Source: Mixophyes australis
Lineage: Eukaryota > Chordata > Amphibia > Anura > Limnodynastidae
NCBI GenBank assembly: GCA_036250195.1
Contig: JAVHZZ010000067.1
Span: forward strand, 496,001-560,000
DNA: 64,000 nt
Direction: 5' to 3'
In this document: positions 1 through 64,000 of the stretch, piece after piece
Layout: each line of letters starts with the position of its first letter
How positions within the stretch are numbered: the stretch's first letter is position 1
Program-made: the position numbers and the translations under genes
Notes under the pieces: generated by a model
Seen by the model: the letters and a program-made list of their open reading frames with translations, nothing else
Told to the model about the DNA's origin: nothing
The model's database searches: none

Positions 1-3000
1 CTATATTACTACTTTCACTGTTTCTACAGTCCCAAAAAATAGGAACTGCAATCTATATTATTACGTTCACTGTTTAAGCAGTCCAAAAAAAAAAGAACTG
101 CAATCTATATTACTACGTTCACTGTTTAAGCAGTCCAAAAAAATAGGAACTGCAATCTATATTACTACGTTCACTGTTTCTGCAGTCCCAAAAAATAGGA
201 ACTGCAATCTATATTACTACTTTCACTGTTGAAGCAGTCCAAAAAATAGGAACTGCAATCTATATTACTACGTTCACTGTTTCTGCAGTCCCAAAAAATA
301 GGAACTGCAATCTATATTACTACGTTCACTGTTTCTGCAGTCCCAAAAAATAGGAACTGCAATCTATATTACTACGTTCACTGTTTAAGCAGTCCAAAAA
401 AAAAAGAACTGCAATCTATATTACTAAGTTCACTGTTTAAGCAGTCAAAAAAAATAGGAACTGCAATCTATATTACTACGTTGACTGTTTCTGCAGTCCC
501 AAAAAATAGGAACTGCAATCTATATTACTACTTTCACTGTTGAAGCAGTCCAAAAAATAGGAACTGCAATCTATATTACTACGTTCACTGTTGAAGCAGT
601 CCCAAAAAATAGGAACTGCAATCTATATTACTACGTTCACTGTTTCTGCAGTCCCAAAAAATAGGAACTGCAATCTATATTACTACATTCACTGTTTCAG
701 CAGTCCAAAAAATAGGAACTGCAATCTATATTACTACGTTCACTGTTTCTGCAGTCCCAAAAAATAGGAACTGCAATCTATATTACTACGTTCACTGTTT
801 CTGCAGTCCCAAAAAATAGGAACTGCAATCTATATTACTACTTTCACTGTTGAAGCAGTCCAAAAAATAGGAACTGCAATCTATATTACTACGTTCACTG
901 TTTCTGCAGTCCCAAAAAATAGGAACTGAAATCTATATTACTACGTTCACTGTTTCTGCAGTCCCAAAAAATAGGAACTGCAATCTATATTACTACTTTC
1001 ACTGTTTCTGCAGTCCCAAAAAATAGGAAGTGCAATCTATATTACTACGTTCACTGTTTAAGCAGTCCCAAAAAATAGGAACTGCAATCTATATTACTAC
1101 GTTCACTGTTTCTGCAGTCCCAAAAAATAGGAACTGCAATCTATATTACTACTTTCACTGTTTCTGCAGTCCCAAAAAATAGGAACTGCAATCTATATTA
1201 CTACGTTCACTGTTTCTGCAGTCCCAAAAAATAGGAACTGCAATCTATATTACTACATTCACTGTTTCAGCAGTCCAAAAAATAGGAACTGCAATCTATA
1301 TTACTACGTTCACTGTTTCTGCAGTCCCAAAAAATAGGAACTGCAATCTATATTACTACGTTCACAGTTTGTGCAGTCCAAAAAAATAGGAACTGCAATC
1401 TATATTACTACATTCACTGTTTCAGCAGTCCAAAAAATAGGAACTGCAATCTATATTACTACGTTCACTGTTTCTGCAGTCCCAAAAAATAGGAACTGCA
1501 ATCTATATTACTACTTTCACTGTTTCTGCAGTCCCAAAAAATAGGAACTGCAATCTATATTACTACGTTCACTGTTTAAGCAGTCCAAAAAAATAGGAAC
1601 TGCAATCTATATTACTACATTCACTGTTTCAGCAGTCCAAAAAATAGGAACTGCAATCTATATTACTACTTTCACTGTTTCTGCAGTCCCAAAAAATAGG
1701 AACTGCAATCTATATTACTACTTTCACTGTTGAAACAGTCCAAAAAATAGGAACTGCAATCTATATTACTACGTTCACTGTTTCTGCAGTCCCAAAAAAT
1801 AGGAACTGCAATCTATATTACTACATTCACTGTTTCAGCAGTCCAAAAAATAGGAACTGCAATCTATATTACTACGTTCACTGTTTCTGCAGTCCCAAAA
1901 AATAGGAACTGCAATCTATATTACTACATTCACTGTTTCAGCAGTCCAAAAAATAGGAACTGCAATCTATATTACTACGTTCACTGTTTCTGCAGTCCCA
2001 AAAAATAGGAACTGCAATCTATATTACTACTTTCACTGTTTCTGCAGTCCCAAAAAATAGGAACTGCAATCTATATTACTACGTTCACTGTTTCTGCAGT
2101 CCAAAAAAATAGGAACTGCAATCTATATTACTACATTCACTGTTTCAGCAGTCCAAAAAATAGGAACTGCAATCTATATTACTACTTTCACTGTTTCTGC
2201 AGTCCCAAAAAATAGGAACTGCAATCTATATTACTACTTTCACTGTTGAAACAGTCCAAAAAATAGGAACTGCAATCTATATTACTACGTTCACTGTTTC
2301 TGCAGTCCCAAAAAATAGGAACTGCAATCTATATTACTACGTTCACTGTTTCTGCAGTCCCAAAAAATAGGAACTGCAATCTATATTACTACGCTCACTG
2401 TTTAAGCAGTCCAAAAAAAAAAGAACTACAATCTATATTACTACGTTCACTGTTTAAGCAGTCCAAAAAAATAGGAACCGCAATCTATATTACTACGTTC
2501 ACTGTTTCTGCAGTCCCAAAAAATAGGAACTGCAATCTATATTACTACTTTCACTGTTGAAGCAGTCCCAAAAAATAGGAACTGCAATCTATATTACTAC
2601 GTTCACTGTTTAAGCAGTCCAAAAAAAAAAGAACTGCAATCTATATTACTACGTTCACTGTTTAAGCAGTCCAAAAAAATAGGAACTGCAATCTATATTA
2701 CTACGTTCACTGTTTCTGCAGTCCCAAAAAATAGGAACTGCAATCTATATTACTACTTTCACTGTTGAAGCAGTCCAAAAAATAGGAACTGCAATCTATA
2801 TTACTACGTTCACTGTTTCTGCAGTCCCAAAAAATAGGAACTGCAATCTATATTACTACGTTCACTGTTTCTGCAGTCCCAAAAAATAGGAACTGCAATC
2901 TATATTACTACGTTCACTGTTTCTGCAGTCCCAAAAAATAGGAACTGCAATCTATATTACTACTTTCACTGTTGAAGCAGTCCAAAAAATAGGAACTGCA

Positions 3001-6000
3001 ATCTATATTACTACGTTCACTGTTTCTGCAGTCCCAAAAAATAGGAACTGCAATCTATATTACTACGTTCACTGTTTCTGCAGTCCCAAAAAATAGGAAC
3101 TGCAATCTATATTACTACGTTCACTGTTTAAGCAGTCCCAAAAAATAGGAACTGCAATCTATATTACTACGTTCACTGTTTAAGCAGTCCAAAAAAAAAA
3201 GAACTGCAATCTATATTACTACGTTCACTGTTTAAGCAGTCCAAAAAAATAGGAACTGCAATCTATATTACTACGTTCACTGTTTGTGCAGTCCAAAAAA
3301 ATAGGAACTGCAATCTATATTACTACATTCACTATTTTAGCAGTCCAAAAAATAGGAACTGCAATCTATATTACTACGTTCACTGTTTCTGCAGTCCCAA
3401 AAAATAGGAACTGCAATCTATATTACTACGTTCACTGTTTCTGCAGTCCCAAAAAATAGGAACTGCAATCTATATTACTACTTTCACTGTTGAAACAGTC
3501 CAAAAAATAGGAACTGCAATCTATATTACTACGTTCACTGTTTCTGCAGTCCCAAAAAATAGGAACTGCAATCTATATTACTACGTTCACTGTTTCTGCA
3601 GTCCCAAAAAATAGGAACTGCAATCTATATTACTACGTTTACTGTTTAAGCAGTCCAAAAAAAAAAGAACTGCAATCTATATTACTACGTTCACTGTTTA
3701 AGCAGTCCAAAAAAATAGGAACTGCAATCTATATTACTACGTTCACTGTTTAAGCAGTCCAAAAAAATAGGAACTGCAATCTATATTACTACGTTCACTG
3801 TTTCTGCAGTCCCAAAGAATAGGACCTGCAATCTATATTACTACTTTCACTGTTGAAGCAGTCCAAAATATAGGAACTGCAATCTATATTACTACGTTCA
3901 CTGTTTCTGCAGTCCCAAAAAATAGGAACTGCAATCTATATTACTACGTTCACTGTTTCTGCAATCCCAAAAAATAGGAACTGCAATCTATATTACTACG
4001 TTCACTGTTTAAGCAGTCCAAAAAAAAAAGAACTGCAATCTATATTACTACGTTCAATGTTTAAGCAGTCCAAAAAAATAGGAACTGCAATCTATATTAC
4101 TACGTTCACTGTTTCTGCAGTCCCAAAAAATAGGAACTGCAATCTATATTTCTACTTTCACTGTTGAAGCAGTCCAAAAAATAGGAACTGCAATCTATAT
4201 TACTACGTTCACTGTTTCTGCAGTCCCAAAAAATAGGAACTGCAATCTATATTACTACGTTCACTGTTTCTGCAGTCCCAAAAAATAGGAACTGCAATCT
4301 ATATTACTACTTTCACTGTTTCTGCAGTCCCAAAAAATAGGAACTGCAATCTATATTACTACGTTCACTGTTTAAGCAGTCCAAAAAAAAAAGAACTGCA
4401 ATCTATATTACTACGTTCACTGTTTAAGCAGTCCAAAAAAATAGCAACTGCAATCTATATTACTACGTTCACTGTTTAAGCAGTCCAAAAAAATAGGAAC
4501 TGCAATCTATATTACTACGTTCACTGTTTCTGCAGTCCCAAAAAATAGGAACTGCAATCTATATTACTACTTTCACTGTTTCTACAGTCCCAAAAAATAG
4601 GAACTGCAATCTATATTATTACGTTCACTGTTTAAGCAGTCCAAAAAAAAAAGAACTGCAATCTATATTACTACGTTCACTGTTTAAGCAGTCCAAAAAA
4701 ATAGGAACTGCAATCTATATTACTACGTTCACTGTTTCTGCAGTCCCAAAAAATAGGAACTGCAATCTATATTACTACTTTCACTGTTGAAGCAGTCCAA
4801 AAAATAGGAACTGCAATCTATATTACTACGTTCACTGTTTCTGCAGTCCCAAAAAATAGGAACTGCAATCTATATTACTACGTTCACTGTTTCTGCAGTC
4901 CCAAAAAATAGGAACTGCAATCTATATTACTACGTTCACTGTTTAAGCAGTCCAAAAAAAAAAGAACTGCAATCTATATTACTAAGTTCACTGTTTAAGC
5001 AGTCAAAAAAAATAGGAACTGCAATCTATATTACTACGTTGACTGTTTCTGCAGTCCCAAAAAATAGGAACTGCAATCTATATTACTACTTTCACTGTTG
5101 AAGCAGTCCAAAAAATAGGAACTGCAATCTATATTACTACGTTCACTGTTGAAGCAGTCCCAAAAAATAGGAACTGCAATCTATATTACTACGTTCACTG
5201 TTTCTGCAGTCCCAAAAAATAGGAACTGCAATCTATATTACTACATTCACTGTTTCAGCAGTCCAAAAAATAGGAACTGCAATCTATATTACTACGTTCA
5301 CTGTTTCTGCAGTCCCAAAAAATAGGAACTGCAATCTATATTACTACGTTCACTGTTTCTGCAGTCCCAAAAAATAGGAACTGCAATCTATATTACTACT
5401 TTCACTGTTGAAGCAGTCCAAAAAATAGGAACTGCAATCTATATTACTACGTTCACTGTTTCTGCAGTCCCAAAAAATAGGAACTGAAATCTATATTACT
5501 ACGTTCACTGTTTCTGCAGTCCCAAAAAATAGGAACTGCAATCTATATTACTACTTTCACTGTTTCTGCAGTCCCAAAAAATAGGAAGTGCAATCTATAT
5601 TACTACGTTCACTGTTTAAGCAGTCCCAAAAAATAGGAACTGCAATCTATATTACTACGTTCACTGTTTCTGCAGTCCCAAAAAATAGGAACTGCAATCT
5701 ATATTACTACTTTCACTGTTTCTGCAGTCCCAAAAAATAGGAACTGCAATCTATATTACTACGTTCACTGTTTCTGCAGTCCCAAAAAATAGGAACTGCA
5801 ATCTATATTACTACATTCACTGTTTCAGCAGTCCAAAAAATAGGAACTGCAATCTATATTACTACGTTCACTGTTTCTGCAGTCCCAAAAAATAGGAACT
5901 GCAATCTATATTACTACGTTCACAGTTTGTGCAGTCCAAAAAAATAGGAACTGCAATCTATATTACTACATTCACTGTTTCAGCAGTCCAAAAAATAGGA

Positions 6001-7365
6001 ACTGCAATCTATATTACTACGTTCACTGTTTCTGCAGTCCCAAAAAATAGGAACTGCAATCTATATTACTACTTTCACTGTTTCTGCAGTCCCAAAAAAT
6101 AGGAACTGCAATCTATATTACTACGTTCACTGTTTAAGCAGTCCAAAAAAATAGGAACTGCAATCTATATTACTACATTCACTGTTTCAGCAGTCCAAAA
6201 AATAGGAACTGCAATCTATATTACTACTTTCACTGTTTCTGCAGTCCCAAAAAATAGGAACTGCAATCTATATTACTACTTTCACTGTTGAAACAGTCCA
6301 AAAAATAGGAACTGCAATCTATATTACTACGTTCACTGTTTCTGCAGTCCCAAAAAATAGGAACTGCAATCTATATTACTACATTCACTGTTTCAGCAGT
6401 CCAAAAAATAGGAACTGCAATCTATATTACTACGTTCACTGTTTCTGCAGTCCCAAAAAATAGGAACTGCAATCTATATTACTACATTCACTGTTTCAGC
6501 AGTCCAAAAAATAGGAACTGCAATCTATATTACTACGTTCACTGTTTCTGCAGTCCCAAAAAATAGGAACTGCAATCTATATTACTACTTTCACTGTTTC
6601 TGCAGTCCCAAAAAATAGGAACTGCAATCTATATTACTACGTTCACTGTTTCTGCAGTCCAAAAAAATAGGAACTGCAATCTATATTACTACATTCACTG
6701 TTTCAGCAGTCCAAAAAATAGGAACTGCAATCTATATTACTACTTTCACTGTTTCTGCAGTCCCAAAAAATAGGAACTGCAATCTATATTACTACTTTCA
6801 CTGTTGAAACAGTCCAAAAAATAGGAACTGCAATCTATATTACTACGTTCACTGTTTCTGCAGTCCCAAAAAATAGGAACTGCAATCTATATTACTACGT
6901 TCACTGTTTCTGCAGTCCCAAAAAATAGGAACTGCAATCTATATTACTACGCTCACTGTTTAAGCAGTCCAAAAAAAAAAGAACTACAATCTATATTACT
7001 ACGTTCACTGTTTAAGCAGTCCAAAAAAATAGGAACCGCAATCTATATTACTACGTTCACTGTTTCTGCAGTCCCAAAAAATAGGAACTGCAATCTATAT
7101 TACTACGTTCACTGTTTAAGCAGTCCAAAAAAAAAAGAACTGCAATCTATATTACTACGTTCACTGTTTAAGCAGTCCAAAAAAATAGGAACTGCAATCT
7201 ATATTACTACGTTCACTGTTTCTGCAGTCCCAAAAAATAGGAACTGCAATCTATATTACTACTTTCACTGTTGAAGCAGTCCAAAAAATAGGAACTGCAA
7301 TCTATATTACTACGTTCACTGTTTCTGCAGTCCCAAAAAATAGGAACTGCAATCTATATTACTAC
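1..7365. repeat. Tandem duplication inside satellite, 4,558-bp offset
   Basis: Rare monomer variants recur at a constant offset of 4,558 bp: CTACAG (about 24 and 4582), CTAAGTT (424/4982), GAACTGAAAT (923/5481), GGAAGTG (1026/5584), TTCACAG (1361/5919) and GCTCACTG (near 2393/6951). The right copy starts at 4559. It loses one 52-bp monomer after about 7106 and then follows the left copy at offset 4,506 until about 2859/7365. The left copy may begin outside the window. The copies look near-identical, so the event is recent. Markers were compared by eye, not by full alignment. Confidence 0.85.
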
Positions 7366-9432
7366 TTTCACTGTTTCTGCAGTCCCAAAAAATAGGAACT
7401 GCAATCTATATTACTACGTTCACTGTTTAAGCAGTCCAAAAAAAAAAGAACTGCAATCTATATTACTACGTTCACTGTTTAAGCAGTCCAAAAAAATAGG
7501 AACTGCAATCTATATTACTACGTTCACTGTTTAAGCAGTCCAAAAAAATAGGAACTGCAATCTATATTACTACGTTCACTGTTTCTGCAGTCCCAAAAAA
7601 TAGGAACTGCAATCTATATTACTACTTTCACTGTTTCTGCAGTCCCAAAAAATAGGAACTGCAATCAATATTACTACGTTCACTGTTTAAGCAGTCCAAA
7701 AAAAAAAGAACTGCAATCTATATTACTACGTTCACTGTTTAAGCAGTCCAAAAAAATAGGAACTGCAATCTATATTACTACGTTCACTGTTTCTGCAGTC
7801 CCAAAAAATAGGAACTGCAATCTATATTACTACTTTCACTGTTGAAGCAGTCCAAAAAATAGGAACTGCAATCTATATTACTACGTTCACTGTTTCTGCA
7901 GTCCCAAAAAATAGGAACTGCAATCTATATTACTACGTTCACTGTTTCTGCAGTCCCAAAAAATAGGAACTGCAATCTATATTACTACGTTCACTGTTTA
8001 AGCAGCCCAAAAAAAAAAGAACTGCAATCTATATTACTACGTTCACTGTTTAAGCAGTCAAAAAAAATAGGAACTGCAATCTATATTACTACGTTCACTG
8101 TTTCTGCAGTCCCAAAAAATAGGAACTGCAATCTATATTACTACTTTCACTGTTGAAGCAGTCCAAAAAATAGGAACTGCAATCTATATTACTACGTTCA
8201 CTGTTGAAGCAGTCCCAAAAAATAGGAACTGCAATCTATATTACTACGTTCACTGTTTCTGCAGTCCCAAAAAATAGGAACTGCAATCTATATTACTACA
8301 TTCACTGTTTCAGCAGTCCAAAAAATAGGAACTGCAATCTATATTACTACGTTCACTGTTTCTGCAGTCCCAAAAAATAGGAACTGCAATCTATATTACT
8401 ACGTTCACTGTTTGTGCAGTCCAAAAAAATAGGAACTGCAATCTATATTACTACATTCACTGTTTCAGCAGTCCAAAAAATAGGAACTGCAATCTATATT
8501 ACTACGTTCACTGTTTCTGCAGTCCCAAAAAATAGGAACTGCAATCTATATTACTACTTTCACTGTTTCTGCAGTCCCAAAAAATAGGAACTGCAATCTA
8601 TATTACTACTTTCACTGTTGAAACAGTCCAAAAAATAGGAACTGCAATCTATATTACTACGTTCACTGTTTCTGCAGTCCCAAAAAATAGGAACTGCAAT
8701 CTATATTACTACTTTCACTGTTGAAGCAGTCCAAAAAATAGGAACTGCAATCTATATTACTACGTTCACTGTTTCTGCAGTCCCAAAAAATAGGAACTGC
8801 AATCTATATTACTACGTTCACTGTTTCTGCAGTCCCAAAAAATAGGAACTGCAATCTATATTACTACGTTCACTGTTTCTGCAGTCCCAAAAAATAGGAA
8901 CTGCAATCTATATTACTACGTTCACTGTTTAAGCAGTCCAAAAAAAAAAGAACTGCAATCTATATTACTACGTTCACTGTTTAAGCAGTCCAAAAAAATA
9001 GGAACTGCAATCTATATTACTACGTTCACTGTTTCTGCAGTCCCAAAAAATAGGAACTGCAATCTATATTACTACTTTCACTGTTGAAGCAGTCCCAAAA
9101 AATAGGAACTGCAATCTATATTACTACGTTCACTGTTTAAGCAGTCCAAAAAAAAAAGAACTGCAATCTATATTACTACGTTCACTGTTTAAGCAGTCCA
9201 AAAAAATAGGAACTGCAATCTATATTACTACGTTCACTGTTTCTGCAGTCCCAAAAAATAGGAACTGCAATCTATATTACTACTTTCACTGTTGAAGCAG
9301 TCCAAAAAATAGGAACTGCAATCTATATTACTACGTTCACTGTTTCTGCAGTCCCAAAAAATAGGAACTGAAATCTATATTACTACGTTCACTGTTTCTG
9401 CAGTCCCAAAAAATAGGAACTGCAATCTATAT

Positions 9433-12400
9433 TACTACGTTCACTGTTTAAGCAGTCCCAAAAAATAGGAACTGCAATCTATATTACTACGTTCACTGTT
9501 TCTGCAGTCCCAAAAAATAGGAACTGCAATCTATATTACTACTTTCACTGTTTCTGCAGTCCCAAAAAATAGGAACTGCAATCTATATTACTACTTTCAC
9601 TGTTTCTGCAGTCCCAAAAAATAGGAACTGCAATCTATATTACTACATTCACTGTTTCAGCAGTCCAAAAAATAGGAACTGCAATCTATATTACTACGTT
9701 CACTGTTTCTGCAGTCCCAAAAAATAGGAACTGCAATCTATATTACTACATTCACAGTTTGTGCAGTCCAAAAAAATAGGAACTGCAATCTATATTACTA
9801 CATTCACTGTTTCAGCAGTCCAAAAAATAGGAACTGCAATCTATATTACTACGTTCACTGTTTCTGCAGTCCCAAAAAATAGGAACTGCAATCTATATTA
9901 CTACTTTCACTGTTTCTGCAGTCCCAAAAAATAGGAACTGCAATCTATATTACTACGTTCACTGTTTCTGCAGTCCCAAAAAATAGGAACTGCAATCTAT
10001 ATTACTACGTTCACTGTTTCTGCAGTCCCAAAAAATAGGAACTGCAATCTATATTACTACGTTCACTGTTTCTGCAGTCCCAAAAAATAGGAACTGCAAT
10101 CTATATTACTACGTTCACTGTTTAAGCAGTCCCAAAAAATAGGAACTGCAATCTATATTACTACTTTCACTGTTTCTGCAGTCCCAAAAAATAGGAACTG
10201 CAATCTATATTACTACGTTCACTGTTTAAGCAGTCCAAAAAAAAAAGAACTGCAATCTATATTACTACGTTCACTATTTAAGCAGTCCAAAAAAATAGGA
10301 ACTGCAATCTATATTACTACGTTCACTGTTTGTGCAGTCCAAAAAAATAGGAACTGCAATCTATATTACTACATTCACTATTTCAGCAGTCCAAAAAATA
10401 GGAACTGCAATCTATATTACTACGTTCACTGTTTCTGCAGTCCCAAAAAATAGGAACTTCAATCTATATTACTACTTTCACTGTTTCTGCAGTCCCAAAA
10501 AATAGGAACTGCAATCTATATTACTACTTTCACTGTTGAAACAGTCCAAAAAATAGGAACTGCAATCTATATTACTACGTTCACTGTTTCTGCAGTCCCA
10601 AAAAATAGGAACTGCAATCTATATTACTACGTTCACTGTTTCTGCAGTCCCAAAAAATAGGAACTGCAATCTATATTACTACGTTTACTGTTTAAGCAGT
10701 CCAAAAAAAAAAGAACTGCAATCTATATTACTACGTTCACTGTTTAAGCAGTCCAAAAAAATAGGAACTGCAATCTATATTACTACGTTCACTGTTTAAG
10801 CAGTCCAAAAAAATAGGAACTGCAATCTATATTACTACGTTCACTGTTTCTGCAGTCCCAAAAAATAGGAACTGCAATCTATATTACTACTTTCACTGTT
10901 GAAGCAGTCCCAAAAAATAGGAACTGCAATCTATATTACTACGTTCACTGTTTCTGCAGTCCCAAAAAATAGGAACTGCAATCTATATTACTACGTTCAC
11001 TGTTTCTGCAGTCCCAAAAAATAGGAACTGCAATCTATATTACTACGTTCACTGTTTAAGCAGTCCCAAAAAATAGGAACTGCAATCTATATTACTACTT
11101 TCACTGTTTCTGCAGTCCCAAAAAATAGGAACTGCAATCTATATTACTACGTTCACTGTTTAAGCAGTCCAAAAAAAAAAGAACTGCAATCTATATTACT
11201 ACGTTCACTATTTAAGCAGTCCAAAAAAATAGGAACTGCAATCTATATTACTACGTTCACTGTTTGTGCAGTCCAAAAAAATAGGAACTGCAATCTATAT
11301 TACTACATTCACTATTTCAGCAGTCCAAAAAATAGGAACTGCAATCTATATTACTACGTTCACTGTTTCTGCAGTCCCAAAAAATAGGAACTTCAATCTA
11401 TATTACTACTTTCACTGTTTCTGCAGTCCCAAAAAATAGGAACTGCAATCTATATTACTACTTTCACTGTTGAAACAGTCCAAAAAATAGGAACTGCAAT
11501 CTATATTACTACGTTCACTGTTTCTGCAGTCCCAAAAAATAGGAACTGCAATCTATATTACTACGTTCACTGTTTCTGCAGTCCCAAAAAATAGGAACTG
11601 CAATCTATATTACTACGTTCACTGTTTCTGCAGTCCCAAAAAATAGGAACTGCAATCTATATTACTACGTTTACTGTTTAAGCAGTCCAAAAAAAAAAGA
11701 ACTGCAATCTATATTACTACGTTCACTGTTTAAGCAGTCCAAAAAAATAGGAACTGCAATCTATATTACTACGTTTACTGTTTAAGCAGTCCAAAAAAAT
11801 AGGAACTGCAATCTATATTACTACGTTCACTGTTTCTGCAGTCCCAAAAAATAGGAACTGCAATTTATATTACTACTTTCACTGTTTCTGCAGTCCCAAA
11901 AAATAGGAACTGCAATCTATATTACTACGTTCACTGTTTCTGCAGTCCCAAAAAATAGGAACTGCAATCTATATTACTACGTTCACTGTTTCTGCAGTCC
12001 CAAAAAATAGGAACTGCAATCTATATTACTACTTTCACTGTTGAAGCAGTCCAAAAAATAGGAACTGCAATCTATATTACTACGTTCACTGTTTCTGCAG
12101 TCCCAAAAAATAGGAACTGCAATCTATATTACTACTTTCACTGTTGAAGCAGTCCAAAAAATAGGAACTGCAATCTATATTACTACGTTCACTGTTTCTG
12201 CAGTCCCAAAAAATAGGAACTGCAATCTATATTACTACGTTCACTGTTTAAGCAGTCCCAAAAAATAGGAACTGCAATCTATATTACTACTTTCACTGTT
12301 TCTGCAGTCCCAAAAAATAGGAACTGCAATCTATATTACTACGTTCACTGTTTAAGCAGTCCAAAAAAAAAAGAACTGCAATCTATATTACTACGTTCAC

Positions 12401-15400
12401 TATTTAAGCAGTCCAAAAAAATAGGAACTGCAATCTATATTACTACGTTCACTGTTTGTGCAGTCCAAAAAAATAGGAACTGCAATCTATATTACTACAT
12501 TCACTATTTCAGCAGTCCAAAAAATAGGAACTGCAATCTATATTACTACGTTCACTGTTTCTGCAGTCCCAAAAAATAGGAACTTCAATCTATATTACTA
12601 CTTTCACTGTTTCTGCAGTCCCAAAAAATAGGAACTGCAATCTATATTACTACTTTCACTGTTGAAACAGTCCAAAAAATAGGAACTGCAATCTATATTA
12701 CTACGTTCACTGTTTCTGCAGTCCCAAAAAATAGGAACTGCAATCTATATTACTACGTTCACTGTTTCTGCAGTCCCAAAAAATAGGAACTGCAATCTAT
12801 ATTACTACGTTTACTGTTTAAGCAGTCCAAAAAAAAAAGAACTGCAATCTATATTACTACGTTCACTGTTTAAGCAGTCCAAAAAAATAGGAACTGCAAT
12901 CTATATTACTACGTTCACTGTTTCTGCAGTCCCAAAAATAGGAACTGCAATCTATATTACTACGTTCACTGTTTCTGCAGTCCCAAAAAATAGGAACTGC
13001 AATCTATATTACTACGTTCACTGTTTAAGCAGTCCAAAAAAATAGGAACTGCAATCTATATTACTACGTTCACTGTTTCTGCAGTCCCAAAAAATAGGAA
13101 CTGCAATCTATATTACTACTTTCACTGTTGAAGCAGTCCCAAAAAATAGGAACTGCAATCTATATTACTACGTTCACTGTTTCTGCAGTCCCAAAAAATA
13201 GGAACTGCAATCTATATTACTACGTTCACTGTTTCTGCAGTCCCAAAAAATAGGAACTGCCATCTATATTACTACGTTCACTGTTTCTGCAGTCCCAAAA
13301 AATAGGAACTGCAATCTATATTACTACTTTCACTGTTGAAGCAGTCCAAAAAATAGGAACTGCAATCTATATTACTACGTTCACTGTTTCTGCAGTCCCA
13401 AAAAATAGGAACTGCAATCTATATTACTACGTTCACTGTTTCTGCAGTCCCAAAAAATAGGAACTGCAATCTATATTACTACGTTCACTGTTTAAGCAGT
13501 CCCAAAAAATAGGAACTGCAATCTATATTACTACGTTCACTGTTTCTGCAGTCCCAAAAAATAGGAACTGCAATCTATATTACTACGTTCACTGTTTCTG
13601 CAGTCCCAAAAAATAGGAACTGCAATCTATATTACTACTTTCACTGTTTCTGCAGTCCCAAAAAATAGGAACTGCAATCTATATTACTACGTTCACTGTT
13701 TGTGCAGTCCAAAAAAATAGGAACTGCAATCTATATTACTACATTCACTGTTTCAGCAGTCCAAAAAATAGGAACTGCAATCTATATTACTACTTTCACT
13801 GTTTCTGCAGTCCCAAAAAATAGGAACTGCAATCTATATTACTACTTTCACTGTTGAAACAGTCCAAAAAATAGGAACTGCAATCTATATTACTACGTTC
13901 ACTGTTTCTGCAGTCCCAAAAAATAGGAACTGCAATCTATATTACTACGTTCACTGTTTCTGCAGTCCCAAAAAATAGGAACTGCAATCTATATTACTAC
14001 GCTCACTGTTTAAGCAGTCCAAAAAAAAAAGAACTACAATCTATATTACTACGTTCACTGTTTAAGCAGTCCAAAAAAATAGGAACTGCAATCTATATTA
14101 CTACGTTCACTGTTTCTGCAGTCCCAAAAAATAGGAACTGCAATCTATATTACTACTTTCACTGTTTCTGCAGTCCCAAAAAATAGGAACTGCAATCTAT
14201 ATTACTACTTTCACTGTTTCTGCAGTCCCAAAAAATAGGAACTGCAATCTATATTACTACATTCACTGTTTCAGCAGTCCAAAAAATAGGAACTGCAATC
14301 TATATTACTACGTTCACTGTTTCTGCAGTCCCAAAAAATAGGAACTGCAATCTATATTACTACATTCACAGTTTGTGCAGTCCAAAAAAATAGGAACTGC
14401 AATCTATATTACTACATTCACTGTTTCAGCAGTCCAAAAAATAGGAACTGCAATCTATATTACTACGTTCACTGTTTCTGCAGTCCCAAAAAATAGGAAC
14501 TGCAATCTATATTACTACTTTCACTGTTTCTGCAGTCCCAAAAAATAGGAACTGCAATCTATATTACTACGTTCACTGTTTCTGCAGTCCCAAAAAATAG
14601 GAACTGCAATCTATATTACTACGTTCACTGTTTCTGCAGTCCCAAAAAATAGGAACTGCAATCTATATTACTACGTTCACTGTTTCTGCAGTCCCAAAAA
14701 ATAGGAACTGCAATCTATATTACTACGTTCACTGTTTAAGCAGTCCCAAAAAATAGGAACTGCAATCTATATTACTACTTTCACTGTTTCTGCAGTCCCA
14801 AAAAATAGGAACTGCAATCTATATTACTACGTTCACTGTTTAAGCAGTCCAAAAAAAAAAGAACTGCAATCTATATTACTACGTTCACTATTTAAGCAGT
14901 CCAAAAAAATAGGAACTGCAATCTATATTACTACGTTCACTGTTTGTGCAGTCCAAAAAAATAGGAACTGCAATCTATATTACTACATTCACTATTTCAG
15001 CAGTCCAAAAAATAGGAACTGCAATCTATATTACTACGTTCACTGTTTCTGCAGTCCCAAAAAATAGGAACTTCAATCTATATTACTACTTTCACTGTTT
15101 CTGCAGTCCCAAAAAATAGGAACTGCAATCTATATTACTACTTTCACTGTTGAAACAGTCCAAAAAATAGGAACTGCAATCTATATTACTACGTTCACTG
15201 TTTCTGCAGTCCCAAAAAATAGGAACTGCAATCTATATTACTACGTTCACTGTTTCTGCAGTCCCAAAAAATAGGAACTGCAATCTATATTACTACGTTT
15301 ACTGTTTAAGCAGTCCAAAAAAAAAAGAACTGCAATCTATATTACTACGTTCACTGTTTAAGCAGTCCAAAAAAATAGGAACTGCAATCTATATTACTAC

Positions 15401-18400
15401 GTTCACTGTTTAAGCAGTCCAAAAAAATAGGAACTGCAATCTATATTACTACGTTCACTGTTTCTGCAGTCCCAAAAAATAGGAACTGCAATCTATATTA
15501 CTACTTTCACTGTTGAAGCAGTCCCAAAAAATAGGAACTGCAATCTATATTACTACGTTCACTGTTTCTGCAGTCCCAAAAAATAGGAACTGCAATCTAT
15601 ATTACTACGTTCACTGTTTCTGCAGTCCCAAAAAATAGGAACTGCAATCTATATTACTACGTTCACTGTTTAAGCAGTCCCAAAAAATAGGAACTGCAAT
15701 CTATATTACTACTTTCACTGTTTCTGCAGTCCCAAAAAATAGGAACTGCAATCTATATTACTACGTTCACTGTTTAAGCAGTCCAAAAAAAAAAGAACTG
15801 CAATCTATATTACTACGTTCACTATTTAAGCAGTCCAAAAAAATAGGAACTGCAATCTATATTACTACGTTCACTGTTTGTGCAGTCCAAAAAAATAGGA
15901 ACTGCAATCTATATTACTACATTCACTATTTCAGCAGTCCAAAAAATAGGAACTGCAATCTATATTACTACGTTCACTGTTTCTGCAGTCCCAAAAAATA
16001 GGAACTTCAATCTATATTACTACTTTCACTGTTTCTGCAGTCCCAAAAAATAGGAACTGCAATCTATATTACTACTTTCACTGTTGAAACAGTCCAAAAA
16101 ATAGGAACTGCAATCTATATTACTACGTTCACTGTTTCTGCAGTCCCAAAAAATAGGAACTGCAATCTATATTACTACGTTCACTGTTTCTGCAGTCCCA
16201 AAAAATAGGAACTGCAATCTATATTACTACGTTCACTGTTTCTGCAGTCCCAAAAAATAGGAACTGCAATCTATATTACTACGTTTACTGTTTAAGCAGT
16301 CCAAAAAAAAAAGAACTGCAATCTATATTACTACGTTCACTGTTTAAGCAGTCCAAAAAAATAGGAACTGCAATCTATATTACTACGTTTACTGTTTAAG
16401 CAGTCCAAAAAAATAGGAACTGCAATCTATATTACTACGTTCACTGTTTCTGCAGTCCCAAAAAATAGGAACTGCAATCTATATTACTACTTTCACTGTT
16501 TCTGCAGTCCCAAAAAATAGGAACTGCAATCTATATTACTACGTTCACTGTTTCTGCAGTCCCAAAAAATAGGAACTGCAATCTATATTACTACGTTCAC
16601 TGTTTCTGCAGTCCCAAAAAATAGGAACTGCAATCTATATTACTACTTTCACTGTTGAAGCAGTCCAAAAAATAGGAACTGCAATCTATATTACTACGTT
16701 CACTGTTTCTGCAGTCCCAAAAAATAGGAACTGCAATCTATATTACTACTTTCACTGTTGAAGCAGTCCAAAAAATAGGAACTGCAATCTATATTACTAC
16801 GTTCACTGTTTCTGCAGTCCCAAAAAATAGGAACTGCAATCTATATTACTACGTTCACTGTTTAAGCAGTCCCAAAAAATAGGAACTGCAATCTATATTA
16901 CTACTTTCACTGTTTCTGCAGTCCCAAAAAATAGGAACTGCAATCTATATTACTACGTTCACTGTTTAAGCAGTCCAAAAAAAAAAGAACTGCAATCTAT
17001 ATTACTACGTTCACTATTTAAGCAGTCCAAAAAAATAGGAACTGCAATCTATATTACTACGTTCACTGTTTGTGCAGTCCAAAAAAATAGGAACTGCAAT
17101 CTATATTACTACATTCACTATTTCAGCAGTCCAAAAAATAGGAACTGCAATCTATATTACTACGTTCACTGTTTCTGCAGTCCCAAAAAATAGGAACTTC
17201 AATCTATATTACTACTTTCACTGTTTCTGCAGTCCCAAAAAATAGGAACTGCAATCTATATTACTACGTTCACTGTTTCTGCAGTCCCAAAAAATAGGAA
17301 CTGCAATCTATATTACTACGTTCACTGTTTAAGCAGTCCAAAAAAATAGGAACTGCAATCTATATTACTACGTTCACTGTTTCTGCAGTCCCAAAAAATA
17401 GGAACTGCAATCTATATTACTACTTTCACTGTTGAAGCAGTCCCAAAAAATAGGAACTGCAATCTATATTACTACGTTCACTGTTTCTGCAGTCCCAAAA
17501 AATAGGAACTGCAATCTATATTACTACGTTCACTGTTTCTGCAGTCCCAAAAAATAGGAACTGCCATCTATATTACTACGTTCACTGTTTCTGCAGTCCC
17601 AAAAAATAGGAACTGCAATCTATATTACTACTTTCACTGTTGAAGCAGTCCAAAAAATAGGAACTGCAATCTATATTACTACGTTCACTGTTTCTGCAGT
17701 CCCAAAAAATAGGAACTGCAATCTATATTACTACGTTCACTGTTTCTGCAGTCCCAAAAAATAGGAACTGCAATCTATATTACTACGTTCACTGTTTAAG
17801 CAGTCCCAAAAAATAGGAACTGCAATCTATATTACTACGTTCACTGTTTCTGCAGTCCCAAAAAATAGGAACTGCAATCTATATTACTACGTTCACTGTT
17901 TCTGCAGTCCCAAAAAATAGGAACTGCAATCTATATTACTACTTTCACTGTTTCTGCAGTCCCAAAAAATAGGAACTGCAATCTATATTACTACGTTCAC
18001 TGTTTGTGCAGTCCAAAAAAATAGGAACTGCAATCTATATTACTACATTCACTGTTTCAGCAGTCCAAAAAATAGGAACTGCAATCTATATTACTACTTT
18101 CACTGTTTCTGCAGTCCCAAAAAATAGGAACTGCAATCTATATTACTACTTTCACTGTTGAAACAGTCCAAAAAATAGGAACTGCAATCTATATTACTAC
18201 GTTCACTGTTTCTGCAGTCCCAAAAAATAGGAACTGCAATCTATATTACTACGTTCACTGTTTCTGCAGTCCCAAAAAATAGGAACTGCAATCTATATTA
18301 CTACGCTCACTGTTTAAGCAGTCCAAAAAAAAAAGAACTACAATCTATATTACTACGTTCACTGTTTAAGCAGTCCAAAAAAATAGGAACTGCAATCTAT

Positions 18401-18419
18401 ATTACTACGTTCACTGTTT
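9433..18419. repeat. Adjacent tandem duplication in satellite, 4,614-bp unit
   Basis: The rare variant GAACTTC occurs at 10454, 11388 and 12580, and again at 15068, 16002 and 17194, each 4,614 bp later. TTCACAG at 9751/14365 has the same offset. Copy one is about 9433-14046 and copy two about 14047-18419, directly adjoining. After 17268 the offset becomes 4,304 (GCCATC at 13259/17563), so copy two lost 310 bp, about six monomers. Within one copy the 934- and 1,192-bp spacings of GAACTTC show earlier duplications. Confidence 0.85.
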
Positions 18420-21400
18420 GTGCAGTCCAAAAAAATAGGAACTGCAATCTATATTACTACATTCACTATTTCAGCAGTCCAAAAAATAGGAACTGCAATC
18501 TATATTACTACGTTCACTGTTTCTGCAGTCCCAAAAAATAGGAACTGCAATCTATATTACTACTTTCACTGTTTCTGCAGTCCCAAAAAATAGGAACTGC
18601 AATCTATATTACTACTTTCACTGTTGAAACAGTCCAAAAAATAGGAACTGCAATCTATATTACTACGTTCACTGTTTCTGCAGTCCCAAAAAATAGGAAC
18701 TGCAATCTATATTACTACGTTCACTGTTTCTGCAGTCCCAAAAAATAGGAACTGCAATCTATATTACTACGTTTACTGTTTAAGCAGTCCAAAAAAAAAA
18801 GAACTGCAATCTATATTACTACGTTCACTGTTTAAGCAGTCCAAAAAAATAGGAACTGCAATCTATATTACTACGTTCACTGTTTAAGCAGTCCAAAAAA
18901 ATAGGAACTGCAATCTATATTACTACGTTCACTGTTTCTGCAGTCCCAAAAAATAGGAACTGCAATCTATATTACTACTTTCACTGTTGAAGCAGTCCAA
19001 AAAATAGGAACTGCAATCTATATTACTACGTTCACTGTTTCTGCAGTCCCAAAAAATAGGAACTGCAATCTATATTACTACGTTCACTGTTTCTGCAGTC
19101 CCAAAAAATAGGAACTGCAATCTATATTACTACGTTCACTGTTTAAGCCGTCCAAAAAAAAAAGAACTGCAATCTATATTACTACGTTCAATGTTTAAGC
19201 AGTCCAAAAAAATAGGAACTGCAATCTATATTACTACGTTCACTGTTTCTGCAGTCCCAAAAAATAGGAACTGCAATCTATATTTCTACTTTCACTGTTG
19301 AAGCAGTCCAAAAAATAGGAACTGCAATCTATATTACTACGTTCACTGTTTCTGCAGTCCCAAAAAATAGGAACTGCAATCTATATTACTACGTTCACTG
19401 TTTCAGCAGTCCCAAAAAATAGGAACTGCAATCTATATTACTACATTCACTGTTTCAGCAGTCCAAAAAATAGGAACTGCAATCTATATTACTATGTTCA
19501 CTGTTTCTGCAGTCCCAAAAAATAGGAACTGCAATCTATATTACTACGTTCACAGTTTGTGCAGTCCAAAAAAATAGGAACTGCAATCTATATTACTACA
19601 TTCACTGTTTCAGCAGTCCAAAAAATAGGAACTGCAATCTATATTACTACGTTCACTGTTTCTGCAGTCCCAAAAAATAGGAACTGCAATCTATATTACT
19701 ACTTTCACTGTTTCTGCAGTCCCAAAAAATAGGAACTGCAATCTATATTACTACGTTCACTGTTTAAGCAGTCCAAAAAAATAGGAACTGCAATCTATAT
19801 TACTACATTCACTGTTTCAGCAGTCCAAAAAATAGGAACTGCAATCTATATTACTACTTTCACTGTTTCTGCAGTCCCAAAAAATAGGAACTGCAATCTA
19901 TATTACTACTTTCACTGTTGAAACAGTCCAAAAAATAGGAACTGCAATCTATATTACTACGTTCACTGTTTCTGCAGTCCCAAAAAATAGGAACTGCAAT
20001 CTATATTACTACATTCACTGTTTCAGCAGTCCAAAAAATAGGAACTGCAATCTATATTACTACGTTCACTGTTTCTGCAGTCCCAAAAAATAGGAACTGC
20101 AATCTATATTACTACGTTCACTGTTTGTGCAGTCCAAAAAAATAGGAACTGCAATCTATATTACTACATTCACTGTTTAAGCAGTCCAAAAAATAGGAAC
20201 TGCAATCTATATTACTACGTTCACTGTTTCTGCAGTCCCAAAAAATAGGAACTGCAATCTATATTACTACTTTCACTGTTTCTGCAGTCCCAAAAAATAG
20301 GAACTGCAATCTATATTACTACTTTCACTGTTGAAACAGTCCAAAAAATAGGAACTGCAATCTATATTACTACGTTCACTGTTTCTGCAGTCCCAAAAAA
20401 TAGGAACTGCAATCTATATTACTACGTTCACTGTTTCTGCAGTCCCAAAAAATAGGAACTGCAATCTATATTACTATGTTCACTGTTTAAGCAGTCCAAA
20501 AAAAAAAGAACTGCAATCTATATTACTACGTTCACTGTTTAAGCAGTCCAAGAAAATAGGAACTGCAATCTATATTACTACGTTCACTGTTTCTGCAGTC
20601 CCAAAAAATAGGAACTGCAATCTATATTACTACTTTCACTGTTTCTGCAGTCCCAAAAAATAGGAACTGCAATCTATATTACTACGTTCACTGTTTAAGC
20701 AGTCCAAAAAAAAAAGAACTGCAATCTATATTACTACGTTCACTGTTTAAGCAGTCCAAAAAAATAGGAACTGCAATCTATATTACTACGTTCACTGTTT
20801 CTGCAGTCCCAAAAAATAGGAACTGCAATCTATATTACTACTTTCACTGTTGAAGCAGTCCAAAAAATAGGAACTGCAATCTATATTACTACGTTCACTG
20901 TTTCTGCAGTCCCAAAAAATAGGAACTGCAATCTATATTACTACGTTCACTGTTTCTGCAGTCCCAAAAAATAGGAACTGCAATCTATATTACTACGTTC
21001 ACTGTTTAAGCAGTCCAAAAAAAAAAAGAACTGCAATCTATATTACTACGTTCACTGTTTAAGCAGTCCAAAAAAATAGGAACTGCAATCTATATTACTA
21101 CGTTCACTGTTTCTGCAGTCCCAAAAAATAGGAACTGCAATCTATATTACTACTTTCACTGTTGAAGCAGTCCAAAAAATAGGAACTGCAATCTATATTA
21201 CTACGTTCACTGTTTCTGCAGTCCCAAAAATAGGAACTGCAATCTATATTACTACGTTCACTGTTTCTGCAGTCCCAAAAAATAGGAACTGCAATCTATA
21301 TTACTACATTCACTGTTTCAGCAGTCCAAAAAATAGGAACTGCAATCTATATTACTACGTTCACTGTTTCTGCAGTCCCAAAAAATAGGAACTGCAATCT

Positions 21401-22049
21401 ATATTACTACGTTCACTGTTTGTGCAGTCCAAAAAAATAGGAACTGCAATCTATATTACTACATTCACTGTTTCAGCAGTCCAAAAAATAGGAACTGCAA
21501 TCTATATTACTACGTTCACTGTTTCTGCAGTCCCAAAAAATAGGAACTGCAATCTATATTACTACTTTCACTGTTTCTGCAGTCCCAAAAAATAGGAACT
21601 GCAATCTATATTACTACTTTCACTGTTGAAACAGTCCAAAAAATAGGAACTGCAATCTATATTACTACGTTCACTGTTTCTGCAGTCCCAAAAAATAGGA
21701 ACTGCAATCTATATTACTACGTTCACTGTTTCTGCAGTCCCAAAAAATAGGAACTGCAATCTATATTACTACGTTCACTGTTTAAGCAGTCCAAAAAAAA
21801 AAGAACTGCAATCTATATTACTACGTTCACTGTTTAAGCAGTCCAAAAAAATAGGAACTGCAATCTATATTACTACGTTCACTGTTTCTGCAGTCCCAAA
21901 AAATAGGAACTGCAATCTATATTACTACTTTCACTGTTTCTGCAGTCCCAAAAAATAGGAACTGCAATCTATATTACTACGTTCACTGTTTAAGCAGTCC
22001 AAAAAAAAAAGACCTGCAATCTATATTACTACGTTCACTGTTTAAGCAG

Positions 22050-25000
22050 TCCCAAAAAATAGGAACTGCAATCTATATTACTACGTTCACTGTTTCTGCA
22101 GTCCCAAAAAATAGGAACTGCAATCTATATTACTACTTTCACTGTTGAAGCAGTCCAAAAAATAGGAACTGCAATCTATATTACTACGTTCACTGTTTCT
22201 GCAGTCCCAAAAAATAGGAACTGCAATCTATATTACTACGTTCACTGTTTAAGCAGACCAAAAAAAAAAGAACTGCAATCTATATTACTACGTTCACTGT
22301 TTAAGCAGTCCAAAAAAATAGGAACTGCAATCTATATTACTACGTTCACTGTTTCTGCAGTCCCAAAAAATAGGAACTGCAATCTATATTACTACTTTCA
22401 CTGTTTCTGCAGTCCCAAAAAATAGGAACTGCAATCTATATTACTACGTTCACTGTTTAAGCAGTCCAAAAAAAAAAGAACTGCAATCTATATTACTACG
22501 TTCACTGTTTAAGCAGTCCAAAAAAATAGGAACTGTAATTTATATTACTACGTTCACTGTTTCTGCAGTCCCAAAAAATAGGAACTGCAATCTATATTAC
22601 TACTTTCACTGTTTCTGCAGTCCCAAAAAATAGGAACTGCAATCTATATTACTACTTTCACTGTTGAAACAGTCCAAAAAATAGGAACTGCAATCTATAT
22701 TACTACGTTCACTGTTTCTGCAGTCCCAAAAAATAGGAACTGCAATCTATATTACTACGTTCACTGTTTCTGCAGTCCCAAAAAATAGGAACTGCAATCT
22801 ATATTACTATGTTCACTGTTTAAGCAGTCCAAAAAAAAAAGAACTGCAATCTATATTACTACGTTCACTGTTTAAGCAGTCCAAGAAAATAGGAACTGCA
22901 ATCTATATTACTACGTTCACTGTTTCTGCAGTCCCAAAAAATAGGAACTGCAATCTATATTACTACTTTCACTGTTTCTGCAGTCCCAAAAAATAGGAAC
23001 TGCAATCTATATTACTACGTTCACTGTTTAAGCAGTCCAAAAAAAAAAGAACTGCAATCTATATTACTACGTTCACTGTTTAAGCAGTCCAAAAAAATAG
23101 GAACTGCAATCTATATTACTACGTTCACTGTTTCTGCAGTCCCAAAAAATAGGAACTGCAATCTATATTACTACTTTCACTGTTGAAGCAGTCCAAAAAA
23201 TAGGAACTGCAATCTATATTACTACGTTCACTGTTTCTGCAGTCCCAAAAAATAGGAACTGCAATCTATATTACTACGTTCACTGTTTCTGCAGTCCCAA
23301 AAAATAGGAACTGCAATCTATATTACTACGTTCACTGTTTAAGCAGTCCAAAAAAAAAAAGAACTGCAATCTATATTACTACGTTCACTGTTTAAGCAGT
23401 CCAAATAAATAGGAACTGCAATCTATATTACTACGTTCACTGTTTCTGCAGTCCCAAAAAATAGGAACTGCAATCTATATTACTACTTTCACTGTTGAAG
23501 CAGTCCAAAAAATAGGAACTGCAATCTATATTACTACGTTCACTGTTTCTGCAGTCCCAAAAATAGGAACTGCAATCTATATTACTACGTTCACTGTTTC
23601 TGCAGTCCCAAAAAATAGGAACTGCAATCTATATTACTACATTCACTGTTTCAGCAGTCCAAAAAATAGGAACTGCAATCTATATTACTACGTTCACTGT
23701 TTCTGCAGTCCCAAAAAATAGGAACTGCAATCTATATTACTACGTTCACTGTTTGTGCAGTCCAAAAAAATAGGAACTGCAATCTATATTACTACATTCA
23801 CTGTTTCAGCAGTCCAAAAAATAGGAACTGCAATCTATATTACTACGTTCACTGTTTCTGCAGTCCCAAAAAATAGGAACTGCAATCTATATTACTACTT
23901 TCACTGTTTCTGCAGTCCCAAAAAATAGGAACTGCAATCTATATTACTACTTTCACTGTTGAAACAGTCCAAAAAATAGGAACTGCAATCTATATTACTA
24001 CGTTCACTGTTTCTGCAGTCCCAAAAAATAGGAACTGCAATCTATATTACTACGTTCACTGTTTCTGCAGTCCCAAAAAATAGGAACTGCAATCTATATT
24101 ACTACGTTCACTGTTTAAGCAGTCCAAAAAAAAAAGAACTGCAATCTATATTACTACGTTCACTGTTTAAGCAGTCCAAAAAAATAGGAACTGCAATCTA
24201 TATTACTACGTTCACTGTTTCTGCAGTCCCAAAAAATAGGAACTGCAATCTATATTACTACTTTCACTGTTTCTGCAGTCCCAAAAAATAGGAACTGCAA
24301 TCTATATTACTACGTTCACTGTTTAAGCAGTCCAAAAAAAAAAGACCTGCAATCTATATTACTACGTTCACTGTTTAAGCAGTCCCAAAAAATAGGAACT
24401 GCAATCTATATTACTACGTTCACTGTTTCTGCAGTCCCAAAAAATAGGAACTGCAATCTATATTACTACTTTCACTGTTGAAGCAGTCCAAAAAATAGGA
24501 ACTGCAATCTATATTACTACGTTCACTGTTTCTGCAGTCCCAAAAAATAGGAACTGCAATCTATATTACTACGTTCACTGTTTAAGCAGACCAAAAAAAA
24601 AAGAACTGCAATCTATATTACTACGTTCACTGTTTAAGCAGTCCAAAAAAATAGGAACTGCAATCTATATTACTACGTTCACTGTTTCTGCAGTCCCAAA
24701 AAATAGGAACTGCAATCTATATTACTACTTTCACTGTTTCTGCAGTCCCAAAAAATAGGAACTGCAATCTATATTACTACGTTCACTGTTTAAGCAGTCC
24801 AAAAAAAAAAGAACTGCAATCTATATTACTACGTTCACTGTTTAAGCAGTCCAAAAAAATAGGAACTGCAATTTATATTACTACGTTCACTGTTTCTGCA
24901 GTCCCAAAAAATAGGAACTGCAATCTATATTACTACTTTCACTGTTTCTGCAGTCCCAAAAAATAGGAACTGCAATCTATATTACTACTTTCACTGTTGA

Positions 25001-28000
25001 AACAGTCCAAAAAATAGGAACTGCAATCTATATTACTACGTTCACTGTTTCTGCAGTCCCAAAAAATAGGAACTGCAATCTATATTACTACGTTCACTGT
25101 TTCTGCAGTCCCAAAAAATAGGAACTGCAATCTATATTACTACGTTCACTGTTTAAGCAGTCCAAAAAAAAAAGAACTGCAATCTATATTACTACGTTCA
25201 CTGTTTAAGCAGTCCAAAAAAATAGGAACTGCAATCTATATTACTACGTTCACTGTTTCTGCAGTCCCAAAAAATAGGAACTGCAATCTATATTACTACT
25301 TTCACTGTTTCTGCAGTCCCAAAAAATAGGAACTGCAATCTATATTACTACGTTCACTGTTTAAGCAGTCCAAAAAAAAAAGACCTGCAATCTATATTAC
25401 TACGTTCACTGTTTAAGCAGTCCCAAAAAATAGGAACTGCAATCTATATTACTACGTTCACTGTTTCTGCAGTCCCAAAAAATAGGAACTGCAATCTATA
25501 TTACTACTTTCACTGTTGAAGCAGTCCAAAAAATAGGAACTGCAATCTATATTACTACGTTCACTGTTTCTGCAGTCCCAAAAAATAGGAACTGCAATCT
25601 ATATTACTACGTTCACTGTTTAAGCAGACCAAAAAAAAAAGAACTGCAATCTATATTACTACGTTCACTGTTTAAGCAGTCCAAAAAAATAGGAACTGCA
25701 ATCTATATTACTACGTTCACTGTTTCTGCAGTCCCAAAAAATAGGAACTGCAATCTATATTACTACTTTCACTGTTTCTGCAGTCCCAAAAAATAGGAAC
25801 TGCAATCTATATTACTACGTTCACTGTTTAAGCAGTCCAAAAAAAAAAGAACTGCAATCTATATTACTACGTTCACTGTTTAAGCAGTCCAAAAAAATAG
25901 GAACTGTAATTTATATTACTACGTTCACTGTTTCTGCAGTCCCAAAAAATAGGAACTGCAATCTATATTACTACTTTCACTGTTTCTGCAGTCCCAAAAA
26001 ATAGGAACTGCAATCTATATTACTACTTTCACTGTTGAAACAGTCCAAAAAATAGGAACTGCAATCTATATTACTACGTTCACTGTTTCTGCAGTCCCAA
26101 AAAATAGGAACTGCAATCTATATTACTACGTTCACTGTTTCTGCAGTCCCAAAAAATAGGAACTGCAATCTATATTACTATGTTCACTGTTTAAGCAGTC
26201 CAAAAAAAAAAGAACTGCAATCTATATTACTACGTTCACTGTTTAAGCAGTCCAAGAAAATAGGAACTGCAATCTATATTACTACGTTCACTGTTTCTGC
26301 AGTCCCAAAAAATAGGAACTGCAATCTATATTACTACTTTCACTGTTTCTGCAGTCCCAAAAAATAGGAACTGCAATCTATATTACTACGTTCACTGTTT
26401 AAGCAGTCCAAAAAAAAAAGAACTGCAATCTATATTACTACGTTCACTGTTTAAGCAGTCCAAAAAAATAGGAACTGCAATCTATATTACTACGTTCACT
26501 GTTTCTGCAGTCCCAAAAAATAGGAACTGCAATCTATATTACTACTTTCACTGTTGAAGCAGTCCAAAAAATAGGAACTGCAATCTATATTACTACGTTC
26601 ACTGTTTCTGCAGTCCCAAAAAATAGGAACTGCAATCTATATTACTACGTTCACTGTTTCTGCAGTCCCAAAAAATAGGAACTGCAATCTATATTACTAC
26701 GTTCACTGTTTAAGCAGTCCAAAAAAAAAAAGAACTGCAATCTATATTACTACGTTCACTGTTTAAGCAGTCCAAATAAATAGGAACTGCAATCTATATT
26801 ACTACGTTCACTGTTTCTGCAGTCCCAAAAAATAGGAACTGCAATCTATATTACTACTTTCACTGTTGAAGCAGTCCAAAAAATAGGAACTGCAATCTAT
26901 ATTACTACGTTCACTGTTTCTGCAGTCCCAAAAATAGGAACTGCAATCTATATTACTACGTTCACTGTTTCTGCAGTCCCAAAAAATAGGAACTGCAATC
27001 TATATTACTACATTCACTGTTTCAGCAGTCCAAAAAATAGGAACTGCAATCTATATTACTACGTTCACTGTTTCTGCAGTCCCAAAAAATAGGAACTGCA
27101 ATCTATATTACTACGTTCACTGTTTGTGCAGTCCAAAAAAATAGGAACTGCAATCTATATTACTACATTCACTGTTTCAGCAGTCCAAAAAATAGGAACT
27201 GCAATCTATATTACTACGTTCACTGTTTCTGCAGTCCCAAAAAATAGGAACTGCAATCTATATTACTACTTTCACTGTTTCTGCAGTCCCAAAAAATAGG
27301 AACTGCAATCTATATTACTACTTTCACTGTTGAAACAGTCCAAAAAATAGGAACTGCAATCTATATTACTACGTTCACTGTTTCTGCAGTCCCAAAAAAT
27401 AGGAACTGCAATCTATATTACTACGTTCACTGTTTCTGCAGTCCCAAAAAATAGGAACTGCAATCTATATTACTACGTTCACTGTTTAAGTAGTCCAAAA
27501 AAAAAAGAACTGCAATCTATATTACTACGTTCACTGTTTAAGCAGTCCAAAAAAATAGGAACTGCAATCTATATTACTACGTTCACTGTTTCTGCAGTCC
27601 CAAAAAATAGGAACTGCAATCTATATTACTACTTTCACTGTTTCTGCAGTCCCAAAAAATAGGAACTGCAATCTATATTACTACGTTCACTGTTTAAGCA
27701 GTCCAAAAAAAAAAGACCTGCAATCTATATTACTACGTTCACTGTTTAAGCAGTCCCAAAAAATAGGAACTGCAATCTATATTACTACGTTCACTGTTTC
27801 TGCAGTCCCAAAAAATAGGAACTGCAATCTATATTACTACTTTCACTGTTGAAGCAGTCCAAAAAATAGGAACTGCAATCTATATTACTACGTTCACTGT
27901 TTCTGCAGTCCCAAAAAATAGGAACTGCAATCTATATTACTACGTTCACTGTTTAAGCAGACCAAAAAAAAAAGAACTGCAATCTATATTACTACGTTCA

Positions 28001-31000
28001 CTGTTTAAGCAGTCCAAAAAAATAGGAACTGCAATCTATATTACTACGTTCACTGTTTCTGCAGTCCCAAAAAATAGGAACTGCAATCTATATTACTACT
28101 TTCACTGTTTCTGCAGTCCCAAAAAATAGGAACTGCAATCTATATTACTACGTTCACTGTTTAAGCAGTCCAAAAAAAAAAGAACTGCAATCTATATTAC
28201 TACGTTCACTGTTTAAGCAGTCCAAAAAAATAGGAACTGCAATTTATATTACTACGTTCACTGTTTCTGCAGTCCCAAAAAATAGGAACTGCAATCTATA
28301 TTACTACTTTCACTGTTTCTGCAGTCCCAAAAAATAGGAACTGCAATCTATATTACTACGTTCACTGTTTAAGCAGTCCAAAAAAAAAAGAACGGCAATC
28401 TATATTACTACGTTCACTGTTTAAGCAGTCCAAAAAAAAAAGAACAGCAATCTATATTACTACGTTCACTGTTTAAGCAGTCCAAAAAAATAGGAACTGC
28501 AATCTATATTACTACGTTCACTGTTTCTGCAGTCCCAAAAAATAGGAACTGCAATCTATATTACTACTTTCACTGTTGAAGCAGTCCAAAAAATAGGAAC
28601 TGCAATCTATATTACTACGTTCACTGTTTCTGCAGTCCCAAAAAATAGGAACTGCAATCTATATTACTACGTTCACTGTTTCTGCAGTCCCAAAAAATAG
28701 GAACTGCAATCTATATTACTACATTCACTGTTTCAGCAGTCCAAAAAAATAGGAACTGCAATCTATATTACTACATTCACTGTTTCAGCAGTCCAAAAAA
28801 TAGGAACTGCAATCTATATTACTACGTTCACTGTTTCTGCAGTCCCAAAAAATAGGAACTGCAATCTATATTACTACGTTCACTGTTTCTGCAGTCCCAA
28901 CAAATAGGAACTGCAATCTATATTACTACTTTCACTGTTGAAACAGTCAAAAAAATAGGAACTGCAATCTATTTTACTACGTTCACTGATTCTGCAGTCC
29001 CAAAAAATAGGAACTGCAATCTATATTACTACGTTCACTGTTTCTGCAGTCCCAAAAAATAGGAACTGCAATCTATATTACTACGTTCACTGTTTAAGCA
29101 GTCCAAAAAAAAAAGAACTGCAATCTATATTACTACGTTCACTGTTTAAGCAGTCCAAAAAAATAGGAACTGCAATCTATATTATTACGTTCACTGTTTC
29201 TGCAGTCCCAAAAAATAGGAACTGCAATCTATATTACTACTTTCACTGTTTCTGCAGTCCCAAAAAATAGGAACTGCAATCTATATTACTACGTTCACTG
29301 TTTAAGCAGTCCAAAAAAAAAAGAACTGCAATCTATATTACTACGTTCACTGTTTAAGCAGTCCAAAAAAATAGGAACTGCAATCTATATTACTACGTTC
29401 ACTGTTTCTGCAGTCCCAAAAAATAGGAACTGCAATCTATATTACTACTTTCACTGTTTCTGCAGTCCCAAAAAATAGGAACTGCAATCTATATTACTAC
29501 GTTCACTGTTTAAGCAGTCCAAAAAAAAAAGAACTGCAATCTATATTACTACGTTCACTGTTTAAGCAGTCCAAAAAAATAGGAACTGCAATCTATATTA
29601 CTACGTTCACTGTTTCTGCAGTCCCAAAAAATAGGAACTGCAATCTATATTACTACTTTCACTGTTTCTGCAGTCCCAAAAAATAGGAACTGCAATCTAT
29701 ATTACTACGTTCACTGTTTAAGCAGTCCAAAAAAAAAAGACCTGCAATCTATATTACTACGTTCACTGTTTAAGCAGTCCCAAAAAATAGGAACTGCAAT
29801 CTATATTACTACGTTCACTGTTTCTGCAGTCCCAAAAAATAGGAACTGCAATCTATATTACTACTTTCACTGTTGAAGCAGTCCAAAAAATAGGAACTGC
29901 AATCTATATTACTACGTTCACTGTTTCTGCAGTCCCAAAAAATAGGAACTGCAATCTATATTACTACGTTCACTGTTTAAGCAGACCAAAAAAAAAAGAA
30001 CTGCAATCTATATTACTACGTTCACTGTTTAAGCAGTCCAAAAAAATAGGAACTGCAATCTATATTACTACGTTCACTGTTTCTGCAGTCCCAAAAAATA
30101 GGAACTGCAATCTATATTACTACTTTCACTGTTTCTGCAGTCCCAAAAAATAGGAACTGCAATCTATATTACTACGTTCACTGTTTAAGCAGTCCAAAAA
30201 AAAAAGAACTGCAATCTATATTACTACGTTCACTGTTTAAGCAGTCCAAAAAAATAGGAACTGCAATTTATATTACTACGTTCACTGTTTCTGCAGTCCC
30301 AAAAAATAGGAACTGCAATCTATATTACTACTTTCACTGTTTCTGCAGTCCCAAAAAATAGGAACTGCAATCTATATTACTACGTTCACTGTTTAAGCAG
30401 TCCAAAAAAAAAAGAACGGCAATCTATATTACTACGTTCACTGTTTAAGCAGTCCAAAAAAAAAAGAACAGCAATCTATATTACTACGTTCACTGTTTAA
30501 GCAGTCCAAAAAAATAGGAACTGCAATCTATATTACTACGTTCACTGTTTCTGCAGTCCCAAAAAATAGGAACTGCAATCTATATTACTACTTTCACTGT
30601 TGAAGCAGTCCAAAAAATAGGAACTGCAATTTATATTACTACGTTCACTGTTTCTGCAGTCCCAAAAAATAGGAACTGCAATCTATATTACTACGTTCAC
30701 TGTTTCTGCAGTCCCAAAAAATAGGAACTGCAATCTATATTACTACATTCACTGTTTCAGCAGTCCAAAAAAATAGGAACTGCAATCTATATTACTACAT
30801 TCACTGTTTCAGCAGTCCAAAAAATAGGAACTGCAATCTATATTACTACGTTCACTGTTTCTGCAGTCCCAAAAAATAGGAACTGCAATCTATATTACTA
30901 CGTTCACTGTTTCTGCAGTCCCAACAAATAGGAACTGCAATCTATATTACTACTTTCACTGTTGAAACAGTCAAAAAAATAGGAACTGCAATCTATTTTA

Positions 31001-34000
31001 CTACGTTCACTGATTCTGCAGTCCCAAAAAATAGGAACTGCAATCTATATTACTACGTTCACTGTTTCTGCAGTCCCAAAAAATAGGAACTGCAATCTAT
31101 ATTACTACTTTCACTGTTGAAGCAGTCCAAAAAATAGGAACTGCAATCTATATTACTACGTTCACTGTTTCTGCAGTCCCAAAAAATAGGAACTGCAATC
31201 TATATTACTACGTTCACTGTTTAAGCAGACCAAAAAAAAAAGAACTGCAATCTATATTACTACGTTCACTGTTTAAGCAGTCCAAAAAAATAGGAACTGC
31301 AATCTATATTACTACGTTCACTGTTTCTGCAGTCCCAAAAAATAGGAACTGCAATCTATATTACTACTTTCACTGTTTCTGCAGTCCCAAAAAATAGGAA
31401 CTGCAATCTATATTACTACGTTCACTGTTTAAGCAGTCCAAAAAAAAAAGAACTGCAATCTATATTACTACGTTCACTGTTTAAGCAGTCCAAAAAAATA
31501 GGAACTGTAATTTATATTACTACGTTCACTGTTTCTGCAGTCCCAAAAAATAGGAACTGCAATCTATATTACTACTTTCACTGTTTCTGCAGTCCCAAAA
31601 AATAGGAACTGCAATCTATATTACTACTTTCACTGTTGAAACAGTCCAAAAAATAGGAACTGCAATCTATATTACTACGTTCACTGTTTCTGCAGTCCCA
31701 AAAAATAGGAACTGCAATCTATATTACTACGTTCACTGTTTCTGCAGTCCCAAAAAATAGGAACTGCAATCTATATTACTATGTTCACTGTTTAAGCAGT
31801 CCAAAAAAAAAAGAACTGCAATCTATATTACTACGTTCACTGTTTAAGCAGTCCAAGAAAATAGGAACTGCAATCTATATTACTACGTTCACTGTTTCTG
31901 CAGTCCCAAAAAATAGGAACTGCAATCTATATTACTACTTTCACTGTTTCTGCAGTCCCAAAAAATAGGAACTGCAATCTATATTACTACGTTCACTGTT
32001 TAAGCAGTCCAAAAAAAAAAGAACTGCAATCTATATTACTACGTTCACTGTTTAAGCAGTCCAAAAAAATAGGAACTGCAATCTATATTACTACGTTCAC
32101 TGTTTCTGCAGTCCCAAAAAATAGGAACTGCAATCTATATTACTACTTTCACTGTTGAAGCAGTCCAAAAAATAGGAACTGCAATCTATATTACTACGTT
32201 CACTGTTTCTGCAGTCCCAAAAAATAGGAACTGCAATCTATATTACTACGTTCACTGTTTCTGCAGTCCCAAAAAATAGGAACTGCAATCTATATTACTA
32301 CGTTCACTGTTTAAGCAGTCCAAAAAAAAAAAGAACTGCAATCTATATTACTACGTTCACTGTTTAAGCAGTCCAAATAAATAGGAACTGCAATCTATAT
32401 TACTACGTTCACTGTTTCTGCAGTCCCAAAAAATAGGAACTGCAATCTATATTACTACTTTCACTGTTGAAGCAGTCCAAAAAATAGGAACTGCAATCTA
32501 TATTACTACGTTCACTGTTTCTGCAGTCCCAAAAATAGGAACTGCAATCTATATTACTACGTTCACTGTTTCTGCAGTCCCAAAAAATAGGAACTGCAAT
32601 CTATATTACTACATTCACTGTTTCAGCAGTCCAAAAAATAGGAACTGCAATCTATATTACTACGTTCACTGTTTCTGCAGTCCCAAAAAATAGGAACTGC
32701 AATCTATATTACTACGTTCACTGTTTGTGCAGTCCAAAAAAATAGGAACTGCAATCTATATTACTACATTCACTGTTTCAGCAGTCCAAAAAATAGGAAC
32801 TGCAATCTATATTACTACGTTCACTGTTTCTGCAGTCCCAAAAAATAGGAACTGCAATCTATATTACTACTTTCACTGTTTCTGCAGTCCCAAAAAATAG
32901 GAACTGCAATCTATATTACTACTTTCACTGTTGAAACAGTCCAAAAAATAGGAACTGCAATCTATATTACTACGTTCACTGTTTCTGCAGTCCCAAAAAA
33001 TAGGAACTGCAATCTATATTACTACGTTCACTGTTTCTGCAGTCCCAAAAAATAGGAACTGCAATCTATATTACTACGTTCACTGTTTAAGCAGTCCAAA
33101 AAAAAAAGAACTGCAATCTATATTACTACGTTCACTGTTTAAGCAGTCCAAAAAAATAGGAACTGCAATCTATATTACTACGTTCACTGTTTCTGCAGTC
33201 CCAAAAAATAGGAACTGCAATCTATATTACTACTTTCACTGTTTCTGCAGTCCCAAAAAATAGGAACTGCAATCTATATTACTACGTTCACTGTTTAAGC
33301 AGTCCAAAAAAAAAAGACCTGCAATCTATATTACTACGTTCACTGTTTAAGCAGTCCCAAAAAATAGGAACTGCAATCTATATTACTACGTTCACTGTTT
33401 CTGCAGTCCCAAAAAATAGGAACTGCAATCTATATTACTACTTTCACTGTTGAAGCAGTCCAAAAAATAGGAACTGCAATCTATATTACTACGTTCACTG
33501 TTTCTGCAGTCCCAAAAAATAGGAACTGCAATCTATATTACTACGTTCACTGTTTAAGCAGACCAAAAAAAAAAGAACTGCAATCTATATTACTACGTTC
33601 ACTGTTTAAGCAGTCCAAAAAAATAGGAACTGCAATCTATATTACTACGTTCACTGTTTCTGCAGTCCCAAAAAATAGGAACTGCAATCTATATTACTAC
33701 TTTCACTGTTTCTGCAGTCCCAAAAAATAGGAACTGCAATCTATATTACTACGTTCACTGTTTAAGCAGTCCAAAAAAAAAAGAACTGCAATCTATATTA
33801 CTACGTTCACTGTTTAAGCAGTCCAAAAAAATAGGAACTGCAATTTATATTACTACGTTCACTGTTTCTGCAGTCCCAAAAAATAGGAACTGCAATCTAT
33901 ATTACTACTTTCACTGTTTCTGCAGTCCCAAAAAATAGGAACTGCAATCTATATTACTACTTTCACTGTTGAAACAGTCCAAAAAATAGGAACTGCAATC

Positions 34001-37000
34001 TATATTACTACGTTCACTGTTTCTGCAGTCCCAAAAAATAGGAACTGCAATCTATATTACTACGTTCACTGTTTCTGCAGTCCCAAAAAATAGGAACTGC
34101 AATCTATATTACTACGTTCACTGTTTAAGCAGTCCAAAAAAAAAAGAACTGCAATCTATATTACTACGTTCACTGTTTAAGCAGTCCAAAAAAATAGGAA
34201 CTGCAATCTATATTACTACGTTCACTGTTTCTGCAGTCCCAAAAAATAGGAACTGCAATCTATATTACTACTTTCACTGTTTCTGCAGTCCCAAAAAATA
34301 GGAACTGCAATCTATATTACTACGTTCACTGTTTAAGCAGTCCAAAAAAAAAAGACCTGCAATCTATATTACTACGTTCACTGTTTAAGCAGTCCCAAAA
34401 AATAGGAACTGCAATCTATATTACTACGTTCACTGTTTCTGCAGTCCCAAAAAATAGGAACTGCAATCTATATTACTACTTTCACTGTTGAAGCAGTCCA
34501 AAAAATAGGAACTGCAATCTATATTACTACGTTCACTGTTTCTGCAGTCCCAAAAAATAGGAACTGCAATCTATATTACTACGTTCACTGTTTAAGCAGA
34601 CCAAAAAAAAAAGAACTGCAATCTATATTACTACGTTCACTGTTTAAGCAGTCCAAAAAAATAGGAACTGCAATCTATATTACTACGTTCACTGTTTCTG
34701 CAGTCCCAAAAAATAGGAACTGCAATCTATATTACTACTTTCACTGTTTCTGCAGTCCCAAAAAATAGGAACTGCAATCTATATTACTACGTTCACTGTT
34801 TAAGCAGTCCAAAAAAAAAAGAACTGCAATCTATATTACTACGTTCACTGTTTAAGCAGTCCAAAAAAATAGGAACTGTAATTTATATTACTACGTTCAC
34901 TGTTTCTGCAGTCCCAAAAAATAGGAACTGCAATCTATATTACTACTTTCACTGTTTCTGCAGTCCCAAAAAATAGGAACTGCAATCTATATTACTACTT
35001 TCACTGTTGAAACAGTCCAAAAAATAGGAACTGCAATCTATATTACTACGTTCACTGTTTCTGCAGTCCCAAAAAATAGGAACTGCAATCTATATTACTA
35101 CGTTCACTGTTTCTGCAGTCCCAAAAAATAGGAACTGCAATCTATATTACTATGTTCACTGTTTAAGCAGTCCAAAAAAAAAAGAACTGCAATCTATATT
35201 ACTACGTTCACTGTTTAAGCAGTCCAAGAAAATAGGAACTGCAATCTATATTACTACGTTCACTGTTTCTGCAGTCCCAAAAAATAGGAACTGCAATCTA
35301 TATTACTACTTTCACTGTTTCTGCAGTCCCAAAAAATAGGAACTGCAATCTATATTACTACGTTCACTGTTTAAGCAGTCCAAAAAAAAAAGAACTGCAA
35401 TCTATATTACTACGTTCACTGTTTAAGCAGTCCAAAAAAATAGGAACTGCAATCTATATTACTACGTTCACTGTTTCTGCAGTCCCAAAAAATAGGAACT
35501 GCAATCTATATTACTACTTTCACTGTTGAAGCAGTCCAAAAAATAGGAACTGCAATCTATATTACTACGTTCACTGTTTCTGCAGTCCCAAAAAATAGGA
35601 ACTGCAATCTATATTACTACGTTCACTGTTTCTGCAGTCCCAAAAAATAGGAACTGCAATCTATATTACTACGTTCACTGTTTAAGCAGTCCAAAAAAAA
35701 AAAGAACTGCAATCTATATTACTACGTTCACTGTTTAAGCAGTCCAAATAAATAGGAACTGCAATCTATATTACTACGTTCACTGTTTCTGCAGTCCCAA
35801 AAAATAGGAACTGCAATCTATATTACTACTTTCACTGTTGAAGCAGTCCAAAAAATAGGAACTGCAATCTATATTACTACGTTCACTGTTTCTGCAGTCC
35901 CAAAAATAGGAACTGCAATCTATATTACTACGTTCACTGTTTCTGCAGTCCCAAAAAATAGGAACTGCAATCTATATTACTACATTCACTGTTTCAGCAG
36001 TCCAAAAAATAGGAACTGCAATCTATATTACTACGTTCACTGTTTCTGCAGTCCCAAAAAATAGGAACTGCAATCTATATTACTACGTTCACTGTTTGTG
36101 CAGTCCAAAAAAATAGGAACTGCAATCTATATTACTACATTCACTGTTTCAGCAGTCCAAAAAATAGGAACTGCAATCTATATTACTACGTTCACTGTTT
36201 CTGCAGTCCCAAAAAATAGGAACTGCAATCTATATTACTACTTTCACTGTTTCTGCAGTCCCAAAAAATAGGAACTGCAATCTATATTACTACTTTCACT
36301 GTTGAAACAGTCCAAAAAATAGGAACTGCAATCTATATTACTACGTTCACTGTTTCTGCAGTCCCAAAAAATAGGAACTGCAATCTATATTACTACGTTC
36401 ACTGTTTCTGCAGTCCCAAAAAATAGGAACTGCAATCTATATTACTACGTTCACTGTTTAAGTAGTCCAAAAAAAAAAGAACTGCAATCTATATTACTAC
36501 GTTCACTGTTTAAGCAGTCCAAAAAAATAGGAACTGCAATCTATATTACTACGTTCACTGTTTCTGCAGTCCCAAAAAATAGGAACTGCAATCTATATTA
36601 CTACTTTCACTGTTTCTGCAGTCCCAAAAAATAGGAACTGCAATCTATATTACTACGTTCACTGTTTAAGCAGTCCAAAAAAAAAAGACCTGCAATCTAT
36701 ATTACTACGTTCACTGTTTAAGCAGTCCCAAAAAATAGGAACTGCAATCTATATTACTACGTTCACTGTTTCTGCAGTCCCAAAAAATAGGAACTGCAAT
36801 CTATATTACTACTTTCACTGTTGAAGCAGTCCAAAAAATAGGAACTGCAATCTATATTACTACGTTCACTGTTTCTGCAGTCCCAAAAAATAGGAACTGC
36901 AATCTATATTACTACGTTCACTGTTTAAGCAGACCAAAAAAAAAAGAACTGCAATCTATATTACTACGTTCACTGTTTAAGCAGTCCAAAAAAATAGGAA

Positions 37001-40000
37001 CTGCAATCTATATTACTACGTTCACTGTTTCTGCAGTCCCAAAAAATAGGAACTGCAATCTATATTACTACTTTCACTGTTTCTGCAGTCCCAAAAAATA
37101 GGAACTGCAATCTATATTACTACGTTCACTGTTTAAGCAGTCCAAAAAAAAAAGAACTGCAATCTATATTACTACGTTCACTGTTTAAGCAGTCCAAAAA
37201 AATAGGAACTGCAATTTATATTACTACGTTCACTGTTTCTGCAGTCCCAAAAAATAGGAACTGCAATCTATATTACTACTTTCACTGTTTCTGCAGTCCC
37301 AAAAAATAGGAACTGCAATCTATATTACTACGTTCACTGTTTAAGCAGTCCAAAAAAAAAAGAACGGCAATCTATATTACTACGTTCACTGTTTAAGCAG
37401 TCCAAAAAAAAAAGAACAGCAATCTATATTACTACGTTCACTGTTTAAGCAGTCCAAAAAAATAGGAACTGCAATCTATATTACTACGTTCACTGTTTCT
37501 GCAGTCCCAAAAAATAGGAACTGCAATCTATATTACTACTTTCACTGTTGAAGCAGTCCAAAAAATAGGAACTGCAATCTATATTACTACGTTCACTGTT
37601 TCTGCAGTCCCAAAAAATAGGAACTGCAATCTATATTACTACGTTCACTGTTTCTGCAGTCCCAAAAAATAGGAACTGCAATCTATATTACTACATTCAC
37701 TGTTTCAGCAGTCCAAAAAAATAGGAACTGCAATCTATATTACTACATTCACTGTTTCAGCAGTCCAAAAAATAGGAACTGCAATCTATATTACTACGTT
37801 CACTGTTTCTGCAGTCCCAAAAAATAGGAACTGCAATCTATATTACTACGTTCACTGTTTCTGCAGTCCCAACAAATAGGAACTGCAATCTATATTACTA
37901 CTTTCACTGTTGAAACAGTCAAAAAAATAGGAACTGCAATCTATTTTACTACGTTCACTGATTCTGCAGTCCCAAAAAATAGGAACTGCAATCTATATTA
38001 CTACGTTCACTGTTTCTGCAGTCCCAAAAAATAGGAACTGCAATCTATATTACTACGTTCACTGTTTAAGCAGTCCAAAAAAAAAAGAACTGCAATCTAT
38101 ATTACTACGTTCACTGTTTAAGCAGTCCAAAAAAATAGGAACTGCAATCTATATTATTACGTTCACTGTTTCTGCAGTCCCAAAAAATAGGAACTGCAAT
38201 CTATATTACTACTTTCACTGTTTCTGCAGTCCCAAAAAATAGGAACTGCAATCTATATTACTACGTTCACTGTTTAAGCAGTCCAAAAAAAAAAGAACTG
38301 CAATCTATATTACTACGTTCACTGTTTAAGCAGTCCAAAAAAATAGGAACTGCAATCTATATTACTACGTTCACTGTTTCTGCAGTCCCAAAAAATAGGA
38401 ACTGCAATCTATATTACTACTTTCACTGTTTCTGCAGTCCCAAAAAATAGGAACTGCAATCTATATTACTACGTTCACTGTTTAAGCAGTCCAAAAAAAA
38501 AAGAACTGCAATCTATATTACTACGTTCACTGTTTAAGCAGTCCAAAAAAATAGGAACTGCAATCTATATTACTACGTTCACTGTTTCTGCAGTCCCAAA
38601 AAATAGGAACTGCAATCTATATTACTACTTTCACTGTTTCTGCAGTCCCAAAAAATAGGAACTGCAATCTATATTACTACGTTCACTGTTTAAGCAGTCC
38701 AAAAAAAAAAGACCTGCAATCTATATTACTACGTTCACTGTTTAAGCAGTCCCAAAAAATAGGAACTGCAATCTATATTACTACGTTCACTGTTTCTGCA
38801 GTCCCAAAAAATAGGAACTGCAATCTATATTACTACTTTCACTGTTGAAGCAGTCCAAAAAATAGGAACTGCAATCTATATTACTACGTTCACTGTTTCT
38901 GCAGTCCCAAAAAATAGGAACTGCAATCTATATTACTACGTTCACTGTTTAAGCAGACCAAAAAAAAAAGAACTGCAATCTATATTACTACGTTCACTGT
39001 TTAAGCAGTCCAAAAAAATAGGAACTGCAATCTATATTACTACGTTCACTGTTTCTGCAGTCCCAAAAAATAGGAACTGCAATCTATATTACTACTTTCA
39101 CTGTTTCTGCAGTCCCAAAAAATAGGAACTGCAATCTATATTACTACGTTCACTGTTTAAGCAGTCCAAAAAAAAAAGAACTGCAATCTATATTACTACG
39201 TTCACTGTTTAAGCAGTCCAAAAAAATAGGAACTGCAATTTATATTACTACGTTCACTGTTTCTGCAGTCCCAAAAAATAGGAACTGCAATCTATATTAC
39301 TACTTTCACTGTTTCTGCAGTCCCAAAAAATAGGAACTGCAATCTATATTACTACGTTCACTGTTTAAGCAGTCCAAAAAAAAAAGAACGGCAATCTATA
39401 TTACTACGTTCACTGTTTAAGCAGTCCAAAAAAAAAAGAACAGCAATCTATATTACTACGTTCACTGTTTAAGCAGTCCAAAAAAATAGGAACTGCAATC
39501 TATATTACTACGTTCACTGTTTCTGCAGTCCCAAAAAATAGGAACTGCAATCTATATTACTACTTTCACTGTTGAAGCAGTCCAAAAAATAGGAACTGCA
39601 ATTTATATTACTACGTTCACTGTTTCTGCAGTCCCAAAAAATAGGAACTGCAATCTATATTACTACGTTCACTGTTTCTGCAGTCCCAAAAAATAGGAAC
39701 TGCAATCTATATTACTACATTCACTGTTTCAGCAGTCCAAAAAAATAGGAACTGCAATCTATATTACTACATTCACTGTTTCAGCAGTCCAAAAAATAGG
39801 AACTGCAATCTATATTACTACGTTCACTGTTTCTGCAGTCCCAAAAAATAGGAACTGCAATCTATATTACTACGTTCACTGTTTCTGCAGTCCCAACAAA
39901 TAGGAACTGCAATCTATATTACTACTTTCACTGTTGAAACAGTCAAAAAAATAGGAACTGCAATCTATTTTACTACGTTCACTGATTCTGCAGTCCCAAA

Positions 40001-40081
40001 AAATAGGAACTGCAATCTATATTACTACGTTCACTGTTTCTGCAGTCCCAAAAAATAGGAACTGCAATCTATATTACTACG
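22050..40081. repeat. Adjacent tandem duplication in satellite, 8,972-bp unit
   Basis: Markers repeat at exactly 8,972 bp: GACCTGC (24344/33316, 25382/34354, 27715/36687, 29739/38711), AACTGTAATT (22531/31503), AAGCAGACCA (22251/31223), CCAAGAAAAT (26252/35224), AACGG (28391/37363, 30415/39387) and TGATTCTGCAG (31011/39983). Copy one is about 22050-31021 and copy two about 31022-40081. Nested inside are a 2,024-bp tandem duplication (27715/29739, 28391/30415, 28987/31011) and offsets of 2,333 (20548/22881) and 3,371 bp (22011/25382). The array therefore grew by repeated unequal exchange or replication-based copying of multi-kilobase blocks. Confidence 0.85.
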
Positions 40082-42634
40082 TTCACTGTTTAAGCAGTCC
40101 AAAAAAAAAAGAACTGCAATCTATATTACTACGTTCACTGTTTAAGCAGTCCAAAAAAATAGGAACTGCAATCTATATTATTACGTTCACTGTTTCTGCA
40201 GTCCCAAAAAATAGGAACTGCAATCTATATTACTACTTTCACTGTTTCTGCAGTCCCAAAAAATAGGAACTGCAATCTATATTACTACGTTCACTGTTTA
40301 AGCAGTCCAAAAAAAAAAGAACTGCAATCTATATTACTACGTTCACTGTTTAAGCAGTCCAAAAAAATAGGAACTGCAATCTATATTACTACGTTCACTG
40401 TTTCTGCAGTCCCAAAAAATAGGAACTGCAATCTATATTACTACTTTCACTGTTGAAGCAGTCCAAAAAATAGGAACTGCAATCTATATTACTACGTTCA
40501 CTGTTTCTGCAGTCCCAAAAAATAGGAACTGCAATCTATATTACTACGTTCACTGTTTCTGCAGTCCCAAAAAATAGGAACTGCAATCTATATTACTACG
40601 TTCACTGTTTAAGCAGTCCAAAAAAAAAAGAACTGCAATCTATATTACTACATTCACTGTTTAAGCAGTCAAAAAAAATAGGAACTGCAATCTATATTAC
40701 TACGTTCACTGTTTCTGCAGTCCCAAAAAATAGGAACTGCAATCTATATTACTACTTTCACTGTTGAAGCAGTCCAAAAAATAGGAACTGCAATCTATAT
40801 TACTACGTTCACTGTTGAAGCAGTCCCAAAAAATAGGAACTGCAATCTATATTACTACGTTCACTGTTTCTGCAGTCCCAAAAAATAGGAACTGCAATCT
40901 ATATTACTACATTCACTGTTTCAGCAGTCCAAAAAATAGGAACTGCAATCTATATTACTACGTTCACTGTTTCTGCAGTCCCAAAAAATAGGAACTGCAA
41001 TCTATATTACTACGTTCACTGTTTGTGCAGTCCAAAAAAATAGGAACTGCAATCTATATTACTACATTCACTGTTTCAGCAGTCCAAAAAATAGGAACTG
41101 CAATCTATATTACTACGTTCACTGTTTCTGCAGTCCCAAAAAATAGGAACTGCAATCTATATTACTACTTTCACTGTTTCTGCAGTCCCAAAAAATAGGA
41201 ACTGCAATCTATATTACTACTTTCACTGTTGAAACAGTCCAAAAAATAGGAACTGCAATCTATATTACTACGTTCACTGTTTCTGCAGTCCCAAAAAATA
41301 GGAACTGCAATCTATATTACTACGTTCACTGTTTCTGCAGTCCCAAAAAATAGGAACTGCAATCTATATTACTACATTCACTGTTTCAGCAGTCCAAAAA
41401 ATAGGAACTGCAATCTATATTACTACGTTCACTGTTTCTGCAGTCCCAAAAAATAGGAACTGCAATCTATATTACTACGTTCACTGTTTGTGCAGTCCAA
41501 AAAAATAGGAACTGCAATCTATATTACTACATTCACTGTTTCAGCAGTCCAAAAAATAGGAACTGCAATCTATATTACTACGTTCACTGTTTCTGCAGTC
41601 CCAAAAAATAGGAACTGCAATCTATATTACTACTTTCACTGTTTCTGCAGTCCCAAAAAATAGGAACTGCAATCTATATTACTACTTTCACTGTTGAAAC
41701 AGTCCAAAAAATAGGAACTGCAATCTATATTACTACGTTCACTGTTTCTGCAGTCCCAAAAAATAGGAACTGCAATCTATATTACTACGTTCACTGTTTC
41801 TGCAGTCCCAAAAAATAGGAACTGCAATCTATATTACTACGTTCACTGTTTAAGCAGTCCAAAAAAAAAAGAACTGCAATCTATATTACTACGTTCACTG
41901 TTTAAGCAGTCCAGAAAAATAGGAACTGCAATCTATATTACTACGTTCACTGTTTAAGCAGTCCAAAAAAATAGGAACTGCAATCTATATTACTACGTTC
42001 ACTGTTTCTGCAGTCCCAAAAAATAGGAACTGCAATCTATATTACTACTTTCACTGTTGAAGCAGTCCAAAAAATAGGAACTGCAATCTATATTACTACG
42101 TTCACTGTTTCTGCAGTCCCAAAAAATAGGAACTGCAATCTATATTACTACGTTCACTGTTTCTGCAGTCCCAAAAAATAGGAACTGCAATCTATATTAC
42201 TACGTTCACTGTTTAAGCAGTCCAAAAAAAAAAGAACTGCAATCTATATTACTACGTTCACTGTTTAAGCAGTCCAAAAAAATAGGAACTGCAATCTATA
42301 TTACTACGTTCACTGTTTCTGCAGTCCCAAAAAATAGGAACTGCAATCTATATTACTACATTCACTGTTTCTGCAGTCCCAAAAAATAGGAACTGCAATC
42401 TATATTACTACGTTCACTGTTTCTGCAGTCCCAAAAAATAGGAACTGCAATCTATATTACTACATTCACTGTTGAAGCAGTCCCAAAAAATAGGAACTGC
42501 AATCTATATTACTACTTTCACTGTTGAAGCAGTCCCAAAAAATAGGAACTGCAATCTATATTACTACGTTCACTGTTTAAGCAGTCCAAAAAACTGTGTG
42601 TGGTTTAGGGGTACGCTCTCTTGTGCTGCATATA

Positions 42635-44496
42635 ATGGAGTACAAAAATTTGGAGGATAAAGTAGGGAAAGATCAAGACCCACTTCCTCCTAATGCTGAA
42701 GCTGCTGCCACTAGTCATGACATAGACGATGAAATGCCATCAACGTCGTCTGCCAAGGGCGATGCCCAATCTCCTATTAGAATGTAAAATCCAAAAAGCA
42801 AAAGTTCACTACAATTAGTAAAAAAAGAAAATTCAAATCATCAGAGGAGAAACGTAAACTTGCCAAAATGCCATTTACGACACGGAGTGGCAAGGAACGG
42901 CTAAGGCCCTGGCCCGTGTTCATGACTAGTGGTTCAGCTTCACCCAAGGATCTAAGCCCTCCTCCTCCCCACCCCTCTAAAAAATTAGCAGCATCATCAG
43001 TAGCAGCATCTCCACAACGGCTGCTCGTGCCAAGGCAGGCAACGTTGTGTATCACAGGTTTTAGTAAGAGGCACAACGCTCACAACCTCTTAGAAAAACT
43101 GAGGGAAATAATCTCGGAGTGGCTTACCCCACTTAGACTCTTGAGGGGATTTGTGGTGTCAGACAACGCCAGTAACATTGTGCGGGCATTACATATGGGC
43201 AATTTCCAGCATGTCCCATGTTTTGCCCACACCGTTAATTTGGTGGTGCAGCATTACCTCAAGAGTGAAAGGGGTGTGCAGGAGATGCTTGCGGTGGCCC
43301 GCAAAATTGCTGGACACTTTCGGCATTCTGCCAGTGCCTACCGCAGACTCGAGCAACATCCAAAAAGCATGAACCTGCCCTGCCATCACCTCAAACAAGA
43401 GGTTGTGACGCGCTGGAACTCCACCCTCTATATGCTGCAGAGGATGGAGGAGCAGCAAAAGGCCATTCAGGCCTACACCGCCACCTACGACATAGGCAAA
43501 GGAGTGGGGATGCGCCTGAGTCAAGCGCAGTGGAGACTGATTTCCGTGTTGTGCAAGGTTCTCCAGCCGTTTGAACTTGCCACACGAGAAGTCAGTTCTG
43601 ACACTGCCAGCTTGAGTCAGGTCATTCCCCTGATCAGGCTGTTGCAGAAGCAGCTGGAGAAAGTGAGGGAGAAGCTGGTAAACCATTGCGATTCCACCAA
43701 GCATGTAGCTCTTGTGGATGTAGCCCTTCGTACGCTTTGCCAGGATCCGCGGGTGGTCACTATTTTAAAGGCAGAGGAATACATTCTGGCCACCGTTCTC
43801 GCTCCTCGGTTTAAAGCGTATGTTTTGTCTCTGTTTCCGGCGGACACAAGTCTGCAGCGGTGCAAAGACCTGCTGGTCAGGAGATTGTCCTCTGAAGAGG
43901 ACCGTGACATGCAAACAGCTCCACCTTCATATTCTTCCACATCTGTGGCTGCGAGGAAAAAGCTCAGTTTTCCTAAAAGAGCCGCTGGCGGGGATGCTGA
44001 TAACATCTGGGCCGGGCTGAAGGACCTGCCAACCATTGCAGACATGTCTACTGTTGCTGCATTGGATGCTGTCACAATAGAAAAAATGGTGGAGGATTAT
44101 TTTGCTGACACCATCCAAATAGACATGTCAGACAGTCCATATTGTTACTGGAAGGAAAAAAAGGCAGTTTGGAAGCCCCTGTACAAACTGCCTCTATTTT
44201 ACCTGAGTTGACCCCCCTCCAGTCTGTACTCGGAAAGAGTTTTTAGTGCAGCGCGGAACCTGGTCAGTGAGCGGCGAAGGAGGTTGCTTCCTCAGAACGT
44301 TGAAAAAATGATGTTCATAAAAATGAATTATCAATTCCTCAATCAAGTACAGCACTGCCCTCCAGATAGTACAGAGGGACCTGTGGTTGTGGAGTCCAGC
44401 GGAGACGAATTGATAATGTGTGAGGAGGAGGAAGTACACACTGTAGGGGGAGAGGAATCAGAGGTTGAGGATGAGGACGACATCTTGCCTCAGTAG
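42635..44496 (+). pseudogene. hAT transposase (ZBED-like), disrupted
   Basis: This is a remnant of a hAT-superfamily transposase, the nuclear enzyme that cuts and re-inserts the element. It starts at ATG 42635 (MEYKNLED...) and shifts frame near 42780. It is then open from 42781 in the frame of 42868-44211, meets one in-frame TGA at 44209-44211, and stays open to TAG at 44494-44496. Counting residues from 42868, visible motifs are SDNASN (D99), the CxxH pair (C118, H121), TRWNSTLYML (W183) and, after the TGA, the SERVFSAARN dimerization motif. The usual BED zinc finger and the first catalytic-aspartate region are absent between the N-terminal part and residue ~58. The usual LDPRFK motif reads LAPRFK. 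An acidic tail ends the frame. With a frameshift, a stop and an internal deletion it cannot make an active enzyme. Confidence 0.88.
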
Positions 44497-44551
44497 AGCC
44501 TGTTTATTTTGTACAGGGAGAGATGAATAGCTTTTTTGTTGTGGGGGCCCA

Positions 44552-44615
44552 AACAAACCAATCATTTCAGGCACAGTTGTTTGGTAGGCCCTGTCGCTGA
44601 AATGATTGGTTTGTT
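44552..44615 (+). repeat. Perfect 19-bp inverted repeat in hAT 3' region
   Basis: Arm one (44552-44570, AACAAACCAATCATTTCAG) is the exact reverse complement of arm two (44597-44615), with a 26-nt loop. It lies about 55 bp after the transposase frame ends. A perfect 19-bp stem in an otherwise decayed element suggests youth or selection. It could act as an RNA hairpin in the transcript or as a DNA structure; I cannot tell which. Confidence 0.9.
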
Positions 44616-44796
44616 AAAGTGTGCATGTCCTATACAAACAACATAAGGGTGGGTGGGAGGGCCCAAGGACAATTCCATCTTGCAACTCTTTTATTGCCAT
44701 TATGTGACCATTTAACAGTCGTTTGCCATGAGCACAAAGTAAAACAAAATTAAAACAAATTCAACAAATTAAACCAAAAGTAAAATGCCCTGTCAT

Positions 44797-45400
44797 AATC
44801 AAAAACAAGAGGTATTGACGTGCTTGAACTACTGTAGTGTTTATAAGTTAGAAACACTACACTTGAAAGCTTGAGCCTTTAATAGAAAAAGTCACTCTTC
44901 ATTGCACGAATATTTGCAACAGCGACAATTTTGGGGTTAACAAAGTCAACAAATAACACTTCGACCCTGTCTGTCTTTCACATACTTGATGGGATCTCAA
45001 TGATGAATGCTCTGTACCATGGTCGTCTAAATCAAGAGTTATTGACGTGCTATAACTACTGTAGTTTTTATAAATTATAAACACTACACTTGAAAGTTGG
45101 AGCAGGTATTGTGGCCCCGGTACCGGGGCCACTCCACTATGCAGTCCAGATAGAGGCGTATCAGATATTAAACAACGTTGACTGTTGCTGCCAAATCATA
45201 AATTAATGAAAATGACCTGTCATCGTCAAAAACAAGAGGTATTGACACGCTCGAACTACACCCTGTATATGCTGCAGAGGATGTAGGAGCAGGCAATTTG
45301 AAGGTGGAGGTATTGTGGCCCCGGTACCAAATTGTGTACCGGGACTACTGCACTATGCAGTCCAGAAAGCTACCTCGGTGAAACGTTTTGGACTAAAAAC
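44797..45400 (+). repeat. Three degenerate internal repeats of the hAT 3' region, partly copied from its own coding sequence
   Basis: The block ACAAGAGGT(A)TTGACGTGCT...AACTACTGTAGT...AAACACTACACTTGAAAG occurs near 44805 and 45030 and in altered form near 45230. The second and third copies continue into GTATTGTGGCCCCGGTAC and CACTATGCAGTCCAG. The third copy carries CAAGAGGTATTGACACGCTCGAACTACACCCTGTATATGCTGCAGAGGATG-like sequence (45232-45282). This matches transposase codons at 43397-43447 (QEVVTRWNSTLYMLQRM) with few changes. The region is therefore built from duplicated transposase fragments and is not coding. Confidence 0.75.
45111..45132. repeat. 22-bp perfect palindrome
   Basis: GTGGCCCCGG/TACCGGGGCCAC reads the same on both strands. 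A related copy at about 45311-45346 has extra bases between the arms (CCGGTAC...GTACCGG), so this form probably arose by collapse of a longer hairpin. It is GC-rich against AT-rich surroundings and lies inside the hAT 3' repeats. Confidence 0.85.
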
Positions 45401-45479
45401 AATATTGTGAGGTGTGAGGTGTTCAGAATAGACTGGGAATTAGTGGAAATGATTGTTATTGAATGTTATTGAGGTTAAT

Positions 45480-45680
45480 AATAGCGTAGGAGTGAAAATA
45501 AACCAAAACACTTGTTTTTAACACTTTTTTTTCAAAAAAAATCTGAATCCAAAACCTTAAATCCGAACCAAAACCTTTCGTCAAGTGTTTTGCGAAACAA
45601 ATCCGAACCCAAAACCTCAAGCAAATCTGAATCCAAAACACAAAACACGAGACACCAAAAGTGGCCAGTGCACATCCCTA
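45480..45680 (+). repeat. hAT right subterminal repeats and terminal inverted repeat
   Basis: Several direct copies of AAATC(C/T)GAA(C/T)C(C)AAAACCT lie between about 45538 and 45640, followed by AACACAAAACACGAGACACC and the end TGCACATCCCTA. Clustered subterminal motifs are typical transposase-binding sites in hAT elements. That role is inferred from the family, not shown here. Confidence 0.7.
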
Positions 45681-45849
45681 CTTCAAAATCATTAACTCCA
45701 GTCTCATCATGAAAACCCCTTCATCATTAACCCCTCTATAACCATTAACTCCCTCATCCTGTTTAATTATTAATCCCCACATCATCAGTTAATTTCATTC
45801 ATATTTAGTTACCCCCTCACTACCTCCCTCAGTCTCATCAAAAGACTGT

Positions 45850-46170
45850 AATGTGTGCCTAGAGTGTCTGTCCCTGTATGTTTGCGCCCGGAGTGTCTGT
45901 CCCTGTATGTTTGCGCCCGGAGTGTCTGTCCCTGTATGTTTGCGCCCGGAGTGTCTGTCCCTGTATGTTTGCGCTCGGAGTGTCTGTCCCTGTGTGTATG
46001 TATCCCATTGTCTGTACCAGTGTATGTGTGCCCTCATTGTCTGTCCCTGTAAATGTATGCCCGGTGTGTCTGTCCCTGTATGTGTGTGCCCGGTGTGTCT
46101 GTCCCTGTATGTGTGCACAGTGTCTAGCCGTATTTGTGTGCCCAGTGTGTGTTGATCTAGTGTGTGTACC
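45850..46170. repeat. 29-bp minisatellite, ~11 units
   Basis: The unit GAGTGTCTGTCCCTGTATGTTTGCGCCCG repeats exactly at 45862, 45891 and 45920 with a 29-bp step, then decays through 46160. Long open frames on both strands come from the repeat lacking stops and are not evidence of a gene. Confidence 0.92.
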
Positions 46171-46818
46171 TGTAGTTTCTGATAAATTTCTTGCCATAGG
46201 ATGTCCAGGAAGATCACAGCGTGGCCTCAGTGCATATGAAGTGGTCCCACCGCAGTATGTGTGGGGGAGGGGGAGGCCATAATAGAGGACGTAGGATGGT
46301 GTGCATTGTAGCAATAGGCTGCACAGCCCCTACTTTGAAAATGAGGCAACGGGGAGGGATTAAGGCAGAGCTTTATTAAAGAATAATGCCGGAGGCCACG
46401 GACTGGCCCAAAGAGTTACCAAATATAAATAAACAATTGTTATCTTATTTAAATCTGCTGCACTTACCTCACCTACTAGCTTCCATAAGTCGGCCATTCT
46501 TAGTCGCCTGTCTATTACTAACCGCCACTTTAAACTCATTTTGCTGGTTGCACTAATTTGTTCAAAGCAGAAGATGGATCCGTGGGGGCCGGCTGTAGAT
46601 AGAGGACTCTGATAGGTGGGCTCACTGTCTGAAGCTGCAGGAGAGGTAAATGCTATATGCAGTCCACTTTCCTGTATATAGGAAACGGTTACATATAGGG
46701 CGTGGGTCATATTTATAAAATAGAACATTATTGGTTGTTTTGCACAATTAACCAATAATAAAATTCCAAATAGGTGGATCATTTCACTTAACTTATTTTG
46801 ATGTCTCTCAATACGCAG
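46171..46818. other. No recognisable gene; possible old repeat on minus strand
   Basis: A 140-codon minus-strand frame (46360-46782) has no motif I know and uneven composition. On the minus strand the stretch has a sequence like a splice donor (GAG|GTAAGTG near 46465) and AATAAAGCTC near 46370. This could be a decayed retro-copy or repeat. The first coding exon of the downstream zinc-finger gene was looked for here and not found. Confidence 0.4.
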
Positions 46819-46983
46819 GATTACACAGTGACACCCAAGAGCCGCCCCTGTGTTTCTGGAGTAATGAGCACAACCCAGATCCCCATCACGGTGCCTGAAC
46901 CTCAGTCACTGATACGTGAAGAAATCAATGGCCAGAAGATCCTGGAATTGACCAAACAAATCATTCAGCTGGTGACTGGAGAG
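46819..46983 (+). pseudogene. KRAB-like zinc-finger gene, upstream coding exon
   Basis: The exon follows an acceptor (ACGCAG, AG at 46817-46818) and ends before a donor (GAG|GTGACT, GT at 46984), both in phase 0. It encodes DYTVTPKSRPCVSG, then ITVPEPQSLI and KILELTKQIIQLVTGE. This closely resembles the exon that precedes the KRAB-like box in anuran C2H2 zinc-finger genes, which I know as DYTVVKKT...KILELTNKIIQLLTGEV. About nine residues seem to be missing after DYTV. The usual earlier exon ending in LLTGE is not visible. The intron to the next exon is only 79 bp, normal for this position in the family. Such proteins are nuclear DNA-binding repressors; this copy is probably non-functional because its next exon is damaged. 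Confidence 0.72.
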
Positions 46984-47062
46984 GTGACTGCTGGGAATGG
47001 GACATAATACAGTAACATTAGGGGATGTGTCTGGATGATGACTGTGTCATTGTGTATGTCAG

Positions 47063-47119
47063 GTTCCTATAAAGTGTCGGAATGAGTTGGAGAATTTAGA
47101 AGGGCCCAAGGATCTGTAC
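47063..47119 (+). pseudogene. KRAB-like box exon, truncated and fused to a minisatellite
   Basis: After acceptor AG at 47061-47062 the sequence reads VPIKCRNELENLEGPKDLY. In intact anuran genes this exon reads VPIRC, then a DVTVYFSMEE-like block, then WEYLEGHKDLYKDVMMEN. The central block of about ten residues is gone. The conserved W is L and Y is N. After KDLY the exon's 3' end and splice donor are replaced by the 52-bp minisatellite. The frame stays open into the repeats to 47464. Without the core of the box, KRAB-type partner binding is not expected. Confidence 0.7.
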
Positions 47120-49662
47120 ATATCATTGTGTGCTCCCAGCCCAGTGATCCGACCAGTCTCCTCCTCACATCATATCATTGTGTGCTCCCAGCCCAGTGAT
47201 CCGACCAGTCTCCTCCTCACATCATATCATTGTGTGCTCCCAGCCCACATATCTGACCAGTCTCCTCCTCACATCATATCATTGTGTGCTCCCAGCCCAG
47301 TGATCCGACCAGTCTCCTCCTCACATCATATCATTGTGTGCTACCAGCCCAGAGATCTGACCAGTCTCCTCCTCACATCAAATCATTGTGTGCTGCCAGC
47401 CCACAGATCTGACCAGTCTCTTCCTCACATCATATCATTGTGTGCTTCTAGCCCAGAGATCTGACCAGTCTCCTCCTCACATCATATCTTTGTGTGCTCC
47501 CAGCCCACAGATCTGACCAGTCTCCTCCTCACATCATATCATTGTGTGCTACCAGCCCAGAGATCTAAACAGTCTCCCCCTCACATCATATCATTGTGTG
47601 CTACCAGCCCAGAGATCTATCTAGTCTCCTCCTCACATCATATCATTGTGTGCTCCCAGCCCACAGATCTGACCCTTCTCCTCCTCACATCATATCATTG
47701 TGTGCTCCTAGTCCAGAGATCAGACCAGTCTCCTCCTCACATCATATCATTGTGTGCTCTCAGCCCAGAGATCTAACCAGTCTCCTCCTCACATCATATC
47801 ATTGTGTGCTACCAGCCCACAGATCTGACCAGTCTCCTCCTCACATCATATCATTGTGTGCTACCAGCCCACAGATCTGACCAGTCTCCTCCTCACATCA
47901 TATCATTGTCTGCTCCCAGCCCATAGATCTGACCAGTCTCCTCCTCACATCATATCATTGTGTGCTACCAGCCCAGAGATCTCACCAGTCTCCTCCTCAC
48001 ATCATATCATTGTGTGCTCCCAGCCCAGACATCTGACCCTTCTCCTCCTCACATCATATCATTGTGTGCTCCCAGCCCACAGATCTGACCAGTCTCCTCC
48101 TCACATCATATCATTGTGTGCTACCAGCCCACAGATCTGACCAGTCTCCTCCTCACATCATATCATTGTCTGCTCCCAGCCCACATATCTGACCAGTCTC
48201 CTCCTCACATCATATCATTGTGTGCTCCTAGCCCAGAGATCTGACCATTCTCCTCCTCACATCATATCATTGTGTGCTGCCAGCCCACAGATCTGACCAG
48301 TCTCTTCCTCACATCATATCATTGTGTGCTTCTAGCCCAGAGATCTGACCAGTCTCCTCCTCACATCATATCTTTGTGTGCTCCCAGCCCACAGATCTGA
48401 CCAGTCTCCTCCTCACATCATATCATTGTGTGCTACCAGCCCAGAGATCTAAACAGTCTCCCCCTCACATCATATCATTGTGTGCTACCAGCCCAGAGAT
48501 CTATCTAGTCTCCTCCTCACATCATATCACTGTGTGCTCCCAGCCCAGAGATCTGACCCTTCTCCTCCTCACATCATATCATTGTGTGCTCCTAGTCCAG
48601 AGATCAGACCAGTCTCCTCCTCACATCATATCATTGTGTGCTCTCAGCCCAGAGATCTAACCAGTCTCCTCCTCACATCATATCATTGTGTGCTACCAGC
48701 CCACAGATCTGACCAGTCTCCTCCTCACATCATATCATTGTGTGCTACCAGCCCACAAATCTGACCAGTCTCCTCCTCACATCATATCATTGTCTGCTCC
48801 CAGCCCATAGATCTGACCAGTCTCCTCCTCACATCATATCATTGTGTGCTACCAGCCCAGAGATCTCACCAGTCTCCTCCTCACATCATATCATTGTGTG
48901 CTCCCAGCCCAGACATCTGACCCTTCTCCTCCTCACATCATATCATTGTGTGCTCCCAGCCCACAGATCTGACCAGTCTCCTCCTCACATCATATCATTG
49001 TGTGCTCCCAGCCCACAGATCTGACCAGTCTCCCCCTCACATCAAATCATTGTGTGCTACCAGCCCACAGATCAGACCAGTCTCCTCCTCACATCATATC
49101 ATTGTCTGCTCCCAGCCCACAGATCTCACCAGTCTCCTCCTTACATCATATCATTGTGTGCTCCCAGCCCACAGATCTGACTAGTCTCCTCACATCATAT
49201 CATTGTGTTCTCCCAGTCCAGAGATCTGACCAGTCTCCTCCTCACATCATATCATTGTGTGCTCCTAGCCCAGAGATCTGACCATTCTCCTCCTCACATC
49301 ATATCATTGTGTGCTGCCAGCCCACAGATCTGACCAGTCTCTTCCTCACATCATATCATTGTGTGCTTCTAGCCCAGAGACCTGACCAGTCTCCTCCTCA
49401 CATCATATCATTGTGTGCTACCAGCCCAAGGATCTAACCAGTCTCCCCCTCACATCATATCAGTGTGTGCTACCAGCCCAGAGATCTATCTAGTCTCCTC
49501 CTCACATCATATCATTGTGTGCTACCAGCCCAGAGATCTAACCAGTCTCCTCCTCACATCATATCATTGTGTGCTACCAGCCCAGTGACTTGACCAGTCT
49601 CCTCCTCACATCATATAATTGTGTGCTACCAGCCCAGAGATCTGACCAGTCTCCTCCTCACA
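47118..49662 (+). repeat. 52-bp minisatellite, ~49 units, inside zinc-finger gene
   Basis: The unit TCATTGTGTGCTCCCAGCCC plus AGAGATCTGACCAGTCTCCTCCTCACATCATA (split here) repeats with a 52-bp period and scattered substitutions. A 17-unit block is duplicated with an 884-bp offset (TCTTTGTGTG at 47487/48371; TGCTGCCAGC at 47391/48275), and a third partial copy lies near 49312. One unit near 49184 lacks 3 bp. Since 52 is not a multiple of three, the frames of 60-125 codons seen here only move through the repeat. It sits where the KRAB exon end and the following intron should be. Confidence 0.95.
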
Positions 49663-50545
49663 CTGTCTGGTTTATCTCATGGGACATCAGTCTGACTCCA
49701 TGAAATTACACATGAATGTCCTGTACACTTCCTGCTGTGACATTATCCATAACCATCTCCCTGTATTACCACATGTGACATTACCATGAATATTTGATCC
49801 GCAGTTGTATATTATCACTGTAATACTAATGCAGAATATGAGATTATCTTCCTCCCTCTAAGATCACATACACTCCATCATAAACTTCTCTTCACACAAT
49901 CTCCCCATTCTCACACACCCACCCATCATTGCATAATAGTTTCTCTCCAATCTTTGTGCTTGGATGCTCTGTACAGTTGCTCTTTATTTTTCTGATCTGA
50001 CTCTGTTCCGTGCTTTGTTCTTATACTTTACTTTGTTCTATTGCCCATCTCTGCCCTACTCCATTGTCTTACTCTATTCTGATACTCTCCTGCTCTGTGC
50101 AAGGATGTGAGACCAAGAGTAGTGTAAACCCATATCCAGGACTCGCTGCTCATTTAACCTATCTGTACTCTACTTTTGAAGCTCCAGTGTTTGCGTGTGA
50201 GGGCAGAGTCTAGTTAGACAATGAGGCTTCCTGGCTAATGAGTCTTCCTGTTGTAGGAGGCTGGCTGGGCTATGGGTATGCTTAGGAGATGTTATTCTCC
50301 AATGTCCACATTTTGGCTGGAATTGTCCAAGTTGGATGTAATTTACGTGTCACTGTGGCTGGGTTTATGCAATGTGCTTGTAATGCAGTTTACTAATAGT
50401 GAAGAAGTGTTTGTAGTTTACAAATTGAAATTAAACAGCTGGACATTTCAACTTACTTATAGTATGAAAATGTTGGGCATTATAATATGTCAATCAATGT
50501 GAAATACAAAGTCTTATTTTCATACATTTATTTTATTTCCAACAG
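49663..50545 (+). other. Intron-like sequence before the zinc-finger exon
   Basis: This stretch is AT-rich and non-repetitive, and ends in a pyrimidine-rich tract (TTTATTTTATTTCCAACAG) that makes a good acceptor at 50544-50545. The acidic linker exon that normally lies between KRAB and finger exons in this gene family was not found. The frames of 60-76 codons here show no known motif. Confidence 0.5.
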
Positions 50546-51378
50546 ATGGATGCAAACACAGGAATTTCTCAGAGGAAAAATTTATTTTTACTACAGATTT
50601 TGAAATAGAAGATGATAACATCACACATGGTTCCCCAGGAGGAAGCCCCACTACCCTAATTATACATCCAGATAAACCATCGGAACTCTCTAATCATGAG
50701 AAATGTTCTCCTGATAACATAGATATTGTTACACATAGTACAGCTCATACAGATGATAAAATATTTCTATGTCCTGAGGGTGGGAAATGCTTTGTGTTTA
50801 AGTCATCTCTTCATAAACATCAGATAAGTCACACAAGCGAGAAACTATTTCCATGTTCTGAATGTGGGAAATGTTTTACACGTAAATCAAATCTTGTTAC
50901 ACATCAGAGAACTCACACAGGTGAGAAACTATTTCCTTGCTCGGAGTGTGAAAAATGGTTTATAAAGAAACCAAACCTTATAAGACATCAGACAACTCAC
51001 ACAGGTGAGAAATCATTTACATGTTCTGAGTGTGGGAAATGTTTTGCACAGAAATCAAATCTTGTTTTACATCAGAGAACTCACACAGGTGAGAAACCAT
51101 TTCCATGTTTTGAATGTGGGAAATGTTTTATACATAAATCATCTCTTGTTAAACATCAGAGAACTCACACAGGTGAGAAACTATTTCCTTGCTCGGAGTG
51201 TGAAAAATGGTTTATAAATAAACCAAACCTTATAAGACATCAGAGAACTCACACAGGTGAGAAACCGAATACATGTTCTGAGTGTGGGAAATGTTTTGCA
51301 GAGAAATCAAATCTTGTTAAACATCAGAGAAGTCACACAGGTGAGAAAATGTTGGAAATGTTTTACACAGAAATTTAA
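50546..51378 (+). CDS. C2H2 zinc-finger exon, 7 finger units (finger 1 dead, fingers 2-7 intact)
   Basis: This is the terminal exon of a Kruppel-type zinc-finger gene, which would encode a nuclear DNA-binding protein. It opens in phase with the acceptor at 50545 and reads GCKHRNFSEEKF, DFEIEDDNITHGSPG, NHEKCSPDNIDIVTHSTAHT, the linker typical of anuran members. Finger 1 (from about 50767) has CPEGG where CxxCG is needed, so the second zinc cysteine is Gly. Six intact fingers follow, joined by HTGEK(L/P/S) linkers. Fingers 3 and 6 (LFPCSECEKWFI.KPNLIRHQ) are near-identical, a sign of a three-finger block duplication. The frame ends at a premature TAA at 51376-51378, inside what should be finger 8. 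An ATG at 50794 could start a short finger-only protein, but with the KRAB exon broken the locus is probably a pseudogene or a young relic. Confidence 0.8.
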
Positions 51379-51476
51379 ACTTGTTGAACATCAAAAATTT
51401 CACACAAGACAAAAGCAATTGGAAATGAAACAAGTTTTCCGCAATTCTCCATATATTGTGAAATCATTTAACTGTT
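51340..51476 (+). pseudogene. Broken eighth finger and old C-terminus
   Basis: After GEK the sequence lacks the CSEC half of a finger. The rest (GNxCFTQK-like, LVEHQKFHT) continues in a different frame, +1 relative to the exon, up to a TAA at about 51474. A deletion of roughly 16-20 bp that removed the cysteine half and shifted the frame explains this. ATTAAA at 51484-51489 could be an old polyadenylation signal. Confidence 0.65.
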
Positions 51477-51497
51477 AATGTAAATTAAACAATTGAT

Positions 51498-51531
51498 CCG
51501 TGTGTGTGTGTATATATAATACATATATATA
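51498..51531. repeat. TG/TA microsatellite
   Basis: A (TG)n run passes into a TATATA run. It lies just before the Tc1/mariner element, which inserts at TA. Confidence 0.85.
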
Positions 51532-52738
51532 GTCCAGTCGTCCACAATATTAATATTGCTGACAAGTGAAGTGAATAACAGTTATTATCTCGTTATAATG
51601 GCACCTGTTAAGTGGTGGGATATATTAGACAACAAGTCAACACTTAGTTTTTGAAGTTGATGTGTTGGAAGCAGGAAGAATGGGTATGCGTAAGGATCTG
51701 AGCGACTTTGACAAGAGTCAAATTGTGATGGCTAGATGACTGGGTCAGAGAATCTCCAAAACGACAGATCTTGTGGGGTGTTTGCGGTATGCAGTGGTTA
51801 GTACCTACCAAAAGTAGTCCAAGAAAGGACAACCGGTGAACCAACGACAGGGTCATGGGCACCCAAGCGCATGAGGAGCATAGGCTAGCCTGGCTGGTCC
51901 GATCCCATAGAAGAGTTACTATAGCACAAATTTCTGAAAAAGGTAATGCTGGCTATGATAGCAAGGTGTCAGAACACACAGTGGATCGAAGGTTGCTGCC
52001 TATGGGGCTGTGTAGCCACAGAACGGTTAGAGAGCTCATGATGATCCACCACCAAAAAATCCTACAATGGGCAAGTGAGCGCTAGAACTGGACCATGGAG
52101 CAATAGAAGAGGGTGGCCTTGTCTGATGAATCGCATTTTCTTTTACATCGTGGACGGCCAGGTGCGTGTGCATCGTTTAATATGGGGAAGAGAAGTCACC
52201 AGGATGTACAATGGGAAGAAGGCAAGCCGGTGGAGGCATTGTGATACTCTAGATTATAATCTACTGGGAAACATTGGGTCCTGGCATTCATGTGGGTGTT
52301 ACTTTGACACATACCACCTACCTAAGCTTTGTTGCAGACCAAGTACACCCCTCCATGGCAGCGGTATTCCCTGAATGTAGTAACCTGTTTCAACAGGATA
52401 ATGCACCCTGCCACTTTGCAAAAAGTGTTCAGGAATGGGTTGAGGGACATGACAAAGAGTTCAAGGTGTTGACTTGGCCTCCAAATTCCCTAGATCTCAG
52501 TCCATTCGAGCATCTGTGGAATATGCTGTAAGAATAAGTCCAAGCCTTGGAAGCCCCACCTTACAACTTACAGTACTTAAAGGATCTGCTAACGTCTTGG
52601 TGCCACATACCACAGGACACCTTCACAGGTCTTGTGGAGTCCATGCCTCGCATGGTCAAAACAGTTTTGTTGGCACAAGGGGAGGGGGACCTACACAATA
52701 TTAGGCAGGTGGTTTTAATGTTGTGGCTGTGTATATTG
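51525..52738 (+). mobile_element. Tc1/mariner-type transposon, decayed
   Basis: The right end reads CACAATATTAGGCAGGTGGTTTTAATGTTGTGGCTG (split in two here: CACAATATTAGGCAGG, TGGTTTTAATGTTGTGGCTG). It is a terminal sequence I recognise from a widespread vertebrate Tc1-like family. The left end (about 51528-51560) keeps only a weak inverted match (CCACAATATTA). The ~1.2-kb size fits a full-length but mutated copy in a TA-rich site. Confidence 0.8.
51680..52700 (+). pseudogene. Tc1-like transposase, multiple frameshifts and stops
   Basis: This is a relic of a DDE transposase. The N-terminal DNA-binding part starts at ATG 51680 (MGMRKDLSDFDKSQIV) and stops at TGA 51737-51739. Later pieces lie in different frames: EHRLAWLVRSHRRVTIAQIS from 51879; then the first-aspartate region near 52115-52150, where the reading is shifted; then TYLSFVADQVHPSMAAVFP, FQQDNAPCHFAKSVQEW (second Asp) and WPPNSLDLSPFEHLW (third acidic residue) in 52274-52531; then SWCHIPQDTF and LVESMPRMV in another frame. 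At least four disruptions make it inactive. Confidence 0.85.
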
Positions 52739-53202
52739 GTTATGTTGCCCTTATCTAATTTGCGAACGAGACAGGTGTGCATCACAATAAGCTAACTGGT
52801 GCCGTGCACGGAATTGTTATGGCTGCCACTTGTAAGAAATTGTTAAGCCACATATATGAGGTCTCTTAGATCCTCTGCCTCTGTTTCTGATATATTTTAC
52901 AGGTAATGTGAGGCATTCCTAGGTGTTTACTTGGTGCAATCACGAACGATCTGCACTTAATTCTCAAGCCGCGCATGCGCACTGAAAAATATGAACTGTG
53001 CATGTGCAAAATGGCCACCAGCTATAGTATAAGTAATAAATGCACATATAGGTGAATTTGTTCTCCTGATAAAGTCTCTAGTAGACGAAACGTGTTGAGG
53101 TCATTAGATGTGATATATTTCTCAAACTTTCTCTGTATCCAATATTGGAATTGAACCACCAGTAATTCAATCTTTTGTTTTCTGACTCCACTGAGTGGTG
53201 AT
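52739..53202. other. Non-coding, repeat-like sequence flanking the MITE
   Basis: No gene is visible. It contains a GCGCATGCGC site (52971-52980), a hammerhead-like motif (listed separately) and, beyond the MITE, TATTCAATAAATTTGTTTTT near 53464. It looks like a transposable-element 3' region interrupted by the MITE. Confidence 0.4.
53046..53097 (+). ncRNA. Hammerhead-ribozyme-like motif, degenerate
   Basis: CTGATAA (53066-53072) is followed by a GTCT/AGAC stem with a CTAGT loop and then GAAAC (53087-53091), the order of the hammerhead core CUGANGA-stem II-GAAA. Just upstream, GTGAA...TTCTC can form a stem I with one mismatch. The core G after N is A, there may be one extra A before stem II, and I found no convincing stem III. 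Penelope-like retroelements are known to carry hammerhead motifs. This may be a dead copy, or only a resemblance. Confidence 0.4.
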
Positions 53203-53368
53203 CAGGGGAGGGGTGGCAAATTTTAGCCCTGGGGGAAACCTCGATTCAACAGCCTATTAGGACCATTTTAAAGGGAAAAAAAGGCTAGTGGCTAAGTGAT
53301 CCAGCCCAAGGTAGCCCATTTTGTGACCGGCCCGGTGGGCAGGTGCCCCCCAGCCCAGCCTGCCCCTG
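53203..53368. mobile_element. hAT-type MITE, 166 bp, with 8-bp target-site duplication
   Basis: The ends are CAGGGGAGGG (left) and CAGGGGCAGG read inward from the right, an imperfect terminal inverted repeat. It is flanked by GTGGTGAT (53195-53202) and GTGGTGAC (53369-53376), 7 of 8 bases identical, which fits a hAT 8-bp duplication. It has no coding capacity and must have been moved by another element's transposase. Confidence 0.75.
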
Positions 53369-54291
53369 GTGGTGACTAATGACAGTGAGTACTGGTATAA
53401 TTACACCTTGATTACAGATAAGACTTTTATTTTTTTATTTTTTGTGAATGTGCAATTTTTATATTATTCAATAAATTTGTTTTTATGAAAAGATACTATA
53501 TGGGATTTCTCATTCTTTATATCTATGTATTGTGTGAACTAGACAAGCAGTATTGAGCCAACAGGAACCTGTACAGATAAGCAAAATAATTTATATTTAT
53601 CTGATACACATAGTATATGTGGTTTGGTGTGAAATAATATAAATAATTATATATATATATATAATTATTATATATTATATACGTGCTTGGGCGCTCACAA
53701 GTATATGTAGGTTAAGAGACCAGTGGAAGTCTTCATAAAGCAACACTTCCCAGCTGGATAATATATAACACATAGTGTAGTATGTTAACACTTAAATATC
53801 CTCCACCCAGAAGAGCATTAAAGTCCAAAGACTAACGATTTTTCTTGTACAATAACTGGTGTTCAGTTCCTGGTGGTGCAGATGTCGCTGGAAACCAGTG
53901 AACCACGTGTAGGTGAATGGGGTAACCCCCTTATATAATGTGCTTCCTTAAAAGCTTCTTGTATTATTGTGTTGTATTTTCTACATTGATCTTTATAGAG
54001 TCTTCTTTCAGTATATAGCTCCCAATATGGAAATGTGAAAAAAGACCTAAAAATATCTACTGCATTATTCTTTATTACACCGATACCAGATATTTAAAAA
54101 TACACTCACATTCCATATAGATAAAAACTGGTGCACAAATAGGTACCATCTACATAAATATAGGGTGGATGACCCTACCACAAAGCTCACACGAAGACTC
54201 GGAGGAAGGTAAAGCTGAAATTAGTCCCGGAATTCTCCTTCCAATCACCAACCAAGTGAACGTCCTGGTCAGCGAGGAATCACCACAGTGA
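53369..54291. other. Non-coding, AT-rich, no gene seen
   Basis: It contains a (TA)n run at about 53648-53685 and sequence that looks like old retroelement ends (for example 53690-53935 and 54110-54240). I see no frame or motif that supports a gene. Confidence 0.45.
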
Positions 54292-54330
54292 CCAACGCGT
54301 TTTGACTCCTCAGATTTGAGTCTTTCTCAA
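54292..54330 (-). ncRNA. Second hammerhead-like motif, degenerate, minus strand
   Basis: On the minus strand the order is TTGAGAAA, then GACTC...GAGTC (a perfect 5-bp stem), then AAAACGCGTTGG. It has the same layout as the motif near 53066 (CTGAnnA-stem-GAAACGYGTTG), but the first C and the G of GAAA are mutated. It lies downstream of the Penelope-like endonuclease remnant in that element's orientation, where such motifs are expected. It is likely inactive. Confidence 0.35.
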
Positions 54331-54419
54331 TGTTACTAATTGTCTGACTTTTTAAAGTGTATAGCAGCCAATAAAGTGCCGCCGTGGAGACAAAGATCCT
54401 GTACGGAAGTCGTCGCTTA

Positions 54420-54850
54420 ACTCGCAATGAGGCTTGAAGGAAATTCAAAGTGAGGCTGCATTCTTTTAGATGGAGTCAAAAATGAGGTTTGGATTTAGAA
54501 ACAGATTTAATGCATATAAATACCAAAACGAGGCTTGGACTTAATTAAAAGAAAACTAATACACGCAAACACATTCAGCTCCAAACCGAGGCTTGGACTT
54601 AGATGGAAACAGGGCTAAAACATAAAGACCTCAAGCACTAAAACGAGACGTGGGCTGGAATATGGCAGAGCTAATACTTACAGCTATGTTGAGCTCCAAA
54701 ACGAGGCTTGAACTCAATATTAAATAGATTTGTTTATGATACTATAAAAACTAAAATAAGGCATAAATCTAAATAAAACTTTTCTATAATAAATTAACTT
54801 CTGAAATGAAGTTTTGGCTTGAATTTAAACAGAACTATACATGATATGAA
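54420..54850 (+). repeat. Degenerate tandem repeat, ~55-70-bp units
   Basis: The phrase AAAACGAGGCTTGGACTTA recurs, with changes, near 54425, 54485, 54520, 54585, 54640, 54700 and 54800. The spacing is irregular (about 55-100 bp) and AT-rich sequence lies between. It is non-coding, possibly a 3' untranslated part of the Penelope-like element. Confidence 0.6.
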
Positions 54851-55788
54851 TTTTGAGAGTTTTGATCCAAATATAAACATAGCTCTCTAAACATTCTTAT
54901 TTATCCCAAAAACAAGACTTGAGAAGCTAATACAAAAATGATGTATCGGACATGTACAGGAATAAAACATACATTCATCAACACTATTTCCAGCGATATA
55001 ATAGAGTCACAATATAAATATTTTTACTTTGTCACAAGTCACCCTACCAGTTAAGTTACCAGAACCTGTCGTTGATGAGAGCTTCATCTTTAGCAACCTC
55101 CTTTCCTATAGAACCAGATGTGTTTGCCGGTGCTCGGTTGTCCCCAGGGCTTAATCTCGAGTAGTGGTAACTTAATTCAGGTAAGTGGGCACCAGAGGAC
55201 TACGCAATGAGATGTTGAGCTGAGATCTCTATGGCAACTGGGATGCAGGATGCACCAGGACCAAATTTAGCAGGTATATGGAGTTTGCAACAGGATGCAG
55301 TACCAACCTTCACCAGTATAACAGATTGGCAGTGCAGAGTAGAGGATGGTATAATACCAGATGTGGACTGTGTAGAGTTGGAGCTAGAGAGCAACACAGT
55401 ACAAGGGAAGGTGCTGGAGCAAGATCGAGCTGTAAATCAGGACTGTGAAACACTGCTGACACAGATGAGTTTAATGGAGTGGATAGCAAAAATAAAATGC
55501 AATAAAACCCCAAAAATGAAAGTGCATAAGTTGTGTAAAAAATGAGAACACAATGATATGTGAATTTTATAATTACCTATATGTAATGCCAAATGATGCC
55601 ATTAGTAAATATCTATTATACATTCTAATCTATTAGTTTGCAAGTAATTACCTTTCTGTATAACAATTGCTTTCCATATCTAGCAATCAGCTTTGATAAA
55701 TGAATCACAGTTTTTATTAGTGTATTCATATGAATTATAAGAATGTCAAATGTTTATCGTGATTATATCATAACTGAGTTGCCCTGTA
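54851..55788. other. Non-coding stretch, no gene supported
   Basis: A 104-codon plus-strand frame (55231-55545) has no recognisable domain and overlaps minus-strand frames. The sequence is AT-rich at both ends. In orientation it would be downstream of the Penelope-like endonuclease and may be its untranslated region. Confidence 0.4.
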
Positions 55789-56118
55789 TCAGATAAGAGC
55801 TAAACAATCCATAAGGAGAATTCTCTTTGATTCCCTCTTGAGCTCCTGATGGAGATCTCCTCCTCTCAAACCCATCTTGATCTGTTCCATGACAAATGCC
55901 TGTAGTGATCTTGGATCACAGTCATGGCACTTCATAAAGCTCCTTTCAACATATGTTAGTTGTTTTAAATTATCTCTGTCTCTCCTGACTCTCTTTATGT
56001 TGTTTACATGCTCCAAGATTCTATTTTTGAGTGACCTGCCTGTCATGCCACCATAGTTTAAGTTACAGGGACAAGTTAAGCAGTAAATAACATTCGGAGG
56101 GTTACAATTTATGAATCC
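55789..56118 (-). pseudogene. Penelope-like element, GIY-YIG endonuclease C-terminus
   Basis: This minus-strand frame encodes the C-terminal end of a Penelope-like retroelement polyprotein, the part that nicks target DNA. Visible features are NPPNVIYCLTCPCNLNYGG (the GIY...YIG region, here VIY and YGG), then the RSLKNRILEHVNNI helix, a ConservedHxxxC-like pair in KCHDCDP, and LRGGDLHQELKRES near the end. TGA follows at about 55789. The upstream part (reverse transcriptase) is missing because the Gypsy element is inserted exactly at 56118/56119; the rest should lie beyond the window. The family usually ends RESxWIxxL; the conserved W is lost here, so decay began before or besides the insertion. 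Confidence 0.75.
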
Positions 56119-56190
56119 TGTCACTCACCGGACTGTGAGTGCTTCTTCCCGGACATTTAGGAACCGTGGTCGTCCTCCATCCTGAGGGTC

Positions 56191-56202
56191 TGCGCATGCG
56201 CA
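56191..56202. promoter_or_regulatory. TGCGCATGCGCA palindrome, NRF-1-like site in U3
   Basis: This 12-bp perfect palindrome fits the NRF-1 consensus YGCGCAYGCGCR. It lies 63 bp before the TATA-like box and is repeated in the 3' LTR at 62455-62466. Binding is inferred from sequence only. Confidence 0.55.
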
Positions 56203-56246
56203 GCCCTTTCCTATACTTCAGTGTATGTCCCTTTAACTCAATTGGC

Positions 56247-56305
56247 AGATCAGGCAACACTCCCTATATTAAGCACCTGTGGTCAACACCACGTTGCCTG
56301 ATCTT
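56247..56305 (+). promoter_or_regulatory. Core promoter: TATA-like box within a 12-bp inverted repeat
   Basis: TATATTAA lies at 56265-56272. The predicted start about 30 bp on falls at 56295-56296, at GCCTGATCTT. The box is flanked by a perfect 12-bp inverted repeat, AGATCAGGCAAC (56247-56258) and GTTGCCTGATCT (56293-56304). The right arm holds the sequence complementary to the primer site after the LTR. Confidence 0.6.
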
Positions 56306-56375
56306 GGAGTCTCATTCCCCATGAGTCTCTGAAGGTGTTCCTGTATTCCTCGTGTATTCAGCGCTGCTGATTCCT

Positions 56376-56443
56376 GTGGTTTCCAAACCACTTCTATCTC
56401 TGTGGTTTCCAAACCACTTCTACTACTGTGGTTCCCATACCAC
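56376..56443 (+). repeat. Three tandem GTGG...CCAC hairpins
   Basis: GTGGTTTCCAAACCAC occurs at 56376-56391 and 56402-56417 (7-bp stem), and GTGGTTCCCATACCAC at 56428-56443 (5-bp stem). Each is followed by TTCTA(T/C). The unit is about 26 bp. All would lie in the element's RNA leader just after its predicted 5' end. Confidence 0.8.
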
Positions 56444-56460
56444 TTCTACCATCAACTGTA

Positions 56461-56940
56461 TCATCGTGACTGTTTGCTGATTCCTATCCGCTGCCTCCGT
56501 GCACTACAGTCTTCTAAACCACTTCAACGCTATTATATATCATTGTGACTGTTTGCTGATTCCTATCCGCTGCCTCCGTGCACTCCAGCCTTTACTTCAC
56601 ATCCACTCACCTGTTCATCATCAAGTCTGTGAGCTGATTCCTATCCGCTGCCTCCGTGCACTACAGTCTCCAGCTTGCAACTCGCCTGTGTTCATCATCG
56701 TGACTGTGAGCTGATTCCTATCCGCTGCCTCCGTGCACTACAGTCTCCAGCTTGCAACTCGCCTGTGTTCATCATCGTGACTGTTAGCTGATTCCTATCC
56801 GCTGCCTCCGTGCACTACAGTCTCCAGCTTGCAACTCGCCTGTGTTCATCATCGTGACTGTTAGCTGATTCCTATCCGCTGCCCCTGTGCACTGCAGTCT
56901 CATCTCAGCTCTCCTGTGTTTCCTCGAGACTGCTGCTCTC
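56461..56940 (+). repeat. ~77-bp tandem repeat in LTR, six units
   Basis: CTGATTCCTATCCGCTGCC starts at 56477, 56556, 56634, 56711, 56788 and 56865, giving steps of 79, 78, 77, 77 and 77 bp. The last units (TGCACTACAGTCTCCAGCTT, then GCAACTCGCCTGTGTTCATC) are near-identical, the first two diverged. The same block is present in the 3' LTR. Confidence 0.9.
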
Positions 56941-57651
56941 ATTGCCATCCGCTACTCTCCGTGATCAACAGCTCCTGGTCTACTCTGCTCTCCCGTGTTC
57001 CATCGCTACTGGCACCTATTGGTTGCTACTGGTTACCCCCGTGTGCCCGCAGAGTCCTGCTGCTGCTGTCAGAGCTATCGTCCATCTACTGCTGATCCGC
57101 TCTCCACGCCTTCACGTGTCCCGCTGGTCTCTACCCTCCTGTCAGCATTGGATTCGTATCTCATCAACTACTCCTCTGCTGGATCATCTCCATTCTCCTG
57201 GGCCCTCCATGAGTCCAGTTCCACGTGTTACTGATTCCTGTGGATTCGTGTCCCTGTTGGTCTACTTACCTGTGCGCTGCACCTACTAGACCGCTGCCTC
57301 ATCCATCCAGGGACTTCTCATCCAGCCGGCCTCCTGCCGCTCAGGTATCGCTGCACTCCTATCTGACTGCCTGCTTCTGAACCACGGTATGCATACTTCT
57401 CATTGACTGTGCTGGTGTATTGCATATCTTGCTGGACTGTGTTGGTTCTCCTCTGGAGTCTGCTATCCGCTGAGTCTATTGCCATCATTGACTGTGTTAT
57501 CTTGTGCTGGATTACTTCAAGAGACTTTCTATATTTGCAGACCTGTTCAGTCATTTATATATATTGTGCATATTACTGTGGATCGTGTATAAGGTGCCCG
57601 TGTATATCCTGTGTTGCAGTCTCTCCCCGTGCACCTCCTCACATATATATT

Positions 57652-57911
57652 CAGTGGTACAACTTGCTGATGACAGACCACTGATCCCTGTTTCCTGTAT
57701 CACCTGTTCCAGTATCCTCTCACATAGCAGTGGTACAACTTGCTACCGCAGACCACTGACTTCCCGGATACCTCCACTTGGATTCCATTCCTTCACTCAG
57801 ACAGCGGTACAACTTGCTATCCGCAGACCGCTGACTCTCATCACCTCCTTGTTTCTGTTGGACATTCCTCCTCACTATAGCAGTGGTACAACTTGCTATC
57901 GCAGACCACTG
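57652..57911 (+). repeat. Four repeated hairpins with a compensatory change
   Basis: CAGTGGT-ACAACTTGCT...CAG-ACCACTG occurs at 57652-57683, 57728-57758 and 57881-57911. The copy at 57802-57833 has CAGCGGT paired with ACCGCTG. There T:A has become C:G on both sides of the stem, so the 7-bp stem is kept. The loop start ACAACTTGCT is constant; the rest of the loop varies in length. The copies are 74-79 bp apart and their flanks are unlike. They would lie in the RNA leader 230-490 nt before gag. Kept pairing suggests an RNA function such as packaging or dimerization, or cap-independent translation; this is inferred. Confidence 0.8.
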
Positions 57912-58128
57912 ACTACCTTCACGTGCCCTTGTCCATACAGTTCCTCGTGTATTATTACCTCCATATTACCAGTGCTGCTAGTCATAGACTTTCCTGAGCA
58001 TCTCATCATCTACCATTTCCTGTTCCGTGATCACCCAGCTACCAGAGTACCCTATTACCATCTACATTGCTCTGGTAAGCCTACCACCTGGTGATCCCTG
58101 GGTAAAGACTCCTAGTGCCCGTGACAGT

Positions 58129-58138
58129 AAGATCAGGC
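58129..58138 (+). promoter_or_regulatory. Primer-binding site, probably self-primed
   Basis: AAGATCAGGC is the exact reverse complement of GCCTGATCTT at 56296-56305, the predicted 5' end of the transcript. It starts two bases after the LTR and ends one base before the gag ATG (58140). Elements of the Tf1/sushi group are known to prime reverse transcription by folding back their own 5' end. I recognise no tRNA 3' end here. Confidence 0.7.
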
Positions 58139-58139
58139 C

Positions 58140-59072
58140 ATGACAGACCCAGATACGGAACCTACCGCCAAAGAGATGCTGCAGCATCTGGTCAGCCGTG
58201 TGGAGCAACAGGATGCCCGCCAACAGCTGTTACTTCAGTGTTATCAGTCATTAACCTCCCAAGGAACATCTGGACAGACTGTGACAGCTACTACTGAGGC
58301 TCCTGTGCTTTCCTCCGTTTCCCCAGTGCCATCCCAGGTGTCTACAGCTTCCACGCTTCACCTGCCTACTCCGTCAAAGTACGATGGAGACCCCAAAACT
58401 TGTAGGGGTTTCCTTAACCAATGTTCAGTCTATTTTGAGCTCCAACCTCAAAATTTTTCTACCCATCGTTCCAGAGTGGCCTATCTTATCTCTTTGTTTT
58501 CAGGACAAGCCCTGGCTTGGGCCTCCCCTCTGTGGGAAAGAAACGATCCAATATTACAAGATAGTGCCAAATTCATTTCCACATTCCGAAGTGTGTTCGA
58601 TGAACCAGGTCGTGTGACTTCCGCTGCTTCCAGCATCCTCCGTCTGCGACAAGGATCTCATACAGTAGGCCAGTACGTCATTCAATTAAGGATCTTAGCC
58701 TCTGAACTTCAGTGGAACACTGAAGCCCTAGTTGCCGCCTTCTGGCAGGGGCTTTCCGATAAAATTAAAGATGCACTGACTACTCAAGAGCTTCCTTCGT
58801 CACTTGAAGATTTGATCTCTCTATGCCATCGTGTTGATATGAGATTTCGTGAAAGAGAGGCTGAGAAAACAACTTCAGCTAAAGCACCTCTTCGTTCTAA
58901 CCCTCAATTTCGTCCAGTTTCACCCTCTGTGATTCCCATGGAGATAGGACGTTCCAAATTATCTTCAGAGGAGAGGAAACGAAGAGTAAAGAATAGACTC
59001 TGTATCTATTGTGCTGATTCCACTCATATTCTCAGCTCGTGCCCTAAGAGATCGGGAAATGCCAGGCCCTAA
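58140..59072 (+). CDS. Gag polyprotein of the Gypsy element, 310 aa
   Basis: Gag forms the particle that packages element RNA in the cytoplasm. ATG 58140 is chosen because it follows the primer site and the frame is open to TAA 59070-59072. Residues 1-45 are polar and glutamine-rich with helix/coiled-coil character. Residues ~78-235 match the capsid-like domain of sushi-type Gag (TPSKYDGDPKTCRGFLNQC, then LISLFSGQALAWASPLW, then FDEPGRVTSAASSILRLRQG). Residues ~235-285 are basic and Ser/Pro-rich. A CCHC knuckle closes the protein with C288, C291, H296 and C301; Thr replaces the usual Gly before the His. The last codons overlap the pol frame, which is reached by -1 frameshifting. It is intact. 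Mammalian PEG10 and RTL1 come from related elements. Confidence 0.93.
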   Translation: MTDPDTEPTAKEMLQHLVSRVEQQDARQQLLLQCYQSLTSQGTSGQTVTATTEAPVLSSVSPVPSQVSTASTLHLPTPSKYDGDPKTCRGFLNQCSVYFELQPQNFSTHRSRVAYLISLFSGQALAWASPLWERNDPILQDSAKFISTFRSVFDEPGRVTSAASSILRLRQGSHTVGQYVIQLRILASELQWNTEALVAAFWQGLSDKIKDALTTQELPSSLEDLISLCHRVDMRFREREAEKTTSAKAPLRSNPQFRPVSPSVIPMEIGRSKLSSEERKRRVKNRLCIYCADSTHILSSCPKRSGNARP

Positions 59073-62000
59073 CTAGTTCTGGAGAGGTGAAGTTAGGGTC
59101 CCTGGAGTCCTCTCCATCTTCCATGAAATCTAAAGTCTGCGCCTGTGATGTTACGATTTCCTGTGCTACCAAAACCTTTGAGTCACAGGCATTGATTGAT
59201 TCCGGAGCAGCAGGAAATTTTATTTCCAAATCATTAGTAAATCAATGGTCTCTACCAGTGATTACCTTAAAAACACCCATTACTGTGACGGCTATAGATG
59301 GATCACGTCTCATCAACGGTCTCATCACCCAGAGTACGTCTCCAGTAACCCTTCAGATTGGTGCCCTGCATCATGAAGAAATATCGTTTTTAATCCTTCC
59401 TGTTACGACAAGTCCGATTGTCTTAGGCCTTCCATGGCTTCAGTGTCACTCTCCCCAGATTGACTGGCGCACCCCTCAAGTCACGTCTTGGGGGTCTGAA
59501 TGCCACCATCGTTGCCTTTCCCAAGTCATTCCTCTCAAAGTACAGCAATCTTCCATCTCATCTACCTCACCGGGACTCCCTCCTCAATATGCTTCATTTA
59601 CTGATGTTTTTGATAAAGCTCAGTCTGAACGTCTTCCTCCTCATCGTTCTTGGGATTGTCCGATCGACCTTCTTCCTGGCAAGACTCCTCCCAGGGGCCG
59701 GGTCTATCCACTCTCGTTACCTGAAACTCAAGCTACATCTGAGTATATACAGGAGAACCTCCAGCGTGGGTTTATTCGACCTTCCACCTCTCCCGCTGGA
59801 GCTGGGTTCTTCTTCGTCAAAAAGAAGGATGGATCATTACGCCCTTGCATAGATTTTCGTGGACTCAATGCCATTACTATCAAGAATCGGTATCCCATTC
59901 CGCTGATCACTGAGCTATTCAATCGCATCAAGGGAGCCCGTATCTTTACTAAGTTGGATCTTCGTGGTGCCTACAATTTAATCAGAATCCGTTCCGGTGA
60001 CGAATGGAAGACAGCGTTTAACACCAGAGACGGGCATTACGAATATCTGGTAATGCCTTTCGGGCTGTGTAATGCCCCCGCTGTTTTTCAAGGCTTCATC
60101 AATGAGATCTTTCGGGACTTATTATATGTATGTGTCGTCGTCTACCTGGACGACATATTGATCTTTTCACAGGACCTGCCTTCTCACCACCAACATGTGG
60201 CAGAAGTCCTCTCCAGGCTACGGAAAAATTCATTGTTCTGTAAATTAGAAAAATGTTCATTCGAATTACCCCAGATTCCATTCTTGGGGTATATAGTTTC
60301 CGGAGTTGGCCTGAAGATGGATCCAGACAAGGTGAATGCTGTACTACATTGGCCCCAGCCAACTACTCTTCGTGCTATCCAGCGTTTTTTATGTTTTGCC
60401 AATTACTATAGACGCTTCATTCAAGACTTTTCTTCCATTGCATCTCCTATTGTGGCCCTGACTCGGAAAGGGGCTAATCCTAAGCAATGGTCACCTGAGG
60501 CTCTTCAAGCCTTTCAAACACTAAAAGAGTCCTTCTCTTCGGCTCCAATCCTTCGACAGCCTGATGTGACACTCCCCTTCTTTCTAGAAGTAGATGCCTC
60601 TAATGTGGGCTTAGGAGCTATTCTCTCCCAACGCTCGGAACAGCAAAAATTCCATCCTTGTGCCTTCTATTCTCGGGGTCTCCTGCCCGCAGAGAAGAAT
60701 TATACTATCGGGGACAAGGAGCTACTGGCTATCAAAGCCGCATTAGAGGAATGGAGATACTTATTGGAGGGAGCTCGCCATCCGGTGACGATCTTCACGG
60801 ATCATAAGAACTTGTCATATCTCCAGTCTGCCCAATGCTTGAACCCTCGTCAAGCAAGATGGTCTCTTTTCTTTTCCCGTTTTGAATTAATAATAACCTT
60901 CAAACCAGCTGCCAAGAACAAAAAAGCTGACGCTTTATCTAGAGCCTTTGTGACGTCCTCTGATATAGAAGAGGTTTCCAACCATACCATTCTAGACCCC
61001 AAATGTATCTCACTGGCTGCTTCATCCACCAAAACGCTACCATTTGGGAAGACCCTCGTGCCTCCTACTCTAAGGAGGAAAATCCTTTCGTGGTTCCATG
61101 CCTCCCGTTTTTCTGGACACGCCGGTGAACACAAGACCTTTGAGATTCTCTCTCGAAGTTACTGGTGGCCTTCAATGAGGAGAGACGTCAAAGAGTTCAT
61201 TGCTTCTTGTGAGCTATGTTCCCAGTTCAAATCCTCCCGCAGAACTCCAGCAGGGTTGCTGCGACCACTACCCATTCCGTCCAAACCATGGACCCATATT
61301 AGTATGGATTTCGTTACTGACTTACCACCTAGTAAGAATCATAACACTATTTGGGTGGTGGTGGACAGATTTTCGAAGATGGCTCATTTCATCCCTCTGT
61401 CTGGTTTGCCTTCCTCGTCTATCCTGGCTGAACATTTCATTAAAGAGATCTTCCGTATCCATGGATGTCCGTCTGAGATTGTGTCAGATAGAGGAGTACA
61501 ATTCGTTTCCAGATTCTGGCGAGCCCTTTGTAAAACCTTGGGCATACGATTAGCACTCTCATCTTCTTACCATCCGCAATCTAACGGACAAACTGAACGT
61601 GTCAATCAAGATCTTGAGACTTTTATAAGAATGTTTTCATCAGCCAATCAAGACAACTGGGTAGAGTTGCTTCCTTGGGCTGAATTCGCCCATAACAACA
61701 TGTACCATGAGTCATCATCCAAAACTCCATTTTTTGTGGTCTACGGTCACCATCCGTCTTTTCCGGAATTTCCTGCCCTCCCGCCCACCCAAGTTCCTGC
61801 GGTGGAAACTGTTTGTCAGACCTTTAAAAATATCTGGTCTCAGGTCAAAACCTGTTTAAAGAAGACATCTATCAAATATAAATCTTTCGCAGATAAGAAG
61901 AGGCGGGCTATTCCACCACTAAAAATTGGAGATCGTGTCTGGTTATCTACCAAAAATATTCGTTTAAAGGTTCCATCTATGAAATTCGCCCCTCGTTTTA

Positions 62001-62449
62001 TTGGTCCATATAGGATCATTCAAGTAATCAATCCAGTATGTGTGAAACTTCTTCTTCCTAAGAATCTTCGGATTTCTAATGCCTTCCATGTATCCTTGCT
62101 CAAACCTCTTATTATCAACCGTTTCTCAACTCCTCCCTCAGCTCCGCAGCCAGTTCAAGTTCATCAGGAGGAGGATTTCGAGATTACTGAGGTACTAGAC
62201 GCAAAAATTTCGCGAGGAGTCCTCCATTTCCTCGTTCATTGGAAGGGCTTTGGTCCTGAGGAGCGCTCTTGGATCAAAGCTGAAGATCTTAATGCTCCTG
62301 CCCTTTTGAAGAAGTTTTATTCCAAAAATCCGGACAAGCCCGGTTCCAGGCGTTCTGTGCCCACCTTTAAAAGGGGGGGTACTGTCACTCACCGGACTGT
62401 GAGTGCTTCTTCCCGGACATTTAGGAACCGTGGTCGTCCTCCATCCTGA
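59048..62449 (+). CDS. Pol polyprotein: protease, RT, RNase H, integrase, chromodomain
   Basis: The frame opens at 59048 without a needed ATG and is entered by -1 frameshift at 59054-59060; the first residue counted here is codon 59087. In order: aspartic protease, ALIDSGAAGNFIS (D38); reverse transcriptase ~185-400 with VMPFGLCNAPAVF and the YLDD box (353-356); RNase H from ~497 with VDASN (D503) and TDHKNL; integrase with zinc motif H678-x3-H682...C708-x2-C711 and D741, D801, E837 (D-35-E); and a chromodomain at ~1030-1085 (FEITEVLDAKIS, LVHWKGFG, SWIKAEDL). The chromodomain, thought to steer insertion to marked chromatin, defines a chromovirus. All catalytic residues are present and there is no internal stop. 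The last 22 codons lie inside the 3' LTR, so the C-terminus is encoded by U3. Confidence 0.95.
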   Translation, partial: EIGKCQALTSSGEVKLGSLESSPSSMKSKVCACDVTISCATKTFESQALIDSGAAGNFISKSLVNQWSLPVITLKTPITVTAIDGSRLINGLITQSTSPVTLQIGALHHEEISFLILPVTTSPIVLGLPWLQCHSPQIDWRTPQVTSWGSECHHRCLSQVIPLKVQQSSISSTSPGLPPQYASFTDVFDKAQSERLPPHRSWDCPIDLLPGKTPPRGRVYPLSLPETQATSEYIQENLQRGFIRPSTSPAGAGFFFVKKKDGSLRPCIDFRGLNAITIKNRYPIPLITELFNRIKGARIFTKLDLRGAYNLIRIRSGDEWKTAFNTRDGHYEYLVMPFGLCNAPAVFQGFINEIFRDLLYVCVVVYLDDILIFSQDLPSHHQHVAEVLSRLRKNSLFCKLEKCSFELPQIPFLGYIVSGVGLKMDPDKVNAVLHWPQPTTLRAIQRFLCFANYYRRFIQDFSSIASPIVALTRKGANPKQWSPEALQAFQTLKESFSSAPILRQPDVTLPFFLEVDASNVGLGAILSQRSEQQKFHPCAFYSRGLLPAEKNYTIGDKELLAIKAALEEWRYLLEGARHPVTIFTDHKNLSYLQSAQCLNPRQARWSLFFSRFELIITFKPAAKNKKADALSRAFVTSSDIEEVSNHTILDPKCISLAASSTKTLPFGKTLVPPTLRRKILSWFHASRFSGHAGEHKTFEILSRSYWWPSMRRDVKEFIASCELCSQFKSSRRTPAGLLRPLPIPSKPWTHISMDFVTDLPPSKNHNTIWVVVDRFSKMAHFIPLSGLPSSSILAEHFIKEIFRIHGCPSEIVSDRGVQFVSRFWRALCKTLGIRLALSSSYHPQSNGQTERVNQDLETFIRMFSSANQDNWVELLPWAEFAHNNMYHESSSKTPFFVVYGHHPSFPEFPALPPTQVPAVETVCQTFKNIWSQVKTCLKKTSIKYKSFADKKRRAIPPLKIGDRVWLSTKNIRLKVPSMKFAPRFIGPYRIIQVINPVCVKLLLPKNLRISNAFHVSLLKPLIINRFSTPPSAPQPVQVHQEEDFEITEVLDAKISRGVLHFLVHWKGFGPEERSWIKAEDLNAPALLKKFYSKNPDKPGSRRSVPTFKRGGTVTHRTVSASSRTFRNRGRPPS
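59054..59116 (+). promoter_or_regulatory. -1 ribosomal frameshift signal: slippery site plus pseudoknot
   Basis: In the gag frame the codons read G GGA AAT at 59054-59060, a correct-phase X XXY YYZ heptamer. After a 6-nt spacer comes stem 1, CCCTAACT (59067-59074) with AGTTAGGG (59091-59098), 8 perfect pairs and extendable by G-U and G-C. Stem 2 pairs the loop bases TGGAGAGG (59080-59087) with CCTCTCCA (59109-59116), 8 perfect pairs. Connecting loops are 5, 3 and 10 nt. The pol frame is open from 59048, so slipping here joins gag to pol. PEG10, a related domesticated gene, uses GGGAAAC plus a pseudoknot. Confidence 0.85.
62369..62382 (+). promoter_or_regulatory. Polypurine tract
   Basis: AAAAGGGGGGGTAC directly precedes the 3' LTR and would prime plus-strand DNA. 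It lies inside the pol frame (FKRGGT). Confidence 0.85.
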
Positions 62450-64000
62450 GGGTCTGCGCATGCGCAGCCCTTTCCTATACTTCAGTGTATGTCCCTTTAA
62501 CTCAATTGGCAGATCAGGCAACACTCCCTATATTAAGCACCTGTGGTCAACACCACGTTGCCTGATCTTGGAGTCTCATTCCCCATGAGTCTCTGAAGGT
62601 GTTCCTGTATTCCTCGTGTATTCAGCGCTGCTGATTCCTGTGGTTTCCAAACCACTTCTATCTCTGTGGTTTCCAAACCACTTCTACTACTGTGGTTCCC
62701 ATACCACTTCTACCATCAACTGTATCATCGTGACTGTTTGCTGATTCCTATCCGCTGCCTCCGTGCACTACAGTCTTCTAAACCACTTCAACGCTATTAT
62801 ATATCATTGTGACTGTTTGCTGATTCCTATCCGCTGCCTCCGTGCACTCCAGCCTTTACTTCACATCCACTCACCTGTTCATCATCAAGTCTGTGAGCTG
62901 ATTCCTATCCGCTGCCTCCGTGCACTACAGTCTCCAGCTTGCAACTCGCCTGTGTTCATCATCGTGACTGTGAGCTGATTCCTATCCGCTGCCTCCGTGC
63001 ACTACAGTCTCCAGCTTGCAACTCGCCTGTGTTCATCATCGTGACTGTTAGCTGATTCCTATCCGCTGCCTCCGTGCACTACAGTCTCCAGCTTGCAACT
63101 CGCCTGTGTTCATCATCGTGACTGTTAGCTGATTCCTATCCGCTGCCCCTGTGCACTGCAGTCTCATCTCAGCTCTCCTGTGTTTCCTCGAGACTGCTGC
63201 TCTCATTGCCATCCGCTACTCTCCGTGATCAACAGCTCCTGGTCTACTCTGCTCTCCCGTGTTCCATCGCTACTGGCACCTATTGGTTGCTACTGGTTAC
63301 CCCCGTGTGCCCGCAGAGTCCTGCTGCTGCTGTCAGCGCTATCGTCCATCTACTGCTGATCCGCTCTCCACGCCTTCACGTGTCCCGCTGGTCTCTACCC
63401 TCCTGTCAGCATTGGATTCGTATCTCATCAACTACTCCTCTGCTGGATCATCTCCATTCTCCTGGGCCCTCCATGAGTCCAGTTCCACGTGTTACTGATT
63501 CCTGTGGATTTGTGTCCCTGTTGGTCTACTTACCTGTGCGCTGCACCTACTAGACCGCTGCCTCATCCATCCAGGGACTTCTCATCCAGCCGGCCTCCTG
63601 CCGCTCAGGTATCGCTGCACTCCTATCTGACTGCCTGCTTCTGAACCACGGTATGCATACTTCTCATTGACTGTGCTGGTGTATTGCATATCTTGCTGGA
63701 CTGTGTTGGTTCTCCTCTGGAGTCTGCTATCTGCTGAGTCTATTGCCATCATTGACTGTGTTATCTTGTGCTGGATTACTTCAAGAGACTTTCTATATTT
63801 GCAGACCTGTTCAGTCATTTATATATATTGTGCATATTACTGTGGATCGTGTATAAGGTGCCCGTGTATATCCTGTGTTGCAGTCTCTCCCCGTGCACCT
63901 CCTCACATATATATTCAGTGGTACAACTTGCTGATGACAGACCACTGATCCCTGTTTCCTGTATCACCTGTTCCAGTATCCTCTCACATAGCAGTGGTAC
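62383..64000 (+). repeat. 3' LTR, first 1,618 bp, cut by window end
   Basis: It begins TGTCAC and repeats the 5' LTR at an offset of 6,264 bp, with three substitutions seen (63337, 63511, 63732). It contains the same NRF-1-like palindrome, TATA-like box, hairpins and 77-bp repeats. About 390 bp should lie beyond the window. Confidence 0.95.

What the first reader, a model, noticed from the sequence alone, without database searches (positions are those of the whole stretch)
57652..57911. Four leader hairpins in the Gypsy LTR, one with a compensatory C:G pair
Three stems read CAGTGGT/ACCACTG and the fourth CAGCGGT/ACCGCTG, so one base pair changed on both sides while the loop start ACAACTTGCT stayed constant. 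Flanking sequence is not conserved. This pattern argues for selection on RNA structure in the element's leader (packaging, dimerization, or internal ribosome entry). I know of no described equivalent for this family.
Basis: partly seen in the sequence, partly recalled or inferred. Interest (0 to 1): 0.75.

Follow-up and report, generated by a model that had tools for sequence, protein, structure and literature searches.

The report
Conserved RNA hairpin array in retrotransposon
A very abundant retrotransposon in this animal genome carries a row of near-identical RNA hairpins at the start of its message, whose pairing has been kept by matching changes on both sides, most likely because a protein grips them.

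Summary
The four hairpins are real, and the host genome carries the test further. The element is a Tf1/sushi-type chromovirus with a 2,008-nt LTR and a presumed 1.84-kb leader. The hairpin pattern (pair 4 left free) occurs 78,345 times in the 3.1-Gb genome. Each unit is a 7-bp stem, a near-invariant bulge (ACAAC), a short upper stem and a variable apical loop, in arrays of up to 8 units, mostly 74-80 nt apart.

Between subfamilies spacers diverge (0.26 mismatches per site plus 15% gaps) while stems and bulge hardly change. A second exists at pair 2 (911 double changes, 98 of 100 listed G:C); there the G.U wobble is fixed in one subfamily's unit 2 (1,123 genome-wide), the A.C mismatch rare and scattered (142). 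Selection on RNA pairing is well supported.

Caveats: both covarying pairs are CpG steps; C.A at pair 4 recurs in one subfamily; T.G at pair 4 was never counted; five of seven pairs show no double change. Function is untested; a multivalent Gag-binding packaging signal is my best guess. Leader ATG depletion argues for scanning, against an IRES.

The parts
56119..58126 (+). 5' LTR (TGTCACTC...GTGACA), 2,008 nt
   Evidence: 1616 of 1619 positions identical to the part of the 3' LTR inside the window, from 62383; ends
56265..56272 (+). TATA-like box, 29 nt before TTGCCTGATC
   Evidence: spacing of 29 nt in 18 of 18 LTRs examined
56296..56305 (+). GCCTGATCTT, presumed RNA 5' end and self-primer
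   Evidence: exact complement of the primer binding site
56296..58139 (+). presumed 1.84-kb RNA leader, ATG-depleted
   Evidence: 4 ATG against 36.0 expected, 0 of 2000 shuffles as low; CAT 49 against 49.6
56374..56449 (+). 26-bp tandem repeat, 2.9 copies
56460..56901 (+). 77-bp tandem repeat, 5.7 copies, in the leader
57652..57683 (+). hairpin unit 1 (T:A at pair 4; predicted upper stem only 3 bp)
57728..57758 (+). hairpin unit 2 (T:A)
57802..57833 (+). hairpin unit 3 (C:G at pair 4)
57881..57911 (+). hairpin unit 4 (T:A)
58129..58138 (+). AAGATCAGGC, presumed primer binding site for self-priming, 2 nt after the LTR
58140..59072 (+). gag ORF, 310 aa, DUF4939 + Retrotrans_gag, one CCHC zinc knuckle
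   Evidence: zinc knuckle read by eye
59087..62449 (+). pol ORF, 1,120 aa: protease, RT, RNase H, integrase, chromodomain
62383..64000 (+). 3' LTR, cut by the window end inside hairpin unit 2
63916..63947 (+). hairpin unit 1 of the 3' LTR

Best explanation
The region is an array of conserved bulged RNA hairpins in the long untranslated leader of a Tf1/sushi-type LTR retrotransposon. Shown here by comparison: between subfamilies the lower stem, the ACAAC bulge and the upper stem are nearly constant while apical loops and spacers differ; where the lower stem did change at the level of whole lineages, both sides changed so that pairing was kept (pair 4 in one lineage, pair 2 in another, the latter with G.U still fixed in one unit of a subfamily). 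Inferred: the units descend from a tandem repeat of about 78 nt; the element needs the folded RNA as a binding site, and several copies give avidity. Most likely partner: the element's own Gag, which has a basic stretch and one CCHC zinc knuckle, so that the array works as a multivalent packaging signal in the 3' half of the leader. Part by part: selection on RNA structure about 0.88; protein-binding array given that, about 0.75; Gag as the partner given both, about 0.5. The confidence field is for the statement as a whole, with Gag as the favoured, unproven partner.
For: Abundance: 82,431 left 17-mers; 78,345 full patterns with pair 4 free; the reversed-pattern controls gave 0. Divergence in 25 four-unit arrays, 20 of group A and 5 of group B: between groups lower stem left .039 and right .050, bulge .005, upper stem .025/.019, loop .327, spacer .255 plus 15% gaps; within group A lower stem .007/.007, bulge .010, upper stem 0/.032 against loop .228 and spacer .106. 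The right arm was not used to pick these arrays. Pair 4: 14,546 C:G against 462 C with another partner. Pair 2: 911 double changes, 98 of 100 listed G:C; G.U 1,123; A.C 142; independence would give about 26 G:C. G.U is shared in unit 2 beside G:C in unit 3 in one subfamily. Trees put the unit-3 C arrays apart from the all-T:A arrays. ATG depletion starts at the presumed TSS: 2.5 per kb in 18 leaders, 14.5 in the 180 nt before. Gag zinc knuckle. PEG10, a sushi-related Gag (PMC4340606, search listing), binds its own mRNA and other RNAs without a shared sequence motif (PMC6450627, passages).
Against: Both covarying pairs are CpG versus TpG/CpA steps on both arms, so methylation-driven change eases double changes. 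At pair 4 the C.A mismatch, not a wobble, is the known exception; it recurs in the subfamily with 80/79 spacing and in four units of the 8-unit array L086. T.G at pair 4 could not be counted; none is among the 118 hairpins. Pairs 1, 3, 5, 6 and 7 show no lineage-level double change among the 353 matches, so there conservation could be of sequence alone. The upper stem shows no covariation. In a fold of the whole leader hairpins 1 and 2 have pair probabilities of only about 0.39 and 0.62 (3 and 4: 0.89 and 0.98). The left arm's conservation is favoured by the way copies were found. Nothing here shows Gag binding.
Confidence: 0.5

Rival explanations
1. Same structured RNA array, but the partner is a host protein: a nuclear-export or stability element for the unspliced genomic RNA, comparable in role to retroviral CTE/RTE elements.
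For: An unspliced RNA carrying gag-pol must be exported; bulged hairpins are typical protein sites (established knowledge, recalled). Structure evidence as for the best explanation.
Against: No Rfam family matched 56100-58200 at E up to 1. No experiment. The position fits packaging equally.
Confidence: 0.22
2. Translational control: the hairpins serve ribosome shunting or entry, or restrain scanning.
For: Leader of 0.8-2.2 kb in 18 LTRs; unit 1 of the window holds one of only four leader ATGs, a 4-codon frame that ends at the stem base, and close relatives keep an ATG there.
Against: Leaders hold 1-7 ATGs in 18 of 18 LTRs against 11.6-36.0 expected in the 16 that measured from the right start; this fits plain scanning, and IRES use would remove that pressure. 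Arrays of other subfamilies lack the unit-1 ATG.
Confidence: 0.1
3. No selection on pairing: CpG decay in the DNA on both arms, or template switching in hairpins, makes matching double changes by mutation alone.
For: Pairs 2 and 4 are both CpG-to-TpG/CpA steps on both arms (read from the sequences). Template switching can create and repair stems (PMC8794818, abstract and start of the introduction). C.A at pair 4 recurs.
Against: CpG decay is strand-symmetric and predicts as many A.C as G.U at pair 2; found 142 and 1,123, though these are copies and not independent events. Neither process explains the near-invariant unpaired bulge between diverging spacers, nor a shared G.U step. If the commoner T:A and A:T are ancestral, as most units suggest, the derived states gain CpG.
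Confidence: 0.08
4. DNA-level tandem binding sites (enhancer or insulator, as the Su(Hw) sites in Drosophila gypsy, recalled) whose inverted arms only look like a hairpin.
For: Tandem sites with inverted arms in an LTR; sequence conservation is strong.
Against: DNA binding does not explain why wobble is more accepted than mismatch at pair 2, or matching changes at two pairs. The array lies in the presumed transcribed, ATG-purged part.
Confidence: 0.07
5. Recent unit-to-unit homogenisation keeps the units alike, without function.
For: All-T:A arrays have regular units of 77-79 nt that differ little; unit 3/4 recombinants exist.
Against: Between units of the same array spacers differ at .256 (group A) and .177 (group B) and loops at .337 and .187, lower stems at .071-.079 (A, largely the C:G unit) and 0-.029 (B), bulge at .010 and 0.
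Confidence: 0.03

Closest known systems
Tf1/sushi group of chromoviruses (Ty3/gypsy; V-clade: sushi-ichi, Amn-ichi, Amn-san)
   Same: gag with DUF4939, RT/RNase H/integrase with chromodomain, primer site complementary to the presumed RNA 5' end, a self-priming layout described for this group (PMC6317226 and PMC4600332, passages)
   Different: LTR of about 1.0-2.0 kb in the 13 copies where one search found a plausible start, with a long ATG-depleted leader holding tandem repeats and the hairpin array; no listing in my paper searches named such an array
Retroviral packaging signals (MMTV, FIV psi)
   Same: structured motifs in the 5' region of the genomic RNA
   Different: here up to 8 near-identical units at regular spacing, in the LTR itself. 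Gag binding untested. MMTV and FIV papers seen as search listings only; the comparison rests on recalled knowledge
PEG10/RTL domesticated sushi-type Gag binding its own mRNA
   Same: Gag related to the sushi group (PMC4340606, search listing); binds its own mRNA (PMC6450627, passages)
   Different: binding reported in 3' UTRs of many mRNAs with no shared motif; no hairpin array in the passages seen
Retroviral CTE / IAP RTE export elements
   Same: structured RNA in a retroelement transcript that serves a host protein (recalled)
   Different: no Rfam match found; not compared directly
Drosophila gypsy Su(Hw) insulator array
   Same: tandem repeats near the 5' end of a Ty3/gypsy element (recalled)
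   Different: DNA sites (recalled); here pairing is kept by matching changes

Membership tests
Tf1/sushi group chromovirus | chromodomain at the C-terminus of integrase | tested here: met
   PF00385 at residues 1031-1079 of pol, E 4.2e-8
Tf1/sushi group chromovirus | protease-RT-RNase H-integrase order | tested here: met
Tf1/sushi group chromovirus | self-priming: primer site complementary to the RNA 5' end | tested here: met
   10-nt complement 56296-56305 / 58129-58138, at a fixed 29 nt from the TATA-like box in 18 of 18 LTRs. Sequence layout only; the RNA 5' end itself is inferred
Tf1/sushi group chromovirus | place in an RT/integrase tree with the group | not tested
   only gag homologs searched: 10 proteins, 6 named (Spea 1, Xenopus 1, Ascaphus 4), 4 unnamed
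Structured RNA under selection (covariation) | lineage-level compensatory changes beyond chance | tested here: met
   pairs 2 and 4, i.e. 2 of 7 lower-stem pairs. No R-scape run; the T.G cell at pair 4 is missing
Retroelement packaging signal | specific Gag/NC binding and need for encapsidation | not testable with these tools
   Gag has one CCHC knuckle, nothing more
IRES | cap-independent initiation | not testable with these tools
   indirect evidence against: ATG depletion
CTE/RTE export element | sequence/structure match to a known element | tested here: inconclusive
   0 Rfam matches at E up to 1 for 56100-58200; whether Rfam holds a relevant model was not checked

The most novel reading that the evidence does not exclude
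A retrotransposon has turned its packaging signal into a tandem repeat: up to 8 near-identical bulged hairpins at about 78-nt spacing act together as a multivalent Gag landing strip. Lineages gain, lose and fuse units by recombination while the fold is kept, and this array is part of what let the family reach some 20,000 LTRs (inferred from 78,345 hairpins at 3-4 per LTR). It would be a natural series for measuring how valency sets packaging.
Probability: 0.3. Interest if true: 0.8.

Novelty: new variant of a known kind. Interest (0 to 1): 0.62.

Why it matters
To my knowledge (recalled; the listings named none) conserved leader structures with real covariation have seldom been shown for vertebrate LTR retrotransposons, where copies mutate neutrally once inserted. 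Here a family with tens of thousands of hairpins lets single base pairs be tested by counting, and shows A:T, G.U and G:C states side by side. The array gives a small, defined RNA (31-32 nt) whose binding partner can be sought directly. If the partner is Gag, the packaging signal of the sushi group, to which PEG10 and the RTL genes are related, becomes testable.

Tried and rejected
Relatives elsewhere: the 17-mer in viral contigs gave 8 stretches with one match each, which I take as chance at that collection's size and did not follow up; the pol query found no relative there. Rfam: no match. Papers: no listing named such an array (2 papers; 0; 8 of 9 listed); listings and two passages of PMC4131045 gave only general frog LTR-element work; two searches were listings for export and packaging. 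The single double change in four copies was set aside as proof by itself. IRES set aside because of ATG depletion. Wobble over mismatch holds at pair 2 but could not be shown at pair 4: T.G was never counted, and C.A is the known exception; some C.A copies are unit 3/unit 4 recombinants by my reading (L071, L073, L078, L084). The p-value treats copies as independent and is not used.

Rows dropped or doubtful: 3 chance motif matches were dropped, but at least three more chance-like matches (one each in L073, L080, L087) stayed in its 353; 26 of 73 arrays without exactly 4 units; 8 of 33 arrays without exactly 4 units for the divergences; 15 of 33 arrays without a recognisable LTR end; L066 left out. 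In one search the start was misread for L057 and L066 (L066 then showed 47 ATG against 50.6), L055 was not measured, and the LTR starts of L051, L062 and L065 look wrong. In one search the one non-C row inside the unit-3 C side is L044, a fragment with a single unit. Loci L067-L106 were chosen for C with a non-G partner and L107-L126 for pair-2 double changes, so their frequencies are not a random sample; L017-L048 were chosen by the left 17-mer only. Shuffles keep single-base content only; those keep dinucleotides.

Full report
What is there. The window holds an LTR retrotransposon with open gag and pol frames: 5' LTR 56119-58126, gag 58140-59072, pol 59087-62449, 3' LTR from 62383, cut by the window end. 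The LTRs differ at 3 of the 1,619 positions that can be compared, so it is a young insertion. Gag carries DUF4939 and Retrotrans_gag, pol carries protease, RT, RNase H, integrase and a chromodomain: a chromovirus of the Tf1/sushi type. Of 10 gag relatives, the 6 with names come from Spea, Xenopus and Ascaphus, so the host is probably a frog; this is inference. The host genome is 3.126 Gb in 680 contigs and the window is C67:496001-560000.

The leader. GCCTGATCTT at 56296-56305 is the exact complement of the site just after the LTR (58129-58138), the layout of self-priming known for this group (PMC6317226 and PMC4600332, passages). TTGCCTGATC lies 29 nt behind the start of the TATA-like box in 18 of 18 LTRs examined. 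I take it as the RNA 5' end. From there to gag is 1.84 kb with 4 ATG against 36.0 expected, none of 2,000 shuffles as low, while the reverse-complement word CAT is not depleted. Over 18 LTRs the leader has 1-7 ATG, 2.5 per kb, and the 180 nt before it 14.5 per kb; 16 of them, measured from the right start, had 11.6-36.0 expected. The purge starts at the presumed transcription start, as expected if ribosomes scan the whole leader.

The hairpins. Units 2-4 fold as a 7-bp lower stem, a bulge ACAAC on the 5' side, an upper stem TTGC/GCAG (its first pair a wobble) and an apical loop; unit 1 folds with an 8-nt bulge and a 3-bp upper stem. Alone, units 2-4 have z of about -3.1 to -3.5, unit 1 -1.9. 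In a fold of the whole leader the four lower stems have pair probabilities of about 0.39, 0.62, 0.89 and 0.98, and the leader as a whole is more stable than each of 40 shuffles, z -3.2.

Copies. The left 17-mer occurs 82,431 times in the genome and the whole hairpin, pair 4 free, 78,345 times, about 95%, although the right arm was not part of the first search. I fetched 32 LTR pieces from the first listed places. With the window they hold 118 hairpins: 91 T:A, 19 C:G, 1 C.A, and 7 with other departures in the lower stem. Two groups stand out among the 25 arrays of four units. In group A (20) unit 3 has C on the left and spacing is 74-80 nt; in group B (5) all units have T and spacing is 77-79 nt. 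Trees of the flanks separate them (18 of 33 arrays, where L044, a one-unit fragment, falls with group A, 47 of 73 arrays, where the 5 T:A arrays form one clade, 100/100). The five group-B arrays are only 67-71% identical to the window over their longest aligned stretch, hairpins included, yet the hairpins are nearly the same.

Rates. Between groups the spacers differ at 0.255 of aligned sites plus 15% gaps and the apical loop at 0.327, but the lower stem at 0.039 and 0.050, the bulge at 0.005 and the upper stem at 0.025 and 0.019; within group A spacer 0.106 and loop 0.228 against lower stem 0.007 and 0.007, bulge 0.010, upper stem 0 and 0.032. One changed position in 28 gives 0.036, so most of the stem difference between groups is the C:G unit itself. 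The left arm is favoured by the way arrays were found; the right arm is not.

Compensation at pair 4. Genome-wide there are 14,546 C:G and 462 with C on the left and another partner (97 of the 100 listed are C.A by my reading). So 96.9% of C-left hairpins have G on the right. Arrays picked for C with another partner suggest three sources: fusion of unit 3 with unit 4, loss of G on the right arm, and T to C in other units. Against my reading, C.A recurs in the subfamily with 80/79 spacing and four times in the 8-unit array L086, and in the midpoint-rooted tree several C.A copies sit near the base of group A; it may be a tolerated intermediate or CpG decay. The count of T.G did not complete; none is among the 118 hairpins.

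Compensation at pair 2. Double changes number 911, and 98 of the 100 listed are G:C, with several different loops. Twenty such arrays show a subfamily in which unit 2 is G.U and unit 3 G:C, and another with two G:C units, beside A:T units. Genome-wide G.U is 1,123, where the list also shows pairs of LTRs at many loci with the loop of the window's unit 4, and A.C is 142 (the 100 listed are scattered over many loop types). Independence would give about 26 G:C. Copies are not independent events, so I lean on the pattern and not on a p-value: at this pair the wobble became shared by whole lineages, and the listed mismatches did not.

Other pairs. In 93 arrays and 353 matches, pairs 1, 3, 5, 6 and 7 show scattered one-sided changes, and three loci (L114, L121, L126) share a unit with two wobbles at pairs 6 and 7; no shared double change. 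The bulge is ACAAC in 341 of 353.

Alternatives. Both covarying pairs are CpG against TpG/CpA on both arms, so methylation-driven change must be considered. It acts equally on both arms and predicts as many A.C as G.U at pair 2, which is not found. Template switching can make and repair stems (PMC8794818, abstract and start of the introduction) but does not explain the conserved unpaired bulge or the shared wobble. DNA binding sites would not favour wobble over mismatch. Homogenisation would carry the loops and spacers along.

Function. The array begins about halfway along the leader or later in the 16 copies that measured from the right start. Gag has a basic stretch and one CCHC knuckle (read by eye). 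PEG10, a domesticated Gag related to the sushi group (PMC4340606, search listing), binds its own mRNA and other RNAs with no common sequence motif (PMC6450627, passages). For Ty1 and Ty3 packaging sequences are said not to be precisely defined (PMC4974528, passages). I therefore take a multivalent Gag-binding packaging signal as the most likely use, a host export or stability factor as second. Neither is shown.

Verdict. It is a new variant of a known kind, a structured retroelement leader, notable for being a tandem array with genome-scale covariation at two pairs.

Noticed in passing
window 57670-57684: Unit 1 of the window holds one of only four leader ATGs: ATG ACA GAC CAC TGA, a 4-codon frame ending at the stem base. 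Its first 10 letters ATGACAGACC equal the start of gag at 58140. Close relatives (L020, L021, L034, L035) keep an ATG there; arrays of other subfamilies do not.
   Followed up: partly
window 56460-56901: A second tandem repeat (77 bp, 5.7 copies) in the leader has nearly the same period as the hairpin array; by eye several units carry GACTGT...ACAGTC arms. Conservation in other copies was not examined.
   Followed up: no
G000 C1:9472332-9497721 and C1:262880327-262902177: Five hairpin hits each at nearly constant steps of 6,347-6,348 and 5,453-5,490 nt look like head-to-tail arrays of elements sharing LTRs.
   Followed up: no
L086: An 8-unit hairpin array with four C.A units, apparently a duplicated block.
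   Followed up: partly
L114, L121, L126: Three loci whose last unit has a changed right side but can still pair through two wobbles (CAGTGGT/GTCACTG).
   Followed up: no
window 56119-58400: No AATAAA, ATTAAA, AGTAAA or TATAAA in the LTR and early gag, so the polyadenylation site and the R/U5 border are unknown.
   Followed up: partly
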